From positions 124,001 to 188,000 of the forward strand of contig JAKIWI010000005.1 in NCBI GenBank assembly GCA_022750115.1: a stretch of 64,000 nt of DNA, in the 5' to 3' direction. Below, in pieces: positions 1 to 64,000 of the stretch. This stretch comes from Thermoplasmata archaeon. GTDB taxonomy: Archaea; Thermoplasmatota; Thermoplasmata; Lutacidiplasmatales; UBA184. A program made the translations under genes and the position numbers. The stretch's first letter is position 1, and each line of letters opens with the position of its first letter. The notes beneath the pieces are model-generated. The model saw nothing but the letters and a program-made list of their open reading frames with translations. It ran no database searches and had not been told where the DNA came from.

Positions 1-2251
1 GCGAGCCGGCCGTCAGCTCGGCGGAGGGAAGGGCGGGGCGCACGCTGACCCCAACTCGGACGAGCTCCTGGTAGGTGAAGTTCAGCGTCGCGCTCGCGGC
101 GAACGTGGCGGGAGGCCGAGGGTTCGACGGCGCCGCGAGCGGCTGCCAGGCGACCCCGTAGGAGATGTTGGCCCACGAGACGGCCCACGTCAGCGGCTCG
201 GTCGGGGGAGCCCCCGCGACCACGAGGTTGGTCCCGGCGAGCGCCGAACGCACGTTGCCGACCACGTCTACGGACCAGGGGTCACCGGCCGTCAGGTTCG
301 CTTCGTGGAACGTGAGCGTCACGCCCGGGGAGGTGTACGGCGAAGAGACGACCACGGTCGTGTTCGGTTCGGCCCCGAGCGGGCTCGCGAACCGACAGAC
401 GGGCGCGGTCGAGCCGCGGCAGGTGGAGTCGGTCCAGGCGAAGTACGTCGCTCCCGAGGGCGCGGTCGCGGCGGTCGTGGACTCGCCCGTGAACGCCCGG
501 TTCGGCGCGACCCACCCGAACGCCGACAGCACGGACGGCCCGGTCCAGGACGTACCGTTGTTCGTCGTGTTGAGCTCGACCTGCTCGTACGCGCCGCAAT
601 AGGCGGTCCCGGCGATCGCGCCGCAGACCGAATCGTTGAAGAACTGCTCGGTCACGAACGCCGTCCCGTTCGGTCCGACGGAGATCGCGGGCGAGTAGGC
701 CGAGTTTGCGCCCCCGCCGTACGGGTCGACGAGCGTGCCGACCAGGGTCGGGGCCGACCAGTTCGCGCCGCCGTTCGAGGAGTTCTGGAAGACGGACGCA
801 TTCGCGGTCGTCCCGTTGACGCACGTGGGGGCGCCGGCGGTGACCGAGAAGCAGAACCTTCCGACCGACTCCGAGTTGTAGACGAGGTCAAGCTGGCCGT
901 GGCGGCCGTCGTAGGCGAGCTGGGGGTGGAGGCCGGAGAACGGAGTCGCCCCGAACGCGGCCGATCCGGCCGAGGCGTTGAACGGCGCGTTCGCGGCGGC
1001 GAAATGCACCGTCCAGGTCCCGTTCCCCCCGCTCGAGTTCGCGACGGCGATGTCCGCGGTCTCGGTGCCGGAGGTCGTGCATCCGGACGCCTCGCAGAAC
1101 GTCGCCGGTCCTTCGAGTCCGGTGGCGTAGGCGACGTACACCTGGCCGTTCGGCGCCGCGAGGACGACCGGGTTCACGGAGAGGTTGGTCGGGAACCCCG
1201 ACACCGGCACCCCGCCGTCCCCGACCGTGGGGAAATTGACGGGCGCTCCCCAGGTGCGGCCGCCGTCGTTCGACGCGATCAGGTGGACGCCGGCCGAGTA
1301 CGGGTGCGTCAGCGAGCAGCCGTTCGCGTCGGAGAGGTTCTCGTACGCCAGGAATAGGTGGGCGCCGGACGCGGAGATCCAGGGGTGGTACAGGGGAGAA
1401 CCGGAGTCGAGCCCGCAGAGGTCCTGCTCGGCGGTGGCGTTGAACGTCTGGTTCAGGACCGCGGGGGCGGTCCAGCTGGCCCCGCCGTTGTAGCTTTCCT
1501 GCACCACGAGCGCCGAGTTCGGCATCTGGTAGGGGAAGACGTCGGGCGGGACCGGCGCGTCGCAGAAGAAGAACAGCGCGTTGCACGCCGAGATGTTGAA
1601 CTCGATGTAGGTGAGGACGAACGTGCCGTTGGCAAGGCTCGTCAACGACGGTTGCCAGGCGTCGGCGAGCGAGACCCCCGCGGTGCAGTTCTCGTTCCCC
1701 AGGTAGGCGATCGGCGACCAGCTCGCGCCCCCGTTCGTGGACGACTGGAAGGCGACATCGACGAGGGTGTGGCTGGAGACGTTGACCGTCGTAGCGCAGT
1801 GGCTCGCGTTGGTGAACGCGGTGAACGCCACGCCGACCGTACCGTTCGCGGTCACGTTGACGGACGGGTCGAACGTCGTGTTCGGGCACGTGACCCCCGG
1901 GAAGAACGACGAGGGCGAGAAGCACGAACGGTTGTTCGGGCCGGGCTGCGTCAGGTTGGCGTTCGTGAAGAACGTCCCGCGGCCGGAGGCGACCTGGGGC
2001 GTCGCGAACGGTGCCGGAACGCTCGCTCCTCCCGAACGGCCTGCGGCGGGCGCGGACGCGAGGATCGTCGAAGCGGAACCGCCGGGGGTAGACGCGACGA
2101 GGAGGGCGGGATGGGAGCCGCCCGGGCCCGATGGGGCGGCGAGGACCAGGGCCCCGAGCAGGAGCAGTCCGACGACGGAAGCCGCGCCCAACGCGGAACT
2201 CCAGCCGAATCGGGTGACCGCCCCCGGTCGGAGGCGGATGGGCGCGCTCAT
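1..2251 (-). CDS. large secreted Asp-box (BNR/sialidase-like) surface protein, C-terminus off the window
   Basis: The frame is open from the ATG at 2251 to the window edge (about 750 codons), so the C-terminus is missing. Residues about 17-40 form a hydrophobic signal/anchor segment. The rest is rich in Asn-X-Ser/Thr sequons, as expected for an archaeal exoprotein. At least four Asp-box-like motifs are visible (STNGGASW, SNDGGRTW, SSNGGANW, TTNNGTSW), typical of beta-propeller BNR/sialidase-like folds; sialidase catalytic residues were not identified, so an enzyme activity is not claimed. The start overlaps the stop of the upstream gene by ATGA (2248-2251), implying translational coupling with that paralogue. 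The likely role is a cell-surface or secreted binding protein; the ligand is unknown. Confidence 0.75.
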   Translation of the reverse strand, partial: MSAPIRLRPGAVTRFGWSSALGAASVVGLLLLGALVLAAPSGPGGSHPALLVASTPGGSASTILASAPAAGRSGGASVPAPFATPQVASGRGTFFTNANLTQPGPNNRSCFSPSSFFPGVTCPNTTFDPSVNVTANGTVGVAFTAFTNASHCATTVNVSSHTLVDVAFQSSTNGGASWSPIAYLGNENCTAGVSLADAWQPSLTSLANGTFVLTYIEFNISACNALFFFCDAPVPPDVFPYQMPNSALVVQESYNGGASWTAPAVLNQTFNATAEQDLCGLDSGSPLYHPWISASGAHLFLAYENLSDANGCSLTHPYSAGVHLIASNDGGRTWGAPVNFPTVGDGGVPVSGFPTNLSVNPVVLAAPNGQVYVAYATGLEGPATFCEASGCTTSGTETADIAVANSSGGNGTWTVHFAAANAPFNASAGSAAFGATPFSGLHPQLAYDGRHGQLDLVYNSESVGRFCFSVTAGAPTCVNGTTANASVFQNSSNGGANWSAPTLVGTLVDPYGGGANSAYSPAISVGPNGTAFVTEQFFNDSVCGAIAGTAYCGAYEQVELNTTNNGTSWTGPSVLSAFGWVAPNRAFTGESTTAATAPSGATYFAWTDSTCRGSTAPVCRFASPLGAEPNTTVVVSSPYTSPGVTLTFHEANLTAGDPWSVDVVGNVRSALAGTNLVVAGAPPTEPLTWAVSWANISYGVAWQPLAAPSNPRPPATFAASATLNFTYQELVRVGVSVRPALPSAELTAGS

Positions 2252-5200
2252 GCCCGGCCTCCGGGCGAGGGACGGGCCAACGTCCGTCCGATCCGCGTGC
2301 ACGCGGACGCCCTCAAGCGGCGGATCGCGAGCCCCGCGACGAGCCCCGCAACGCCCCCGAGCACGCCCAGGAGGACCCAGGTCCCGGTGTTGGCCCAAAC
2401 GCTGGTGGACGTGGCCACCGCCCCCACGACCGGGTGGAACGAGGCGAACTCGGTCAGAGGGGCTCGTACGGTGAGGTTCGTCGCCGAGAGGTTTCCCGTA
2501 TAGCTGCCGGTCCCAGAACCGGACCAGTTCGCGAACACCTGGCCCGCCGACGGGACGGCCTCGAGGCTCACGGTCGCCCCGAACGCGTACCATCCGGAGC
2601 CCGGGGTCTCAGTCCCGCCCGCCGAACCAGCGATCGTGACCCAGTCGGACGGCGGGCCGAAGTCGACGACCTTGGTGACGTTCCCGGTGACGTCGACGGT
2701 GAACGATGTCGGGGTCGGCCCCCAGCGAGAGAGGCCGTCGGGCGAAGCGGCGCGCGAGACGTTCGCGGTGTACGAGTTCGGCGGGAGGCCGGTCACGTTG
2801 AGCGAAGAGCCGATGGCGGCGTAGCTCGTGGACCCGAGGGTCACGCTCCACGTGGTCCCGGCCGGGAACGCGACGGACGAGGCGAACGCGACCGAGTACA
2901 TCGGATGCGGCGTCGGGGCGGGAAGCTCGAACATCGCGAGCTCGCTCACCGGTCCGCCCGCTTGGATCCCCGTGACCGCGAGCGCCCCGCTGTAGGCACC
3001 CGGCCCGACCCCCGTCCAACCCGCGAACGAGTAGCCTGCGTCCGGTTGGGCCACGATCCGGACGACCTCCGTCGGGCTCGCCCACACCGAGGTCTGCGAG
3101 ACGGCAAGCGTGTCGGAAAGGTAGACCTGGCCGCCGAGCGTGGCGGCGGCGGTGACCTCGTACTGCGGCGCGAACGTCAGCGGCTGGATCGTGCCGCCCG
3201 ACGTGCAGAACTGGGTCGGCGGGTTGACCGGGACGTAGCGGGTCGCTCCGCTGGCGGTCGCGTAGGCGACCCCGACCGATTCTTGGTACTGCCCGGCGAT
3301 ACCGGCGCCGCACGACAGGAGGTTGGGGACCGTGAGGGAGGTCGAATTCGACGAGTACCCGACCCCGTTCAAGTCGACCGTCCACCACGTCCCCGCCGGG
3401 ATACCGGTCTCGTCGAAGGTGACGTTGAACCGGGCGTTGGGCAGCGGGTAGAAGCTCGCCGTCTCGAGGATCGCTCCGCCGACGGTCACGTTCGCGGTGG
3501 GGTTCGTCCCGGTGTAGGACCCCGTGCCGGTTCCGGTCCATCCGAGAAAGCCGTATCCGGGATCCGGGCCCGCGGTGAAGCTCGCGGTGGACCCCGGCGA
3601 CAGCCACTCCGAACCGGCGCCGGTCGCAAACCCACCGAGCCCGGCGACGACCTGCACCTGGTAGGCCGCGGTGTAGGTGATGTTCACCGTCTGCCCCGGG
3701 ACGACCGCGATCGGGCTCGCCGCGGCGGCCGGGACGAACCCGGTGGAGCCGTTCGACGCGACGGCCGGACCGGCGAGCCAAGGGAACGTTCCGGGGTGGG
3801 TGGTGATGTTCAGCCACGGCGTCGAGGAGCTATAGTCGGTGCCGTTGAACGCGACCGACCAGACGGTTCCGGTCCCGACACCGAGGGCGTGGAACGTCAC
3901 GGGCCCCGAGGCGGCCGCCAGGTCCACGAGCGCGAAGTCGAACGTCACGCTCGGCTGGGCGGGGACGACGACGGTGTTCGAGCCGCCCGCGACCCAGCCG
4001 AAGTACTCCCAGCCGGGCGTCGAGGAGTTCGCCCGGATGTCCGAGACGGTGTACCCGCCCGTGGCGACGTCCGGCACGTAGGTCCAGTTCGGCGCGGGCC
4101 CGCCGTAGCCGGTCCCATCGAAGGTGAACGAATAGCGTGAGGTCGCCGGCAACCCGGTCGCCTGGAACCCTTCGGTGTAGACGCCGTAGGTCCCCGCCCA
4201 ACCGGTCTCGTTCACCGCGCTGCCCAGCGTCAGGTTCAGGCCGCTCGGGGCGCCCGTGACGCTCCCGACTCCGGAGCCGTTCCAGTAGCTGAACGGCGGG
4301 CTGGAATCCAACTGGAACGACAGCGTGACGTTCGCCGGGAAGTACCAGGGGAACGACGGTCCCGAGTAGACGTTGCCGAAGAACGTCTCGATGAAGTAGA
4401 ACGTCCCCCGGAAGAACATGCTGATCTCGGGGTTCGCCCCCGAGAACGATGTGAGCGTTGGTTCGATCCAGAGCTGAAGCCCGTACTCGGCCGTAAAGTT
4501 CACGTCGACGGTGGACGGCCCGGTGAACTCGGCGGGCGACCGGATCGAGAGGCCGGTCACGTACTCCATCCGGTAGCCGGTCGGGGCCTCGGGGAGGACA
4601 GCGATCGGGAACGCGAGGTGCTCGGGGACGTTCGCGAGCACGATCGACGACTGGTTGCTGGTGATCGTCCGAGCGTCGAACGAGATTCCCCAGGTCGTTC
4701 CCGCCGTGAGGTTGTGCTCGACGAACGTCACATTCGTCGTTGGGCCCGTGTACTGGTAGGCGATCGAGACGTTCGTCCAGAAGTCCTCGGTGAGCACGAA
4801 CGGGGGTCCGCCCGCGCCGAACGACACGCTGTAGGCGCCCGGGAGCACCGTCGCGGCGACCGGGAGGCCGCCGGGGGAGATGGTCACCGACGATTGCCAC
4901 CCCTGGAAGTCGCTCGCGATGTACGGCGAGCTCCCGTAGGAGGCGATGCCGGCGAAGGTCGAGCTCCACGTCGACCCGTTCGTGGCGCTCGCCACCCAGG
5001 AGCTCGCCGTCCCGTCGAAGCCGGCGCAGCCGCTCGACGAGAAACAGAAGGTGCCGTTCAGCCAGACGTAGGCCACGTAGGCGATGGACCCGGAGAGGGC
5101 GATCCCGGGGGAGTAGAAGTTGTCGTCGTTGCCGAGGCTCGTGTCCGACGCGATCGAAGTGTTGACCCACGTCGTCCCGCCGTTCGAGGAGTACGCGGCG

Positions 5201-6549
5201 AAGACGCCCGTGTACTGCCAGTTCAGGTACGCGTACCCCGCGAGCGACGTCTTCGCGAAGGTTCCGGCGTAGACGACGTAGAGGGAGTTGCTCGGCCCGA
5301 AGGCGACCGCGGTCTCCGGGGTCGCCATCCACGGGTAGGCGTAGCTGCTGTTGTAGCTGTCCGCGTAGTCGGAGAACGTGTACGACTCGCCCGTCCAATT
5401 GCCCGCGACGACCGGGCGCGTCCAGGAGCTTCCGTTGGTCGTCGAGCGGGCGACGACGATCTGCTCGCCGTAGACCGGAAACGTGAAGAAACCGCCGGAG
5501 CACATGTCGAGGCAGGTGCGGTTCGTCGCGTAGGCGACGGCGATCGTGCCCCCCGGTCCGACCGCGATGCTCGGCGCCGTCGACCAGTTCGCCATGCTGG
5601 CGTTCCATCCCGGGAGCACCACCGGCACGGCCCAGTGGACGCCGCCGTCCTTCGAGGCGACGAGGTCGACCGACAACGCGTGGAAGGAGCCGAGGCCAAA
5701 CCCACCGGGGTACGTCGCCGTGCTGTTGTTCGTGTCGATGTACACGACGTAGATCGAGCTTCCGAACACGGCCATCTGCGGCCGCACGGCGGAGGTGACG
5801 TTGGGAATGACGCCGACGGCGCTCCAGTTCGTCCCGTTGTTCGTCGAGCTCACGAACGCCAGACGATCCCCCCCCGGCCGGCTCCAGTCCGGAGGGAACA
5901 ACGGTTGGATCCCGGAGAGGGGCGTCGCGTTGACGGTCTGGTTGGAGAGGACGAACGCGCCGTACACCGAACCCCCGGATCCCGCGGCGAACGTCGGCTC
6001 GGACGCCGCCGGCCACCGGCAGGACGGGGTGCCGAGGAGGACTGGGGAACCCCAGACGGACGCGTTCGCGAGCGACTCCGACCAGGCGATGTTCGTCACG
6101 GTCCACGACGTAAGGTTCGTCGAGTTTGCGGTGGCGTTGCAGAGCGGTCCGACTGTGGTGTACATCGACTCGGCGACGCCAAGGTGACCGCTCGCGAGCG
6201 TGACGAGGGACGGATTCTGGGTCTGCGGGTAGCAGGTCGCCTGCACGAAGAAGGAACTGCCCGCGGACTGACACGGCGCACTCGTGGCGTTGGCGGGTGG
6301 GAGTTCCGTCGATCCGTAGACGGTCCCGAGGGTGAGGTTGGTCGACCCCGCCGGCCGAGGAGCGGAAGCCAGGCCTGGCCCGACCGCCCCCCGGGGAACG
6401 AATCCGGGGCTCGAGGCGCGTTCGTGATGAGTCGGTGCGCCGGCCGCTCCGGTCCACGGCGCGGCCGTGGCGAGAACCCCGAGGGCGATCAGGACCGGCC
6501 ACCAGGTTCGGCGGTTCGAGTCGCGCGGGTGGGCGAGGCGGAAGGCCAT
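2248..6549 (-). CDS. giant secreted Asp-box/InlB-repeat surface protein with C-terminal membrane anchor
   Basis: This is a 1433-residue protein. The chosen start is the ATG at 6549 (MAFRLAHPRD), directly before a signal segment; the frame stays open further upstream without a matching secretion signal. The N-terminal half has Asp-box-like motifs (STNNGTNW, SKDGGVHW, TTNGSSW, SSNGGTTW), suggesting a beta-propeller. The C-terminal half has beta-sandwich repeats of the form F-x-E-T-G-I-P-x-G-T-x-W and three InlB/Flg_new-like units (GYGFLGWTGTGTGSYTG, GYSFAGWTGVGPGAYSG, GQVFANWSGSGTGSYTG). A transmembrane helix near residues 1385-1410 is followed by a basic tail, so the protein is probably anchored with its bulk outside. 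Sequons are very frequent. It sits upstream of a coupled paralogue. The function is probably adhesive or substrate-binding (inference). Confidence 0.8.
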   Translation of the reverse strand: MAFRLAHPRDSNRRTWWPVLIALGVLATAAPWTGAAGAPTHHERASSPGFVPRGAVGPGLASAPRPAGSTNLTLGTVYGSTELPPANATSAPCQSAGSSFFVQATCYPQTQNPSLVTLASGHLGVAESMYTTVGPLCNATANSTNLTSWTVTNIAWSESLANASVWGSPVLLGTPSCRWPAASEPTFAAGSGGSVYGAFVLSNQTVNATPLSGIQPLFPPDWSRPGGDRLAFVSSTNNGTNWSAVGVIPNVTSAVRPQMAVFGSSIYVVYIDTNNSTATYPGGFGLGSFHALSVDLVASKDGGVHWAVPVVLPGWNASMANWSTAPSIAVGPGGTIAVAYATNRTCLDMCSGGFFTFPVYGEQIVVARSTTNGSSWTRPVVAGNWTGESYTFSDYADSYNSSYAYPWMATPETAVAFGPSNSLYVVYAGTFAKTSLAGYAYLNWQYTGVFAAYSSNGGTTWVNTSIASDTSLGNDDNFYSPGIALSGSIAYVAYVWLNGTFCFSSSGCAGFDGTASSWVASATNGSTWSSTFAGIASYGSSPYIASDFQGWQSSVTISPGGLPVAATVLPGAYSVSFGAGGPPFVLTEDFWTNVSIAYQYTGPTTNVTFVEHNLTAGTTWGISFDARTITSNQSSIVLANVPEHLAFPIAVLPEAPTGYRMEYVTGLSIRSPAEFTGPSTVDVNFTAEYGLQLWIEPTLTSFSGANPEISMFFRGTFYFIETFFGNVYSGPSFPWYFPANVTLSFQLDSSPPFSYWNGSGVGSVTGAPSGLNLTLGSAVNETGWAGTYGVYTEGFQATGLPATSRYSFTFDGTGYGGPAPNWTYVPDVATGGYTVSDIRANSSTPGWEYFGWVAGGSNTVVVPAQPSVTFDFALVDLAAASGPVTFHALGVGTGTVWSVAFNGTDYSSSTPWLNITTHPGTFPWLAGPAVASNGSTGFVPAAAASPIAVVPGQTVNITYTAAYQVQVVAGLGGFATGAGSEWLSPGSTASFTAGPDPGYGFLGWTGTGTGSYTGTNPTANVTVGGAILETASFYPLPNARFNVTFDETGIPAGTWWTVDLNGVGYSSNSTSLTVPNLLSCGAGIAGQYQESVGVAYATASGATRYVPVNPPTQFCTSGGTIQPLTFAPQYEVTAAATLGGQVYLSDTLAVSQTSVWASPTEVVRIVAQPDAGYSFAGWTGVGPGAYSGALAVTGIQAGGPVSELAMFELPAPTPHPMYSVAFASSVAFPAGTTWSVTLGSTSYAAIGSSLNVTGLPPNSYTANVSRAASPDGLSRWGPTPTSFTVDVTGNVTKVVDFGPPSDWVTIAGSAGGTETPGSGWYAFGATVSLEAVPSAGQVFANWSGSGTGSYTGNLSATNLTVRAPLTEFASFHPVVGAVATSTSVWANTGTWVLLGVLGGVAGLVAGLAIRRLRASACTRIGRTLARPSPGGRA

Positions 6550-6671
6550 GCGGCGGCATGGCAAGCGCTCGTTAAGCTCCTCTGGTGGCGGCGCGCTGTG
6601 AACTCGTTCGTTCGCGGCGGGACCCCGCGGGAACAAGATCCGGCCGGGCCGCCCCGCGCGAGGGGTCGAGG

Positions 6672-7556
6672 CTAGGCGCGACGGGCCGCCCCGTCCGTCG
6701 GGCCGCTGGCGGCGTCGGGCTCCCGAGTCGTGTCCGACTCCGCCGCGGCGGTCAACCGCACGCCGAAGCCGGTCAGCACGCGGGAGAAGTAGCCCACGAG
6801 GGCCGCAACGAGCCGGATCCACGAGATCACGGACTTCTGGTTCGACATCAATCGACGCACCCGGTAGTGTCCCCACAGGGCGCCATGTTTCTCGGTGAGC
6901 TGTTTGCGGCCGTAGCCGTTCCAGTACGCCTGGAACAGGAAACGGACGAACGTCGACCGCATCTGGTGATAGACGACCGCGTTCGGGACGAATCGGATCG
7001 TGGCGCCCCGCTCGACCGCGCGCAGGTTCAGGTCGATGTCCTCGGCGGTGATGAACCGCGGGTCGAACCCGCGCAGGGACTGAAACAGGTTCCGTCGGTA
7101 TCCGAGGTTGCAGCTCGGGTAGGTGACGTCGTTCCCCCGCTCGAACAGCTCGACGCGCTCGAGAACGCCGTACGCCGCCGAGCCGAGCGCCTTGGTCGTC
7201 CCCGCGGCCACGGGGGCTTCTTGGAGCCCAACGCGGAGTTCGGCGAGCCAGCGCGAGTCGGCGATGCAGTCACCATCGATGAAAGCGACGCAGTCGCCCT
7301 TCGCGAGGTCGACCGCCGCGTTGCGGCCGATCCCCCGGGACCCGTACTTCTGCGCGACCCGGATTCGATCCGGGTGCGTCGCCGCGTAGCGGGTCAGGAT
7401 CTCCCAGGTGCCATCGTGGGAGAGGGCATCGACAACGACGACCTCGAACGGACCCTCCTGGACGAGGAGGGAGTCGAGCAGCTGGGCGACGTGACGGCGC
7501 TCGTTCTTGACGGTGACGACGACTGAGATGAGTGTCGGGGCGGGACTACTTCCCAA
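6672..7556 (-). CDS. family 2 glycosyltransferase
   Basis: This 294-residue GT-A fold enzyme transfers a sugar from a nucleotide- or lipid-linked donor. The N-terminus shows the nucleotide-binding strand ISVVVTVKNE and VVVDALSHDGT, and the metal-binding DXD motif is D-G-D at about residues 94-96 (FIDGDC). ITAEDIDLNLR near residues 168-178 supplies the acidic acceptor/base region typical of GT2. The C-terminal part (about 240-265) is hydrophobic and may associate with the membrane. Its first 11 bases overlap the end of the upstream PRC-barrel gene, so the two are co-transcribed. It lies next to two heavily sequon-rich exoproteins, so a role in surface glycan or N-glycan assembly is plausible but unproven. 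Confidence 0.85.
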   Translation of the reverse strand: MGSSPAPTLISVVVTVKNERRHVAQLLDSLLVQEGPFEVVVVDALSHDGTWEILTRYAATHPDRIRVAQKYGSRGIGRNAAVDLAKGDCVAFIDGDCIADSRWLAELRVGLQEAPVAAGTTKALGSAAYGVLERVELFERGNDVTYPSCNLGYRRNLFQSLRGFDPRFITAEDIDLNLRAVERGATIRFVPNAVVYHQMRSTFVRFLFQAYWNGYGRKQLTEKHGALWGHYRVRRLMSNQKSVISWIRLVAALVGYFSRVLTGFGVRLTAAAESDTTREPDAASGPTDGAARRA

Positions 7557-7788
7557 GTTCCATCACGACGACATCCTTGACCGCCCGCATGCTCTTGAAG
7601 GGGAGCACGAGACGGCCGGACGCATCGTTCGGGAACAGGCGCGCTTCGACGTCCTCGCCCGGCGTGACGAGCACGTGGGCGATGGCGCCGGTCTGGGTGT
7701 CGACGACGAAGTTCTCGATGAGACCGAGGATTTGGCCGTCGTTGGTCATCACGGTCTTGCCTCGGAGCTCGGTCAGAAACTTGCGCAT
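7546..7788 (-). CDS. PRC-barrel domain protein
   Basis: This is an 80-residue protein consisting of a single PRC-barrel domain. MRKFLTELRGKTVMTNDGQ, IGLIENFVVD-type and a closing DVVVMELGK strand match the small archaeal stand-alone PRC-barrel family. These proteins are beta-barrels used as adaptors in photosynthetic reaction centre H subunits, RimM and archaeal CdpB-type cell-division proteins. In Euryarchaeota, small PRC-barrel proteins have been linked to FtsZ-based division, but nothing here shows that directly. The gene precedes and overlaps the glycosyltransferase. A TATA-like box about 33 bases upstream predicts a short leader. Confidence 0.8.
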   Translation of the reverse strand: MRKFLTELRGKTVMTNDGQILGLIENFVVDTQTGAIAHVLVTPGEDVEARLFPNDASGRLVLPFKSMRAVKDVVVMELGK

Positions 7789-8065
7789 GTCGTCCTCGGC
7801 GGTCGATTCCCGGGCTCGCTATTTAACCGTTGTCGGAGACAGGAACCGTCGGAGCCGTGAAACCGCCGGCCCGGAGCGCGCTGACCTGCGCCCTCACCGC
7901 CAGCCCATGGCGGCAGGGCGAGTTCTCGGAGACCGCCATCGATCCGACCAGAATGGCGAGACCAAGGTCCGGCCACGAGGTCAAGGGCCGGTCCGAGAGC
8001 GCCGAGCTTCGCAAGTCCGACACGCCCACGTCGAGCTTGTAAAGATCGGCGGCTTGGCCGGGCGG
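7789..8065. other. intergenic region, no convincing gene
   Basis: These 277 bases separate the divergent PRC-barrel gene and the small membrane-protein gene. They hold the PRC-barrel TATA-like box and, near 8037-8045, a weak A+T stretch (TTGTAAAGA) about 25 bases before the ATG at 8066. A 70-codon frame at 7830-8042 has no recognisable domain and biased composition, so it is not called. Confidence 0.5.
7820..7828 (-). promoter_or_regulatory. TATA-like box for the PRC-barrel gene
   Basis: On the minus strand the sequence reads GGTTAAATAGC, an A+T island in G+C-rich DNA, 32-40 bases before the ATG at 7788. This spacing predicts transcription starting within about 10 bases of the start codon. 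Confidence 0.5.
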
Positions 8066-8389
8066 ATGCGTCGTGGGAGCCTGACACTCCTCGTCGGAGT
8101 GATCCCGATCGTGGCGGGAGTAGCTCAGTTGTGGTACTACGCGACGGTCACCTACCCTGGCGAGGAAGCCCAGTCGCGGTCGTGGTGCGACGCCCAACGA
8201 GCCCCGTGTGCGACCTTGGCTCCTGCCTCCGACCAGGGTGCCTACGTCCTCGGAGAATTCGCGGCCGGGGTGGGCGTAGTCCTCGGATTCCTTGGGGGGG
8301 TTCGATTCCTATGGGCCACCGTCCGACCCCCTCCACGCCGTCGCAGCCTGCGTCAGCCAGAGAGGACGGAGAGGTCTCCGGTCGTCTGA
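8066..8389 (+). CDS. small two-helix membrane protein, unknown function
   Basis: This 107-residue protein starts at the ATG at 8066 (MRRGSLTLLVGVIP). Two hydrophobic segments (about residues 5-22 and 60-80) flank a loop with two cysteines (WCDAQRAPCATL), which could form a disulphide if extracytoplasmic. The C-terminus is short and basic. The same frame is open upstream, but hydrophobic, protein-like sequence begins only here. No family was recognised. The 3' end faces a convergent membrane-protein gene 35 bases away. Confidence 0.55.
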   Translation: MRRGSLTLLVGVIPIVAGVAQLWYYATVTYPGEEAQSRSWCDAQRAPCATLAPASDQGAYVLGEFAAGVGVVLGFLGGVRFLWATVRPPPRRRSLRQPERTERSPVV

Positions 8390-8424
8390 TTCGCCACCTC
8401 GTCGGCTCGTTCGACCGCGCTTGC

Positions 8425-9531
8425 CTACAGCATCCACCCCGCGAGCTCCGACTCGCTCCCGGGGGACGGAAGCCAGACGAACCAGGGACCCGAAAATGGG
8501 CGGCTCAGTCTTGAGTTGCCCTCGAGTCCCGCGGACTTCAGCGCCTGTTTGCCGGTCGGGGTCAGTTGCTCGAATTCGGTGACGAGCCGGCTTCCGGCCT
8601 GACTGGCCGCCCAGAGCACTCGGACTGACTCGTCCCTCCGGATGGTCACAACCATCCCGAACCCCAGGCTGGGGTCACCGCTTCCGCCCGAAGGAAGGAA
8701 CCCCTCGGACAGTTGCCAGCCCCCCATCCCAATCGGAAGTTGGGCCCGGTTCAAGGACAGGAACGAGGTGTTCTGGGTCGGGCCCCCCCGAGTCCTTGGG
8801 GCGGTGACGATGAGCAGCTTCCATGGGATCTGATTCGGGGCGGGGATCCGGACCCGGACGAACTTGAACCACGGAGACCGGATGACCACCGCTCCCCCCT
8901 CAGGTTGGTACGCGGAGAACGGGTAGAACGGGCCCTCAACGCCGCGCTCGGTCAGGTAGACCACGGGGGACGGAGTTTCGGACCAGAGCCCCGGGATCGG
9001 CTGTTGGACGTCGGCGAACAGAAGGAACACCGGCACAAACGCTGCGAAGAGGACGAGGAACAGGGCCGCGGGCTCCGACCGGTGGGACGGCTGAATGACC
9101 AAGTCGATCGCTCCAACGGCCACTCCGATCGACAGCAGTACAGCAAGCGCCAGGGAGAGGGCGAACATCCCCCCGGTGACACGGCCGACGCTGGGGGGGC
9201 GGAGCACGCGACCGACGATTTCCCCGCCGGACGAAGAGCTGAGGATCTGAGCCGCGGCGTCGGGAGGTCGCAGGGCTCGGGCGACATCACGTGTGTCCCG
9301 AACCCGGTTGACGAGGTGTTGAATCAAGAGCGAGAGCCCGACCCCCATCAGACCAAGGCCCACGAGGGCGAGGAGGTCGGCGAGGACCCACTCGCTCGGG
9401 ATCGACGGATAGAGTGTGATTCCGGTGGCGGCCACCGCCCCGCCCAGGAAGAAGAACAGGACCGCCCGGCCGACGCCGCGGGACGCCGTTTCCTGGAAAC
9501 GAGCGAAGGCCCGCGGATCGCTCGCGGTCAT
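8425..9531 (-). CDS. multi-pass membrane protein, unknown function
   Basis: The protein is 368 residues from the ATG at 9531 (MTASDPRAFARF). Upstream codons in this frame would run into the promoter of the ribosomal operon, so that longer version is rejected. Four hydrophobic segments lie in the first half (about residues 20-40, 45-67, 125-147, 162-180). The second half is a soluble domain with beta-strand character. It ends with a region resembling a winged-helix tail (LVTEFEQLTPTGKQALKSAG), weak evidence only. No catalytic motif was found. It is divergently oriented to rpl18e. Confidence 0.65.
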   Translation of the reverse strand: MTASDPRAFARFQETASRGVGRAVLFFFLGGAVAATGITLYPSIPSEWVLADLLALVGLGLMGVGLSLLIQHLVNRVRDTRDVARALRPPDAAAQILSSSSGGEIVGRVLRPPSVGRVTGGMFALSLALAVLLSIGVAVGAIDLVIQPSHRSEPAALFLVLFAAFVPVFLLFADVQQPIPGLWSETPSPVVYLTERGVEGPFYPFSAYQPEGGAVVIRSPWFKFVRVRIPAPNQIPWKLLIVTAPRTRGGPTQNTSFLSLNRAQLPIGMGGWQLSEGFLPSGGSGDPSLGFGMVVTIRRDESVRVLWAASQAGSRLVTEFEQLTPTGKQALKSAGLEGNSRLSRPFSGPWFVWLPSPGSESELAGWML

Positions 9532-9659
9532 GCGGGTCTCTCGGCGAACGCCGTCGTCGTATATGGGGCCGTTTGTCGAGGAACGGGAACACCTCGATCC
9601 GACCCCCATTCCCGCCGGTTTTCTCGACGGCGGAAACGTCGCTCCTCCGTCGGCGGCAA

Positions 9660-9669
9660 GCCTTATATC
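9660..9669 (+). promoter_or_regulatory. TATA-like promoter of the rpl18e-rpl13-rps9-rpoN operon
   Basis: GCCTTATATC lies about 30-39 bases upstream of the ATG at 9699. At the usual TATA-to-start distance of about 25 bases, transcription would begin within a few bases of the start codon, giving a leaderless or nearly leaderless message. Confidence 0.7.
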
Positions 9670-9698
9670 GGGCACCCGGGTCGAGCCGACCTCGCCGT

Positions 9699-10064
9699 AT
9701 GCTTCGGACTATTCGCAAAGAGAATGCGGAGCTCGCGCACGTCCTGGTCGCGCTTCGCAAGGCGGCCAAGGCCAACGACGCACCCCTCTGGGGCGCCGTG
9801 GCCGAGAAGCTCTGCCGGCCCCGCCGTCAGTCAAAGCCCGTCAACGTCGGTCATCTCGAGCGGCTCGCCAAGCCCAAGGAGACCGTCGTGATTCCCGGAA
9901 AGCTCCTCGCCCACGGGCACCTCTCGAAACCGATCACCGTGGCCGCCTTCCACTACTCCGAGGACGCCCGCACGAAGATCCATGCGGCCGGCGGGACCGC
10001 GCTCAGTATCCACGACCTCCTGAAGGCGAATCCCGATGGGACGGGGGTCCGCCTCCTTGCCTGA
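9699..10064 (+). CDS. rpl18e: large ribosomal subunit protein eL18 (L18e)
   Basis: This 121-residue protein has the normal archaeal L18e length. It contains the family signature RRQSKPVNVGHLERLAK and the end AAGGTALSIHDLLKANPDGTG. It binds 23S rRNA in the large subunit. The start at 9699 (MLRTIRKENAEL) is preferred over in-frame upstream ATGs because it matches the family N-terminus and fits the TATA spacing. It is the first gene of the conserved archaeal L18e-L13-S9-RpoN operon, and its last 29 bases overlap the proposed L13 start. Confidence 0.95.
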   Translation: MLRTIRKENAELAHVLVALRKAAKANDAPLWGAVAEKLCRPRRQSKPVNVGHLERLAKPKETVVIPGKLLAHGHLSKPITVAAFHYSEDARTKIHAAGGTALSIHDLLKANPDGTGVRLLA

Positions 10065-10680
10065 CGAACCGACCCCCACGACCCCTCCGGCGGCGGAGAA
10101 GAAGCCCGCCCGCGCCCCTAAGATCTCGAAGCCGAAGCCGGCGGGCGGCGTCCCGGCGGGCCTCCTGAAGGCTCCCGCTTCCCCCGCCTCCAAGGCACCA
10201 ACAGTAGCCGCTGCTCCCAAGATTACGAAACCCAAGCCCGCCGCGGCGGTCCCGACCCCGAACGCGACCGTCGTGGATGCGAGCGACCTCATCCTGGGTC
10301 GCGCCGCGAGCCACATCGCGAAGCGGCTCCTCAAGGGCGAGACGATCGTCGTGGTGAACGCCGAAAAGAGCGTGGTCACCGGCGAGCGCCACATGGTCCT
10401 CGACTTCTACATCGCAAACCGCGCGCGCGGCTCCAAGCGAAGCGGTCCCCACTACCCCCGCTACCCCGACCGGATCTTCCGGCGCACCGTGCGCGGCATG
10501 CTCCCCCATCTGAAGACCCGCGGCAAGGTCGCCTACGGCCGCCTCGAAGTCTTCATCGGCATTCCCTCCGAATACTCCGGCTCGGCCCGGCAGACGATCG
10601 AGAACGCCCGGGCGCGACCGGCCCTTCGACCGCCCACCTCGCTCGAAGAGATTTCCCGCCTCCTGGGGGCCCGCCTGTGA
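10036..10680 (+). CDS. rpl13: large ribosomal subunit protein uL13 with a long basic N-terminal extension
   Basis: The C-terminal 138 residues or so are a complete archaeal L13: VVDASDLILGRAASHIAKRL, GERHMVLDFY, GPHYPRYPDRIFRRTVRGML, and a C-terminal GIPSEYSGSARQTIENA. Archaeal L13 is normally about 140-155 residues. Here about 75 extra residues rich in Pro, Ala and Lys precede it, containing two near-identical units, APKISKPKPA and APKITKPKPA. The ATG at 10036 overlaps L18e by 29 bases; a TTG at 10057 is an alternative start and would keep the tail. The stop overlaps the rps9 GTG (GTGA). The tail resembles histone-H1-like or r-protein RNA-binding tails; its role is not known. Confidence 0.9.
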   Translation: MGRGSASLPDEPTPTTPPAAEKKPARAPKISKPKPAGGVPAGLLKAPASPASKAPTVAAAPKITKPKPAAAVPTPNATVVDASDLILGRAASHIAKRLLKGETIVVVNAEKSVVTGERHMVLDFYIANRARGSKRSGPHYPRYPDRIFRRTVRGMLPHLKTRGKVAYGRLEVFIGIPSEYSGSARQTIENARARPALRPPTSLEEISRLLGARL

Positions 10681-11084
10681 AGACCCCGCAGATCGTCCAG
10701 ACGACGGGCAAGCGCAAGGAGGCGATCGCCCGCGCCACGGTCCGCAAAGGCACGGGTCAGGTTCGCATCAACCAGCAACCGCTCGAGATCCTCGAGCCCG
10801 ACATCGTCCGTCAGAAGATCCAGGAGCCGCTCCTCATGGTCGGCGAGAAGTGGAAGAACCTCAACATCTCGGTCGACGTCTCCGGGGGCGGCATCATGGG
10901 CCAGGCCTCCGCCGCCCGCACGGCCGTCGCCCGCGGACTCCTCCAGTGGCTGAAGGACCCCGCGCTCACCGACATGTTCCGCAAGTACGACCGCTCGCTC
11001 ATCGTCAACGACCCGCGCCGAAAGCTCCCGAAGCGCCCCGGCGGCCGCGGAGCGCGAAAGCGCCGCCAGAAGTCGTACCGCTGA
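10677..11084 (+). CDS. rps9: small ribosomal subunit protein uS9
   Basis: This 135-residue protein has the usual archaeal S9 length. Diagnostic parts are TTGKRKEAIARATVRKGTG at the N-terminus, DVSGGGIMGQASAARTAVAR in the middle and the basic C-terminal tail ending GARKRRQKSYR, which in S9 reaches the P-site tRNA. The start is a GTG at 10677 that overlaps the L13 TGA. The gene is co-transcribed with L18e, L13 and RpoN. Confidence 0.95.
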   Translation: MKTPQIVQTTGKRKEAIARATVRKGTGQVRINQQPLEILEPDIVRQKIQEPLLMVGEKWKNLNISVDVSGGGIMGQASAARTAVARGLLQWLKDPALTDMFRKYDRSLIVNDPRRKLPKRPGGRGARKRRQKSYR

Positions 11085-11102
11085 GTACCGGAGGGAACCG
11101 AC

Positions 11103-11300
11103 ATGACGATGATGATCCCCGTGCGCTGCTTCACGTGCGGCGCCGTCGTGGGGCAGCACTGGGACGAGTTCCGCGAGCGGACGACCCGTGGCGAGCCCGC
11201 GGGTGAGGTCCTCACGAACCTCGGGCTCAGCCGCTACTGCTGCCGGCGGATGCTCCTGACCCATGTCGACCTCTTGGACGAGGTCGGCCCGTATGGGTAG
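11103..11300 (+). CDS. rpoN: DNA-directed RNA polymerase subunit N (RpoN/Rpb10)
   Basis: This 65-residue zinc protein is part of the archaeal RNA polymerase assembly platform with subunits D, L and P. The zinc-binding signature is present: IPVRCFTCG near residues 5-13, and the adjacent cysteine pair in RYCCRRM near residues 44-50. VLTNLGLSRYCCRRMLLTHVDL-type C-terminal sequence is typical. It follows rps9 after 18 bases that contain GGAGGG upstream of the ATG. In many archaea rpoK-eno-rpsB follow; here the operon ends. Confidence 0.95.
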   Translation: MTMMIPVRCFTCGAVVGQHWDEFRERTTRGEPAGEVLTNLGLSRYCCRRMLLTHVDLLDEVGPYG

Positions 11301-11345
11301 CGCCCCCCCTCGCCGCTGCTAGTCGCGACGAGCGCTCAAGATTCA

Positions 11346-11375
11346 CTTCGAACGAGCCTGTAGGCTCGCTCGAAG
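11346..11375. terminator. near-perfect palindrome between convergent genes, possible bidirectional terminator
   Basis: Arms 11346-11359 and 11362-11375 are 14 bp with a 2-base loop and one mismatch. In minus-strand RNA the mismatch becomes a U-G pair, so the hairpin is fully paired for transcripts arriving from the 14778-11428 gene. It lies 46 bases after rpoN and 53 bases after the convergent gene. Archaea do not need hairpins to terminate, so the role is inferred from position only. Confidence 0.5.
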
Positions 11376-11427
11376 ACGCTCGACGACCGAAGGTGGAATG
11401 GGTTGGTGACGGCGGGCGCCGAGCCCG

Positions 11428-14400
11428 CTACGGCTCGTCGTCCTCGTCGTCGTCCTTGTCCTTCTTGGACGAGGAGCCGCCGCGCTCCAGACCGGACTTG
11501 CCGGAAGACTTCGCGCTGGGCTTGACCCCGCCGCGGCGCCGGTACCAGAACACGATCGCCACGATGATGACCACCGCGACGACCAGGATGAGGCCGTACT
11601 CCTCGATCTGGACGATCGGGTTCTGCTTCAGGTCGACCGACACGTGGGCGAGGTTGACGCCCGACGCGTAGTTGCCCGCGAACTCGTTCGAGGCCGTCGC
11701 ATTGACCCACAGGCCCCAGGTGCCCGTCCGAGCCGGGTTCCACTGGATGACCGCTCGGAACGTCTGGTTGTAGGGGATCTTGATCGTCCCCGTCCCCGCC
11801 GAGGTCGTGTTGACCGTTCCGTTGGTGTAGCCGTACCAGGTCACCGACCCTGGCGAGCCGCCGATCGCGATCGGGTTCCCGGACCCCGAGGAGGGCAGGA
11901 GGTAGAACAGGACCGACACGTCGTTCGCGGTCGAGTTCTTGCCGATCGTGTTGGTGACGTTGACCCAGACCGTGGAGGATGTGCCGTCCGTCAGCGAGCT
12001 CGGCGCCGTCAGGTTGCCGACCGAGAGGACCGGGCGCGTCGAGGTGTTCACCGCGACCGTCAGGGTGACCACGGTCCATGCCTTGTTGCCGGCGCGGTCG
12101 GTCACCGTCAGGTTGACGGAGTAGGCCTTCGACTGCGGGTCGAGCCAGAGCGGGCGGTTCGCGGGCACCCCTCCCCCGACGGGGGCCGGGATCGCGATCG
12201 TCCGGTTCGCGGTGGTGTTCCCCTTCGAGGAAAGCGACCAGTTGAACCAGGTGATCGAGCCGTTGTGGGGGTCCGTCGAGTTCGTCGCCGAGAGCTGGAC
12301 GTAGGCGGTGTGGTTCGCCGCCTCCGTGATGGAGGTGATCGACTTGCCCGCCGAGTTCAGCACCGTCGCGACGGGCGTCGGCTTCTCGGTGTCCCGGACG
12401 AGGACCGCGAGCTTGTCGGTCGCCTTGTGGCCCGCCGCGTCCCAGATCGTCAGCGTCAGGTTGTACTGCCAGCCGCTGAACGGCGTGATCGGCGAGCCGC
12501 CGACGATGCCGGCCGTCAGGTAGTGTCCCGCACCGAGCAGAGGCTTCGAGAAGTTTCCGAGCGGGTTCGCGCCGGCCGCCTGCGAGAGGTTCGTGAGCCA
12601 ACTGCTCTTGAACGCCGTCAGGTTGTAGGCCGCGACGCTCAGCACACCCGGAATGGTGGTCGTGCCGTAGAGCGGAATCGTGCTCGCCGTGGCGTTGAAG
12701 TGGAGCGTCGTTGACCAGTTGACGATCACGTAGTTCTCGCCTCCCTGGCTCTTGACGGTCGTGTTGACCGAGATGTGCGCCGTGGGGAGCGCGTCCGAAG
12801 CGTACACGTGGAACGCGGTCGTGTTCTTCTGTCCGCCCGAGCTCGTCACCGTCAGAGAGCCCGTGTAGAACCCGTGCGTTGTGTACGTGTGGTTCGTGGT
12901 CGGCGTGGTGACGCTCGAACTGCCCGAGTCACCGAACGACCAGTTGTACCGCGTCCCGTTCGTCCCCGCGGGGAACGTCGAATTCGCGCCCGAGAACGTC
13001 GCGTTCTCCCCGAGGCCCACGATGACCGTGTAGTTCCCGGAGCTCTGGTTCAGCACGTTCTTCTGGGAGAACGTGAAGTTCGCGACCGTGACGTTGACGC
13101 GCGCCGAGACGTTGCCGCTCTTCACGATCGTGAGCGAGGCGGTCCCGGACGGGCTCGTCGACGGCTTGGACACGAGCGTGAACTGCGTGTAGGCGCCGCT
13201 GCCCGAGGGAACGATCGTCGTCTGGGCGGGGGCGGTCGTGCCTGCGCTCAGGACGTAGCCGGCGGGAAGGACCACGGTGTAGTTGAACAGCTCCGCGTGG
13301 GTCGGGTGGCGGAAGTTGAACGAGAGCGAATAGGACTTCGCGCTCGTCGCGACCTTCGCCGTCGCGTTGTACGCCTGGCCGTAGGCGAGCTGGATCTGCG
13401 CGTTGCTGTTGAGGCCGCAGAACGACGCGCACGTCGTGGAGTTCGTCACGGTGAAGTTCGTCGGCTGACCGAACCCGGTGCCGTTGACCGTGAGCTGAGA
13501 CTGGCCCGCGGGGAAGAACGGTCCGGCGCTCTGCACCCACGCCATCAGCGTCGGGTAGTTCGCCATCGCGAACGTCACGTTCCCCTGCCAGTCGAGCGCC
13601 AACTGCGCCCAGAGCTGACCGACCGACGCGTTCGCGAGGTCGGGGAACGTCGAGTCGTTCTTCAGCGTCGCGCTCGTGTTGACCTGGACCTTGCCGAACC
13701 CCTTCGAGAAGTTCAGGGTGGTCTGGTAGACGGCGGGCGGAGAGATCGACGGGACGAGCACGTTGTGGGGGTTGGGGCCGCCGCGGCTCGCGCTCGAGAC
13801 CGTCAGGGGGTACCACGCGGTCTGGTAGCCGACGTTCGACAGGACGACGTCGAACGTCTGCGCTCCCGGACCGACGAAGCCCGCCGGGTAGGAGCCGACC
13901 GAGTAGAATCCGCCCGCGGGCGTCGGGGCGCTGTAGATCAGCCCGTTCGTCGGGTCGATAAGCGTGACGTTGCCGCCGGTGGGCACGTGGGTGCCCGGGT
14001 GCGCGGTCTGGTTCACGTAGCCCCACGTCAGGTAGGAGCTCGCCGCGCCCAAGACCGGGTTCACGGTCATCGTGGGGTTGACGACCGTGACCTCGGAGTA
14101 GTTGACGTAGCTCGGAGAGCCCGGGACGGTCGTCTGGAGGACCCACGTGCCGAGGGGCACGCTCAGGGAGTACTCCCCAATGACCGTCGTGTTCGTCTTC
14201 ACCGAGTTGGTCGTGTTGTTCGCCAGCACGAAGCCGTTGAACACCGGGTCGAGCAGTTGGACGGCGGCTCCACCTGCGGCGCGGCCGTTGTAGGTGACAT
14301 TCCCCCAGATGGTGGAGGTGTACGGGACGACCTGGACCCCGCTGAGGGTGACCTGGTAGTTCGGAGTCGTCAGGTCGGTGACGTTCTCGTACTGGTAGGT

Positions 14401-14778
14401 CGGGCTCTGCCCCGCCGGCAGGATCGCGTCGGGGGTCGAGCTACCGCCGACCTTGACGTGCGCCTGCGGAGGGACCCACGTGCCCCACCAGCCGGGCTGG
14501 AGGCCTGGGGCGTTCCCGGCCGAGCTGAAGTTGAACTGTCCGCTCGACGCCGGGAGGATGGTCGACTGGAAGACCTGGTGGGTGGCGGAGCTGATCAGGT
14601 CCACGGTGACGCCGCTGGGCACCGGCGGCGCGCTCGCGCCTCCGGGCTGCTGCACATACCCCGTTAGGGTATAGGTCGGCGTCGAAGTCGCAAGCGCCCC
14701 GGGAATCGATGCCAGCGCACCCGCCAGCACCAAGACCACAAGGCTCCAAATTGCGACCCGCGGTAGTCGCTCACCCAT
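11428..14778 (-). CDS. giant secreted PKD-domain surface protein with C-terminal anchor
   Basis: This is a 1116-residue exoprotein. A signal helix at about residues 8-28 (WSLVVLVLAGALASIPGA) is followed by beta-rich domains with many N-glycosylation sequons. A PKD-like domain lies near residues 590-655 (NWSFGDSGSSSVTT, NHTYTTHGFYTGSLTV). A CARDB/Ig-like stretch lies near residues 925-1030 (SSLTDGTSSTVWVNVTN). A transmembrane helix near residues 1060-1080 precedes a Lys/Asp/Glu-rich tail (KKDKDDDEDDEP) that would be cytoplasmic. A Shine-Dalgarno-like GGAGA lies upstream of the ATG, and a TATA-like box at 14844-14851 predicts a leader of about 40 bases. It is probably a cell-wall or surface component. 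Confidence 0.8.
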   Translation of the reverse strand: MGERLPRVAIWSLVVLVLAGALASIPGALATSTPTYTLTGYVQQPGGASAPPVPSGVTVDLISSATHQVFQSTILPASSGQFNFSSAGNAPGLQPGWWGTWVPPQAHVKVGGSSTPDAILPAGQSPTYQYENVTDLTTPNYQVTLSGVQVVPYTSTIWGNVTYNGRAAGGAAVQLLDPVFNGFVLANNTTNSVKTNTTVIGEYSLSVPLGTWVLQTTVPGSPSYVNYSEVTVVNPTMTVNPVLGAASSYLTWGYVNQTAHPGTHVPTGGNVTLIDPTNGLIYSAPTPAGGFYSVGSYPAGFVGPGAQTFDVVLSNVGYQTAWYPLTVSSASRGGPNPHNVLVPSISPPAVYQTTLNFSKGFGKVQVNTSATLKNDSTFPDLANASVGQLWAQLALDWQGNVTFAMANYPTLMAWVQSAGPFFPAGQSQLTVNGTGFGQPTNFTVTNSTTCASFCGLNSNAQIQLAYGQAYNATAKVATSAKSYSLSFNFRHPTHAELFNYTVVLPAGYVLSAGTTAPAQTTIVPSGSGAYTQFTLVSKPSTSPSGTASLTIVKSGNVSARVNVTVANFTFSQKNVLNQSSGNYTVIVGLGENATFSGANSTFPAGTNGTRYNWSFGDSGSSSVTTPTTNHTYTTHGFYTGSLTVTSSGGQKNTTAFHVYASDALPTAHISVNTTVKSQGGENYVIVNWSTTLHFNATASTIPLYGTTTIPGVLSVAAYNLTAFKSSWLTNLSQAAGANPLGNFSKPLLGAGHYLTAGIVGGSPITPFSGWQYNLTLTIWDAAGHKATDKLAVLVRDTEKPTPVATVLNSAGKSITSITEAANHTAYVQLSATNSTDPHNGSITWFNWSLSSKGNTTANRTIAIPAPVGGGVPANRPLWLDPQSKAYSVNLTVTDRAGNKAWTVVTLTVAVNTSTRPVLSVGNLTAPSSLTDGTSSTVWVNVTNTIGKNSTANDVSVLFYLLPSSGSGNPIAIGGSPGSVTWYGYTNGTVNTTSAGTGTIKIPYNQTFRAVIQWNPARTGTWGLWVNATASNEFAGNYASGVNLAHVSVDLKQNPIVQIEEYGLILVVAVVIIVAIVFWYRRRGGVKPSAKSSGKSGLERGGSSSKKDKDDDEDDEP

Positions 14779-14843
14779 CGTGTTTCACGTCTCCTTCGTT
14801 CGCCTCCCGAGGGGGAAGGCGCGGGCGCGAACCTAGCCTTGCT

Positions 14844-14851
14844 ACATATAG
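14844..14851 (-). promoter_or_regulatory. TATA-like box for the PKD surface-protein gene
   Basis: The minus strand reads GCTATATGTAG about 66-73 bases before the ATG at 14778. This leaves an estimated 40-base leader that contains GGAGG and AAGGAGA, so this gene would use a leadered message, unlike several neighbours. Confidence 0.5.
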
Positions 14852-14884
14852 CTTGCCCGGCGGAAATCCCGTCGACGGGCTGCG

Positions 14885-17107
14885 CTAACCGTAGATGCCC
14901 TGCGGACCGGCGTCCTTCCGACGCCCGAGGCGCTCGCGGCTGAGCTGTTTCGCGAAGTCCTCGTAGAACTTAAGGGCCTCCGGGTCGCAGGACGGGTGGG
15001 AGCCCCGGAGCGCCTCCTCAAAGTGCGCCATCGTGACCTTGCTCGCCTTCGCGTTTTCCCGGATCGCGACCAGGGCGGCCTCGCGGCACAGCGCGGCGAG
15101 GTCGCTCCCGACGTAGCCCTCGGTCTTATCCGCGAGCTCGGGGAGCCGCACCCCGTCGATCGGCATCTTGCGCGTGTGGACTTTCAGGATCTCGAGCCGA
15201 CCCTCCTTCGTGGGGGGCTCGACGTACAGGAGCCGGTCGAATCGGCCGGTGCGGAGCAGGGCCTCGTCCAGGATGTCGGGTCGGTTCGTGGCGGCAAGCA
15301 CCACCACGCGGTCGAGGCCCTCGAGACCATCGATGGACGTGAGGAGCTGGTTGACGATGCGCTCGGTGACTCCGCTCGAGGTCTGCATCCCCCGCTTCGG
15401 GGCGATCGAGTCGATCTCGTCGATGAAGACGATCGACGGCGCCGCCTGGCGGGCCTTCTTGAAGATCACGCGGACGGCTTTCTCCGACTCGCCGACCCAC
15501 TTGCTCATGATTTCCGGGCCTTTCACCGAGATGAAGTTCGCCTGCGACTCGGTCGCCGCCGCCTTCGCGAGCAGCGTTTTCCCGACGCCGGGTGGGCCGT
15601 AGAGCAGGATGCCCCGCGGGGGCTCGATGCCGAGGTGCTCGTAGGCGCCCGGGTTCTTGAACGGCATCTCGACCGTCTCCTGGAGCGAGCGGCGGACCCG
15701 GTCGAGCCCTCCGACCTCCTCCCAGCGCGTCGTCGGGATCTCGATCGTCACGTCGCGCAGGCTCGACGGCTCGACCTGCTTGAGCGCCTCCTTGAAGTCG
15801 CGCTCGGTGACCTTCATTCGCTCGAGCAAGGTGAGCGGGATCGGCTTGTCGAAGTCGATCTCGGGAAGATAGCGACGCAGCGCCCGCATCGCGGCCTCGC
15901 GCCCGAGCGCGGCGAGGTCGGCCCCGACGAACCCGTGGCTCGCGGCCGCGAGCTCCTTCAGGAGGCGCTCGCGGTCCTTGTCGGTGCCTTCGATCGGCAT
16001 GCCGCGGGTGTGAATCTGGAGAATCTCGAGGCGGCCGGCGACGGTCGGGACGCCAATCTCGATCTCGCGGTCGAACCGTCCGGGACGGCGGAGCGCCGGG
16101 TCGATGGCCTCTTCCCGGTTCGTGGCCGCGATGACGATGACGTTCCCTCGGCCGGAAAGGCCGTCCATGAGGGTGAGGAGCTGGGCGACGACGCGGCGCT
16201 CGACCTCACCGACGACCTCATCGCGGCGCGGGGCGATCGAGTCGAGCTCGTCGATGAAGATGACCGAGGGGGCGTTCTTCTCCGCCTCCTCGAACTTCTC
16301 CCGGAGCTCCTTCTCGCTTTCTCCGTAGTACTTGCTAATGATCTCGGGACCTTGGATCCCGATGAAGTGCGCGCCCGCCTCGTTGGCGACCGCCTTCGCG
16401 ATCAGGGTCTTGCCGGTTCCCGGGGGCCCGTAGAGGAGCACTCCCTTCGGCGGGGAGATAGCCAGCCGGTCGAACAGCTCCGGGTGCTTGAGCGGGAGTT
16501 CGATCATCTCGCGGACGCGGCCGAGCTTCTCCTTCAGGCCGCCGATGTCCTCGTAGGAGACCCGGGGCGCCGAGACCTCGGTCTCGGTGACGGTCTCGTC
16601 CTTGATCGTGATGAGCGTCGTCGGACCGACCTGGACGGTCCCTTTCGGCGACGTCGAGACGACCATGAACGGGAGCGACCCGCCCATCAGGAACACGCCG
16701 GGGATCACGAACACGTCGCCGCGGACGAACGGGCGCCGCGCGAGCGCCTTCGAGACGAACTGCTCGAGGCCCGGTCCCAGGTCCATCTTCGCCGACCCCG
16801 AGTAGATCGGTGCGATCGTGATCGATTCGGCGATCGGGCAGTCGATCCGCTGCACGAGGACTCGGTCGCCGATCGAGACGCCGGCGTTCCGCCGGACGAC
16901 GGCTTCGACCCGGAGGAGGTTCTTCCCCTCGTCGTCGGCCTGCGCCCGGTTCACGACGGCGGCCGTCGTCTTGCGGCCGCGGATCTCGACGACGTCCCCG
17001 ACGCCGACCTTCAAGCGCTGGCGGGTCCCGACGTCGAGTCGGGCGGTGCCGAGGCCGATGTCCTGCTGGAACGCCTCCGCGACCCGGAGGGTGATCGCTT
17101 CCACCAT
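14885..17107 (-). CDS. cdc48: Cdc48/VAT/p97-type AAA+ ATPase
   Basis: This 740-residue protein unfolds substrates, in archaea including delivery to the 20S proteasome. An N domain (residues 1-180) contains the double-psi barrel. D1 has Walker A GPPGTGKT (227-234) and Walker B FIDELD (about 284-289). D2 has Walker A GPPGVGKT (504-511) and Walker B FIDEID (561-566), each with its arginine-finger region. The start at 17107 ([13 protein letters not shown]) matches the family; an upstream in-frame extension is dismissed. The C-terminus is GPQGIYG; its last three residues I-Y-G fit the HbYX pattern used to dock on proteasome alpha rings. A TATA-like box lies about 30 bases upstream. Confidence 0.95.
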
Positions 17108-17133
17108 TCGCTGTCGTCGGGGAGCCGTCGGTC

Positions 17134-17142
17134 GAAATAAGT
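17134..17142 (-). promoter_or_regulatory. TATA-like box for cdc48
   Basis: The minus strand reads GCACTTATTTCG 27-35 bases before the ATG at 17107, giving a predicted leaderless or short-leader transcript. The divergent gene at 17223 has a weaker candidate, AAGATAACC at 17191-17199, also about 24-32 bases from its ATG. Confidence 0.55.
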
Positions 17143-17222
17143 GCGCGGTTGGGCGGGAACCACCCAGAGGTCGTCCGAGCGCTCGATAGCAAGATAACCC
17201 CCCCTCCGCGTCCTTCCCTCCG

Positions 17223-18143
17223 ATGACCGGGGCCACCGCAGCGTCGCTCTCGCTGCGGCGCCTTTTGGAAGCGGCCGGCTACCGGATCGACGACCGTCCC
17301 GCCGGGGTGCGGGCGTACCGACCCCGGGACCGTCGGGCGATCCTCGTCGTTCGGGGGACCCCGGCGCCGACGGACATCGAGCCCGAGTTCCCGAACGACG
17401 CGATCCATCGGATCATCATCTACGACGATGACCCGGGCGAGCCGGCCAAATCGCTCGGCGCCGAGCACGGGATCGAGGTGCTCGGACCCACGAACCTCGG
17501 CCCGGCCCTGGGCGAACTCCTGCTGCCGCCCCCCGACACGCCGCCTCCCGACGAGAGCACGGACAGCGAACCTCTCGAAGCGCCTGCCCACGCGATCCCC
17601 GAGGGCGAGCGGACGGTCCGACCGCGCCTCGAGCGGCGGGATGCCGAGGCGCTCGCCGGGCTCGACGGTGTCCGGTTCACCCTTCGCCTCATTCCGTTCT
17701 ATGTCGCCCCCTACCGCGTTCGCGTACCGACCCCCCATGGCCGCCCGGGACCCGCGAGCGACCACCTGGTCGCGGTGAACGCGCTCAACGGGCAGGTCGA
17801 GATCTGGGAGGCCGGGGAGCGCGAGCTCGTCGGGGCGATCGACGAGCCGCATCAGCGCCTCGACCCGGCGCTCACGGAGCTGGAGTCCCGCAAGGTCGCC
17901 GAGGCGGCGATCCGCCGCCGGCACACCGTCAGTGTCGACCACACCGAGCAGCACGGCGGGACGATCGTGATCGAACGTCGCAAGGTGCCCCCCGCGGTCG
18001 AGGATATCCGGATCGGGGTCTCCGTGCTCGTCCACGTGCCGTACTGGTACGCCGAGGGACCCGACGGTCGCCTCGTCCTCGACGCCGTTACCGGAACTCG
18101 GACGGTCCCCGACGCCTCGGGGATCGACGGCGTTCCGCTCTAG
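17223..18143 (+). CDS. conserved-looking protein of unknown function
   Basis: This 306-residue soluble protein was not assigned to a family. The first 100 residues look like a compact alpha/beta domain (LRRLLEAAGYRIDDRPAG then RRAILVVRG and HRIIIYDDD). A proline/acid-rich linker spans about residues 98-130. The C-terminal 170 residues are a second alpha/beta domain containing VHVPYWYAEGPDGRLVLDA and AVTGTRTVPD, reminiscent of beta-sheet domains with a conserved V-P-Y-W-Y segment. No signal peptide or membrane helix is present. It is divergent from cdc48 and followed after 66 bases by an MBL hydrolase. Confidence 0.65.
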   Translation: MTGATAASLSLRRLLEAAGYRIDDRPAGVRAYRPRDRRAILVVRGTPAPTDIEPEFPNDAIHRIIIYDDDPGEPAKSLGAEHGIEVLGPTNLGPALGELLLPPPDTPPPDESTDSEPLEAPAHAIPEGERTVRPRLERRDAEALAGLDGVRFTLRLIPFYVAPYRVRVPTPHGRPGPASDHLVAVNALNGQVEIWEAGERELVGAIDEPHQRLDPALTELESRKVAEAAIRRRHTVSVDHTEQHGGTIVIERRKVPPAVEDIRIGVSVLVHVPYWYAEGPDGRLVLDAVTGTRTVPDASGIDGVPL

Positions 18144-18209
18144 TCGCGCCCGAGCGCCCCGCAGCTGGCGGGGGAAGGAACGCAAATACACCGGGCCGGT
18201 GGCCCGCTC

Positions 18210-18821
18210 GTGCTCCTCGAGACGTTCAACATCGGGCCGTACCAGAACTTCACCTACCTCGTCGCGGAGAAAGAGGGCGGAGAGGGCGTCGTCATCGACC
18301 CCTCGTACGGGATCGAGCCCGTGCTCGAGGCGATCGATGAGCACTCGGTCAAGGTCCGATTGATTCTGAACACGCACAGCCACAAGGACCACACCGCCGG
18401 CAACGACGAGGTCCGGGCTCGGACCGGTGCGAAGGTCGTGGCCCACAAGGTCGCCCCGCTCCACCAGGACGTCTCGGTCGAGGACGGGAGCGTCGTCCAC
18501 GCCGGTCGCCTCGCGATCTCGGTCGCCCACACGCCCGGCCACACGAAGGACAGCGTGCTCTACCTCTTCGAGGGGAACGTCGCTACCGGCGACACCCTGT
18601 TCGTCGGCGAGTGCGGCCGCACCGACCTCCCGGGTGGCGACCCGTCGGAGATGTACGATAGCCTTCTCACCCGCGTCGTGCGGCTCGACGACGCCCTCGT
18701 CGTCCTCCCGGGCCACGATTACGGAGTGACGCCGACCTCGACCATCGGGCGGGAAAAGAAGGAAAACTACACGCTGAAGCCACGGACCCGCGAAGAGTTC
18801 CTTCGCTTCCTGAAGGAGTAG
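18210..18821 (+). CDS. metallo-beta-lactamase-fold hydrolase, glyoxalase II-like
   Basis: This 203-residue protein is a complete MBL fold. Metal ligands are in NTHSHKDHTAG (H-x-H-x-D-H), HTPGH, GDTLFVGECGRTD (bridging Asp) and LPGHDYG. The FVGECGRTDLPGGD segment is characteristic of the glyoxalase II / persulphide dioxygenase branch. Possible reactions are thioester hydrolysis or persulphide oxidation; the sequence alone does not decide. The start is a GTG at 18210 (MLLETFNIGPYQNF), the natural N-terminus of the first strand. It is followed 7 bases later by the Cgi121-like gene. Confidence 0.85.
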   Translation: MLLETFNIGPYQNFTYLVAEKEGGEGVVIDPSYGIEPVLEAIDEHSVKVRLILNTHSHKDHTAGNDEVRARTGAKVVAHKVAPLHQDVSVEDGSVVHAGRLAISVAHTPGHTKDSVLYLFEGNVATGDTLFVGECGRTDLPGGDPSEMYDSLLTRVVRLDDALVVLPGHDYGVTPTSTIGREKKENYTLKPRTREEFLRFLKE

Positions 18822-18828
18822 GCCGAGG

Positions 18829-19401
18829 ATGGCACCGATCCCCGCTGCCGAAGGTCGTACGGTTTGGATCCTCGGCGCGAAGCGACCGGAGCCCGGTCGC
18901 CCGAAGCGCGGCGAGCTCATCGAACGGCTGCGGGGCCTCGGCAAGGCGGCGCCGCAGCTCGTCGCGGTGTTCGACGCGCGCTCGATCGCCGGCGAGCGCC
19001 ACGTCCTGTCCGCCTGGGCCCACCTGGGCCGGGCCCGCGCGCGCGGCGAAGAGCGCCTTCGCGACCGCGCCGCCGAGCTCGCACTGTTCGTCAGCGGGGA
19101 TGACCAGCTCCCGAGGGCGCTCCAGAAGGTCGGGTTCGGAGACGATAGCGTGCAGTTCGTGGTCGTCGGCGAGCGGCCTCGCGAACCGGCCGAAGTCCTG
19201 GCCGCGCTGGGACTCGAGGCGGATGCCACAGCGTACCCCCGGCCCGTCGACGAGGGTCTCCTCGACCGGCTCGGGATCACCGCCGACGACCGGCGCGTCG
19301 TTCCTTCGTCCGGCTGGGAAGGGCTCGTCCTCGAGCGAGTGGCTCTGCTCGAGCTCAGCGCCCCGACCGTCGCGCCCGCGAAGGCGAGGCAAAGCCCATA
19401 G
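18829..19401 (+). CDS. cgi121: probable KEOPS complex subunit Cgi121
   Basis: This 190-residue protein matches the Cgi121/TPRKB pattern: a central VAVFDARSIAGERHVLSAW, followed by a helical region and ELALFVSGDDQLPRAL, then FVVVGERP near residue 105-112. Cgi121 binds tRNA and Bud32 in the KEOPS complex that makes t6A37 on ANN-decoding tRNAs. The protein is slightly longer than typical Cgi121 (about 150-175 residues), with a C-terminal extension. No other KEOPS subunit is in the window. It directly precedes two tRNA genes, neither of which is an ANN decoder. Family assignment is from motif memory and is probable, not certain. Confidence 0.7.
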   Translation: MAPIPAAEGRTVWILGAKRPEPGRPKRGELIERLRGLGKAAPQLVAVFDARSIAGERHVLSAWAHLGRARARGEERLRDRAAELALFVSGDDQLPRALQKVGFGDDSVQFVVVGERPREPAEVLAALGLEADATAYPRPVDEGLLDRLGITADDRRVVPSSGWEGLVLERVALLELSAPTVAPAKARQSP

Positions 19402-19441
19402 ACCGGGCCTCGCTCGCCGCCCTCGGGCCCGGCGCGGCCGT

Positions 19442-19544
19442 GCAGGCGTAATCTAGCGGTAGGATGTCAGCCTTCCAAGCTGACTACCCGGGTTCGAACC
19501 GTCGGTGGGCCGACCCCGCCGACGCGAGGTTCCCGGCGCCTGCA
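19442..19544 (+). tRNA. tRNA-Gly (anticodon TCC) with a T-loop intron
   Basis: Exons form a full cloverleaf: acceptor 19442-19448 with 19537-19543 (7 perfect pairs), D stem ATC/GAT, anticodon stem TCAGC/GCTGA with loop CTTCCAA (anticodon TCC), T stem CCGGG (19488-19492) with CCCGG (19532-19536), discriminator A at 19544. CCA is not encoded. Between 19499 and 19530 lies a 32-base insert; removing it gives T-loop TTCGAAT and a 71-base tRNA, the expected length for this isoacceptor. No clear TATA box was seen close upstream. Confidence 0.92.
19499..19530 (+). other. archaeal tRNA intron between positions 59 and 60 (bulge-helix-bulge)
   Basis: TTCG (19493-19496, exon) pairs with CGAG (19525-19528, intron), counting one G-U pair, to make the 4-bp central helix. 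AAC (19497-19499) and GTT (19529-19531) form the two 3-base bulges. 19500-19509 pairs with 19515-19524 as a 10-bp intron hairpin (one G-U) with a 5-base loop. Cutting after the second base of each bulge, the known rule for archaeal splicing endonuclease, removes exactly 19499-19530. Confidence 0.88.
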
Positions 19545-19577
19545 TGGGCTCGCCCGGCCCCGTCACCGGGCGCGACG

Positions 19578-19583
19578 TTTATC
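19578..19583 (+). promoter_or_regulatory. TATA-like box for tRNA-Ser
   Basis: TTTATC stands in a G+C-rich stretch 29-34 bases before the first base of mature tRNA-Ser, the usual archaeal tRNA promoter position. Confidence 0.55.
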
Positions 19584-19611
19584 GGACCGGGGGAGCGTGG
19601 ACTCCGGGCGT

Positions 19612-19695
19612 GCTGAGGTAGCCTAGCCTGGGAAGGCGCCAGCCTTGAAAGCTGGTGGCGGCGACGCCTCGGGAGTTCAAATCTCCCCCTCAGCG
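19612..19695 (+). tRNA. tRNA-Ser (anticodon TGA)
   Basis: This is an 84-base class II tRNA. The acceptor GCTGAGG pairs perfectly with CCTCAGC (19688-19694), and the discriminator is G at 19695, as for archaeal tRNA-Ser. The anticodon stem CCAGC/GCTGG encloses CTTGAAA (anticodon TGA). The long variable arm has a GGCG/CGCC stem, and the T arm is GGGAG-TTCAAAT-CTCCC. No intron and no encoded CCA. Confidence 0.93.
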
Positions 19696-19812
19696 CCCTC
19701 GATCTCGCCCCGCCGGTCGGCCAGGTGGGACGAGCGGCGACCCGCCGGACGCCGCGGATGCGCGAGGCTCCCGAGAACGGTTATGAGTCGCGCGCCGCTC
19801 GCTCGCGTTCCG

Positions 19813-22428
19813 ATGAGCGACGCGGCGATTTCGACGTCGCTCATGGAGCAGTACGAAGGGGTGAAGGCCCGGTATCCGGGCCACCTCGTCCTGATCCGCG
19901 TCGGGGACTTCTACGAGTCGTTCGGCGACGAGGCGAAGCTCCTGTCGAAGGAGCTCGAGATCACCCTCACCGCCCGCGCTGCCGACACGAGCGGCCAGCG
20001 GATGCCGATGGCCGGCGTGCCACACCACGCGGTCGAGGGGTATCTCGGCCGCCTGATCCGGAAGGGGTACAAGGTCGCGGTTTGCGACCAGGTGGAGGAC
20101 GCGAAGGCCGCGAAGGGGCTCCTCCGCCGCGAGGTGACCCGGGTCGTCACCCCCGGAACGGTGCTCGAGGACCGGATCCTCGGCGGGCCCGAGCACAACT
20201 TCCTCGCCGCGGTCGCGCTGCCGCCAGATGGCCCGGCGGCGTACGCGGTCGTCGATGTGACGACCGGCGAATGGTTCCGGGGTCAAGCGCCGTTCGACGG
20301 CGTGGACGGGGCGACCGCCGCGCTGGCGCCATTCGCCCCGCGGGAGATTCTCTTCACCCCGTCCGAGGAGAGCCGTCTCGGCCACACGCTCCGGGCCGCC
20401 CTCGCCGCCGAGTTCCGGGGGAGCCATCTCGAGGCCGCGCCCCCGGCCATGGTGGAGTCCGAGATCCCGCGGGGGATCGCCGCCACGCCCTCGGAGGCCG
20501 ACCTGCGGCTCGCCGCCTATCTTCGGACGGCGCAGCCCCGCCTCCTCCCCTTGCTGGTCCCGGTGGAGGGTTTCGAGTCGGTGCGGCGGCTTCGCCTCGA
20601 CGCGAAGACGCTCCGCCACCTCGAGATCACGCGTCCGATGAACCCGGACGACCCGGACGGTCCAACGCTCCTCTCCGCGTGGGACCTGACCGGGACCGCG
20701 AGCGGGCGCCGCACGCTCGCGTTCTGGTTGAAACAGCCACTCGCCGACGTGGGAGCGATCGCTGCGCGGCAGGACGCCGTCGCCTGGCTCGTCGAGCGGG
20801 GCGCCGCGCTCGACCGGATCCGCCGCGAGCTGAGCACCGTCGGAGACCTCGCGCGCGTCGCCTCGCGTCTCGTCGGACGGCGGCTCCGCCCGCCGGAGCT
20901 GGCCGCGTTGAAGAGCGGGCTCGCGGCGGTGCGCGTCGTGCGGTCGCGCCTCGCCGCCGAGGAGGGTCGGCCGGCGCGGATCGACGCGCTGCTCCCGCCG
21001 CTGGACGCCCCCCGGGAATTGACCGACCTCCTCGAGCGAGCGGTCCCGGAGATGCCTCCCCTGACCGTCGACGCCGGCGGTACGCTCTTCCGCGCGGGGT
21101 TCGCGGTCGCGGTCGACCGAGCCCGCACTTCGGAATCCGAGGCGCTCGCCGCTCTCTCGCGTCTCGAGCTCGCCGAACAGGAGGCGAGCGGGATCCGGAG
21201 CCTGAAGGTCGGCTACAACCAGGTGTTCGGCTACTACTTCGAAGTCTCGCGGCCGAACCTCGCCCGGGTGCCCCCGCACTTCCGGCGGAAGCAGACGCTC
21301 GCCGGGGGCGAGCGGTTCACGTCCGACCGCCTCCAGGAGCTGGAGTCCCGGATCCTCGCCGCGCGATCGGACGCCGCCGGGGCCGAGCGCGTGGCTTGGG
21401 AGGAGTTCCTCCTCTCGGTCGAGACTCATGTGCCGGCCGTCCACCGGCTCTCGCGGGCCGTGGGGGAACTCGACGCGCTCCTCTCGTTCGCCGCGGTGGC
21501 CCAATCCGGCGGTCACGTGAGACCGATCGTCGACGACGGCCCCGAGCTCGTCATCCGGGAGGGCCGCCACCCGGTCCTCGACCGCACGCTCTCGGGCCGA
21601 TTCGTTCCGAACGACACCGACCTCGATGCGGAGAGCGCACGACTGCTCGTCCTCACGGGACCGAACATGTCCGGGAAGTCGACCTACATGCGCCAGGTCG
21701 GACTCCTCGTCGTCCTCGCGCAGGCCGGGGCCTTCGTGCCCGCGAAGTTCGCCCGCATCGGGCTCGTCACCGGCCTCGCGACCCGCATGGGGTTCACCGA
21801 CGAGATCGGGCGCGGCAAGTCGAGCTTCATGGTCGAGATGACCGAGGTCGCGGAGATCCTCGCGTCGGCGGACGAGCGCACGCTGGTGCTGCTCGACGAG
21901 GTCGGCCGAGGAACCAGCACGTTCGACGGGCTCTCGATCGCGTGGGCGACCCTCCGCCACCTTCACGACCGGGTGCGCTGCCGCACCGTCCTCGCGACTC
22001 ACTACCATCAGTTGACCGAACTGATCGGGCGACTGCCCTCCGCGAAGAACGCGCACCTCGCCGTGCGCGAACAGCGCGAGGGGATCGTGTTCCTGCACCG
22101 CCTCGTCCCGGGGAGCACGGACCGCAGCTACGGGATCCATGTCGCTCGGCTCGCCGGTCTCCCCGTCGAGCTCGTCGTCGAAGCCGAGCGATTGCTCGCG
22201 CGCCTGGAGAGCGAGGGGGTCGAGCTCGAGGGGGGATCGCCCCGCGCCGTACGAACCCGCTACACCCAGGCGATGCTCCTCGCGTCCGACGCCCCCGCGG
22301 CTCCCCAGCCTCCCGTGCTCGAGGAGTTGCGGCGGCTGGACCCCGACCGCATGACGCCGGTCGAAGCCCTCCACTGGATCCTCGAACAACGAAAGAAGCT
22401 CGTCGAGCCGCGATCGGACTCGCCATGA
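19813..22428 (+). CDS. mutS: DNA mismatch repair ATPase MutS
   Basis: This 871-residue protein is of full MutS length. The mismatch-recognition F-x-E is in GDFYESFGDE near residue 33. The connector, lever and clamp region includes LKVGYNQVFGYYFEVS. The ATPase has Walker A GPNMSGKST near residues 616-624, Walker B LLDEVGRGTSTFDG and the ATHYHQL motif. It recognises mismatches and recruits MutL. The start at 19813 (MSDAAISTSLMEQYEG) aligns best with the MutS N-terminus; an ATG at 19783 in the same frame is the alternative. Its TGA overlaps the mutL ATG (ATGA). Bacterial-type MutS1 is patchy in archaea and usually attributed to transfer. Confidence 0.95.
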   Translation: MSDAAISTSLMEQYEGVKARYPGHLVLIRVGDFYESFGDEAKLLSKELEITLTARAADTSGQRMPMAGVPHHAVEGYLGRLIRKGYKVAVCDQVEDAKAAKGLLRREVTRVVTPGTVLEDRILGGPEHNFLAAVALPPDGPAAYAVVDVTTGEWFRGQAPFDGVDGATAALAPFAPREILFTPSEESRLGHTLRAALAAEFRGSHLEAAPPAMVESEIPRGIAATPSEADLRLAAYLRTAQPRLLPLLVPVEGFESVRRLRLDAKTLRHLEITRPMNPDDPDGPTLLSAWDLTGTASGRRTLAFWLKQPLADVGAIAARQDAVAWLVERGAALDRIRRELSTVGDLARVASRLVGRRLRPPELAALKSGLAAVRVVRSRLAAEEGRPARIDALLPPLDAPRELTDLLERAVPEMPPLTVDAGGTLFRAGFAVAVDRARTSESEALAALSRLELAEQEASGIRSLKVGYNQVFGYYFEVSRPNLARVPPHFRRKQTLAGGERFTSDRLQELESRILAARSDAAGAERVAWEEFLLSVETHVPAVHRLSRAVGELDALLSFAAVAQSGGHVRPIVDDGPELVIREGRHPVLDRTLSGRFVPNDTDLDAESARLLVLTGPNMSGKSTYMRQVGLLVVLAQAGAFVPAKFARIGLVTGLATRMGFTDEIGRGKSSFMVEMTEVAEILASADERTLVLLDEVGRGTSTFDGLSIAWATLRHLHDRVRCRTVLATHYHQLTELIGRLPSAKNAHLAVREQREGIVFLHRLVPGSTDRSYGIHVARLAGLPVELVVEAERLLARLESEGVELEGGSPRAVRTRYTQAMLLASDAPAAPQPPVLEELRRLDPDRMTPVEALHWILEQRKKLVEPRSDSP

Positions 22429-24203
22429 TGGTCGTCCCCGAACGATCGCCCATCCGGCGGCTCTCCCCCGACGTCGTGCACCGCATCGCGGCGGGCGAGG
22501 TCGTCGAGCGCCCCGCTTCGGTCGTGAAGGAGCTCATCGAGAACTCGCTCGATGCCGGAGCGACCGAGGTCGCGGTCGAGCTGCGGGAGGGGGGCCTCGC
22601 TCTCATCGAGGTTCGGGACGACGGGTCGGGCATCCCCGAAAGCGAGCTTCCGCTCGCGGTCGAACGGTACGCCACGAGCAAGCTCGCGGGCTCGGAGGAG
22701 CTCGAGTCGGTCACGACGCTCGGCTTCCGGGGCGAAGCGCTGGCCGCGATCGGGGCGGTCTCCCGGCTCTCTCTGGTCTCCCGGACGTCGGCTTCGGCCG
22801 ACGCCGCCACACTGAGCGTCGAGGGCGGCGCTGTCGGGCCGGTCGCTCCGGCCGCCCGGGCACCGGGGACGACGGTGAGCGTTCGGGACCTGTTCTTCAA
22901 CGTGCCCGCCCGGCAGAAATTCCTCCGGGGCGCGGCCTCCGAGCAGCTCGCCGTCGGCGACGTGGTCGACCGCCTGTACCTCGCGCGACCGGACGTCCGG
23001 TTCTCCCTCACCTCCGAGGGCCGCGAGGTGCGACGATATCCCCGGTCGGACAGCCGACGGGACGCCGCCGCCCGAGTCCTGGGCGAAGAACTGCTCGACC
23101 ACGCGGTGGAGGTCTCGGATGGCCCGTCCGACGGGGTCGCCATCGCCGGCGTCGTCGGGCGTCCGTCGATCCACCGCGGTACCTCGCAGGGAATCTTCCT
23201 CGCGGTCAACGGGCGGACGATCGAGTCGCGGCCGCTCGCCCAGGCCGTTCGCCTCGCGTTCCAGGACTACCTGCCGCCCAGCCGGTTCCCGGTGGCGGTC
23301 GTCCACCTGATGGTCGACCCGTCCCGGGTCGACGTCAACGTCCACCCGACGAAGCGCGAGGTGCGCATCGCGCGCGAGCGGGACCTCGCCGAGCGGCTGC
23401 GCGTCGCGGTCCGACGGGCGATCCGGGAGGGAGCGCACACGGTCGACCGCGACCTCCCCGAGCCCGCGATCCCGGACCCGGACGCGTTCGGCGAGGCGAG
23501 TCCGTCGGCCGAGGCGGCCGTGGGGGAGTTCGACCGTGGCGTTCCGCTGGCGGCGATGCCCGCCTCTCGCCAGAGGACCCTGTCCGAGCCGACGGTCGTC
23601 GCCCGGGTCGCCGGCACGTCGCGTCACCCGTCGATCCGTCTGGTCGGCCCATTGTTCGACCTGTATTGGGTGGGGGAGAGCGAGGGCGCCGCAGTGTGGA
23701 TCGACCAGCACGCGGCGAGCGAACGGGTCGTCTACGAGATGCTCCGCCGGGAAGGGGGACTCGCCCGCCAGGAGTTGGTCGAGCCCCCCACGCTGCGACT
23801 CACCGCGCGACGCGCCGAGGCGCTCCGCGCCCACGCGGCGGCGGTCGACGCCGCCGGGTTCGCGGTCGAGCCGTTCGGGGGCGACGCGTTCCGGCTCCGG
23901 TCGATCCCGACGTATCGGGGCCGCCGACCGCGGCCCGACGCCATCCTCGCGCTCCTCGACGAACTCGCCGACGGCGCCCGACCGACGGTCCCCGACGGAC
24001 TTGCCGAGCGGGTGACCGCCTCCATCGCGTGCCACAGCGCCGTCCGCGGAGGCGATGCGATCGAAGCGGCGGAGATGGGACGGATCCTCGAGGCGCTGTT
24101 CGCGCTGGGCGATGCCGCGTTCGCGTGCCCGCATGGTCGGCCGATCCTCGTCCAGATCCCCCGGTCCCGGCTCGACCGGTGGTTCCTGCGTCCGAGCGCC
24201 TAG
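22425..24203 (+). CDS. mutL: DNA mismatch repair endonuclease MutL
   Basis: This is a 592-residue protein. The N-terminal GHKL ATPase contains VVKELIENSLDAGA, DDGSGI, RYATSKL and GFRGEAL. A linker near residues 340-400 leads to the dimerisation domain. That domain retains the endonuclease motifs: DQHAASERVVYE (the DQHA-x2-E-x4-E metal site, about residues 427-438), ACHSAVRGGD and CPHGRP. It should therefore be a nicking MutL rather than the E. coli type, which lacks the nuclease site. Translation is coupled to mutS (ATGA overlap). A PD-(D/E)XK-like gene follows 8 bases after the stop. Confidence 0.95.
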   Translation: MMVVPERSPIRRLSPDVVHRIAAGEVVERPASVVKELIENSLDAGATEVAVELREGGLALIEVRDDGSGIPESELPLAVERYATSKLAGSEELESVTTLGFRGEALAAIGAVSRLSLVSRTSASADAATLSVEGGAVGPVAPAARAPGTTVSVRDLFFNVPARQKFLRGAASEQLAVGDVVDRLYLARPDVRFSLTSEGREVRRYPRSDSRRDAAARVLGEELLDHAVEVSDGPSDGVAIAGVVGRPSIHRGTSQGIFLAVNGRTIESRPLAQAVRLAFQDYLPPSRFPVAVVHLMVDPSRVDVNVHPTKREVRIARERDLAERLRVAVRRAIREGAHTVDRDLPEPAIPDPDAFGEASPSAEAAVGEFDRGVPLAAMPASRQRTLSEPTVVARVAGTSRHPSIRLVGPLFDLYWVGESEGAAVWIDQHAASERVVYEMLRREGGLARQELVEPPTLRLTARRAEALRAHAAAVDAAGFAVEPFGGDAFRLRSIPTYRGRRPRPDAILALLDELADGARPTVPDGLAERVTASIACHSAVRGGDAIEAAEMGRILEALFALGDAAFACPHGRPILVQIPRSRLDRWFLRPSA

Positions 24204-24211
24204 TCGTGGAA

Positions 24212-24742
24212 ATGCTCGAGACCGAGCTCGTCCCGCCCGTCCGCTCCTACCTCGAGGGGTTGGGCTACCAGGTCTACGTGAATCCGGACGGCGCCGATTT
24301 CTTCGACATCATCGCGCGGCGCGGCGCGGAGGTCGGGCTCGTCGAGCTCAAGGTGGCGGATTGGAAGAAGGTCGTCCACCAGGCCCTCCGGCGCCGAGGG
24401 TGGGGCGACTGGGTGGCGGTGGTCCTGCCCCGCCGCTCGCTCGCCGAAAAGGTGGTGCAACGACCCGTCGCGCCGCGGGGAAAACGCGTGGGGGTCTGGT
24501 TCGTGGACGACGGGAAAGTCGTCGTCCATCGAACGGCCGAGCCGTTCGTGGCGCCCGGGGAGGTCGACCCGTTCCCGGAGCCGAAGGCGTGGCTCGTCGA
24601 GCGCCTCGACATCACGGACGGGTTGGCTTCGACGGGGCCGGCTTCCTGGTCGGTGCCCGACGCGGGTCGCGTGGGCGGTCGGCGCCGGTCGTCGCGCGAC
24701 TGGAGGCTCGAGGAGTTCCCCGAGCCGGATCCCCCGGTCTGA
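24212..24742 (+). CDS. PD-(D/E)XK nuclease-like protein in the mut operon
   Basis: This 176-residue protein starts at the ATG at 24212; a GTG at 24206 is an alternative. The first 75 residues have the order of a restriction-endonuclease fold: helix (ELVPPVRSYLEGLGY), then DFFDIIARRGAEVGLVELK, where the Asp and the E-L-K could be the metal-binding D...E-x-K, then a helix with VHQALRR and a strand WVAVVLPRR. The C-terminal 80 residues are low-complexity and overlap a convergent gene by 131 bases. It follows mutL by 8 bases and is probably co-transcribed, suggesting a DNA-repair role (inference). Nuclease activity is not established. Confidence 0.65.
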   Translation: MLETELVPPVRSYLEGLGYQVYVNPDGADFFDIIARRGAEVGLVELKVADWKKVVHQALRRRGWGDWVAVVLPRRSLAEKVVQRPVAPRGKRVGVWFVDDGKVVVHRTAEPFVAPGEVDPFPEPKAWLVERLDITDGLASTGPASWSVPDAGRVGGRRRSSRDWRLEEFPEPDPPV

Positions 24743-25712
24743 CGGCGCCCCCGCGGGCCAGTTCGACCCGTCGAAGCACGCGGAGCGCGGTCAGCGTCAC
24801 GAGCTTGCTCGGTTGCCCGGGCACCTCGAGGCCCCACGGGATCGGCGCGTCCTTCGGATGCTCCGCGATCCACTCGGCGAGCGAACCCTCGATATCCGGA
24901 TGCAGAGCGTCCAGGTTCCATCGCCCGTCCGGTCGGCGACGGCCGCGCAGCCAGTCGAGGGCGTGGTCGAGGCGGGCGTCCGCGCCGTGCCCGAGCGCCG
25001 TGAGGGCGTCGAGCCCCACGAGCATGTCGTAGTAGTAGTGCACGGGGTAGTGGGTTCGCGACCAGGGAGCGTACTCCCCGCCCTGGCGGTGCAGCTCCCG
25101 TTCGAGGAAGAACTCCGCGCCGAGCCGCGCGACCTCGGACATGCCGGGGGTCCATTTCTCCCGAGGCTGCGCCGCGAGGGCCGTGAGCGGCTCCCAACTG
25201 TCGAGGAGTCGTCCGCTCCCGTAGCAGGACCATCCGCCCTTCGTGTCGGCGTGCGAGACGAGCCACTCGAATCCCTCCCGGACCCAGTGGCTGTCCCCGT
25301 ACCCGAACTGCACCAGCGCCCGGACCGAGTTGCCGGCCACGCACAGGTGACTCGACTTCCCTCCGTCGCCTCCGAAGCCGCCGTCGGACTTCCGGGTCCG
25401 CTCGACCCACCACCCGCAGGCTCGGGCGATCGCCGGGTGTTCCCTCGTCATCCCGAGGTCGGCGAGGACGAGGAGCCGCCAGTTCGTCCCGCGGTACTTC
25501 GGCACGTAGCTCCGACGGTCGCTTTCCCACCACCCACCCGGGTCCTGCTCCGCCAGGATGTCGGCGGCCCACCCGGTCGCCGGGATCTGCGCTCGGGCGC
25601 GCCGAACCTCCGGGTCGGAGTCGGGCCGGCCGAGCAGGTCGGTGAGGGCTTTCGCTCGAACCGCGGGCTGGTCCGCCTCGAGGAGCCATTCGAGGGCCGC
25701 CTCCGCGGTCAT
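24612..25712 (-). CDS. prenyltransferase/terpene-cyclase-like alpha/alpha-barrel protein
   Basis: This 366-residue protein has several QW-like repeats of the form D-x-x-G-x-W: EQDPGGWWES, RKSDGGFGGDGG, ADTKGGWSCYG and RRPDGRWNLDA, between paired helices, as in squalene cyclase and prenyltransferase alpha-subunit barrels. The DXDD acid of squalene-hopene cyclases was not found, so a cyclase reaction is not assigned. Proteins of this type are seen in many archaea without known function. The start at 25712 (MTAEAALEWLLEAD) lies about 25 bases after a TATA-like box. The C-terminal 45 residues are Arg/Pro-rich and overlap the convergent nuclease-like gene. Confidence 0.7.
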   Translation of the reverse strand: MTAEAALEWLLEADQPAVRAKALTDLLGRPDSDPEVRRARAQIPATGWAADILAEQDPGGWWESDRRSYVPKYRGTNWRLLVLADLGMTREHPAIARACGWWVERTRKSDGGFGGDGGKSSHLCVAGNSVRALVQFGYGDSHWVREGFEWLVSHADTKGGWSCYGSGRLLDSWEPLTALAAQPREKWTPGMSEVARLGAEFFLERELHRQGGEYAPWSRTHYPVHYYYDMLVGLDALTALGHGADARLDHALDWLRGRRRPDGRWNLDALHPDIEGSLAEWIAEHPKDAPIPWGLEVPGQPSKLVTLTALRVLRRVELARGGAVRPGDPARGTPRASSRATTGADRPRDPRRAPTRKPAPSKPTRP

Positions 25713-25736
25713 CGGCACCGCCGACCCGGCGACGCT

Positions 25737-25744
25737 CGATATAG
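25737..25744 (-). promoter_or_regulatory. TATA-like box for the cyclase-like gene
   Basis: The minus strand reads GTCTATATCG about 25-32 bases before the ATG at 25712, predicting a leaderless message. Confidence 0.55.
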
Positions 25745-25780
25745 ACGCTCGGGTCCGGCCCGCGGCGCGGGAGCCGTTCC

Positions 25781-26935
25781 TCAGCCCGAGCGGACCCGGG
25801 GGGCGAAGAACCCCTCGAATCGCTCGGCCATGCGCTCGTAGGAAAGCGTGTCGGCGTACGCCTTCCCGTGCTGACCGAGCGCGCGGCGCGTCGCCGGGTC
25901 CGCGAGCAGTTCGGCGAGCTCGCTCGCGAACGTTCCCGGGTCGTCGTCCGCGGCGACGCGGACGTCGGTCCCTGCGACGGCGCCGTCCATCGGCACGTGG
26001 CGGCTCACGACCGTCGCCGCGCCGTAGCGCATCGCTTCGCGGGGGGCGAGCCCGAACCCCTCGTACCGGGCCGGGAACAGGAAAACGTCGGCCGCGCGGA
26101 ACACCCGAGCCTTGGTGGGCTCGTCGACCACGCCGAGGCTCGCGACCCCGGGTTCGACCTTCGGGGAGCTTCCGGCGACGAGGAACCGCGCTCCGGGGAA
26201 GAACACCCGGATGCGTCGGAACGCCTCGAGCGCGATGTCGAGGCCCTGGCGGTCCGGCGTCTTGCCCACGAACGCGACGACGGGGACGTCGATCGGGATC
26301 TTCAGGGCCGCGCGGGCCTCGGCTGCGGTCCCGACCTCGAGCGGGGCCGGGATACCGAGCGGCAGGAGCGCGACGCGCTCCTTGGGTACCCCGTAATACT
26401 TCGCGAGCAGGTCGCGGTTCTTCTCGCTCGCGACGAGGACGACGTCGGCCCGATTGAGCGCGGCTCGTTCCAGCCGCTCGAGCGCGCGCCGGTCGAGCCA
26501 GTTCCCGACCCGTTGGCGCACCCCCTTGTCGGCCTCGAGCGGACGCAGCGTGTCGAACGTGTGGAGCGCAACGTCGTGGAAGAACATCCCGAACACCGCG
26601 CGTGGGCCGGCCCGGGCCGGAACGTCGAGGGCGCCGGCTTTCTCGTCGTTCCCCACCACGACATCGGCATCCGGGCGGAGCAGCGACGACGCGGCTTTTC
26701 CGATCGCGATGTCGCGGGCGAACGGGCGGCGGGACACGCCGATCACCGGCACGGAGACCGACTCCACGCCCGCAGGACCCGGCGTCGACGGGCGCCCGTC
26801 GGACGGATAGAGGACGCGGACCGAGTGGCCGCGCTCGGAGAGCGCTCGGGCGAGCTCCCAGACGGTCCGGCTCAGGCCGCTCGTCGGGTCGTCGGGGGCC
26901 GCGGTCGCGAGGAGTTCGACCCGCCATCCCGCCAT
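25781..26935 (-). CDS. family 4 glycosyltransferase (GT-B)
   Basis: This 384-residue protein has a two-domain GT-B layout. The N-terminal acceptor domain begins WRVELLATAAPDDPTSGLSR and has the GT4 glycine-rich entry and ARALSERGHSVRVLYP. The donor domain has VAFVGKTPDRQGLDIALEAF, ADVFLFPARYEGFGLAPREAM (the E-x7-E signature lies in YEGFGLAPREAM) and a C-terminal helical closing segment. It likely transfers a sugar from a nucleotide-sugar donor to a lipid or polysaccharide acceptor at the membrane. It lies 13 bases after the phosphodiesterase gene on the same strand, forming a two-gene unit. Confidence 0.88.
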   Translation of the reverse strand: MAGWRVELLATAAPDDPTSGLSRTVWELARALSERGHSVRVLYPSDGRPSTPGPAGVESVSVPVIGVSRRPFARDIAIGKAASSLLRPDADVVVGNDEKAGALDVPARAGPRAVFGMFFHDVALHTFDTLRPLEADKGVRQRVGNWLDRRALERLERAALNRADVVLVASEKNRDLLAKYYGVPKERVALLPLGIPAPLEVGTAAEARAALKIPIDVPVVAFVGKTPDRQGLDIALEAFRRIRVFFPGARFLVAGSSPKVEPGVASLGVVDEPTKARVFRAADVFLFPARYEGFGLAPREAMRYGAATVVSRHVPMDGAVAGTDVRVAADDDPGTFASELAELLADPATRRALGQHGKAYADTLSYERMAERFEGFFAPRVRSG

Positions 26936-26948
26936 CGGCCGGGCCCGG

Positions 26949-28457
26949 CTACGCCGCCGCGCCGTCGAGAAGGGAAGCGAAGGAGCGACCGTGCATCCCC
27001 GGCGGCACCGGGACGTCCATCGTCTCGAGGATCGTCGGCGCGACGTCGAGAAGCGAGCGGGGCACGGTCTCCGACTGGGGGCTGACCCCGTCGCCCGAGG
27101 CGATCAGGATGCCGTTCATCCGGTGGACGCCGCTCCCGTAGAAGAATCCCGGCCGATCGCGGAGCATCGGTTCGGGGTAGCTGAAGTCCATCCGGGGCTC
27201 GGTCCCGAGGTCGTCGATCTTCAGGAGGAGCGCGGGCGCCAGGTCGAGATGCGTCCCCTCGTAGATCTCGGTCGGGTCGAACACCTCGATGTGCGCCGCG
27301 CGGTAGCTCTCGAGGCGTTGGCGGATCTCGCCGACGATCGCCCGCCGCCGCTCCGGGGTGATCGACCGATTGTACGGGTTGGTGTAGATCCCCTCCGGGA
27401 CCGGGTAGGAGAACGCCGTCGTCCGGTCCCAGTCGATCCGGTTGGCCATCGCCTCGAAGCTCGACTCGCCGGTGAGGTACTTGGTGAACCGTTCGCGCCG
27501 CGCCCGGCCGCGGAGTCGGTCGGCGAGGAATCCGACGAACCTCCGGGTGGGGCCGAACTTCTCGCTCGCGAGCAGCGCTTGCGAGAGCAGTCGGCGGCGG
27601 CCGCCGGCGCCGCCGTTCTTGAAGACCAGGTAGCCCTCCTGGGCGAGCCATCGGTTCGTGAAGAAATCCGCCTCGGCGGGACCATGACCGTGGTCGGAGA
27701 TCACGAGCGTGACAGCGGGACCACCGGCCTCCCGGAACGCCGTGTCGATCCGAGCGCATGCCGCGTCGACGCCGCGCCAGAATTCGGTCAGGTCGTGGCC
27801 GACCTTCCCGGCCGCTCCGGCCAGCTCCGTCCAGTGCTGGTGCTGGATCCGGTCGGTCTCCCGGAAGAGGACGAAGAGGAAGTCGGGCTTGTACTCCTTG
27901 CAGAGGATCTCGGCCGAGCGTCCGCGTTGTTCGACCCCGCGCGCGGCGAGCGTCATCCACGCTTCCCGGTCGGGCTGTCGGTACGCCGGTAGCTCGGGGA
28001 GGAGGGGCTCCCCCAAGCTGGCTTCGAGGGACGCCCGGAGACCGACCGGATAGGTCGACGGCTGGTCGCTCAGCATTCCGGGAACGACGAACCCGTGGAT
28101 CGGGTAGGCCGACCGGAGAGGGAAGTTCAAGACCCCGACGGAGACTCCGCGACGGGAGAGATGGTCCCAGACCGCCTCGGCGGGGCGGAACGACTGGACG
28201 ATCCGGCTCTTTCCGGGGCCTCCGTCGGGCTCCGTGAACCCGAAGATCCCGAGGCTCCCGGGGTCAAGACCGGTGGCGAAGGAGTACCACGCGGGGATCG
28301 TCTTAGGGGGGTAGACCGAGGCGAGCGGGGCCCGGAGCCCCCGCTCCACGAGCGAGCTCAGGAACGGGAGCGTCCCCGCCTTCATGAGCGGGTCGAGGAG
28401 GTCGAACGTTCCCCCGTCCAGCCCGAGGACGAGAACCCGTCTGCGGGCGTGTGGCAT
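26949..28457 (-). CDS. alkaline phosphatase superfamily phosphodiesterase/nucleotide pyrophosphatase-like protein
   Basis: This 502-residue protein begins RRVLVLGLDGGTFDLLDPLM, the first metal site of the type I phosphodiesterase branch. YPPKTIPAWYSFATG carries the nucleophile region (Thr/Ser near residues 52-55). VISDHGHGP supplies the D-H-x-H metal ligands. ETDRIQHQHW contributes a further Asp/His ligand. Archaeal members hydrolyse or transfer phosphate-linked groups on nucleotides or surface glycolipids; the substrate is unknown. AGGAG lies 8 bases before the ATG. The coupled GT4 gene suggests a glycan or glycolipid pathway (inference). Confidence 0.8.
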   Translation of the reverse strand: MPHARRRVLVLGLDGGTFDLLDPLMKAGTLPFLSSLVERGLRAPLASVYPPKTIPAWYSFATGLDPGSLGIFGFTEPDGGPGKSRIVQSFRPAEAVWDHLSRRGVSVGVLNFPLRSAYPIHGFVVPGMLSDQPSTYPVGLRASLEASLGEPLLPELPAYRQPDREAWMTLAARGVEQRGRSAEILCKEYKPDFLFVLFRETDRIQHQHWTELAGAAGKVGHDLTEFWRGVDAACARIDTAFREAGGPAVTLVISDHGHGPAEADFFTNRWLAQEGYLVFKNGGAGGRRRLLSQALLASEKFGPTRRFVGFLADRLRGRARRERFTKYLTGESSFEAMANRIDWDRTTAFSYPVPEGIYTNPYNRSITPERRRAIVGEIRQRLESYRAAHIEVFDPTEIYEGTHLDLAPALLLKIDDLGTEPRMDFSYPEPMLRDRPGFFYGSGVHRMNGILIASGDGVSPQSETVPRSLLDVAPTILETMDVPVPPGMHGRSFASLLDGAAA

Positions 28458-28538
28458 CGGTGGGCTCCTAACCTTTTGGGGGACGAGGTCGGAGGACCCG
28501 TTTTGGGTAATAAGCCGTGCGGAGCAAAATGGCCGGTC

Positions 28539-30443
28539 TCAGGCCATCCGGATGGCTTCGAGGTTGAACGGGACCCGGGTCTCGATGTTGAACCGCTTGT
28601 GGAGACCGGTCGCCAGGTCGAGCGACTTTGACTCTTCCCCGTGGTTCAGCAGGATGCGGTTCGGCCGCGGGTCGAGGGTTGCGACGTAGTTCATCAACTG
28701 CACGCGGTCGGAGTGGCCGCTGAACCCCTCGATGGTGGCGACCTCGAGGCGGATCGGGACCGCGCCCTGGCGGCCCCCGTCCATGAATGTCGCCTCGTTG
28801 AGACCCCGCTGCAGGCGCCGGCCGAACGTCCCGTCGGCCTGGTAGCCGACGAACAGGATGCCGTTCTTCTCCTCGGGCGCCCAGGCCTTGAAGTATTCCA
28901 TGACCGGGCCGCCGCTCATCATGCCGCTCGTCGCGAGGATGATGCACGGCTCCTTCGAGTCGAGGACGGAGTAGCGCATCTGGGACGAATCGATCCGGTG
29001 GAAGATGTCGGAGAGGAACGGGTTGTCCCCCTGCTGGAAGATCTGCGTCCTCAGCTGACTGTTGAGGTACTCCGGGTAGGCGGTGTGGATCGCCGTCGCC
29101 TCGAAGATCATCCCGTCGAGGTAGACCGGGACCTTCGGGATCCGGCCCTCGCGCATCCGCTCCTCGAGGACGAGCATGACCTCCTGCGAGCGGCCGACGG
29201 CGAACACCGGCACGATCAGCTTCCCGCCGCGCCCCACGACCTTGGAGGCGAGGCTCGCGAACTCGTCGGTCGCCTGTTGCCGGCTCGGCTGGACGTCACG
29301 GTAGCCGCCGTAGGTCGATTCGAGGATCAGCGTCTCGAGGCGGGGGAACCGGTTCGCCGCGGGGTTGAACAGCCAGCTCCGCTCGAACTTGATGTCCCCC
29401 GAATAGGCGAGGTTGTGGTCGCCGTCGCCGAGGTGGAAGTGGCAGATCGACGAGCCGAGGATGTGGCCCGCGTTGTGCATCGTGAGGCGCATGTCGGGCG
29501 CGATGTCGGTCGTCTCGCCCCATCGGAGTGGGATCGTGCGGGCCACCATGTCGCGGACGTGGGAGGAGTCGTAGAGGCCGCGTCGGGCCTCCTGGTTGGT
29601 CACCCGGATCGCGTCGAGCAGCATGAGCGCCATCAGGTCGCGTGTCGGGGCGGTGCAGTAGATCGGCCCGTTGTAACCGTACTTCAGAAGGACCGGCACG
29701 AGGCCGCAGTGGTCGAGGTGAGCGTGGGTGACCACGACGGCATCGAGCGAGTCGAGCGGGAGAAGTTCGGGAGCGTTGAAGAACGGAGTGCGGTCGGATC
29801 CCGGGTCGATCCCGCAATCGATCAGGACCTTCGAGTTCTGGGTGGTGAGCAGGTGGGCGCTGCGACCGACCTCGCGATACCCCCCGAGCGCCGTGTTCCG
29901 CGCCCAGATCTTCTCCGGAAGGCGGTCGCGCGCGATCTTGATGCCGACGTTCCGGAGGAACTTGCGGCGTTGGTCGAAGACGTTGCGGAGGTGCACCCGC
30001 ACCTCCTCGACGGTCTTGGAGGGGATCGGGGGGGTCCGGACGACGGTCGGCACCCAACCGATGCGTCGTTTGAGCTCGTTCAGCACCGAGCCCTGGCGGC
30101 CGATCGCCGCTCCTGGGTTCGCGGCCTCGATCGTCACCTCGCCGGTCTCCGGCTCGAAGAACAGCGCCGAGATCTCGGCCTCGCGGGGAATCAGCTCCCG
30201 GATCGCCGCCTCGGCCTCCTTCGGGTCGATGAGGCTCGCCGGGTCGGTGCGGACGAGCACACGGCGGCGAAGGCGCTGCGCGACCTGGCGGAGGAGGTCG
30301 CCGCCGGAGAGGAACGAGTCGAGTTGTTTCGTGTAAAGGACGATGTGCGGGCCTTCGAGCTCGATGTCGGTAACCTCGATGCCTTCCGGCAAGACCTCCT
30401 TCAGGGCTTCGCGGGTTTGCTCAATGAGCGAGTCGAAACTCAT
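28539..30443 (-). CDS. fttA: beta-CASP ribonuclease FttA/aCPSF1 with N-terminal KH domains
   Basis: The protein is 634 residues, the normal archaeal length. Residues 1-150 hold KH-type RNA-binding domains (GxxG in IGRQG near 114-118). The metallo-beta-lactamase core has THAHLDHCG (239-247), NAGHILGSS and AYSGDIKFE. The beta-CASP domain includes VPVFAVGRSQEVM and ends with ATIEGFSGHSDRVQL and LNHGEESKS. aCPSF1 cleaves nascent RNA at U-rich 3' ends and is the general archaeal termination factor, acting as a dimer. It lies 57 bases downstream of the proteasome beta gene on the same strand and may be co-transcribed with it. Confidence 0.95.
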   Translation of the reverse strand: MSFDSLIEQTREALKEVLPEGIEVTDIELEGPHIVLYTKQLDSFLSGGDLLRQVAQRLRRRVLVRTDPASLIDPKEAEAAIRELIPREAEISALFFEPETGEVTIEAANPGAAIGRQGSVLNELKRRIGWVPTVVRTPPIPSKTVEEVRVHLRNVFDQRRKFLRNVGIKIARDRLPEKIWARNTALGGYREVGRSAHLLTTQNSKVLIDCGIDPGSDRTPFFNAPELLPLDSLDAVVVTHAHLDHCGLVPVLLKYGYNGPIYCTAPTRDLMALMLLDAIRVTNQEARRGLYDSSHVRDMVARTIPLRWGETTDIAPDMRLTMHNAGHILGSSICHFHLGDGDHNLAYSGDIKFERSWLFNPAANRFPRLETLILESTYGGYRDVQPSRQQATDEFASLASKVVGRGGKLIVPVFAVGRSQEVMLVLEERMREGRIPKVPVYLDGMIFEATAIHTAYPEYLNSQLRTQIFQQGDNPFLSDIFHRIDSSQMRYSVLDSKEPCIILATSGMMSGGPVMEYFKAWAPEEKNGILFVGYQADGTFGRRLQRGLNEATFMDGGRQGAVPIRLEVATIEGFSGHSDRVQLMNYVATLDPRPNRILLNHGEESKSLDLATGLHKRFNIETRVPFNLEAIRMA

Positions 30444-30500
30444 CCGTCTACATCGAAAGGGTTCGGGCGGAAGGGGTTGGCCCGGAAATCGCGGAACGAC

Positions 30501-31172
30501 TTAGGGGAGCACGGGCGGTAGCGGTATCTTGAGTGCCTTCAAGCGCTTATTGATTTCGTCGTCGGAGAACTCCCGATACTCCTTCGACGTGATCGTGTGG
30601 ACGATGTAGCCGTCGCCGCTCGCGCTGTCGCGCTTCATCGCGACCGTGAGGCCGCGGAGCGCGATGTCGACGCCGTCGGAGACCGAGACGTCGCGCGTGT
30701 ATGTCTCCTCCAGGATGCCGTAGGCGAACGTGGAGCCGCTGCCCACGGAGACGTAGCGGTCTTCGATCGAGCCGCCCGCGGGGTCCACGGAGTAGACGTG
30801 ACCGCCCTTCTGGTCGACCCCGCCGAGGATCAACCAGGCGTAGTAGGGCATGTAGCGATTGCCGCTGAGGATGTTGGCGAGAAGGGTGGCCGCGCCGTCG
30901 ACGCTGAGCTGCGCGCTGCGCCGCAGCCGGTAGAGCGCGACCTCCGCCCGGAGGTAGCGGCCCAGAACCTGCGCGTCGCCGACCAAGCCGGCGACCGTCA
31001 TGCCGATGTTCTGGTCGATCTTGAACAACTTGTTCGTGGATTTGTTGGCGATGAGGGTACCGGCCGTCGCTCGGCGCTCGGTCGCGAGGACGACGCCGTC
31101 CTTCGCGACGAGTCCGATGGTCGTGGTACCTTTCAGGAGGCGCTCCTCGTCCTTCGTGGTGACTGCGTGCAT
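30501..31172 (-). CDS. psmB: 20S proteasome beta subunit
   Basis: This 223-residue precursor has the autoprocessing site LLKG|TTTIGL, so Thr16 becomes the catalytic Thr1 and the propeptide is only 15 residues. ERRATAGTLIANKSTNKLF holds the catalytic Lys33 equivalent, and SVGSGSTFAYGILEE carries the SGS-type motif near Ser129. It forms the inner rings of the 20S core. GGAGGG sits about 6 bases before the ATG, and a strong TATA-like box lies 50 bases upstream, so this gene has a leadered message. The alpha subunit is not in the window. Confidence 0.95.
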   Translation of the reverse strand: MHAVTTKDEERLLKGTTTIGLVAKDGVVLATERRATAGTLIANKSTNKLFKIDQNIGMTVAGLVGDAQVLGRYLRAEVALYRLRRSAQLSVDGAATLLANILSGNRYMPYYAWLILGGVDQKGGHVYSVDPAGGSIEDRYVSVGSGSTFAYGILEETYTRDVSVSDGVDIALRGLTVAMKRDSASGDGYIVHTITSKEYREFSDDEINKRLKALKIPLPPVLP

Positions 31173-31220
31173 CGAACCCTCCGACGTGTACTCGGAAAAT
31201 CGGTCGGGTGACCGATGGTC

Positions 31221-31231
31221 GATATATAAGG
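31221..31231 (-). promoter_or_regulatory. TATA box of the proteasome beta promoter
   Basis: The minus strand reads CCTTATATATCG, the best TATA match in the window, 49-59 bases before the ATG at 31172. The predicted leader of about 25 bases contains the GGAGGG ribosome-binding site. Confidence 0.7.
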
Positions 31232-31344
31232 CCGCGCGGGGCGATTACGCCGTCGAAACCGTCCCCGACGAGATCCGACCCCCATGAGGGTTGCCAAGCC
31301 GATTCGATAACTAGAAACGACAACGAACCCGTGGGGCGTTCCCG

Positions 31345-32091
31345 ATGTTCCGAGTAGGAACCCGCCTCGTCGCTGTGTGCGTCCTCTCGGCACTCACGCT
31401 GGTGGTTTCGCTCAGCGCGCCTGCGGTGGCGAGCGGGAGCGGCTACGACCAGAGCTACTCCCGGCCCCCGGGAAGTGTCGCCAATGGCGCGATCGACCTC
31501 GTGGCCGTTTCGACGAACGACCCGGGAGGGAGCAATCTCACGGTCAGTTTCTCCGTCAGCGGGACGCCCGACGTGACGGACCCGAGCTACCTCTACCACA
31601 TCGGCTTCTCCGGGTGCAATAAGTCTCTCACCGGGGGAATCTGGATCACGAACAATTCCACCCTCGCGTTCTTCCAGTCATTCGCCGATGGCGGACCGCT
31701 CGGCCACGCTCCCTTTCATCTCAGCGGCTCGACGATCACCTTGTCCGTGCCCAAAGGGGTCGCGGGGCCCCCGTTGGGATTGGGGGTGATTGCGAACGCG
31801 TCCCGGAACGCGACCCCGACCGGCGGCTTCCCGGACAGCACCCTTGGCGAGAACTGCTCCCACACGAACGACCCCGCCTCCTGCCCGTCCGCGGTGGCCT
31901 GTCCGCGGACCGGCGGAACCGACACCGGCGGCCCCGGCCCGAGCGGGTACTTGGGTTACGGCCCCCTCTTCGTCACCTCCGTCGTGCTCGGGGCGCTGGT
32001 GACGTTCGTCGTCGGCGTCCTCGGAATCCGGCTCCTCGTCCGTCGGCTTCGACCTCCCCCGTCCCCCCCAATCCCGCCGGTGGAGCCATAG
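31345..32091 (+). CDS. secreted membrane-anchored protein, unknown function
   Basis: This 248-residue protein has a signal peptide (about residues 8-29, [21 protein letters not shown]) and a C-terminal transmembrane helix (about 208-231) followed by R-R-L-R-P-P-P and a proline-rich tail. The ectodomain is beta-rich with several sequons ([23 protein letters not shown]) and two cysteine pairs (one in [10 protein letters not shown]). No enzymatic motif was seen. It is divergent from the proteasome beta gene; a weak A+T stretch, GATAACTAG, lies about 32-40 bases before the ATG. Confidence 0.7.
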
Positions 32092-32159
32092 CCCCGGGAC
32101 CCGCGTCCTCGCACCGGCCCACGTCGGCGACGGTCGGAGAACTCCGTTTCGCACCGAAC

Positions 32160-32169
32160 CGCTAAATGG
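32160..32169 (+). promoter_or_regulatory. possible TATA-like box for the sdh operon
   Basis: CGCTAAATGG is an A+T island 32-41 bases before the sdhA ATG at 32201. Its similarity to the consensus is only moderate. Confidence 0.4.
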
Positions 32170-32200
32170 CCCAACGGCTCGGTCCGCCGGTTGTAGTTTC

Positions 32201-33874
32201 ATGCACCGTCACGACGTCGTGGTCGTCGGCGCCGGACTCGCCGGCCAGCGGGCCGCCCTCGCCGCGATCGAGGCGAAGAGCGACGTTGCGATCGTCTCGA
32301 AGCTCCACCCGCTCCGCTCCCATTCGGGCGCGGCGCAGGGCGGCATCAACGCCGCGATCGGGAAGGAAGACTCCGTCGACACCCACATCTACGACACGGT
32401 GAAGGGCTCCGACTACCTCGGAGACCAGGACGCGATCGAATTCTTCTGCCGCGAGGCCGGCCCAACGGTCATCGAGATGGAGCACTTCGGCACCATCTTC
32501 AGCCGGGCGCCCGACGGGAGCCTCGCGCGCCGTCCGTTCGGGGGTGCGGCGTTCCCCCGGACGATCTACGCCGCGGACCGGACCGGTCTCGCGCTTCTCC
32601 AAGGCCTGTACGAGCGGCTCGGCACCGAGTCGTTCACGATGTACGACGAGTGGGACCTCACCTCGGTCGTGGTCCATGAAGGGCGCTGCCAGGGCATCGT
32701 CGCGTTCGACCGTCGACGCGGGTCGTTCGAGGAGATCGCGGCGAAGAGCGTCGTGCTGGCGACCGGCCCCTGCGGTCGCGTCTACGGGCGAACTACCAAC
32801 TCGCACACCTCGACCGGAGACGGCATCGCGGCGGCGTACCGCGCCGGCGCGGCGCTGAAGGATATGGAGTTCGTCCAGTTCCACCCCACGGCCCTGCTCG
32901 AATCCTCGATCCTCATCACCGAGGGGGCGCGCGGGGAGGGCGGGATCCTCAAGAACGTCAATGGTGAGCGATTCATGGCTCGCTACGCCCCGCACGTGCT
33001 CGACCTCGCCAGCCGCGACGTCGTCAGTCGGGCGATCATCACCGAGGTCCGCGAGGGCCGCGGTTTCCCGGGACCCTACGTCCATCTCGAGCTGATGCAC
33101 CTCGGGAAGGAGAAGATCGAGTCGCGGCTCCAGGAGATCTGCGACTTCTGCCGGACGTTCGCGGGGATCGACCCGGTGACGCAGCCAATCCCCGTGATGC
33201 CCGCCCAGCACTACATGATGGGCGGCATCGGCACCAACATCCGGGGCGAGACGAACATCCCAGGACTCCTCGCGGCCGGGGAGGCGGCCTGCGTCTCGAT
33301 CCACGGCGCGAACCGACTCGGCGGTAACTCGCTCCTCGAGACGCTGGTGTTCGGCAAACAGGCCGGGATTGCCGCCGCCGAACACGCTGCGAGGGCCCCC
33401 GCGCCCTCCGTGGACCCCGCCGACGTGGCGAAGGATGCCGCGACGGTCGATGCGATGATGCGCCGTTCGGACGGGGAAGAGCCCCAGCACCTCCGCATCG
33501 CGATGCAAGCCGCCATGGACTCGAAGGTCGGGGTTTTCCGGCTGCCCGAGGAGCTGACCGCGGCGCTCGCCGACGTTCGGGCTCTCCAGACCCGCTACGA
33601 GCGCGTGCGCGTGGTCGACAGCTCGAAGTCCTACAACCTCAACTTGACCGATGCCCTCGAGACCGGGCACATGCTCGACCTCGCCGAGGCGATCGTCGTC
33701 GGGGCGATTGCGCGGACCGAGAGCCGCGGCGCTCACTCTCGCGTCGATTTCCCCAAGCGCGACGACGCGAACTGGATGCGCCACACGCTCGCGACCCGGG
33801 GCCCGAGCGGCCCCGTCCTCTCCTACGCGCCGGTCACCTACACGCGGTGGGAGCCGAAGGAGCGGGTGTACTGA
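32201..33874 (+). CDS. sdhA: succinate dehydrogenase/fumarate reductase flavoprotein subunit
   Basis: This 557-residue protein oxidises succinate to fumarate with covalently bound FAD. The FAD-binding GAGLAGQ is at residues 10-16, and the histidyl-FAD attachment region [11 protein letters not shown] is at 38-48. FVQFHPTAL and [12 protein letters not shown] are active-site segments, and the C-terminal MGGIGTN and [12 protein letters not shown] follow. The length is slightly shorter than bacterial SdhA. It overlaps sdhB by one base (TGATG). No heme or hydrophobic anchor gene is in the operon. Confidence 0.95.
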
Positions 33875-34845
33875 TGGCGGCGAGCACGACGTCGACGCCG
33901 TTCGAGGTGTACCGGTTCGACCCGTCCAAGGACTCGGCGCCCCGATACGACCGGTTCACGCTCGACCTCCCCGCCCACACGCCGGTGCTGACCGCACTCC
34001 TCAAGATTCGGACGGAGAACGACCCGTCCCTCACGCTGCGCTACTCCTGCCGGAGCGCGATCTGCGGCTCCTGCGCGATGCTGATCAACTCGAAGAGCCG
34101 ACTCGCCTGCCAGACCCCCGTCGGGCCGGAGCTCGCCCGTCACGGCAAGATCGTGATCGAGCCGATGCGCAACCAGCCGGTGGTCCGCGACCTCGTCGTC
34201 GACCAGAAGCCGTTCTGGGACCGGTACCGGAAGATCGAGCCGTTCCTGAAGACCGACGCGCGCGACCCGATGCCGGTCGGGCGGGAGAACCCGATGACGC
34301 CGGAGCAGGTCGACCGATTCCACGAGACTCCTCGCTGCATCGCCTGCGCCGCCTGCTACTCCGCCTGCCCCGCCGTCGAGGCCGACCCGGAGTTCCCCGG
34401 GCCGATGGCGCTCGCCAAGCTCTACCGGTTCGTCGTCGACCCGCGCGACAAGGACTCGAAGAACCGCCTCGTTCGCATCCAGCCCGAGGGACTCTGGCTC
34501 TGCCTCCGCTGCCACCTGTGCACCGAGGCGTGCCCGAAGGATGTCCGGCCGTCGGAGCGGATCCGCGACCTCAAGGAGATGGCCATCGCGGCCGCCGGGG
34601 TCTCCGAGCCCGGGAGCCGCCACGCCGTCGGCTTCAAGGACAACATCGCCGAGGCGGGCATCCTCAACGAGTTCAAGCTCGTCCGGCAGACCTACGGGCC
34701 CATGGACCTGCTCCGCCAGCTTCCGCAGGGGATCAAGGTCGCGCGCAAGAAGCCGGAGATCCTGAAGAAGCCCGACCCGATCGAGGGACTCGACGAGGTC
34801 CGCGCGATCTACAAGGCCCTCGACCCCGACGCGGAGGACCGGTGA
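33874..34845 (+). CDS. sdhB: succinate dehydrogenase iron-sulphur subunit
   Basis: This 323-residue protein relays electrons from FAD. The 2Fe-2S ligands are Cys59, Cys64, Cys67 and Cys79 (SCRSAICGSC). The second site CIACAACYSACP (155-166) and the third CLRCHLCTEACP (210-221) each have four cysteines in a C-x2-C-x2-C-x3-C pattern. Classical SdhB has only three at the third site (3Fe-4S), so a second 4Fe-4S cluster is expected here, as in Sulfolobus-type (E-type) enzymes. A C-terminal extension of about 90 residues follows. Its TGA overlaps the next gene's GTG. Confidence 0.93.
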   Translation: MAASTTSTPFEVYRFDPSKDSAPRYDRFTLDLPAHTPVLTALLKIRTENDPSLTLRYSCRSAICGSCAMLINSKSRLACQTPVGPELARHGKIVIEPMRNQPVVRDLVVDQKPFWDRYRKIEPFLKTDARDPMPVGRENPMTPEQVDRFHETPRCIACAACYSACPAVEADPEFPGPMALAKLYRFVVDPRDKDSKNRLVRIQPEGLWLCLRCHLCTEACPKDVRPSERIRDLKEMAIAAAGVSEPGSRHAVGFKDNIAEAGILNEFKLVRQTYGPMDLLRQLPQGIKVARKKPEILKKPDPIEGLDEVRAIYKALDPDAEDR

Positions 34846-35729
34846 AGCTGGCCTACTACCCCGGCTGCGTCGCCCAGGAGTCGGGCAAGGAGCTCGACAT
34901 GGCGACCCGATGGGTCTGCCGTCACCTCGGCATCGAGCTCGTCGATTTCCCGAACTTCTCCTGCTGCGGGTCCGGGTTCATCGACGAGGCGAACTCGATC
35001 CTGAACGTCGCATTGAACGCGCGCAACCTCGCGATCGCCGAGCGGGCCGGTCTCGACCTCCTCACGGTGTGCTCGACCTGCCAGGGGATGCTGACCCTCG
35101 CCAACCGGCGGCTGGAGGAGCCGGCCACCAAGGCGCGCGTGGACGGCGTCCTCGCGCCGCTGCGGCTCTCCTACAGCGGGAAGACCAAGGTAACCCACCT
35201 CCTCGGCGTGCTCGTCGACACGATCGGCGTCGACGCGCTCCGCTCGCGCGTGGTGCGGCCGCTCCAGGGCCTGAAGGTCGGGGCGTTCTACGGCTGCCAT
35301 CTTCTCCGCCCGCAGTCCGAGATGAACTCGGAGAGCGCGGAGGAACCGCACTCCTTCGAGGACCTGATCAGCGCGCTCGGCGCGACGCCCGTGCTCTATC
35401 GAGGGCGCGTGATGTGCTGCGGCTTCCCGATCCTGTTCGTCAAGGAGCCGACGGCGAACCGGATCGCCGGCCGACAGATCGACGACGCGAAGGCCCACGG
35501 GGCCGATGCGATGGCGACGCCGTGCCCGCTCTGCCACATCTCCCTCGACAGTTTCCAGAACAAGGCCGAGCACGAGGTCGGCCACTCGCTCGATATGCCG
35601 GTGTTCCACCTCCCGCAGCTGGTGGGGCTCGCGTTGGGTGCCTCGGCCGAGGAGCTCGGCCTCCCGCGCCACCTCGTCGCCACCGACGCCGCCCTCGCGA
35701 AGGTCGCCCGGGTCGCGGTACCGACATGA
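34842..35729 (+). CDS. CCG-domain (HdrB/SdhE-like) subunit of the succinate dehydrogenase
   Basis: The protein is 295 residues from a GTG at 34842 (overlap GTGA). Two cysteine-rich CCG domains are visible: FSCCGSGF with CSTCQGM, and MCCGFPILF with TPCPLCHISLD. This is the pattern of heterodisulphide reductase HdrB and of SdhE, the third subunit of archaeal E-type succinate:quinone reductases, where it carries a cluster and contributes to quinone contact. It begins KLAYYPGCVAQESG, typical of the family. Tight coupling with sdhAB supports membership of the same complex. It has no transmembrane helix. Confidence 0.88.
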   Translation: MKLAYYPGCVAQESGKELDMATRWVCRHLGIELVDFPNFSCCGSGFIDEANSILNVALNARNLAIAERAGLDLLTVCSTCQGMLTLANRRLEEPATKARVDGVLAPLRLSYSGKTKVTHLLGVLVDTIGVDALRSRVVRPLQGLKVGAFYGCHLLRPQSEMNSESAEEPHSFEDLISALGATPVLYRGRVMCCGFPILFVKEPTANRIAGRQIDDAKAHGADAMATPCPLCHISLDSFQNKAEHEVGHSLDMPVFHLPQLVGLALGASAEELGLPRHLVATDAALAKVARVAVPT

Positions 35730-36136
35730 CCGCCCACGAGCGCTTCTCCGACGGAAGCCCGTGGGAACCGCGCGTCGGCTACGTGCGCGCGGTCCGCGCG
35801 GGCGAATGCGTCTACGTGTCCGGCACGACCGCCGTCGACGACTCGGGGGAGGTCGTCGGCGAAGGGAGCAGCTACGACCAAGCCCGGTACGCTCTCTCGA
35901 AGGCGGTCCGGGCCCTCGAGGCGCTCGGCGCCTCCCCCGGGGACGTCGTGCGGACCCGCTGGTTCGTCACTCGCATCGACGACTGGGAGGAGGTCGGCCG
36001 CGCCCACCGGGAGGTGTTCGGAGCCATCCCACCGGCATCGACCATGGTCGGGGTCCCCCGCCTCATCGACCCCCGACTCCTCGTCGAGGTCGAGATGGAC
36101 GCGGTCGTCGACCCCGCCAGCCCGCCACGCGTGTAG
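35726..36136 (+). CDS. ridA: RidA/YjgF-family enamine/imine deaminase
   Basis: This 136-residue single-domain protein is of normal RidA length. The family features are the strand CVYVSGTTAVDDSGEVVG, the helix QARYALSKAVRALEALGAS, the VVRTRWFVTRIDDW strand and the C-terminal LLVEVEMDAVVD. RidA proteins hydrolyse reactive enamines/imines from PLP enzymes; the key Arg of canonical RidA is not clearly placed, so it could belong to another subfamily. It overlaps the CCG subunit gene (ATGA), which ties its expression to succinate dehydrogenase. Confidence 0.85.
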   Translation: MTAHERFSDGSPWEPRVGYVRAVRAGECVYVSGTTAVDDSGEVVGEGSSYDQARYALSKAVRALEALGASPGDVVRTRWFVTRIDDWEEVGRAHREVFGAIPPASTMVGVPRLIDPRLLVEVEMDAVVDPASPPRV

Positions 36137-36162
36137 TCCGGCGCGCACGAGGTGGGAGGGTC

Positions 36163-36732
36163 ATGAACCTCTCGAGCGCGGACACCACGACCATCGTCAT
36201 CGTCGGGATCTTCGTCCTCCTGATCGGGCGACGCATCGTCCTGATGATCCGGGGCGCCCCCGTTCGCCCGGCCCAGATGGTGGCGTTCGCGGTGTTGTTC
36301 GCAGTCCTGTTCGTCGTCGCCCTGTTGGGCTCGTTCTCCGTGCTGCCGCTCTGGACCTACGCGGTGGACGCCGCCGTCCTGGTGGCCTCCACCGTCGGGA
36401 CCGCCGAATACGTCCGCCGTCACGTCGTGCTCGACCTCCGAGATGGAGTTTGGTACTACCGTCTCCACATCGCGATCCCCGTCGTCTACCTGGTCCTCTT
36501 TGCGGCCCGCCTCGCCCTCGATTCGGCGGTCCTCGGCATCGACCCGTTCGCTCCGCCACCGGCGAATGCGCCGATGCTCTCGACGAACGCCATTGCCCTG
36601 GTCGCGGTCGTCGACGCGCTGTTCGCCTTGTCGACCGGTCTCCTGGTGGGGCGCACGGTCGGAGTGCTGGTCGCCCACCGGGCCAAGCTTCGGGAAAGCT
36701 CGGCCCTCTCGACTCCTTCCGGATCGCGCTGA
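36163..36732 (+). CDS. multi-pass membrane protein, unknown function
   Basis: This 189-residue protein starts at the ATG at 36163, with GGGAGG a few bases upstream. About five hydrophobic segments are present (residues about 9-22, 37-58, 62-82, 100-122, 140-165), with positively charged loops inside. It lies 26 bases after ridA on the same strand. It could be mistaken for an anchor of the succinate dehydrogenase, but it lacks the usual position inside the operon and no heme-ligand histidine pattern is evident. No family was recognised. Confidence 0.6.
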   Translation: MNLSSADTTTIVIVGIFVLLIGRRIVLMIRGAPVRPAQMVAFAVLFAVLFVVALLGSFSVLPLWTYAVDAAVLVASTVGTAEYVRRHVVLDLRDGVWYYRLHIAIPVVYLVLFAARLALDSAVLGIDPFAPPPANAPMLSTNAIALVAVVDALFALSTGLLVGRTVGVLVAHRAKLRESSALSTPSGSR

Positions 36733-36777
36733 ACCCCACGGGGCGCGGGGCCCTTCGTTGGAGCCAGCCGCCCGCGC

Positions 36778-37077
36778 CTAGCTGGGGCCGCTCGGCGCAG
36801 GGTCTGGGCTGGCCGGTTGGGCCGGTCGACCGGCTCGACCCGTCAGGCGGTCCCCTCCCGCACCCGCCGTCACGTAGAGGTGGAGGCGATCGCACATCTT
36901 TCGGAAGTACGGGCCGCCTCCGCCGGGAGACGTCTCGTCGAGCCGACGCTGCGCCTCCTCCTCGGAGAGCGAGGCGTCCAACTCAGGTGTGAACACGCAA
37001 GGAAAGACGACGAACCGACGGCCCTCAATCTCGATGCGGTCGGATTCGGGGGCGCCGCAGAACGGGCAGTGGAGCAC
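36778..37077 (-). CDS. small zinc-finger-like protein
   Basis: This 99-residue protein starts MLHCPFCGAPESDRIEIEG, a C-x2-C zinc knuckle, and has further cysteines at VVFPCVFTP and RKMCDRL that could complete a metal site. A central acidic helix (SLSEEEAQRRLDE) follows. The last 25 residues are Ala/Pro/Gly-rich. The function is unknown; it may bind zinc and act as a regulator or adaptor. It lies downstream of the ribbon-helix-helix frame on the same strand. Confidence 0.65.
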   Translation of the reverse strand: MLHCPFCGAPESDRIEIEGRRFVVFPCVFTPELDASLSEEEAQRRLDETSPGGGGPYFRKMCDRLHLYVTAGAGGDRLTGRAGRPAQPASPDPAPSGPS

Positions 37078-37172
37078 GGCCAGGTCGAGAGGAGTTGCGA
37101 AGATAGGGATGGCGGGGCCCTGGACCCAGGGCCGTCCGAGGGGGAGGCCAGCGCCAGGAATGGCGGGCGAGG

Positions 37173-37436
37173 TCAGTCGATGTAGCCGAGGGAGCGCAGC
37201 CGCTCCTTGAGCCGCTTCTCGTCCTCCTCGCTGAACGGGATCTCCCCCGGCGTCTCGAGGAGGCGCGCGAGGACGAACTCAACGAATGCGTCGGCCGAGG
37301 CGAAGCCGGTCCCGCGGATCCGGGCGTCGATCGCCGCCGCCATCTCCTCGGGGATCGCGATCGACCGCGACTTCGGTTGCGAGACCGCCCGGCCCCGACC
37401 AGTTCCCGAAGGGTCCTCTTTGGCCGTCGTCGTACC
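37173..37436 (-). CDS. ribbon-helix-helix DNA-binding protein, start codon unresolved
   Basis: The open frame from 37436 to the TGA at 37173-37175 encodes SRSIAIPEEMAAAI, then ARIRGTGFASADAFVEFVLA and EEDEKRLKERLRSLGYID. This is a typical archaeal CopG/RHH regulator: basic beta-strand, two helices and an acidic C-terminal coil. No ATG, GTG or TTG occurs in this frame before the beta-strand. The only ATG (37343) would delete that strand and leave 56 residues. The frame is the same as guaAb and begins immediately after its TGA. Either an unusual start codon, TGA read-through, or a sequence error must be assumed. Confidence 0.6.
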   Translation of the reverse strand, partial: GTTTAKEDPSGTGRGRAVSQPKSRSIAIPEEMAAAIDARIRGTGFASADAFVEFVLARLLETPGEIPFSEEDEKRLKERLRSLGYID

Positions 37437-38384
37437 TCACTCCCACTCGATGGTGGCCGGCGGCTTGTCCGTGATGTCGTAGAGCACCCGGGTGACCGTT
37501 CCGGACAGGCTCCGCGTGATCCGCTCGGCGATCCGGCGGCGCACATCGAGGGGAAGGTCGGTCGCCGTCCCAGTCATCGCGTCGTTGCTGTCGACGACGC
37601 GGACGCTCACAGCTTCGCCGTAGACGCGGTTGTCGCCCATCACGCCGACCGTCCGGACGGGGAGGAGGACGGCGAAGTACTGCCAGGGTCGCGAGATGGT
37701 GCCGGCGGCGATCGCCCGCTCGACCTCCTCCTCGACGATCGCGTTCGCGGCGCGCGCGGTCTCGACCCGCTCCGCCGTGACCGGCCCGGCCACACGGACC
37801 GCCAGACCCGGACCGGGGAACGGCTGGCGTTCGGGATGGGGGATCGCGAGGTGGGCCGCCAGCATCCGCACCTCGTCCTTGTAGAGGTCCCGGAGCGGTT
37901 CGACGATCCCGATGCGGACGTCCTTCGGGACGCCCCCGACGTTGTGGTGGGTCTTGATCGTGTCGCGGAGCGCGCCGCCGCTCTCGATCCAATCCGGAGC
38001 GATCGTCCCCTGGATCAACTGGCTCGCCCCGAACCGGTCGGCCTCCTCCTCGAACAGGCGGACGAACGCGGTCCCGATCCGACGGCGCTTCTCCTCGGGG
38101 TCGGCGACGCCCTCGAGCGTGGAGAGGAATCGGCTCGCGGCCGGAACGACGGTCACGGGGAGCTGGCTTTCGCGGAAGAACTCCTCGACGTGCTCGACCT
38201 CGTGGGCGCGGAGCAGCCCCGTGTCGACGAACAACGCCTTGGCTCGGTCGCCGAGAGCGCGGTGCGCGAGAACGGCGGCGGCGGTGCTGTCGATGCCCCC
38301 GCTCGCGGCGACGATCGCCTTCCCCGGAACCTGCTCGCGAAGGCGGCGAATCGCGGTGGCGGCGAACTGAGCGGGGTCCTTCAC
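37437..38384 (-). CDS. guaAb: GMP synthase, ATP-pyrophosphatase subunit B
   Basis: This 315-residue enzyme aminates XMP to GMP using ammonia from a separate glutaminase subunit, as usual in archaea. The PP-loop is SGGIDSTAA near residues 28-36. GTIAPDWIESG, IKTHHNVGG and the C-terminal dimerisation domain ending ITDKPPATIEWE are diagnostic. The start is a GTG at 38384 that overlaps the purE TGA (GTGA), so it is translated with purE. The glutaminase subunit (guaAa) is not in the window. The frame immediately after its stop encodes a ribbon-helix-helix protein. Confidence 0.93.
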   Translation of the reverse strand: MKDPAQFAATAIRRLREQVPGKAIVAASGGIDSTAAAVLAHRALGDRAKALFVDTGLLRAHEVEHVEEFFRESQLPVTVVPAASRFLSTLEGVADPEEKRRRIGTAFVRLFEEEADRFGASQLIQGTIAPDWIESGGALRDTIKTHHNVGGVPKDVRIGIVEPLRDLYKDEVRMLAAHLAIPHPERQPFPGPGLAVRVAGPVTAERVETARAANAIVEEEVERAIAAGTISRPWQYFAVLLPVRTVGVMGDNRVYGEAVSVRVVDSNDAMTGTATDLPLDVRRRIAERITRSLSGTVTRVLYDITDKPPATIEWE

Positions 38385-38842
38385 GGAGTCCCCGGCGGGG
38401 GAGACGTCGGCTCTTCGCGCCACTTCGCTCGGTAGCGCTGCAGGGCCGCGGTCACCTCGGGATACTTGAGAGCCAGAATCTCGGCGGCGAGCAACGCCGC
38501 GTTCTCGGACGCGTCGAGGCCAACCGACGCGACGGGGACTCCGGGAGGCATTTGGACCACGGAGAGGAGACTGTCGAGGCCGAGGCCGCGGTTCAGCGGG
38601 ACGCCGATGACGGGCTTCAGGGTGCGCGCCGCGACCGTGCCGGGGAGCGCCGCCGAGAGCCCCGCCATCGCGATGAACACGTCCGTCGAGGGGTCCGCGA
38701 CGATCCGGTCGACCTTCTCGGGCGTCCGGTGGGCGGACGCGACGTGCACCTCGCAGGGGATGCCCAGGTCGGTGAGTCGGAAGCGGACCTTCTCCGCCTG
38801 TTCGAGGTCCGACTTGCTTCCGACGAGGACGGTGACCTTCAT
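38381..38842 (-). CDS. purE: N5-carboxyaminoimidazole ribonucleotide mutase PurE
   Basis: This 153-residue protein is a class I PurE. It has VLVGSKSDLEQAEK at the N-terminus, VASAHRTPEKV carrying the catalytic His, and AMAGLSAALPGTVAARTLKPVIGVP, then QMPPGVPVASVG. It moves the carboxyl group from N5-CAIR to CAIR in purine synthesis. GGAGG lies just upstream of the ATG at 38842. It forms a two-gene purine unit with guaAb. PurK is not seen. Confidence 0.93.
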   Translation of the reverse strand: MKVTVLVGSKSDLEQAEKVRFRLTDLGIPCEVHVASAHRTPEKVDRIVADPSTDVFIAMAGLSAALPGTVAARTLKPVIGVPLNRGLGLDSLLSVVQMPPGVPVASVGLDASENAALLAAEILALKYPEVTAALQRYRAKWREEPTSPPPGTP

Positions 38843-38936
38843 GGAGCCTCCGAGGGGACGCGGAAGAAAAGGCTGACGAGGGCGGAGGCGTCGAGCCACA
38901 ACCGCTTTGTCGTCGGCAGGCCCCCCGGCTCGTTCG

Positions 38937-39581
38937 GTGCGGCTCCACACGGGCGGGCGCTTGCGTCGCTGGCTGGGGGCCCGCTTCGGCGGCGACTTCG
39001 AGGTCGGGGACCGGATCTACCGAAGGATCCTCCACGCCGCCGGCGCGTTCGCGATCGTCTACCTGCTCGTCCCGGCGAACGTCCTCGTCGTCGTCTCGAC
39101 GTCGACCGTGCTGCTGCTCGCGCTCGCCGTGATCCTGCTCCTCGAGGGGCTGCGCCACTGGGCGGGATGGGAACTCCCCACGATCCGCTCCTACGAGCAG
39201 CGCCGCGTCGGCAGCTACGTCTATTACGCGGTGGCCCTCACGCTCGCGCTTCTCCTCTTCCCGAGGCCGATCGCAGCCGCGGTGGTGCTGGGAACCGCAC
39301 TCGTGGACCCGCTTCTCGGGGAGCTCCGCCTTCGGACCCGAGACGTTCTCCGCGTCACCACTCCCGGATTCCTCGTCTACTTCCTGCTCGCCTTCGTCGC
39401 CCTCCAGACGTTCGGGGGCGGGCGCGAGCCGGCGACCGCGGGGCTCGCACTGCTGGCCGGCGCACTCGCGGTGGCCGCCGAGTGGCCGTCCTGGGGGATG
39501 GTCGACGATGACCTCGCGATGACCCTGGTTCCGGGGGCGGTCCTCACGGCGATCGTCCTCACCTGGCCAGGAATCCTCTAG
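38937..39581 (+). CDS. polyprenol/dolichol kinase-like membrane protein
   Basis: The protein is about 214 residues from a GTG at 38937 (a TTG at 38907 is an in-frame alternative). It has about seven hydrophobic segments after VGDRIYRRILHAAGAF. Near the C-terminus AAEWPSWGMVDDDLAMTLVPG resembles the E...D-D-N-L-x-I-P motif of the dolichol kinase/phytol kinase superfamily, with Asp in place of Asn. This suggests phosphorylation of a polyprenol glycan carrier, consistent with N-glycosylation of the many surface proteins. The match is partial, so the substrate is only a proposal. It is divergent from purE. Confidence 0.5.
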   Translation: MRLHTGGRLRRWLGARFGGDFEVGDRIYRRILHAAGAFAIVYLLVPANVLVVVSTSTVLLLALAVILLLEGLRHWAGWELPTIRSYEQRRVGSYVYYAVALTLALLLFPRPIAAAVVLGTALVDPLLGELRLRTRDVLRVTTPGFLVYFLLAFVALQTFGGGREPATAGLALLAGALAVAAEWPSWGMVDDDLAMTLVPGAVLTAIVLTWPGIL

Positions 39582-39650
39582 CGCCGATGGACCCCACGCC
39601 GACGCGTCGCCCCGCGAGAGCCTCTGGTCGGGCTGGCCCGGTCGAGGGGA

Positions 39651-40235
39651 CTACCCGCGCGCGATGCGGCGCGAGACGAACCAAAGCACAAAGACGAGGA
39701 GCCAGACCCCCTGGGCCACGACCACGTTGTAGAACGCGAACGGGATCGAGGCCGCAAACACGACGGGCATGAACAGGCTGGTCCGGCGAAGGTAGCGATT
39801 CCATTCGGGGGGGAAGTTCGGGCGGATCAGGTGCCCCGGACCCGAGGAGTACCACCAGAGCGCCGAGAGGCAGAGCCCCGCCGCGATCTGGGTGACCGCG
39901 AAGAACACGACCCCCGTCGGTGTGCTCTGGGCCGCGTTGAGCACGACGACGGTGAACGGCAGGATTGCGATGCAGATCAGAAAGATCGTGTTGAGGCGGA
40001 TCAGGACTCGGTCGAAGCGCTCGATGTAGCCGAAGATCAGGTGGTGGCCCTGCCACCACATCCCGATGACGAAGAACGTCAGGACGTAGGCATACAACGC
40101 CGTCTGGAACGCCGACTGCTGGAGGTACCACCCCACTTGGCCGCCGAGCGTGCCGAAGGGAAGGACGAGGCCGAGGACGAGGAGCGTCATCGCGAAGGCG
40201 AAGACGCCGTCGCTGAGGGCGAGAATCCGGCTCAT
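39651..40235 (-). CDS. TMEM175-family potassium channel-like protein (DUF1211)
   Basis: This 194-residue protein begins SRILALSDGVFAFAMTLLVL, which is the TMEM175 signature R-x3-F-S-D-x2-F-A-x2-T-L-x2-L with Leu for Phe. Six hydrophobic segments are visible. Bacterial and archaeal homologues form tetrameric K+-permeable channels with the first helix lining the pore. The ATG at 40235 is chosen because GGAGG lies about 8 bases upstream; a TTG 69 bases further up is open but less likely. It lies convergent with the polyprenol-kinase-like gene. Confidence 0.8.
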   Translation of the reverse strand: MSRILALSDGVFAFAMTLLVLGLVLPFGTLGGQVGWYLQQSAFQTALYAYVLTFFVIGMWWQGHHLIFGYIERFDRVLIRLNTIFLICIAILPFTVVVLNAAQSTPTGVVFFAVTQIAAGLCLSALWWYSSGPGHLIRPNFPPEWNRYLRRTSLFMPVVFAASIPFAFYNVVVAQGVWLLVFVLWFVSRRIARG

Positions 40236-40463
40236 GTCCCGTCCTCCGAACGTCCAAGGAGGTTCGAGGCGGTCGTCCGAGAGCGGGCGCTCGTCGTCTT
40301 CCAAGAGTATCGATCGCCGTCCGACCGGTCCAGCGAGCCGGCGTCCAAGTAGCTTGCGAATCGTCGACGGTTTCGGAACGGTACGCCGTGGTCGGGGTTT
40401 GCCGGCTCAGGTTCGCACGTTTTGGACGGCCAGTGAGACTCCGCGTCGTCGCGGTGGACCGAC

Positions 40464-40473
40464 GTTCATAACC
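40464..40473 (+). promoter_or_regulatory. TATA-like box for the Kelch-like gene
   Basis: GTTCATAACC lies 30-39 bases before the ATG at 40503, giving a short predicted leader. The rest of the 40236-40502 gap shows no gene or strong structure. Confidence 0.45.
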
Positions 40474-40502
40474 CGGGAGCCAGTCGGGGGGCCGTAGGGC
40501 CC

Positions 40503-42650
40503 ATGGCGAAACTCGATTCCCGAACGACCGGGCGAATTCGACGCGGCGATGCGCTGCCGCTCGCCGCGATGCTCGTGTGTCTCGTGGTCGTGGTCGAGCT
40601 TCTGAGCATGCTCCCGATCCCCCCGCTCGCGGGCCCCCGCGAGGCGTCTCTGGCCCATGCCGGCTTGGTTCCCCGAGTCGGCTCCCCCCCGGCGCCGGGG
40701 TCCGCGTTGGTCCAGGCCGCGTCCGCATCGCTCCGCGAAGGGGCGGGTCCGGCGGGCGGCGTTCCCTGGAATTGTACCTCCGCCGCCTCCCCGACCGGCG
40801 TCCACTGCGGAACCGGGTCGTCCTCTTCCGCGCGTCCGTCGATCACACCCACGACTCCCTCGTGGACCGAGATCGCGCCGCCGGCCCCGTCCGGCCGGAC
40901 CTACGGATCGATGGTGTACGACGCGAAGGATGGCTACGTCCTCCTGTTCGGCGGCCTCGTCAGCGGACCCGCACTCCAGGATACCTGGACGTTCGTCGGC
41001 GGGACGTGGACCCAGCTCACGCCCGCGTCCTCGCCTTCTGCGCGAGGTGCCGCCGCGATCTGCTTCGACAGCGCGGACCACTACGTCGTGCTGTTCGGCG
41101 GGTTCTCGGGCACCTCGTACCTCGCCGACACGTGGAAGTTCTCCGGCGGACTCTGGACCGTCCTCAGTCCGACGTCCCATCCGTCGGCTCGCGCCGATGC
41201 GGCGATGTCGTACGACACCAAGGACGGGTACGCGGTCCTGTTCGGGGGTTTCGACGCGGCGCTGACGGGGCGGCAGGACACGTGGGAATTCTCCGCGGGT
41301 CAGTGGACCCCCCTTACGCTGGCGACCCACCCCGCCGGCCGATCCCAGGCCGCCATGGCCTACGATAGCGCCGACGGCTACGTGGTCCTCTTCGGCGGAA
41401 CCAACACGACGACCCTGGGGGATACCTGGAACTTCACCGGTGGGCTCTGGACCCAGCTCACGCCGCTGTTGGTCGCCCCGGGAGCTCGATACCTGGCCGG
41501 CCTCGCGAACAGCGCGAAGGACGGAAAGCTGATCCTGTTCGGGGGGCATACCAGCGTCGGCCGCGTCTCGGACGCGTGGACCTTCTCCGGTGGGTCGTGG
41601 ACGAAGGTCAGTTCCTCGGTCCATCCGACCTCGCGCGATGGGCCTATGGTCGCGGATGGCCCCGCCACGGGGAACATCGTGCTGTTCGGTGGCGTCTCTC
41701 CCGCGAACGCGGTGCTCAACGACACCTGGACGTTCCACGGCTTGGTCTGGACGCACGTGCTCCCGCACCTCCCGGCGCCCCGGAGCTTCGACGCCCTGAC
41801 GTACGACGAGGCCGACGGCTACGTCCTCCTCTTCGGGGGCGGGGGCCTTGCGAACAACCAGTTCGGAGACACGTGGAAGTACTTCCACGGGGCCTGGACG
41901 CAGCTCCACCCCGCGCAGTCGCCGTCGGCCCGGGTCCTCCCGGGGATGACGTACGATCAGGCCGACGGGTACGTGATCTTGTTCGGCGGCACGTCCCCGG
42001 CCGGTGCCACCGACTTCTCGGACACGTGGACGTTCCTCGCCGGGGCCTGGCACGCCGACGTCGCGGCGGTCGGCCCCCCGTCGCGCTACGCCCCGGGGCT
42101 GACCTACGACGCCGCGGACGGCTACGTCCTCATGTTTGGCGGAGAGAACGTCTCGAACGTCGACATGTCGGACACCTGGGCGTTCCAGGGCGGCGTGTGG
42201 TGGGACCCGGTCCCCGCGCTGTCCCCGAATCCGGACCCTCGGGGAGGCCCGGAAATGACGTACGACTCCGAGGACGGCTACGTCGTGCTGTTCAGCGGAG
42301 CCGGCACGGGATCCTCGCCGCCCCCGGCCACGACCTGGACCTACGTCGGGGGGAGTTGGACGAACATCACCTCTCGAGTCTCGACGCAGCCGCCCGCGGG
42401 GGCCGCGGCGGGCTTCGTCGATGACACCTACGACGGGTACCTGCTCCTCTACGGGGAGTTCGAGGGCGGCACGAAGTACGGGAACCAGACCTGGGAGTAC
42501 CTCGGCGGGGTCTGGACCCAGCTCGCGCCGGCGGTCGACCCCGGCCACCGCGGGTTCACCGGGATGGCGTTCGACCCGAACGACAACGTCGCGGTCGTGT
42601 TCGGCGGAGCCACCGCGACCGGGATCGCGAGCGGTACCTGGACCTACTGA
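40503..42650 (+). CDS. secreted 12-repeat Kelch-like beta-propeller protein
   Basis: This 715-residue protein has an N-terminal hydrophobic signal (about residues 18-40, LPLAAMLVCLVVVVELL). Twelve units of about 45-50 residues follow, each with a core like YDAKDGYVLLFGG and a following D-T-W-x-F-x-G-G-x-W-T-x-L. Examples are YDSADGYVVLFGG, YDEADGYVLLFGG and YDQADGYVILFGG. Kelch repeats form propeller blades, so two six-bladed or one larger assembly is possible. There is no C-terminal anchor; the protein ends at a blade. It shares the repeat type with the 54749-57985 protein. It may mediate surface binding; no enzyme motif was seen. Confidence 0.8.
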   Translation: MAKLDSRTTGRIRRGDALPLAAMLVCLVVVVELLSMLPIPPLAGPREASLAHAGLVPRVGSPPAPGSALVQAASASLREGAGPAGGVPWNCTSAASPTGVHCGTGSSSSARPSITPTTPSWTEIAPPAPSGRTYGSMVYDAKDGYVLLFGGLVSGPALQDTWTFVGGTWTQLTPASSPSARGAAAICFDSADHYVVLFGGFSGTSYLADTWKFSGGLWTVLSPTSHPSARADAAMSYDTKDGYAVLFGGFDAALTGRQDTWEFSAGQWTPLTLATHPAGRSQAAMAYDSADGYVVLFGGTNTTTLGDTWNFTGGLWTQLTPLLVAPGARYLAGLANSAKDGKLILFGGHTSVGRVSDAWTFSGGSWTKVSSSVHPTSRDGPMVADGPATGNIVLFGGVSPANAVLNDTWTFHGLVWTHVLPHLPAPRSFDALTYDEADGYVLLFGGGGLANNQFGDTWKYFHGAWTQLHPAQSPSARVLPGMTYDQADGYVILFGGTSPAGATDFSDTWTFLAGAWHADVAAVGPPSRYAPGLTYDAADGYVLMFGGENVSNVDMSDTWAFQGGVWWDPVPALSPNPDPRGGPEMTYDSEDGYVVLFSGAGTGSSPPPATTWTYVGGSWTNITSRVSTQPPAGAAAGFVDDTYDGYLLLYGEFEGGTKYGNQTWEYLGGVWTQLAPAVDPGHRGFTGMAFDPNDNVAVVFGGATATGIASGTWTY

Positions 42651-42690
42651 CCGCGCCGACGCCCCCCCGGGCGCCCGGCGCGGCTCACGC

Positions 42691-44232
42691 CTACACGATG
42701 GGCGTCAGCTTCGCGTGCGGCGCGCCCTTCTCCGGGTCCGGAGAGATCGCGTAGATCGTCGTGCGCGGCCGGATGCCGTAGATGCACGGCGCGTTGTCGA
42801 TGTTGATGATCCGGAAGTACGTGTCCATCATGTTCAGGATCTCGCTCGATACGAGGAGGCCCGGCTTTAGGAGCCCGATCCCGAGGTTGCCGACCAGCTT
42901 CGTGCGGCGGACGCCGTGGAAGTACATCCGGATGGCGACCTGGTCGCCCATCAGGCTCTCGAGCGTGTCGAACGCGGTGTACTCGAGGAACGGCTTCTGC
43001 TCGGGCCCGCGCGCGGCCTTCTCGGCCGTGACCATCGCGCGCATCGCCTCGTCGCGGCCGTAGCGCGCCATCGGCACGATGTAGCTCTCCTCGGTCTCGT
43101 TCGCCGTGTAGTCGGCGATCCGCACGCGCGTGTCGAAGATGTTCGGCGGCGTGTGGCGCACCAGCGTCTCCCGGAGCTTCTCGTGCGACTCGCCGGCGGC
43201 GAGCACCGCGATGATCCCGCGCGACTGCGTGAGGAAGTTCAGGAACGTCGGCGTGAACAGCATGTAGTAGTCGTCGATTCCGACGTTCACGTCGACCTCG
43301 AACGCATTGAAGCTGCCGCGCTTGAACCCGCCGCCCAGGAGGGCGTCGAAGTCCGGGATCCCCGTCGAGTAGTGCTTGTCCGGGTCGGCGACCGGGTGCC
43401 AGACCGGCGAGGACTGCAGCGCTCCCGGCGCCGAGGAGAACCCGAGCGCCTCGAACCGGCCGTTGGAGAGGGTCACGGCGTACCGGGGCCGCTGGATGTT
43501 CGTCGCGCGCAGCTTCTCGAGCCGCATGTGGCGGACGCGCCGCTCATCGAGCTCCTCGCGCTGGATCGAGATGAGGCCGTCGACCAGGTACTCGATACCG
43601 CCCGCCTCGGGCTTCTCGAGGATCATGACGACGTTCGTGTTGGAGCTCTCGACGAGATCCTTCTGGAGCGCCATCACGAACTCTTCCATCTCGAGTCCGT
43701 ACTTGTGGGTCACACCCTCGAGGGAGTCGATGACGAGCAGCGACTTCTCCGGGAGCGCCTTCTCGACCCGGTTGTAGACGTTCTCGACCTCGGGCATCGG
43801 GTTGCGCTTCATCAGCGCGGTGAGGTGCGTGCGGTCCACACGGGTCGGGGCGCCCCGCTCCTCGTCGAACGTCCGCATCACGTCGCGGGCGGCGCGAATC
43901 TTCTTCTGCTCGGACTCGGGAAGCTCGGCGACCGCGCCCTTCGGGGCGGCGTTGATCGCATCGAGGAACAGCTTGCCGGCGTCGAGGATACGCGCGCGCA
44001 TCTCGGTCGCCTTCAGCCAGGGGAACTGGCGGTAGAGCGCCTCGTCCCCGACTCGGGTCGAGAGGTAGTAGGACTGCTGCGGCTTCCCGACGCGCTCGAG
44101 CAGCTCGAGGCCGAACGTCGTCTTTCCCGTACCCGCGCCACCCTTGACGATCAGGGAACGGCCGCCGCGGCCGGAGAGGAAGGCGAGAACTTCGGGCGGA
44201 ACGCCCCCCGTCCGCTTCGGCTCCTCCGCCAT
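42691..44232 (-). CDS. KaiC/GvpD-like RecA-superfamily ATPase with a degenerate second domain
   Basis: This 513-residue protein starts at the ATG at 44232 (MAEEPKRTGG); a GTG two codons upstream is the alternative. The N-terminal domain has Walker A VKGGAGTGKTT near residues 30-40 and Walker B LLVIDSLEGV. The second half starts like a KaiC domain (YSTGIPDFDALLGGGFKRGSF), but the position of the P-loop reads FEVDVNVGIDDYY, so it cannot bind nucleotide conventionally. It resembles archaeal GvpD/HTR-like or KaiC-like signalling ATPases. The function is unknown; it lies downstream of alaS on the same strand. Confidence 0.8.
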   Translation of the reverse strand: MAEEPKRTGGVPPEVLAFLSGRGGRSLIVKGGAGTGKTTFGLELLERVGKPQQSYYLSTRVGDEALYRQFPWLKATEMRARILDAGKLFLDAINAAPKGAVAELPESEQKKIRAARDVMRTFDEERGAPTRVDRTHLTALMKRNPMPEVENVYNRVEKALPEKSLLVIDSLEGVTHKYGLEMEEFVMALQKDLVESSNTNVVMILEKPEAGGIEYLVDGLISIQREELDERRVRHMRLEKLRATNIQRPRYAVTLSNGRFEALGFSSAPGALQSSPVWHPVADPDKHYSTGIPDFDALLGGGFKRGSFNAFEVDVNVGIDDYYMLFTPTFLNFLTQSRGIIAVLAAGESHEKLRETLVRHTPPNIFDTRVRIADYTANETEESYIVPMARYGRDEAMRAMVTAEKAARGPEQKPFLEYTAFDTLESLMGDQVAIRMYFHGVRRTKLVGNLGIGLLKPGLLVSSEILNMMDTYFRIINIDNAPCIYGIRPRTTIYAISPDPEKGAPHAKLTPIV

Positions 44233-44394
44233 CAGCACGCCTCGGGTACTGCGGAAGGTGACCGCTTGCGCTCGTTCATTCGTTCCAACCGAGACGAAAT
44301 GGTCGTGTCCGGAAGGTAAAGGTTTCGCCGGGCCGGGCCTACCGCGGCGGCCGCGAGAGCCGTTCGCCGATGGAAGCTCGCGGTTCGCGTCGGA

Positions 44395-44413
44395 GGGGAG
44401 AATATTTCTCCCC
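44395..44413. terminator. hairpin GGGGAGAA/TTCTCCCC after alaS
   Basis: Perfect 8-bp arms (44395-44402 and 44406-44413) with a 3-base loop lie 53 bases downstream of the alaS stop on the minus strand. It could end or stabilise the alaS message or act in the leader of the KaiC-like gene. Confidence 0.5.
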
Positions 44414-44420
44414 GCGCGAA

Positions 44421-44446
44421 GGCGCGCGTCGTTCTGGGCGCGCGCC
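44421..44446. terminator. second hairpin GGCGCGCG/CGCGCGCC after alaS
   Basis: Perfect 8-bp arms flank a 10-base loop, 7 bases from the first hairpin and 20 bases after the alaS stop. The tandem pair separates alaS from the KaiC-like gene. Archaeal RNA 3' ends do not require hairpins, so the role is inferred from position. Confidence 0.45.
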
Positions 44447-44466
44447 AGCGCCGCCGGGCGGGGCGA

Positions 44467-47151
44467 CTACGAGGCGATCCCGGCATCGCCACCGTCGGGC
44501 GGCGGTGGCGGTGGGGGCGGGGGTGGAGGCGGAGGTGGCGGAGGGGGGGGCGGAGGCGGAGGGGGAGGGGGCGGCTGGACGGCCGGCGCCGCGGCGGCCA
44601 AGGCGGACGCCGATGCCGTCGCGGCCGCGAGCGCGGACGCGAGCGGCGCCCCCGGTTCGCCGACGGCGGTGGCCGCCGATGGATTCCCGCCACCCCGGCC
44701 CTCGAACGTGGACCGCGCGGATTCGAGGACGCTCAACGCCGAGACGCTCTCGGCCGAAGAACCGACGAACAATGTTCCGCGTCCCTCGACCTCGGCGGCC
44801 AGGATGGCGACGCGATCCGGGGCTTTCGTGATCAATCGGGACAGCTCCATGAGTTCGGAGCGCGGAAGGTCGACCTTCGCGGTCGCGATGGTGACGGAGC
44901 CCGACTTCACCGTCGCGTCGGCATTGAGGAGGAGCTTCTCCGCGCGGCTCCCGAGCGACTCGCGCTCCTCGAGGCGGCCGCGTTTGCGCCACGCCTCGAC
45001 CTCGAGCTGGAGCCGTTCGATCCCCTGCGCGACCTGGTCCGGCGCGACGTTCAGCGCGCGCGCCGCCCTCGTCAGCGCCTCGGACCGGTGGTCCACGATG
45101 TCGAGGGCGCGCTCGCCCGCGGCGTACGTGAGGCGGACGACGCCGTCCTGGATCCGCTCGGTGGCGAGGATGGTCACATAGCCGACCTCGCTCGTGTGCG
45201 TGCAGTGCGTCCCTCCGCACGCTTCGACGTCGAAATCGGGGATCTCGATGAGGCGGAGCTCGCGGCCCGGGACCGCGCCGCCCTGGTAGAGCGTGAATCC
45301 GAACCGCTTCTCCGCCTCGGTCCGGATCTCGAAGTAGCTCTTCACCGGCCGGTCCTCGCGGACGACGGCGTTGACGAGCCGTTCGACCTCGCGGATCTCC
45401 TCGGGGGACAGCGAACGGAAGTGGGTGATGTCGATGCGGGCCGACTCGACGCCCTTGTACGCTCCCGCCTGCCAAACGTGCGGACCGAGGACGTGGCGCA
45501 GCGCCCCGTTCAACAGGTGCGTCGCCGTGTGGTGCTGCATCAGCTGGGTCCGCCGGTGCTGGTTGATCTCGCCGCGCACCCGGTCGCCGACGTGGAACGG
45601 ACCGGGGACCTGCAGCTTGTGAACGACCCACGGGCCGCGGCGAAGCACCTCGACGACGGCGCTATCTCCGAGATGTCCCGTGTCGGTGATCTGGCCGCCG
45701 CCGGTCGGGTAGAAGTAGGTTCGGTCGAGGACGACGGTGGAGCCCGCGGCGAACACGACGTGCGCCTCGAACGAGAGCGTGTACGGGTCGAGGTAGTACC
45801 GGACGTCGGTCGGGGGCGTCTCCGGAGGGATCTCCGGACCGGTCGTCGGCGTTTCGACGTAATCGGTGCGGGCCACGCCGGACTCGTGGCGCTTCGCGAC
45901 CCGCGCGTAGAAGTCCTCGGGGACGGGGATCGGGGTCTTCAGCGACTCGACGGCGAGCTCCGGGGGAAGCCCGAGTGAATCGTACCACGCGACGAGGTCG
46001 TCGACGGTGATGGCCTTCCCTCCGGCGACCGCGCGCTCCTCCTGTCGGCGGACCTGCTCGCGGGCGCGGTCGATCGCCTCGCGGTAGCGCTCGACCTCCG
46101 CCTCGACGACGAGATGGAGGTCGTCACGGTGCTCCCCGAGCTCGGGGAAGTCGACCGCCTGGTCGCGGCCCGCGCGGTCGAGGACGGCCGTGATCTCCGG
46201 CGCCTCGGGGGTCTTGTCGAGGATGCGGAGCATCCGCCGGATGAGGAGGCGGGCGAAGTAGCCCTCCTTGCTGTTGGACGGCACCACGCCGTCGGTGATC
46301 AGGAAGTTGAGCGCGCGGGCGTGGTCGAGGAGGATCGCGGACTCCTCGGGGTTGAACGTCCGTCGGACCTCCTCGAACGCCTCACCGAACACGGCCTCGT
46401 AGGCGCTCCGAGTTCCCTGCGACATCCAGACGAATCGCTCGAGGCCGTAGCCGGTGTCCACGACGGTGAGCGGCATCGGCTTGACCGCACCGCCCTCCCG
46501 GATGTACTCCATGAACACGAGGGTCGCGAGCTCCATGCCCAGCAGGCCCACCGAGAGCGACGGGCCGAGGTTGCCCCCACCCTCCCACTCCTCTTCCTTG
46601 TACGTGATTCCCTTCGGGTCGGCGCCGAGCTCCACCGTGAGGAGCTCGTGGCACAGTTCGACCGTTCGGTCCTTGAAGTAGACATCGTGGTCGGGTCGGT
46701 TGAAGGCGTGGTGCGCCATCATCTCGAACTCGGTGAAGTGGCGGCCGGAGCGGCCGACCTCGTCGAGGTCGATGAACCGCAGCGACGGCTGCGAGATCGT
46801 CAGCGGGTTCGCGGGGGGCGGGATCGCCCCGCTGGTCACCCACGGCTGGAAGTCGTAGATGCTCGCCTGCGTGAAGAACACGTCGTTCCGCCACCGCGCG
46901 ACCGTCGGGTAGCGGCGGAGGCGCGTGTGGCCGCGACGCTCGAAGAACCCGAGGTACAGCTCGCGCATCTCGCGGAGCGAGTAGGGCTGCTTGAATCCGG
47001 GGTGGCCGATGAACGCGTAGGGGACGCAGGGAGCCTCCTGACAGGCCGTGTGGTCCCCGAGCGTCCAGAACCACGAGCCGCAGCTGGTGCACGTCCGGCG
47101 CTGGAACCCCTCGCGACGAAAGAACGCGAGGTCGTACTCGGAGGGGTCCAT
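44467..47151 (-). CDS. alaS: alanyl-tRNA synthetase with a 26-proline C-terminal tract
   Basis: This 894-residue archaeal-type AlaRS has the archaeal N-terminal cysteine region (TCTSCGSWFW, CQEAPC), the class II catalytic core, and an editing domain with HHTATHLLN (540-548) and CGGTHC (645-650). The coiled region and DHHA1 part follow (VAILAAEVEGRGTLFVG). Instead of ending at the DHHA1/C-Ala helix, it continues with an Ala-rich segment (about 825-858). Then come 26 uninterrupted prolines (about 860-885) and DGGDAGIAS. All four proline codons are used (9 CCG, 7 CCC, 6 CCT, 4 CCA), which argues against recent slippage of one repeat unit. Synthesis of such a tract would need aIF5A. Confidence 0.95.
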   Translation of the reverse strand: MDPSEYDLAFFRREGFQRRTCTSCGSWFWTLGDHTACQEAPCVPYAFIGHPGFKQPYSLREMRELYLGFFERRGHTRLRRYPTVARWRNDVFFTQASIYDFQPWVTSGAIPPPANPLTISQPSLRFIDLDEVGRSGRHFTEFEMMAHHAFNRPDHDVYFKDRTVELCHELLTVELGADPKGITYKEEEWEGGGNLGPSLSVGLLGMELATLVFMEYIREGGAVKPMPLTVVDTGYGLERFVWMSQGTRSAYEAVFGEAFEEVRRTFNPEESAILLDHARALNFLITDGVVPSNSKEGYFARLLIRRMLRILDKTPEAPEITAVLDRAGRDQAVDFPELGEHRDDLHLVVEAEVERYREAIDRAREQVRRQEERAVAGGKAITVDDLVAWYDSLGLPPELAVESLKTPIPVPEDFYARVAKRHESGVARTDYVETPTTGPEIPPETPPTDVRYYLDPYTLSFEAHVVFAAGSTVVLDRTYFYPTGGGQITDTGHLGDSAVVEVLRRGPWVVHKLQVPGPFHVGDRVRGEINQHRRTQLMQHHTATHLLNGALRHVLGPHVWQAGAYKGVESARIDITHFRSLSPEEIREVERLVNAVVREDRPVKSYFEIRTEAEKRFGFTLYQGGAVPGRELRLIEIPDFDVEACGGTHCTHTSEVGYVTILATERIQDGVVRLTYAAGERALDIVDHRSEALTRAARALNVAPDQVAQGIERLQLEVEAWRKRGRLEERESLGSRAEKLLLNADATVKSGSVTIATAKVDLPRSELMELSRLITKAPDRVAILAAEVEGRGTLFVGSSAESVSALSVLESARSTFEGRGGGNPSAATAVGEPGAPLASALAAATASASALAAAAPAVQPPPPPPPPPPPPPPPPPPPPPPPPPPDGGDAGIAS

Positions 47152-47263
47152 CTGGCGAGCCGAGTCGTCACGGAGGAAAACCCTTCCCGTACCTCCGAGC
47201 CGCCGCGCGCGGCGATGGTCGCGGGGTAGGGCGGCAGCGGGCCGCCCCGCCGACCAAGTCGGA

Positions 47264-47286
47264 GGGCGGCGGCGACTCCGCCGCCC
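47264..47286. terminator. G+C hairpin downstream of the beta-helix gene
   Basis: Arms 47264-47272 and 47278-47286 (9 bp, perfect) enclose a 5-base loop. It lies 41 bases after the stop of the 48704-47328 gene and over 100 bases before alaS on the same strand. It is a candidate 3' end or RNA-stability element. Confidence 0.4.
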
Positions 47287-47327
47287 CGGCGCCGATGCGC
47301 CTCAGCCGGGATCCGATCGCGCTCGGT

Positions 47328-48704
47328 TCAGACCCACTGCACGGTCACCGCGCCCGTCGGCATCGCGAGGGTCGCGAGGCTGAGGCTGTCCAGGTGGAAC
47401 GTGTTCGACCAGAGCGTCACGTTCGTGGGGCCCCCGTTGCCCTCGGAGACCGCCTGCACGGCGGCGGTGGGGATCGTCAAGGTCGTCGCGCAGACGAGGT
47501 AGCTCCCCGTCCCGCACACGACCTGGCTCGCCCCGTTCGTCCCCGAGCTGCGGACGTGGGTGATCAGGTTGTGGCTGATGTTGAACGTACCGTTGTCGAC
47601 GAGGATCCCCGGCGCACCCGTGGCCGCGGCGTTGATCGTGTTGTTCGCGATGTACGCCGTCGTGCCCGGAGCGCCGTTCACGACGATCCCGTAGCCCTCG
47701 GCCGCCGTGATCGTGTTGCCGGTGATGTGGACCGAGGTGGCGGTCGTCTCGAACTCCGCGATCGCGGTCGGGCACTTCGTGACCGTGGAGTGCGCCACGG
47801 TCGTTCCAGTGCCGGGATTGTAGAGCAGGATCCCCGTCGCCTGGAAGCCGGTCCCGAACCAGTCGAGGGTCGAGCCTGCTCCCGTGTAGTTGTCCGCCGA
47901 GACCTTGTTGCTCTGGAGGTGGCCGACGGCGCCGTAGGCGATCTGGATCCCGTTCTGCGCGGTCGCCGACGTCCCGCCGATCCCGACGGTGGTGTCCAAC
48001 GTCAGGATGCAGCGAAGGCCCGGGTCGTCGCAGGTGATGCCGTTCTTGCCGTAGACGGTGACGCTCGTCCGCGCGACCGTGACCTGGAGCGGTGAGAGGG
48101 GGACGTAGCCCGTTGTGAACCAACCGGTGTACGCGTAGACCGCGAACTGGTTCTGGCATCCGAGCAACGACGGAGCGAGCTGAATGCCCGTGACCGCGGC
48201 CCGCAGGAGCGACCCCGAGGAGTTCTGGAAGTCGACCCCGACGAAGTCCGTGCCGCAACCGCCGATCGAACTTGCGGCCGCGGAGCCGTTCACGGTGAGG
48301 TCGGAGATGGTGACTCCGGTCGTGTTGTCGACCAGGATCACGGCCGCGAGCGGGGCCTGGGGAGCGTTGGAGTCCCAGTCCACCGTCGTCGTGTTCACCG
48401 AGGCCGGGTTGATGATGGTCAGGCCGACGCCGGCACCGGCGAGGGTGATCCCAGACGTCGAGATGCTCAGTTGCTCCGGGAAGCTCCCAGCGCCCACGCA
48501 GACCCTCCACCCGGGGTTGGCACTGTTGATGGCCGACTGAACGGCGTTGTTGCCGAGGTTCTCCGAATTGACGGTGAGGTTGCACGTCGGCGTCGCGCTC
48601 GCGACGCGGCTGGTCGCGACGAGGAGCGTCGCGCCCCCCACGGCGATCAGCACGACGAGCGCGGTCGCCCAGATCTTTCGAGTGGCGCTGCGGTTTCTGC
48701 TCAT
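47328..48704 (-). CDS. secreted right-handed beta-helix protein
   Basis: This 458-residue protein has a signal segment at about residues 12-37 (ATALVVLIAVGGATLLVA). VQSAINSANPGWRVCVGAGSF is the typical opening of pectin-lyase-fold proteins, followed by repeated short strands such as GVTISDLTVNGS, GIQIAYGAVG, SVHITGNTITAAEGYGI and TAYIANNTINAAATG. Several cysteines are spread through the helix. No polysaccharide-lyase catalytic residues could be assigned, so binding or structural roles are equally likely. It is extracellular; no C-terminal anchor is present. Confidence 0.8.
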   Translation of the reverse strand: MSRNRSATRKIWATALVVLIAVGGATLLVATSRVASATPTCNLTVNSENLGNNAVQSAINSANPGWRVCVGAGSFPEQLSISTSGITLAGAGVGLTIINPASVNTTTVDWDSNAPQAPLAAVILVDNTTGVTISDLTVNGSAAASSIGGCGTDFVGVDFQNSSGSLLRAAVTGIQLAPSLLGCQNQFAVYAYTGWFTTGYVPLSPLQVTVARTSVTVYGKNGITCDDPGLRCILTLDTTVGIGGTSATAQNGIQIAYGAVGHLQSNKVSADNYTGAGSTLDWFGTGFQATGILLYNPGTGTTVAHSTVTKCPTAIAEFETTATSVHITGNTITAAEGYGIVVNGAPGTTAYIANNTINAAATGAPGILVDNGTFNISHNLITHVRSSGTNGASQVVCGTGSYLVCATTLTIPTAAVQAVSEGNGGPTNVTLWSNTFHLDSLSLATLAMPTGAVTVQWV

Positions 48705-48709
48705 GGTTT

Positions 48710-48729
48710 GGATTCCCGTTCGTGAATCC
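48710..48729. promoter_or_regulatory. inverted repeat just before the beta-helix gene start
   Basis: GGATTC (48710-48715) and GAATCC (48724-48729) flank an 8-base spacer, beginning 6 bases before the ATG at 48704. It could be an operator or a leader hairpin that affects initiation. The arms are only 6 bp, so chance is possible. Confidence 0.35.
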
Positions 48730-48930
48730 CCCTGCCCCTCGCTCGCCGGGGTTCCGGCGATGCTGCGGGTCGCGGCCGGGATTCGATCGCGGCAACCGGG
48801 TCGGGGGTATTACCTCTCTGCGTCGGCCACCCGCTCCCCGCCGCGGCTGTGGGGCGGCCACTCCGGCCAGATGGGACTCGGCCGTCCCCGCGGCTCGCGT
48901 CGACCCACGTGTCGTGGCGGGCCGCCCGGC

Positions 48931-49707
48931 TCAGCGCGATCGGCGTTCGACCCGATTCGGACCGGACGCTCGGGCCGGGGGTTTCGGTCGAGCGCTCGAC
49001 CGGGGAACCCGGCGCGAGGGGTCGTCCTCCGGACGCGGCGGCGCTCGGCCCGACGCCAGAGCAATCCCGGTCGCGCAGAGCTCCGAGATCGGGCACTCCG
49101 GGCATTTCGGCCGGTACGGTCCACAGAGATTCTGCCCGTGCTGCACCAACAGCGGATTGACCGGGATCCAGTACCGCTCGGGGACCGACTCGCGGAGCGC
49201 GGCCTCCGTCTCTTCCGGGGTCTTGGTCCGGACGACACCGAGCCGGTTCGCGATCCGGTGGACGTGCGTGTCGACGGGCATTCCCGGAAGCCCGTAGCCG
49301 AACACGAGCACGCAGTTCGCCGTCTTCGGTCCGACCCCCGGGAGGCTGGTGAGCTCCGGAAGAGTCCGGGGAACGACGCCGCCGAACCGCGTCAGGATCT
49401 CCCGGGAGGTGGCGCGGATCGCGCGCGCCTTCGTGTGGTAGAACCCCGTTTCGTGGATCAGCGATTCGATCTGCTTCTGCGTCGCCTTGGTGAGCGACTT
49501 CGGAGTGGGATATTTCGCGAAGAGCCGGGCGGACGCCCGGTCGGTGTTCTCGTCGCGCGTCCGCTGCGAGAGGATCGTCCCGATCAGCACCTGGAACGGA
49601 TCCTCCGCGTGGTCACGGAGGTACGGGACCCGCCAATCGCCCGCGTGGTAGAACGCGCCCAGACGATCGAGGAGGGACTCCCAGTCGAGGTTCCCAACGG
49701 ACTTCAC
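48931..49707 (-). CDS. nth: endonuclease III family DNA glycosylase/AP lyase
   Basis: This 258-residue protein removes oxidised pyrimidines. The hairpin-helix-hairpin is LPGVGPKTANCV, with the catalytic Lys in the ILSQRTRDENTD-to-HhH region and the Asp in PVDTHVHRIANRLG. The 4Fe-4S loop is CGPYRPKCPECPISELC (C-x7-C-x2-C-x5-C; the usual first spacing is six). A Pro/Arg-rich tail of about 40 residues follows the cluster. The start is a GTG at 49707, overlapping the folC TGA (GTGA), so the two are translated together. Confidence 0.92.
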   Translation of the reverse strand: MKSVGNLDWESLLDRLGAFYHAGDWRVPYLRDHAEDPFQVLIGTILSQRTRDENTDRASARLFAKYPTPKSLTKATQKQIESLIHETGFYHTKARAIRATSREILTRFGGVVPRTLPELTSLPGVGPKTANCVLVFGYGLPGMPVDTHVHRIANRLGVVRTKTPEETEAALRESVPERYWIPVNPLLVQHGQNLCGPYRPKCPECPISELCATGIALASGRAPPRPEDDPSRRVPRSSARPKPPARASGPNRVERRSR

Positions 49708-51131
49708 GGACTCGCCGCCTCCGGGGAACGGGCAACCCCGGGATCGGACAGGTCCGGCTCATCCTCCGGGCGCCCCTCGACCGATGCGATGAGGTCCCCG
49801 ACGAGGTAGTCGGAACCGGTGACCAGCACGAACCCTTCGGGATCGGCCGCGATGCGCGCGAGCCGCCAAGCGGTCGCGACGTCCGGGGCGACGACCACGC
49901 GCGGAAACCGGCCCGCCGCACTGCGCTGGATCGCAGCCACCTCGAGGGCGCGCGCCGAGCGGACGGGAGCGATGACGAGGGTCGCGGCGAGGGGAGCGAG
50001 CGCCTCCAGGATCTCGTCGACTCGTTTTTCCGCAAGGCACCCGAAGACGACTGCGTTGCCCTCCGGGTCGGCGAGCGGGTTGATCTCCGCGAGCGAGCGC
50101 GCGAGCGCGAGCGCGCTCTCCGGCGTGTGCGCCACGTCGAGCCACCCTTCGGGCGAGCGACCGAACCGCTCGAGGCGACCGCGCCATCTCACCTTGGCCA
50201 GACCGCGCCGGACCTGGGCCTCCGAGAGGCGCCCATCGAGGGCTTCCTGGAATCGCTCGACCGCGGCGACCGCGAGCGCCGCGTTCCCCGACTGGGCGAC
50301 GCCGTGGAGGGGCAGGCGAAGCTTCGGGTACGCGGCGTGGGGGGTCGTGAGGTCGAACGTCTGACCGTGCTCGTCGAGGCTCCGGTTCTCGACCGCGATT
50401 TCGCGGCCGAGGTGGAGCACCGGCACGCCGAGGCTCCCCGCGATCCGGTGGATCTCGGCAAGCGGCTCGGCCTTCGTTTCGCCCACGAACGCCGCCATCC
50501 CGCGATGGAGGATGCCGGCCTTCTCCCGGGCGATGGCGGTGAGCGTGGGGCCGAGAATTTCCACGTGCTCGAGCTCGATGGTCGTGATGACCCCGACCGG
50601 GCTATCGAGGACGTTCGTGGAATCGAGCCGCCCTCCGAGGCCTACCTCGATGACCGCGGCGTCGACCTTCTGCTCTCGGAACCAGTCGAACGCCAGGGCG
50701 GTCGTGGCCTCGAAGAACGTTGGTTCGCGCTCGAGCGCCCCCGAGCGGAGGAGTCGCGCGGTCGTTGACTCGATCCGTGCGACGCCGGCGACGACCGCGG
50801 CGGGAGGGATCGGCCTCGCGTTGACCGCGATCCGTTCGCGGTAGCTGAGAAGGTGGGGGGAGGTGAATCGCCCGACGCGGCCCCCGACCGCCTGGAGTAC
50901 GCTCGCGGCGATGGCGGTGACCGAGCCCTTCCCCTTGCTTCCCGCGACGTGGATCGTCCGGAAGGCCAGTTCGGGATGGTCGAGAGCACCGAGGAGCGCG
51001 CGGATCGTCTCCAACCCGGGACGGATCCCGAACCGCCGCCGTTGCGCGAGGGCCTCCAAGCATGCGGCGTATTCGCTGGAGAGGCGGGTCGCTCCACCCG
51101 CGCGACGTTTCGTCGGCTTGGAAGGTGCCAT
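49704..51131 (-). CDS. folC: folylpolyglutamate synthase/dihydrofolate synthase-like Mur ligase
   Basis: This 475-residue protein has the Mur-ligase/FolC order: N-terminal YAACLEALAQRRRFGIRPGLE, P-loop HVAGSKGKGSVTA (about residues 61-73), TSPHLLSYRERI, then VIEVGLGGRLDSTNV and IELEHVEILG. The C-terminal domain has RWRGRLERFG and WLDVAHTPESA. It adds glutamate to folate or to another pterin; archaea with tetrahydromethanopterin use related ligases, so the exact substrate is open. It is coupled to nth by a 4-base overlap. Confidence 0.9.
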   Translation of the reverse strand: MAPSKPTKRRAGGATRLSSEYAACLEALAQRRRFGIRPGLETIRALLGALDHPELAFRTIHVAGSKGKGSVTAIAASVLQAVGGRVGRFTSPHLLSYRERIAVNARPIPPAAVVAGVARIESTTARLLRSGALEREPTFFEATTALAFDWFREQKVDAAVIEVGLGGRLDSTNVLDSPVGVITTIELEHVEILGPTLTAIAREKAGILHRGMAAFVGETKAEPLAEIHRIAGSLGVPVLHLGREIAVENRSLDEHGQTFDLTTPHAAYPKLRLPLHGVAQSGNAALAVAAVERFQEALDGRLSEAQVRRGLAKVRWRGRLERFGRSPEGWLDVAHTPESALALARSLAEINPLADPEGNAVVFGCLAEKRVDEILEALAPLAATLVIAPVRSARALEVAAIQRSAAGRFPRVVVAPDVATAWRLARIAADPEGFVLVTGSDYLVGDLIASVEGRPEDEPDLSDPGVARSPEAASP

Positions 51132-51274
51132 CGAACGGGGGGTCCAGCGACCCCTCGGCCGCGGAGCGCTCCGCGGGGGTTTGACGCTTTGGTCCGTTCA
51201 CGGACCCGACCCGCCCATCGAAGGCCGTCGCCGAGAACCGGGAGACGCCTCCCCCTGGTGTCGAATCGCAGGCG

Positions 51275-52363
51275 CTACACCGGAGTCTTGCAGCTCGAGC
51301 AGTAGAACCCGCCCAATTCGCTGGAGAATCCAGCGGCGGTCCCGCAGCGCGGACAGATGACCAGTCCTTGGCCGAGGCGGGAACCCGCCGCGACCGGGCG
51401 GGAGGCGACCGGGCCGCCCGCGAGACTTTGAGGGATCGGAGTTCCCGCTTCTCGGAAGGCGGTCGCCATCTGGCGGTAGTCTGCCTCCCTCATCGTCTGA
51501 CGAGCCCCCTCGCTCATCTCGTGCACTTGGCGGCGGACCTCGAGCGGATCCGGAACGCCGAACCACGCGATCCCGCGGCCCTGTCGCTCGGTTCGGAATC
51601 CGGAGGCGCTGTCGCCGCCCCCGGCCGCCGTGGACATGATCAGGTCGCCGCAGCCGAGGGCGCGGCTGATGGCGCCCTGGTTCATGGTGACGTCCTGGAT
51701 CTTGTCGAGGGCCGCGTCCCGACTGAACCGGCCGAGGATTCCGGTGACCTTCAACGCCCTTCGGTCGGTCATCGCGTACACCGTGTTCCTCCAGATCAAG
51801 ATCGAAAGGACCATCGGGATCACGATGGCGAACACCGCGAGGAGACCGGCCGTCTCCGCAAACGAGAGCCAGAAGACGCCGTTGATAGTCGAGGCCGCCT
51901 GCGAGGGCGTTAGGGCGCCGGCGGGTGAGGCGCTGAGGGCGTTGTCGAGCAGCAGGGTGAACCAGGCATACGGGACGAACAGGCCGACCGTGAGCCCGAG
52001 GAGGGCGCGGATCCATCGAGCGACCTGCCCCCACAGCACGACGGCGACGATCGCGAGGATGAGACCGATGAGGAACGTGAGCGCGATCGCCTGGATGGCG
52101 CTTCCCACTTCTGCATCCGTGAGTCCGCCCGTGATCCCCGAGTCGATGATCGACGTCGCCGCGAAGACGCCCGCCGCGTAGACGGCGAGCGAGGCCACCA
52201 GGCAGATGATCGCGGGAATGCTGACGAACGCCCAGACTTTCGGGCGGCCGGTGAGCAGAACCCGCTCGCCTTGCGTCAGGTACGGGCGCAGATGTTCCGG
52301 CGAAACCGGTGGCCCGAACTGGGTCGGGGGTGTCGCGGGCGATGAATCGCTCGTCGTCAGCAC
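51275..52363 (-). CDS. membrane protein with bacterial PH-like domain and C-terminal zinc ribbon
   Basis: The protein is about 362 residues from a GTG at 52363 (a TTG at 52393 is an in-frame alternative). Four hydrophobic segments (about residues 45-70, 90-110, 120-140, 165-190) precede a bPH2/YdbS-like domain containing NTVYAMTDRRALKVTGILG and ALDKIQDVTMNQG. A Q/P-rich linker leads to a C-terminal zinc ribbon, CPRCG with CSSC (ICPRCGTAAGF, FYCSSCKTPV). It is probably a membrane-associated scaffold with a soluble cytoplasmic part; the function is unknown. Confidence 0.75.
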   Translation of the reverse strand: MLTTSDSSPATPPTQFGPPVSPEHLRPYLTQGERVLLTGRPKVWAFVSIPAIICLVASLAVYAAGVFAATSIIDSGITGGLTDAEVGSAIQAIALTFLIGLILAIVAVVLWGQVARWIRALLGLTVGLFVPYAWFTLLLDNALSASPAGALTPSQAASTINGVFWLSFAETAGLLAVFAIVIPMVLSILIWRNTVYAMTDRRALKVTGILGRFSRDAALDKIQDVTMNQGAISRALGCGDLIMSTAAGGGDSASGFRTERQGRGIAWFGVPDPLEVRRQVHEMSEGARQTMREADYRQMATAFREAGTPIPQSLAGGPVASRPVAAGSRLGQGLVICPRCGTAAGFSSELGGFYCSSCKTPV

Positions 52364-52504
52364 TGTGGCACGGAACGATGTATGGTACTTCAACCAGTGG
52401 GAGCGCCCGCGAGCACCTCGGCACGGCGCGCGGGGCTCGCGGGCCCCACGTCAACCCTCGTGGTCGTCGTGCGCAAGTCGACCGACCCGAACGGTGGGCG
52501 AATC

Positions 52505-52708
52505 CTACGGTCCGTAGCCCCTCGCGTACACCACGACGTGCCACAGGTGCAGGGTGTTCCAGAGCGCGAAGAACGCGAGTAGGAGCAACACCAGCGTGAC
52601 GCAGCGAAACCCGATCCAGACGAGGAGCGTCGGGAGGGGCCCTCGAGGATAGTCGAATCGGGTCTTGATCTGGATCGCTCGCGAGTCCGCGGTCGGTCGG
52701 TCCAACAT
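52505..52708 (-). CDS. small single-helix membrane protein
   Basis: This 67-residue frame starts at the ATG at 52708 (a GTG 9 bases upstream is possible). It has one or two hydrophobic stretches (LPTLLVWIGFRCVTLVLLLL then FFALWNTLHLWHVVVY). No family was recognised. It lies between the mutase and the PH-domain gene on the same strand. The hydrophobic pattern is hard to obtain by chance in such G+C-rich DNA, but small size limits confidence. Confidence 0.45.
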   Translation of the reverse strand: MLDRPTADSRAIQIKTRFDYPRGPLPTLLVWIGFRCVTLVLLLLAFFALWNTLHLWHVVVYARGYGP

Positions 52709-52808
52709 GGAGCCCACCCCCGAACCAGCATGGAGGCAGAGCCCGAAGAACGTGCCGACAGAACCCTACGGTCGGACCGGTTCCGGAATGCGGCGACTCG
52801 CGGGCCGT

Positions 52809-54527
52809 TCAGAACATCGACCGCTCGCGATACGAACCGAACACGTCCTGGAACGCGTGGACGATCTCACCCAGGGTCGCTTCGGCTTCGAGCGCCGCGA
52901 GAACGGACGGCATGGTGTTCGCCGACTCGTCCCGCGCCGACCTGCGGACGGCTTCGAGGGCCGCGGTGTGCCGCGCGGAAGGCCGCCGCGACCGGAGCGA
53001 CTTGAGCCGCGCGGACTGCGCCGTCCGCGCCTGCTCGCTGATCCGGAGTCGAGGGACCTTGATCGGGGCGTTGAGCGAGTAGGCGTTCACGCCCACGACC
53101 TTCTGCTCGCCGGACTCGACGGCGCGCTGGTAGCGGAACGAGGCCTCCTGAATCTCACGCTGGAAGAAGCCCCGCTCGATGCCCGCGACGACGCCGCCCA
53201 TCTCGTCGATACGGTCGAAGTAGCGTCGCGCCTGCTCGGCCATCGTGTCCGTGAGCCACTCGACGTAGTACGAGCCGCCGAACGGGTCGACCGCGTCGGC
53301 GACGCCGCTCTCGTGCGCGAGGATCTGCTGCGTCCGCAGCGCGATGCGCACGGCGTCCTCGGTGGGGAGTTGCAACGCCTCGTCGTAGGAGTTCGTGTGG
53401 AGCGACTGCGTCCCGCCAATGACGCCTGCCAGAGCCTGGATCGTGGTCCGCACCACGTTCAGCTCCGGTTGCTGCGCGGTGCACGAGCACCCGGCGGTCT
53501 GTGTGTGGAACCGCATCCAGAGCGAGCGCTCTTTCTTCGCGCCGAACCGCTCGCGCATCGCCTCGGCCCAGAGCCGCCGGGCGGCGCGGAACTTCGCGAT
53601 CTCCTCGAAGAAATCGTTGTGGCTGTTGAAGAAGAACGAGAGGCGCGGCGCGAAGTCGTCGACGTCCAGGCCGCGTTTCTTCGACTCCTCGACGTAGGAC
53701 ATCCCGTCGGCGAGGGTGAACGCGAGCTCCTGGACGGCGGTCGAGCCGGCCTCGCGGATGTGGTAGCCCGATATCGAAACGGGGTTCCACTTCGGCATCG
53801 ACTTCGTCGCCATCTCGATCGTGTCGATCACCAAGCGGAGGGCGGGGCGCGGCGGGTAGAGGAATTCTTTCTGGGCGATGTACTCCTTCAGGATGTCGTT
53901 CTGCGTCGTCCCGCCAAGGTTCGCGCGAGGGACCTTCGCGTGCTCGGCCGCGAGGATGTACATCGCCCAAACGATGTTCGCGGGTCCGTTGATCGTCATC
54001 GATGTCGTGACGTCGGCGAGCGGGATCCCCTTCAGGAGCCGCCGCATGTCGGGGAGCGAGGAGACGTTCACCCCGCACTTCCCGACCTCCCCGAGCGCCT
54101 CCGGGTCGTCGGCGTCGATCCCGTAGAGCGTCGGGTCGTCGAACGCGATCGAGAGCCCGGACTCGCCGTGGGCGAGCAGGTAGTGGAACCGGCGGTTGGT
54201 GTCCTCGGGCGTGCCGAAGCCCGAGAACATCCGCATCGACCAGACGCGGCCACGATACATCGTCGGGTGGATGCCGCGCGTGTACGGAAATTGACCCGGG
54301 TAGCCGACGCGGTCGAAATCGTCGTCGGGTCGGGGAAGGTAGAGTCGCTCGACAGGGATTCCGCCGAGCGTCTCGAACCGCTCTTTCCGTTCGGGCGTTC
54401 TCGCGAGCGAGGGTTGGAGGACCTCTGCTTCCCACCGCCGTCGGGCCTGGTCAGGACCGCCACCGGGACCAGGCTGGATGGGATCGGGATGCGACGCCCG
54501 GCGCGACGCCGCACGACTCCCCGCCAT
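52809..54527 (-). CDS. mcmA1: methylmalonyl-CoA mutase large (catalytic) subunit
   Basis: This 572-residue protein is the alpha-type mutase without the B12-binding domain, as is common in archaea. Features are GIPVERLYLPRPDDD, PYTRGIHPTMYRGRVWSMR, DDPTLYGIDADDP, MTINGPANIVWAM, QNDILKEYIAQKE, FHTQTAGCS and GGTQSLHTNSYDEAL. It interconverts (R)-methylmalonyl-CoA and succinyl-CoA with coenzyme B12, feeding propionate-type carbon into the citrate cycle alongside succinate dehydrogenase. The separate B12-binding subunit is not in the window. The ATG at 54527 fits a TATA-like box about 25 bases upstream; an in-frame upstream start is less likely. Confidence 0.93.
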   Translation of the reverse strand: MAGSRAASRRASHPDPIQPGPGGGPDQARRRWEAEVLQPSLARTPERKERFETLGGIPVERLYLPRPDDDFDRVGYPGQFPYTRGIHPTMYRGRVWSMRMFSGFGTPEDTNRRFHYLLAHGESGLSIAFDDPTLYGIDADDPEALGEVGKCGVNVSSLPDMRRLLKGIPLADVTTSMTINGPANIVWAMYILAAEHAKVPRANLGGTTQNDILKEYIAQKEFLYPPRPALRLVIDTIEMATKSMPKWNPVSISGYHIREAGSTAVQELAFTLADGMSYVEESKKRGLDVDDFAPRLSFFFNSHNDFFEEIAKFRAARRLWAEAMRERFGAKKERSLWMRFHTQTAGCSCTAQQPELNVVRTTIQALAGVIGGTQSLHTNSYDEALQLPTEDAVRIALRTQQILAHESGVADAVDPFGGSYYVEWLTDTMAEQARRYFDRIDEMGGVVAGIERGFFQREIQEASFRYQRAVESGEQKVVGVNAYSLNAPIKVPRLRISEQARTAQSARLKSLRSRRPSARHTAALEAVRRSARDESANTMPSVLAALEAEATLGEIVHAFQDVFGSYRERSMF

Positions 54528-54548
54528 TGGGGTCTCCACGTATCGGCG

Positions 54549-54558
54549 GGTTATTAGC
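54549..54558 (-). promoter_or_regulatory. TATA-like box for methylmalonyl-CoA mutase
   Basis: The minus strand reads GCTAATAACC 22-31 bases before the ATG at 54527, predicting a leaderless transcript. The remaining 190 bases to the divergent Kelch gene show nothing else convincing. Confidence 0.5.
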
Positions 54559-54748
54559 GGCGTCGCGTGCCATTCGAGACCGCACACATCCATCCCTCAG
54601 TCCTCGCTGCGGCTCGGCGATCCGGGGCAGTCCAGATTCCCCCGGCTCGATGAGACCCACCGACCTCCGTGACGAGACCTACGCCGAACTGGGCCGGTGA
54701 AACGTCCAAGTATCCCTCGCCCATCCTCCGTATCGGCGCAAGTAGCTC

Positions 54749-57700
54749 ATGGGGTCTACTCGGCGGAGCCGCCGATGCGGTGAGGTGCCGGCGATCGTGC
54801 TCGCTGTCCTGTTTCTGCTCTCGCCGTTGATGGCGCCGAGCGCCGGACCCCCCCCGACTCCGGCCAGGACGGGAGTCGTTTCGCCCGCCGAAACCGCCCG
54901 GATCGCGCTGGCTACCGCCCGATCCGCCCTTTCTCACGGCGCGGGCCCTCGCGCGGCTGCCGACACTTCGCCGAGATGGAATGAGACCGGGGCCGTCACG
55001 GAGGGGGCCCCACTCATGGTGTTTGATCAAGCGGAAGGCCGGGTGATCTTGTTTCAAGGACTTGCCGGAGCCCAATTCAACGCAACCTGGACGTTTGCAA
55101 ATGGCAGCTGGGTCCAGCTTCACGTCCTCCATTCACCCCCGCCCCTTTGGGGTGCCTCGATGGTCTACGATGCTGCCGACCGGGAGGTCGTCCTGTTCGG
55201 AGGGGGAGCGTTGGGGGAAGGTCCCTACTCGAACGATACCTGGGTGTTCTCGGGGGCCGATTGGTCGGTCTTGAACGCGTCCGCCGCGGGCGCCCCGCCG
55301 GCGCGAGGAAACCCGTCGATGAGCTACGACCCGACCATCGGGAAGGTCGTACTGTTCGGCGGGACCAACCGCTCCTGGAACTACCGGACCTGCCTCGGAT
55401 GGACATTCCGCGATACCTGGGGGTTCTCTGCCGGGCACTGGGGCCGGGTGGGCGGAGCGAATCCCCCCGAGGCGAGGTTCGGTGCGTCCTTGGCATTCGA
55501 CCCGGCGACCGGGGGACTGCTCCTGTTCGGAGGGGGGTTCTTGTTCTGCAACCGGAATTATACCACGGCCTGGAACGATACCTGGACCTACCTCCACGGG
55601 CGCTGGAGCCAGACCAATACGTCGGGCGCCCCCCCCGGCCGATGGGGCGCCGCGTTCACGTACGACCCCTCAGACTCCGAGTTCGTTCTCTTTGGAGGCG
55701 GGACCTTCTCGCAGCTGAACGACTCTTGGATGTACGCCAACGCGAGCTGGCGTCCGATTCTCGGGCCCCAGCCCCCGGGGAGCGACGGGGCGAGTCCGCT
55801 GATCAGCGGCCTCTTGAGCGGCGCTCTTTTCCTGTTCGGGATTCCCGCTTGGGCCCTCTCTCGCGGCAACTGGACCTCGCTCGATCCCCGACCGGTCCCA
55901 CCGACCTACAACGGCGGCCTCCTGATGGCGTACGACGCGAAGGACGGCTACATTCTATTCGTCATTTCGGGACCGACCTACGACACCCATCCGGTGGCGA
56001 CCTGGAAGTTTCAGAATGGAGCGTGGACGGAGCTGTCCGCGGGCCGGTCGGGCGACCCCCTCACCGGAAACGGCGCCACCATGGCGTACGACCCCGTCGA
56101 CCAGTATGTTGTCCTGTTCGGCGGGAACTTCAACGTCACGTGGACGTTTCAGGGCGGCTCGTGGACCCGCCTCAATCTGACGACCGAGCCCCCGGCGAGA
56201 TGGGGGACCGCCCTCGCCTTCGATCCCATCGACGGCTACCTCCTGATGTTCGGCGGCTCCGACTGTTATCCGGGGTACTGGTGGATCGGATGCACCTGGT
56301 CCTCGGCCAGCTGGGGATTCGTCGATGGTGCGTGGTTCCAAATCCAACTGCGGTCCGGAGATGTGCCTCCCGCGCGGGCCTACGCTGCGCTGGTCTTCGA
56401 CTCCGCGGAGGGGTACATGCTCATGTTCGGCGGGGTGGAGTGCGCCCCGCCCGCGAACTGCACGGTGGCCAATGACTCGTTGGCGTTCGCCCACGGCACC
56501 TGGACGAGCCTCCGGACCGTGGCGAGCCCACGCGCCCGCGCGTTCGCAGGGATCGCCTACGACGCGGAGAACGAGAGCGTCGTCCTGACCGGCGGATCCG
56601 GCGTCGACTCTAGTGGGGGCTACAACGGCGCGACGAAGGACACCTGGTCGTTCTCCAACGGTGCTTGGCACAACGTGTCGTTCGGGAGCACCTTCGTCCC
56701 CACGGCCGCCTTCTCGCCGGGGTTCGGATACATTCCCGAGCTCCGACTGGACCTGTTGGTGCTGACCAGCGGGCAGACCTGGCAGCTGCAACTGGCGGCA
56801 ACGACATCGGGTCCGCCCGGCGCGCTTCGCGCTTCCGCCCAAGAGGCACCGGCCGCCGGAGACGCCGCCGTCACGATCCACGTGGTCGGCTCGGCGGCCG
56901 GGGGAGTCCCCCCGGACTACTACCTCTGGAACTTCGGTGACGGTGCGTCCGGTGAAGGAGCGACGACCAATCACACCTACAACACCTCGGGGGCCTTCCT
57001 CGTCTCGATGGTGGTTGTCGACGCCGCCGGGGAGCAGGCGAACGCGTGGCTGAACGTCACAGTCTTTGCGGCACTGAACGTCAGTGCCTCGTTGACGCCC
57101 TGGTCCGGCGTCGCGCCGCTTCCCATCACCTATCGCGCGGCCGTCCAAGGTGGGGGGGCCCCCTTCCTCATCCGTTGGGATTTCGGCGACGGAGCGAACG
57201 GTGTCTTGCTGGATGGATCGCACACGTTCACGAACGCGGGAACGTTCACCGTATCCCTACTCGTCTCCGATCGTTTCGGGACCACAGCCTCGGGCGGGCC
57301 GTGGATCGTCCACGTGAGCCGCCCGCCGCCCCTGGTGGTCTCCTTGAACTCGAGCTCGAACTCGGTGACGTTGGGCCAGAGCGTCGAGCTGAATGCGAGG
57401 GTCCAGGGAGGGAGCGGCGCGATCAGCTACTCATGGCAGGGCCTGCCAAACGGATGTGCGTCCGCGATCGGTCCATCGCTGAACTGCACCCCCACGGCCG
57501 TCGGAACCTACGCGCCGTCGCTGACGGCGAGCGACTCCGCGGGGCAGTTCTCGAGTTCGAGCACCATCGTCTCGGTCGTCCCGCCGAAGCTGAACTTTGC
57601 GCTCACTGCTTCGCCGTCCGTGAGCTCGCTCGGGACACCGGTCGTCATCGCCAGCCAGTATTCGGGCGGTGCCCCTCCCATTTCGCTGCGGTGGGGACCT

Positions 57701-57985
57701 CTCCCAGGCGGGTGTCGGGCCGTTGGCTCGACCTCCGTCAATTGCGACGTGCCAGCCGCCGGGGTGTTCTCGGTCGAAGCGGAGGTCTCGGACAAATCGG
57801 GACAGTCGGCGAACGCGACCGTCTCCATCATCGTCGAAGCCCCCGCGGTCACCGCCCGCGGCCCCAGTCTGGGTCCGTTCGGGTTGAGTGGTGGGCAAGA
57901 ACTGGCCCTGGGGTTCGGCATCGGGGTCGTGGCGGCGGCGCTCGTCACCTGGTTTTCGGTCCGCCGACGCGCGGGTCCGCGATAG
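54749..57985 (+). CDS. giant surface protein with Kelch-like propeller, PKD domains and C-terminal anchor
   Basis: This is a 1078-residue protein. A signal segment lies at about residues 13-31 (VPAIVLAVLFLLSPLMA). About eleven Kelch-like blades follow (e.g. YDAADREVVLFGG, YDPTIGKVVLFGG, FDPIDGYLLMFGG), to near residue 690. Two PKD domains come next (YLWNFGDGASGEG, IRWDFGDGANG), then two Ig-like units with internal cysteine pairs (SYSWQGLPNGC, SLRWGPLPGGC). A transmembrane helix at about 1050-1070 ends with RRRAGPR. Blade motifs match the 42650-40503 protein. It is probably a glycosylated, membrane-anchored adhesin-like protein; ligand unknown. Confidence 0.8.
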   Translation: MGSTRRSRRCGEVPAIVLAVLFLLSPLMAPSAGPPPTPARTGVVSPAETARIALATARSALSHGAGPRAAADTSPRWNETGAVTEGAPLMVFDQAEGRVILFQGLAGAQFNATWTFANGSWVQLHVLHSPPPLWGASMVYDAADREVVLFGGGALGEGPYSNDTWVFSGADWSVLNASAAGAPPARGNPSMSYDPTIGKVVLFGGTNRSWNYRTCLGWTFRDTWGFSAGHWGRVGGANPPEARFGASLAFDPATGGLLLFGGGFLFCNRNYTTAWNDTWTYLHGRWSQTNTSGAPPGRWGAAFTYDPSDSEFVLFGGGTFSQLNDSWMYANASWRPILGPQPPGSDGASPLISGLLSGALFLFGIPAWALSRGNWTSLDPRPVPPTYNGGLLMAYDAKDGYILFVISGPTYDTHPVATWKFQNGAWTELSAGRSGDPLTGNGATMAYDPVDQYVVLFGGNFNVTWTFQGGSWTRLNLTTEPPARWGTALAFDPIDGYLLMFGGSDCYPGYWWIGCTWSSASWGFVDGAWFQIQLRSGDVPPARAYAALVFDSAEGYMLMFGGVECAPPANCTVANDSLAFAHGTWTSLRTVASPRARAFAGIAYDAENESVVLTGGSGVDSSGGYNGATKDTWSFSNGAWHNVSFGSTFVPTAAFSPGFGYIPELRLDLLVLTSGQTWQLQLAATTSGPPGALRASAQEAPAAGDAAVTIHVVGSAAGGVPPDYYLWNFGDGASGEGATTNHTYNTSGAFLVSMVVVDAAGEQANAWLNVTVFAALNVSASLTPWSGVAPLPITYRAAVQGGGAPFLIRWDFGDGANGVLLDGSHTFTNAGTFTVSLLVSDRFGTTASGGPWIVHVSRPPPLVVSLNSSSNSVTLGQSVELNARVQGGSGAISYSWQGLPNGCASAIGPSLNCTPTAVGTYAPSLTASDSAGQFSSSSTIVSVVPPKLNFALTASPSVSSLGTPVVIASQYSGGAPPISLRWGPLPGGCRAVGSTSVNCDVPAAGVFSVEAEVSDKSGQSANATVSIIVEAPAVTARGPSLGPFGLSGGQELALGFGIGVVAAALVTWFSVRRRAGPR

Positions 57986-58084
57986 CGCCCTACCACCGCC
58001 GCGCCCTGTCGGTCCATTTTCTATGATCCGTACCATGGGCGAACACGGGTCGCCCGCCCTGAGCCTGCCTTCGGGACGATCTCG

Positions 58085-59203
58085 ATGAGCGTCGATCCGT
58101 TCGACGTGGCGGTCATCGGAGCTGGGGTGGTCGGGCTCTCGATCGCTCGGGCGTTCGCGGCGACGAACGCGAGGACGGTCGTCGTAGAACGGCGCCCGGG
58201 CCCCGGGCGGGAGCAGTCCACCCACAACAGCGGCGTCGTCCACTCGGGCGTGTTCGCCCGCCCCGGCACGCTGCGTGCCCGCCTGAACGTCGAGGGGAAC
58301 CGGAGGATGTACGAGGAGGCCGCCTCGCTCGGCGTCCCCGTAGAGCCCTGCGGGACCCTCGTCGTCGCCCGAAGTCCGGTCCACATCGCGGAGCTCGAGA
58401 AGTACGGTCGCTGGGGTCGCGAGAACGGCGTGCCGGGATTGAGTTTCGCCTCCCCCGAGGAGGCCCGGCAGATCGAACCCCGCCTCGGGCCGTGCGAACG
58501 CTGTCTTCTCGCGCCCACCGGCGGGCGCGTGGACGCCGCAGGGCTCGTTCGGGCGCTCGACACTGATCTTGCCCGGCGGGGCGTCGAGCGGCGTTACAAC
58601 GTCGGGCTCCGGTCGGCCGAGCGGTCCGAGTCCGGCTGGACGCTGTTTGGCTCGGCCGGGGAATCGGTCGCAGCACGGCGCTGCATCAATGCGGCGGGCG
58701 TCGGCGCAGGTCGCGTCGCAACGACCTTCGGCGCTCCGGGCCGGAGGATCTACCCCTGCCTCGGCGAGTACGCTCGAGTGGTCGGCGAGCGCTCCGCCTG
58801 GGTGCGGACCATGGTCTACGGCTTCCCACCGCCGCGGTATCCCGGCATCGGCGTCCATCTGACCCGGACCGCGGGGGGCGAGCTGCTGATCGGGCCGACG
58901 GCATCGTACATCGACTCGGACGAACCGCCTCCGCTGCCGGTGACGCCGCTCGCCGAATTCGCCGAGCTCGCGAACGCCTACGTGCCGGGAATCACCGAAC
59001 TCGACCTCGTCCCGGCTTCCTCGGGAGTCCGGGCGAAGACCGTGCCGCCCGGATCGGCCGAGCCGTTTGGCGAGTTCCAGATCTTCGAGGAGCCCCCAGG
59101 CTCCGGGGTCGTCCACTGCTTCGGGATCGAGTCGCCGGGGCTCACCGCTTGCTTCGCGATCGGCTCGTACGTCGCGGAGCGCTGGCCCGCATCGCCTCCG
59201 TAG
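58085..59203 (+). CDS. lhgO: FAD-dependent L-2-hydroxyglutarate oxidase-like oxidoreductase
   Basis: This 372-residue DAO-superfamily protein has an N-terminal dinucleotide fold, DVAVIGAGVVGLSIAR, followed by VVVERRPGPGREQSTHNSGVVHSG. The S-x-H-N-S-G-V-x-H-x-G segment is characteristic of L-2-hydroxyglutarate dehydrogenase/oxidase. RVDAAGLVRAL, CINAAGVGA and the C-terminal FGIESPGLTA complete the fold. It would oxidise L-2-hydroxyglutarate to 2-oxoglutarate, passing electrons to oxygen or quinone; other hydroxy acids are possible. Its 3' end overlaps a convergent methyltransferase gene by 62 bases. Confidence 0.85.
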   Translation: MSVDPFDVAVIGAGVVGLSIARAFAATNARTVVVERRPGPGREQSTHNSGVVHSGVFARPGTLRARLNVEGNRRMYEEAASLGVPVEPCGTLVVARSPVHIAELEKYGRWGRENGVPGLSFASPEEARQIEPRLGPCERCLLAPTGGRVDAAGLVRALDTDLARRGVERRYNVGLRSAERSESGWTLFGSAGESVAARRCINAAGVGAGRVATTFGAPGRRIYPCLGEYARVVGERSAWVRTMVYGFPPPRYPGIGVHLTRTAGGELLIGPTASYIDSDEPPPLPVTPLAEFAELANAYVPGITELDLVPASSGVRAKTVPPGSAEPFGEFQIFEEPPGSGVVHCFGIESPGLTACFAIGSYVAERWPASPP

Positions 59204-59939
59204 GGATCCGAACTCCCACAAGGCCGGACCGCCCGCGCCGCACGAGCGGCACACCGAGCGAGCGCGCGAACCGGTCGAACGCTTGTCCCGTCCACTCGGT
59301 GTTGTCGGCCAGGACGACCGCGCCCGGGAGGAGGTGGGGCCGCACGGTCTCGAGCTCGAAGGTGAGATGGCGCGGCGTGTGGAGGCTGTCGTGGAGGAAG
59401 AGGCCGATCTTTCCCGCCCGGTCGGCCACCGCGGGAAGCAGCTCCTGGCTTGGGCCCAGAGATAGGTCCCAGCGCTCGCGGAGCCCGTCGGGGACCGCCC
59501 ACCCGGTTTTCCGCCCGGGGGGAAGCGAAACGGGAGACTCGTTCGCCTGAAGCTCGTCGCCTTGCTGGGGCGTCGGCAGGTCCACCGAGTACAGGCGGCC
59601 ATGACGATTGTCTTGGAGGCCGAAGAGGAAGTGGGAGGAGGAGACCCCCGACGAGACTCCGGTCTCGACGACGGCGTCGGGCCGGATCAATCGGACGAGT
59701 GCATACAGGTCCAGTGGAGCCCGGATCTGAGCGTAGAAGTCTCTCCCCCCTTCCACGTGGGAACGCCGGATCTCCGCGATTGCCGCCCGATGACGGAGGA
59801 TTCCATCGAAAGCGCGGGTCACTTCCGGCTCGGATCGTCCGGTCAGTTGGGCGACCCACCGAAGGTTGGGTGCCGCCCGGCGGTCGCCCAACGCCGTCAC
59901 AACGGCCTTCCATCGATCGCGAGCTATGCCTGGCGCCAT
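59142..59939 (-). CDS. class I SAM-dependent methyltransferase-like protein
   Basis: This 265-residue protein has a SAM-binding start, PDAVVETGVSSGVSSSHFLFG, as in methyltransferase family 24. LYSVDLPTP supplies the acidic end of strand 2, and IGLFLHDSLHTPRHLTFELE the later Asp, followed by GAVVLADNTEW. Its N-terminal 80 residues are a helical extension. The substrate is unknown; homologues act on glycans or small molecules. The start at 59939 (MAPGIARDRWKAV) gives a normal family length. It is convergent with lhgO and downstream of the purL/diphthine unit. Confidence 0.75.
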   Translation of the reverse strand: MAPGIARDRWKAVVTALGDRRAAPNLRWVAQLTGRSEPEVTRAFDGILRHRAAIAEIRRSHVEGGRDFYAQIRAPLDLYALVRLIRPDAVVETGVSSGVSSSHFLFGLQDNRHGRLYSVDLPTPQQGDELQANESPVSLPPGRKTGWAVPDGLRERWDLSLGPSQELLPAVADRAGKIGLFLHDSLHTPRHLTFELETVRPHLLPGAVVLADNTEWTGQAFDRFARSLGVPLVRRGRSGLVGVRIPTEAMRASAPRRTSRSRSKR

Positions 59940-59961
59940 CGGCTCGGATTCCCCCACGGCC

Positions 59962-60645
59962 CTAAATCGGCTGTGCCTTCGCCTCGAGGTGCGCGCCGTG
60001 CACCTGGAGCCGGGCCGCCGACCCGCGAAGTTGGAGCGACTCTCCCTCGAGGGCGAGGCGAGAGTGGAAGAACGGAGCGTCGACGACGATCGTCTCGTAC
60101 TCGCCGCCCTCCCCCGCGACCTGGATGGCGCGGACGGTCCGACTCCGACGCTCCAACTCCGCGAGGAGGGCCAGGTCGAGGCGCTGGCCGACCAGCTCGG
60201 GGCCGAGCGGTTCGGCCGCGACCTGGGCGATCCGTATGTCGAGGCCCGCGGCGATCTCCTCACGGACCACGAGGCCCGCCTCCTTCCCCCAGAGTGGTGT
60301 GTACAGCGGCCGCCCCAATTGCTCCGTGAGCCGGTGAAGTCGCGTCCACTGGTACGAGGAAGCGATCGCGCCCGCGACGACGGGTTCGTGGGAGCCCGCG
60401 AGCGCCGCCCGGAGCGCTTCGGTCTCCACCTCCTCGCCGGTTCCTCGCACCGGGACGATCCGATGCGCTTTCCCCCACGCTTCGGCGATCCAGCGCACGA
60501 GGTCGACGTTCGGTGTGTGGAAGAGGAACGAATCGGGGTCCTCCGGAGCGATGGTCAGGAGTTCGTCGACGCCGAACCCTTGGCTGTCTGCCAGGTAGGC
60601 GGAGTAGACGGAGTCCTTCCCGCCCGAGACGAGGGCGGTCGTCAT
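59962..60645 (-). CDS. dph6: diphthine-ammonia ligase (Dph6 family)
   Basis: This 227-residue protein begins TTALVSGGKDSVYSAYLA, the PP-loop of the ATP-PPase family. It continues with FHTPNVDLVRWIAEAWG, VAGAIASSYQWTRL and YTPLWGKE, and ends GEGGEYETIVVDAPFF. It amidates diphthine on elongation factor 2 to complete diphthamide. Its ATG overlaps the purL TGA (ATGA), so it is translated downstream of purS-purL. The archaeal length of about 220-230 residues matches. Confidence 0.9.
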   Translation of the reverse strand: MTTALVSGGKDSVYSAYLADSQGFGVDELLTIAPEDPDSFLFHTPNVDLVRWIAEAWGKAHRIVPVRGTGEEVETEALRAALAGSHEPVVAGAIASSYQWTRLHRLTEQLGRPLYTPLWGKEAGLVVREEIAAGLDIRIAQVAAEPLGPELVGQRLDLALLAELERRSRTVRAIQVAGEGGEYETIVVDAPFFHSRLALEGESLQLRGSAARLQVHGAHLEAKAQPI

Positions 60646-62981
60646 CGCGCCGGGACCGCGTCGAGCCCCGCCCGCCAGCGCGGGTAGAGCTCGTCCAGCG
60701 GGAGGTGGACGACGGTCTTTGACCGCCAGGCGAACTCGCCGCCCTGCTCCGTGACCTCCCCGAGACGCTCGAGAGGGAGGCCCCGCATCGCCTGCTCGAA
60801 TGAGCCGGCCGCATCGGGTGCGACCTCGACGACCCAGCGCGACGCGCCCTCCGCCACGAGCGCGACCCCCGGCGCCGGGAGTCCCGTCGCCTCGAGCGAG
60901 ACTCGGAACCCCACACTGCCCCCGAACGCCATTTCGGGCAGTGCCACTGCCAAGCCGCCGTCCGAGATGTCGTGAGCCGCGCGAACCCACCCCTCGCCGA
61001 CGGCTCCCAACAGCTTCTCGCCGAGGCGGCGGACGGCGGCCGGGTCGGTCGGAGGGATCGTGATGCCGGTCAGTCCGCGCCGTCGGGCGAACAGCGAGCC
61101 CCCGACCGCCCCCGAGGACCGGCCCAGAAGGTACAGCGGGTCGCCGATCCGTTTCAGGTCGGAGGTGACCGCCTTGCGGAGGTCGGGCAGGAGACCCGCG
61201 GCGAACAGGACGGGCGTCGGAGGGATGGCGACACCGAGCCCTTCGTTGTAGAAACTGACGTTCCCGCTCGGGACGGCGATTCCGAGCGCCTTCGCCGCGT
61301 CGGCCAGACCGTCCAGCGCCGAGACGAAATCGCCCATGACGAGCGGGTCCTCCGGGTTTCCGAAGTTGAGGCAATCGGTCAGAGCGTCGGGCCGTGCGCC
61401 GACGGCGTACAGGTTCCGCGCCGCCTCCTCCACGGTCCACTCCGCGCCGCGGCGGGGATCCTCGCGGCACGCCCAAGGCTGCGCGGCGACAGTGACCGCG
61501 ATGCCTTTCCAACTCTCCGCGCGGGGGCGCAGAACGCTCGCATCGCCATGGCTCGGCGAGCTCACCAGGCCCTGGAGAGGTGGGACGACGGTCCGGCCCT
61601 GGACCGTGTGGTCGTACACGCGGAGGATCGACTCGCGCGAGACCGAGTCGGGCGCGAGCAGCATCTCCTCGACGAGCGCTCCCAGCTCGGAGTCCGGGAT
61701 CTTCGGGGTCCGTCGCGTCCGCTTCGGTCGCGCTCGGCGCGGTCGCGTGAGGAGGGGAGGGTCCACGCGGAACGCGAGACGGAGCCGGCCCGCCGGCTTC
61801 CCGTGCCATCGGAGATCCTCGAACGGTTCGGCGGTGACGGTGCCGACGACCGTGGCCGGGACGTCGTAGCGCCGGAAGATCGCGAGGAGGGGTTCCACGT
61901 CGTCCGGGCGCACGTCGAGGATCATCCGCTCCTGCGACTCCGAGACCCAGATCTCCCAGGGTCGGAGCGCGGGCTCCCGAAGGGGCACGAGGTCGAGGTC
62001 GATCGTGAGCCCGAACCCTCCCGCATGCGCGAGCTCGCCGGCGGCGGTCGCGAGGCCGCCCCCGCCGAGGTCCTTCACGCCGCGGACCAGCTCGCGGTCG
62101 AACGCCTCGAGGCAGGCGTGGATGAGCGGCTCCTTCATGATCGGGTTGCCGAGCTGGACCGCCCCGCGCGATTCGTCCTCGCTCCGCGCCGTCAGCTTCC
62201 GGCTCGCGAACGAAACTCCCCCAATTCCGTCGCGCCCGGTGTGACCGCCGACCAAGACGAGGCGGTCCCCGGCGCGGAACGCCTTGTTCGGCTGGAGGCG
62301 CTCCCTCGGGAGGAATCCGAGGCAGGCGACATTGACGAGCGGGTTGACCGAGTACGACGGGTCGAACGCGATGCTGCCGGTGACCGTCGGAACCCCGACC
62401 CGGTTCCCGTAGTCCCGGATGCCCGCGACCACGCCCGCCAGATGCCACTTCGCCGGGTGGACTCCGGCGCGGGCCGGGCCACCGGTGCCGTCGATCGGCC
62501 CGAAGAACAGGGGGTCGGCGAGGGCGATCGGCTTTCCCCCGACGGCGAGCACATCCCGGAGGATCCCGCCGATTCCGGTCGCGGCACCGCCGTACGGCTC
62601 GATCGCCGAGGGGTGATTGTGGGACTCGGCCCGGATCGCGTAGGCGAACCCTTCATCGAACGCCAGGACGCCCGCGTCTCCCATCCCGAGGACGCGGTCG
62701 GAATCGTTCACGCCGCGGAAGGCGCGCTTCAGCCAGATTTTGGAACTCTTGTAGGAGCAGTGCTCGCTCCAGCTCTGGGCGATCCCGGCCAGCTCGACGT
62801 CGGTCGGGTCTCGTCGCTCCGCGGTGAAGTACGTGCGCAGTCGTTTCCACTCGTCGGAGGAAAAGGCGAGACCGTGACGGAGCCCCGCCCGAGCCACCGC
62901 GGGGAGGCTACCGCTCCGGAGCGGGAACGTCGCGACCCCCTCCGCCCACTCGGCGGCCGGGCTCGCACGGGCTCGCGCCAT
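60642..62981 (-). CDS. purL: phosphoribosylformylglycinamidine synthase subunit PurL
   Basis: This 779-residue protein is the small-type PurL used with separate PurQ and PurS. Features are AQSWSEHCSYKSSK, RAESHNHPSAIEPYGGAATG, DPLFFG, GNPIMKEPL, VKDLGGGGLATA, and in the second half AVPSGNVSFYNEG and VRAAHDISDGGLAVAL. It makes FGAM from FGAR. The length is slightly above the usual 720-760. It lies 4 bases after purS and overlaps dph6. PurQ is not in the window. Confidence 0.95.
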   Translation of the reverse strand: MARARASPAAEWAEGVATFPLRSGSLPAVARAGLRHGLAFSSDEWKRLRTYFTAERRDPTDVELAGIAQSWSEHCSYKSSKIWLKRAFRGVNDSDRVLGMGDAGVLAFDEGFAYAIRAESHNHPSAIEPYGGAATGIGGILRDVLAVGGKPIALADPLFFGPIDGTGGPARAGVHPAKWHLAGVVAGIRDYGNRVGVPTVTGSIAFDPSYSVNPLVNVACLGFLPRERLQPNKAFRAGDRLVLVGGHTGRDGIGGVSFASRKLTARSEDESRGAVQLGNPIMKEPLIHACLEAFDRELVRGVKDLGGGGLATAAGELAHAGGFGLTIDLDLVPLREPALRPWEIWVSESQERMILDVRPDDVEPLLAIFRRYDVPATVVGTVTAEPFEDLRWHGKPAGRLRLAFRVDPPLLTRPRRARPKRTRRTPKIPDSELGALVEEMLLAPDSVSRESILRVYDHTVQGRTVVPPLQGLVSSPSHGDASVLRPRAESWKGIAVTVAAQPWACREDPRRGAEWTVEEAARNLYAVGARPDALTDCLNFGNPEDPLVMGDFVSALDGLADAAKALGIAVPSGNVSFYNEGLGVAIPPTPVLFAAGLLPDLRKAVTSDLKRIGDPLYLLGRSSGAVGGSLFARRRGLTGITIPPTDPAAVRRLGEKLLGAVGEGWVRAAHDISDGGLAVALPEMAFGGSVGFRVSLEATGLPAPGVALVAEGASRWVVEVAPDAAGSFEQAMRGLPLERLGEVTEQGGEFAWRSKTVVHLPLDELYPRWRAGLDAVPAR

Positions 62982-62985
62982 CGGT

Positions 62986-63255
62986 TCAGGAAGGACGGGC
63001 CGGCGAGATCGTCACGCGATGAATGACCGGATTCGCGAGCAGTCGGTCGACGGCGCGCGACGCGAGGCGTTCCGCCTCATGGGCCGAGACGCCCGTAAAC
63101 CCGAGGATGTACAGTCGGGCCGTGCCCACGCTGGAGACCTCGGGAACCCCGAGGAGCGCGAGGGACTTCGCGATGCTCTCCGCCTCCGGATCGAGGATCC
63201 CCGGCTTCAGTTCGACCCGGACCTCGAGGGTGACCGAACTGCTCGGCTCCGACAC
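62986..63255 (-). CDS. purS: phosphoribosylformylglycinamidine synthase subunit PurS
   Basis: This 89-residue protein holds TLEVRVELKPGILDPEAESI, ALLGVPEVSSVGTARLYILG and a C-terminal HRVTISPA, the standard PurS ferredoxin-like fold of about 80 residues. It bridges PurQ and PurL. The GTG at 63255 is preferred because it gives the normal length and fits a TATA-like box 34-42 bases upstream; an in-frame GTG at 63315 would lie upstream of that box. Confidence 0.9.
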   Translation of the reverse strand: MSEPSSSVTLEVRVELKPGILDPEAESIAKSLALLGVPEVSSVGTARLYILGFTGVSAHEAERLASRAVDRLLANPVIHRVTISPARPS

Positions 63256-63582
63256 GGGCCCCGCCGAACCGTTGGTACCGGACGTGACGGATAACCCTGA
63301 TGCCCTGCGGCCCACGGGAGCGGAACCGCTCGGCGAAATCGGCTCGTAGATCGACCCCCGCCGCCGAACTCAAACGGGCCTCGCCCTCGCCCGTCTTCCA
63401 CCGACATACTCCCGGGCTGCCTCGCCACCGCACGCCCGGACATGACGTCATATCCTCGCGGATTCGTCGGGCTCGCGAATTCCCATGCCATCGCTATTCG
63501 AAGCGGCGCACTCCCACCTCGTCCCAACGTCTCCTGGGATCGCGACGCGGCAGCTCAAGGTCCCGCACCGGGGGCGTCACCG
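63256..63582. other. divergent intergenic region
   Basis: These 327 bases separate purS and the ABC transporter ATPase. They hold the purS TATA-like box. A 10-bp perfect palindrome ATGACGTCAT at 63442-63451 merges into CATATCC, a weak TATA candidate, but it lies about 130 bases before the transporter ATG. No convincing small gene was found. Confidence 0.45.
63289..63297 (-). promoter_or_regulatory. TATA-like box for purS-purL-dph6
   Basis: The minus strand reads GGGTTATCC, 34-42 bases before the GTG at 63255, within the start-side frame of the rejected longer purS. Confidence 0.4.
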
Positions 63583-64000
63583 ATGAGCCCGCCGAGCATC
63601 GAAACCCGTCACCTCACGAAGACGTTCGGCAAGTTCACCGCCGTCAACAGCCTCGACCTCAAGATCGAGGGCGCGAAGTGTGTCGGCTTCCTCGGGCCGA
63701 ACGGCGCCGGCAAGACGACGACGCTGAAGATGCTCACCGACATGATCTTCCCGACGGGCGGGGAGTGCCTCATTGACGGGCTCTCGGTCCGGGCGGACCG
63801 CAAGAAGGCGCTCGAGGTCTGCGGGGTCCTCATCGAGACGCCGGAGATCTATCCGTCGCTCACGCCGTACCAGGCGCTCGAGATGGTCGCCGACCTCCGC
63901 GACATGCCGGTCGCCGAGCAGAAGATTCGGATCCCGGCCGCCCTCGAGGAGGTCAAGATGAGCGACTGGACCCACAAGAAGGTCGGCCGCTTCTCGAAGG
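63583..64000 (+). CDS. ABC transporter ATP-binding protein, partial at window end
   Basis: The first 139 residues of an ABC ATPase are present. The A-loop region ETRHLTKTFGKFTAVNSL is followed by Walker A FLGPNGAGKTTTLKML (about residues 37-52). The Q-loop segment ends VLIETPEIYPSLT, with Glu-Thr in place of the usual Gln, as in the DrrA/NatA/bacitracin-type (CcmA) subfamily. The signature and Walker B motifs lie beyond the window. The start at 63583 (MSPPSIETRHLTK) is the first ATG in this frame near the family N-terminus. The permease is expected downstream. Confidence 0.9.
   Translation, partial: MSPPSIETRHLTKTFGKFTAVNSLDLKIEGAKCVGFLGPNGAGKTTTLKMLTDMIFPTGGECLIDGLSVRADRKKALEVCGVLIETPEIYPSLTPYQALEMVADLRDMPVAEQKIRIPAALEEVKMSDWTHKKVGRFSK

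Follow-up and report, generated by a model that had tools for sequence, protein, structure and literature searches.

The closest relative of known structure for the enzyme analysed here is the alanyl-tRNA synthetase (AlaRS) of Archaeoglobus fulgidus (3wqy, 2zvf). Consecutive prolines are known from another aminoacyl-tRNA synthetase, ValRS, in which a universal proline triplet lies in the active centre (PMC5811046). PPP motifs are reported to be generally infrequent in archaeal proteomes (PMC4218817), and the ribosome stalling that consecutive prolines cause is relieved by EF-P/IF5A (PMC5811046, PMC6105217). C-terminal tails of low complexity have been described for prokaryotic translation-related proteins; those of ribosomal proteins are mostly rich in Ala, Glu or Lys, and a larger number of protein interactions is reported for terminal low-complexity regions (PMC6821194). 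The C-terminal tails of the GroEL family, about 24 residues following the folded domains and with a polyproline-II tendency, are of Gly/Met or mixed composition and are reported to bind client proteins (PMC12571646).

The AlaRS encoded in the window, i.e. the whole 64,000-nucleotide stretch of DNA that was analysed, shares with the A. fulgidus enzyme the domain order, the TIGR03683 match, the C-Ala fold and the terminal alanine-rich helix. It differs from that type of archaeal AlaRS in that the enzymes of its clade add 12-26 prolines past the last helix. Like the prokaryotic low-complexity tails, this addition is compositionally simple, C-terminal and attached to a translation-related protein, but it is a pure proline homorepeat, found in one clade and carried by an aminoacyl-tRNA synthetase. 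It is similar to the GroEL tails in size, position and presumed polyproline-II tendency, though not in composition, and unlike the ValRS triplet it lies outside the fold. Among the literature matches listed, none reported a polyproline tail on AlaRS in the title or the start of the abstract, and the word 'proline' was not found in the available part of the paper describing the Lutacidiplasmatales (PMC9287336).

The C-terminal end of AlaRS and its surroundings

Over its whole length the protein matched the NCBIfam model of archaeal alanine--tRNA ligase, TIGR03683, with 932.1 bits (cut-off 744.7). The Pfam families PF01411 and PF07973 were matched over their cut-offs, and DHHA1 remained under its own (21.4 vs 25.9). 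The catalytic, editing (SAD) and C-Ala parts follow one another in this order, the last being recognized by structure, and the best relative in the PDB was A. fulgidus 3wqy (E 4.4e-192). Residues 677-894 were modelled with AlphaFold2 from 50 aligned sequences (mean pLDDT 94.9); high pLDDT also covers part of the proline run but is no evidence of a fixed structure there. These 50 sequences came from 69 full proteins, of which 18 did not have the cutting anchor and one near-duplicate (L027) was dropped. The best Foldseek match of the modelled region was the A. fulgidus C-terminal dimerization domain 2zvf (E 1.6e-10).

The first-pass annotation had described an AlaRS ending in 26 consecutive prolines after an alanine-rich segment. 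The number of prolines, their position and their codons (9 CCG, 7 CCC, 6 CCT and 4 CCA) were exactly confirmed. The tract is near the C-terminus but does not form it, as a nine-residue peptide and the stop codon come after it (Table 1). The order of the two segments was also right, but the alanine-rich stretch is not an extra element: in the model it forms the last helix of an ordinary C-Ala dimerization domain, and its counterpart was seen by eye in the C-termini of tail-less relatives. The alanine-rich segment was thus ruled out as a portion of the added tail. Nothing has been added to AlaRS but the linker, the 26 prolines and the nine residues after them.

Table 1. Features of the alaS region, in window coordinates
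Feature	Position	Strand	Basis or remark
alaS, archaeal alanyl-tRNA synthetase, 894 aa	44467..47151	minus	ORF; TIGR03683, Pfam and PDB matches
C-terminal part including C-Ala, residues 677-854: long helices followed by a globular alpha/beta domain	44590..45123	minus	AlphaFold2 and Foldseek
Alanine-rich segment, last C-Ala helix, residues 835-854	44590..44649	minus	helix H159-178 of the model
Short linker APAVQ, residues 855-859	44575..44589	minus	neither helix nor strand in the model
26 proline codons, residues 860-885	44497..44574	minus	codon reading
End peptide DGGDAGIAS, residues 886-894, then stop	44470..44496	minus	missing from both sister genes
ORF with glycine run	44144-45181	plus	antisense image of the proline tract
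Palindrome GGGGAGAAATATTCTCCCC	44395-44413		8-base perfect arms, 3-base centre
Block CGAAACCTTTACCTTC	44312-44327		upstream of the KaiC/GvpD-like gene
GvpD/KaiC-like gene adjoining alaS	42691-44238	minus	matches GvpD P-loop, KaiC ATPase and GvpD basic region 2

Two short sequences were observed downstream of alaS. With as many as 3 mismatches allowed, the palindrome GGGGAGAAATATTCTCCCC, placed between alaS and the next gene, matched nowhere else in the window except on its own reverse strand. Neither sister genome shows this palindrome in the spacer behind alaS, which is much shorter there up to the following block. A near-identical copy of the CGAAACCTTTACCTTC block is found in both of them closely behind the alaS stop; as far as its sequence and position go, the block is perhaps the promoter of the KaiC/GvpD-like gene.

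Distribution, age and codon composition of the tail

The relatives belong to the Lutacidiplasmatales, acid-soil Thermoplasmata known from metagenome genomes, including Ca. Lutacidiplasma silvani AcS3-62, the type of Lutacidiplasmatales, which originates from pine-forest soil (PMC9287336). The window genome was placed in this group since it has the genus label in common with these relatives and its AlaRS is 83% identical to that of AcS3-62. The survey of AlaRS ends covered all 78 genomes available for the genus and yielded 77 distinct C-termini, 74 of them with a stop on the contig; the 3 that run off their contigs were left out, and the Altiarchaeales-like outliers L112, L113 and L116 lie outside the survey.

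In the window genome the tail consists of 26 prolines followed by DGGDAGIAS, in L. silvani of 17 prolines followed by E, and in AcS1-3 of 12 prolines with the stop directly after. The tail is therefore present in all three complete alaS genes of the clade, i.e. those of the window genome and of its two closest relatives in which the gene is complete, and it was found in none of the other 71 distinct complete C-termini, where the longest run was 4 (L064) and the others did not exceed 2. In a fourth clade member, AcS13-54 (L094), alaS is cut by the contig end after 519 codons. The genome G005, which could be a further member, gave an N-terminal AlaRS piece only (160 residues, 84% identity), and its end was not found. 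A search for plasmid-borne AlaRS returned at least 100 records, all with less than 60% identity among the matches listed.

The three tailed genes grouped with a support of 100 in a tree that was built from 69 AlaRS proteins after truncation at residue 840, and hence without the tail. Placed on this tree, the tail requires one change, a number as low as which was obtained in 0 of 500 shuffles.

The three tailed AlaRS proteins are 83-84% identical to each other. At fourfold-degenerate sites outside the tail their genes differ by 41-43%, compared with 51-54% against an outgroup gene, so the third bases are near saturation. Pairs with the partial fourth alaS (519 codons) differ at 44-54% of these sites, equal to pairs with the outgroup. 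The proline identity of the tail is therefore old. Its length is labile: 12, 17 and 26 residues in close relatives, with the residue constant. The earlier proposal that the proline sequence is kept agrees with the 17- and 12-proline tails of the sister genes, which persist despite these fourfold differences.

The codon composition of the tails differs from that of the remaining parts of the same genes. Proline codons ending in A or T make up 10/26 of the tract and 2/50 of the rest in the window alaS (Fisher p 2.2e-4), 8/17 and 1/51 in L. silvani (p 3e-5), and 4/12 and 4/50 in AcS1-3 (p 0.04). Summed over the three species, all 55 tail codons encode proline, and 22/55 end in A/T vs 7/151 elsewhere in these genes. 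Five further in-frame proline tracts from the window genome were compared: three had the same enrichment (8/15, 5/15 and 3/7), and two short ones (1/8 and 1/7) did not show it, the reference being 2/81 in the alaS body and neighbouring gene. The proline codons of the KaiC-family gene (see below) outside its tract took an intermediate value (28/158), which indicates that relaxed codon preference in a low-complexity protein is part of the A/T enrichment. Survival of mixed, less-slipping tracts and slow decoding are further possible contributions.

The L. silvani tract contains a repeated 12-base unit, its longest repeat spanning 7 codons (p 0.001 vs shuffled codons), which means that expansion does occur. 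No excess of internal codon repeats over shuffled codons was found in the AcS1-3 tract (p 0.35-0.49) or in the window tract (p 0.89-0.98), and recent expansion is thus not visible in the latter. The mixed codons had been read earlier as a sign of a kept sequence rather than a recent expansion; this stands for the window genome, but expansion has had its share in the history of the tail. As the window tract was chosen for its purity, an argument for selection drawn from purity is unbiased only for the sister tracts.

Proline runs in other proteins of the clade

The alaS tract was the longest of the CCN tracts of at least 7 triplets found in the assembly of the window genome, the next having 15, 15 and 14 triplets. 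The 14-triplet tract lies in a 39-aa proline frame under a longer overlapping frame and is probably not read as proline. The AlaRS tail is also the longest of the proline runs seen in the clade.

Pure runs were found in two further protein families, both selected by the runs in the window genome, whereas the other clade members were not so selected. A KaiC-family protein (PF06745) with a proline-rich tail had longest proline runs of 15, 19, 12 and 13 in all four clade genomes and of 5, 3, 5, 4, 3 and 3 in the six sisters, although the proline content of the tail overlaps (0.17-0.30 in the clade, 0.16-0.25 in the sisters); the reading frames of two genes from the clade and of one from the sisters (444 residues) left the DNA examined before reaching a stop, and one clade gene contains N letters. 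In the four clade genomes the C-terminus of an SPFH protein (PF01145) reads KKKTPPPPPP, KKKTPPPPP, KKRPPPPPP and KKKTPPPPP (5-6 prolines). Its ends in six of six sisters are of mixed sequence, with no run above 4 in the last 80 residues and RRRPPPPAP as the nearest approach; G039, where the protein had no match, and G028, where it had just a weak one, contributed no end to this comparison. In these two proteins, then, the clade has pure runs at places where the sisters have proline-rich but mixed sequence. The KaiC-family and SPFH runs lead us to read the AlaRS tail as a habit of the lineage and not as a special device of AlaRS.

In sampled DNA, in-frame runs of at least 6 prolines numbered 5 in 1.00 Mb from the clade, not counting alaS, which lay in one of the stretches, and 0 in 0.98 Mb from five sisters with comparable GC (0.67-0.70), with frames assigned by third-position GC; the difference is of only moderate significance (binomial p 0.033). 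CCN tracts in any frame numbered 19 in the clade and 5 in the sisters in the same stretches. All five clade runs came from the first 0.60 Mb sample, and a further 0.40 Mb added none. One of the five is an SPFH tail, so this count and the SPFH evidence overlap. The sampled contigs were long ones already known from matches and, in the window genome (G000), known to carry CCN tracts; since the second G000 sample (contig C10) begins at position 10001, a 15-proline tract at 3779 lies outside the counts.

Several other proteins with proline runs were observed. In a small ORF (L172 2420-2899, G000 C10:3419-3898) a run of 15 prolines immediately precedes a zinc-ribbon-like CxxC...CxxC end; the ORF matched no Pfam family, had a full-length match in the window genome alone among the ten searched, and gave short weak matches in four of the nine others. 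A Toprim-domain protein (L171 1877-3403), presumably DnaG-like, has an 8-proline run within a proline-rich stretch. An 818-aa ORF (L225, G010 C28) contains 12 prolines near the N-terminus, followed by repeats that are Kelch-like by eye.

Origin and possible role of the tail

With moderate confidence, and on a small evidence base of three complete clade AlaRS, four KaiC-family genes and four SPFH ends, the AlaRS tail is taken as one case of a clade-wide expansion of proline homorepeats, duplicated by units, held to proline and forming an exposed rod beside C-Ala. It would have been gained once, most simply in the ancestor of a small Lutacidiplasmatales clade, on an ordinary archaeal AlaRS. Duplication of short CCN units would have lengthened proline-rich ends, aIF5A would relieve stalling at the tract, and non-proline point changes would be purged while synonymous and length changes are tolerated. 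The tail may be an exposed polyproline-II rod or a disordered spacer, lying away from the surfaces used for catalysis, editing and dimer formation; at the polyproline-II rise of about 3.1 A per residue, 26 residues correspond to roughly 80 A. Its benefit, as we infer it, would be weak or general (solubility, spacing), with no AlaRS-specific switch. A role particular to AlaRS, as had been suggested in the first-pass annotation, is not supported, given the unconserved length, the tail-less C-termini outside the clade and the runs in the KaiC-family and SPFH proteins.

It is doubtful that the rod docks AlaRS on a partner (the ribosome, a membrane SPFH complex or a KaiC-like hub) by means of a binding module common to the tailed proteins. 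Polyproline-II helices often serve as ligands for docking, and in both AlaRS and the SPFH protein of the clade pure proline is found at the C-terminus or within nine residues of the end, as would suit such binding; the interactions reported for terminal low-complexity regions (PMC6821194) are also in its favour. Against it, the tails differ more than twofold in length and have nothing but proline in common. WW and SH3_1 domains over the Pfam cut-off were found in none of eight genomes (four clade, four sister). The window genome gave one SH3_1 match under the threshold (15.2 bits vs cut-off 22.9, E 0.041), which would fit a binding module, but the test is weak, as it covered two polyproline binders out of several (EVH1, GYF and profilin being others) and sub-threshold matches occurred in control genomes too. 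A proline-run 'code', in which the runs of AlaRS, the SPFH membrane-type protein and the KaiC-family ATPase are read by one putative polyproline-binding protein, is highly improbable. If true, it would anchor AlaRS at a complex of the membrane or of signalling, in a eukaryote-like manner that had arisen independently in a non-Asgard archaeon.

A purely neutral, microsatellite-like tail, in which slippage makes CCN units and proline is not selected, is unlikely. The labile length, the 12-base tandem unit in one species, the several unrelated proteins affected and the GC-rich genome (0.695 in 200 kb) would all be expected of such a tail. It is opposed by the purity of the tail codons in three species with thoroughly mixed third bases: given ten independent third-base changes, the chance that none hit bases 1 or 2 is (1/3)^10, about 2e-5, an estimate weakened by the copying of variant units and by the choice of a pure tract.

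Regulation dependent on translation, also proposed in the first-pass annotation, would mean that ribosomes stall on the tract immediately ahead of release, making AlaRS output dependent on aIF5A/hypusine status. This is very unlikely, in spite of the known stalling on consecutive prolines and the enrichment of the tract in codons rare in the gene body. In its favour, aIF5A, with the GKHG motif read in each case, and two genes of the deoxyhypusine-synthase family (PF01916, both over the cut-off; L182-L189) were found in each of the four clade genomes. However, the tract comes after the complete enzyme, with 9, 1 or 0 codons left before the stop; its length varies, and runs also occur in unrelated clade proteins. 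No RNA element or terminator-like site was found at the alaS 3' end: no Rfam family reached its gathering score around alaS, and the RNA surrounding the tract showed no better folding than shuffled versions of it (z -0.82, with 42 of 200 as good). A clade-specific change in the aIF5A loop was rejected as an enabler, the sequence SKPGKHGEAK being present in 18 of 18 aligned proteins (4 clade, 14 sister; one of the 15 sister genomes gave no match). As the loop is identical in sisters without an AlaRS tail, it does not explain the difference between the clade and its sisters.

That the tail is an artefact of assembly or frame has next to no probability, even for a draft assembly of 27 contigs (90.4% complete) and with N letters following the AcS1-3 KaiC-like tract as a sign that such tracts can disturb assemblies, since proline tails with differing codon orders and lengths stand at the same place in three assemblies and the reading frame is maintained through the alaS tract, in which a frame error is unlikely as judged from the codons, a one-base slip in its C8 run leaving non-proline codons on one side.

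The favoured reading of the tail as part of a clade-wide proline expansion carries the caution that a striking tail on one enzyme need not be that enzyme's device. The clade with its pure runs in several unrelated proteins, one of them an essential synthetase, set against sisters of similar GC with mixed sequence, offers a natural test of the origin and purity of proline runs, and also of how far aIF5A can carry them.
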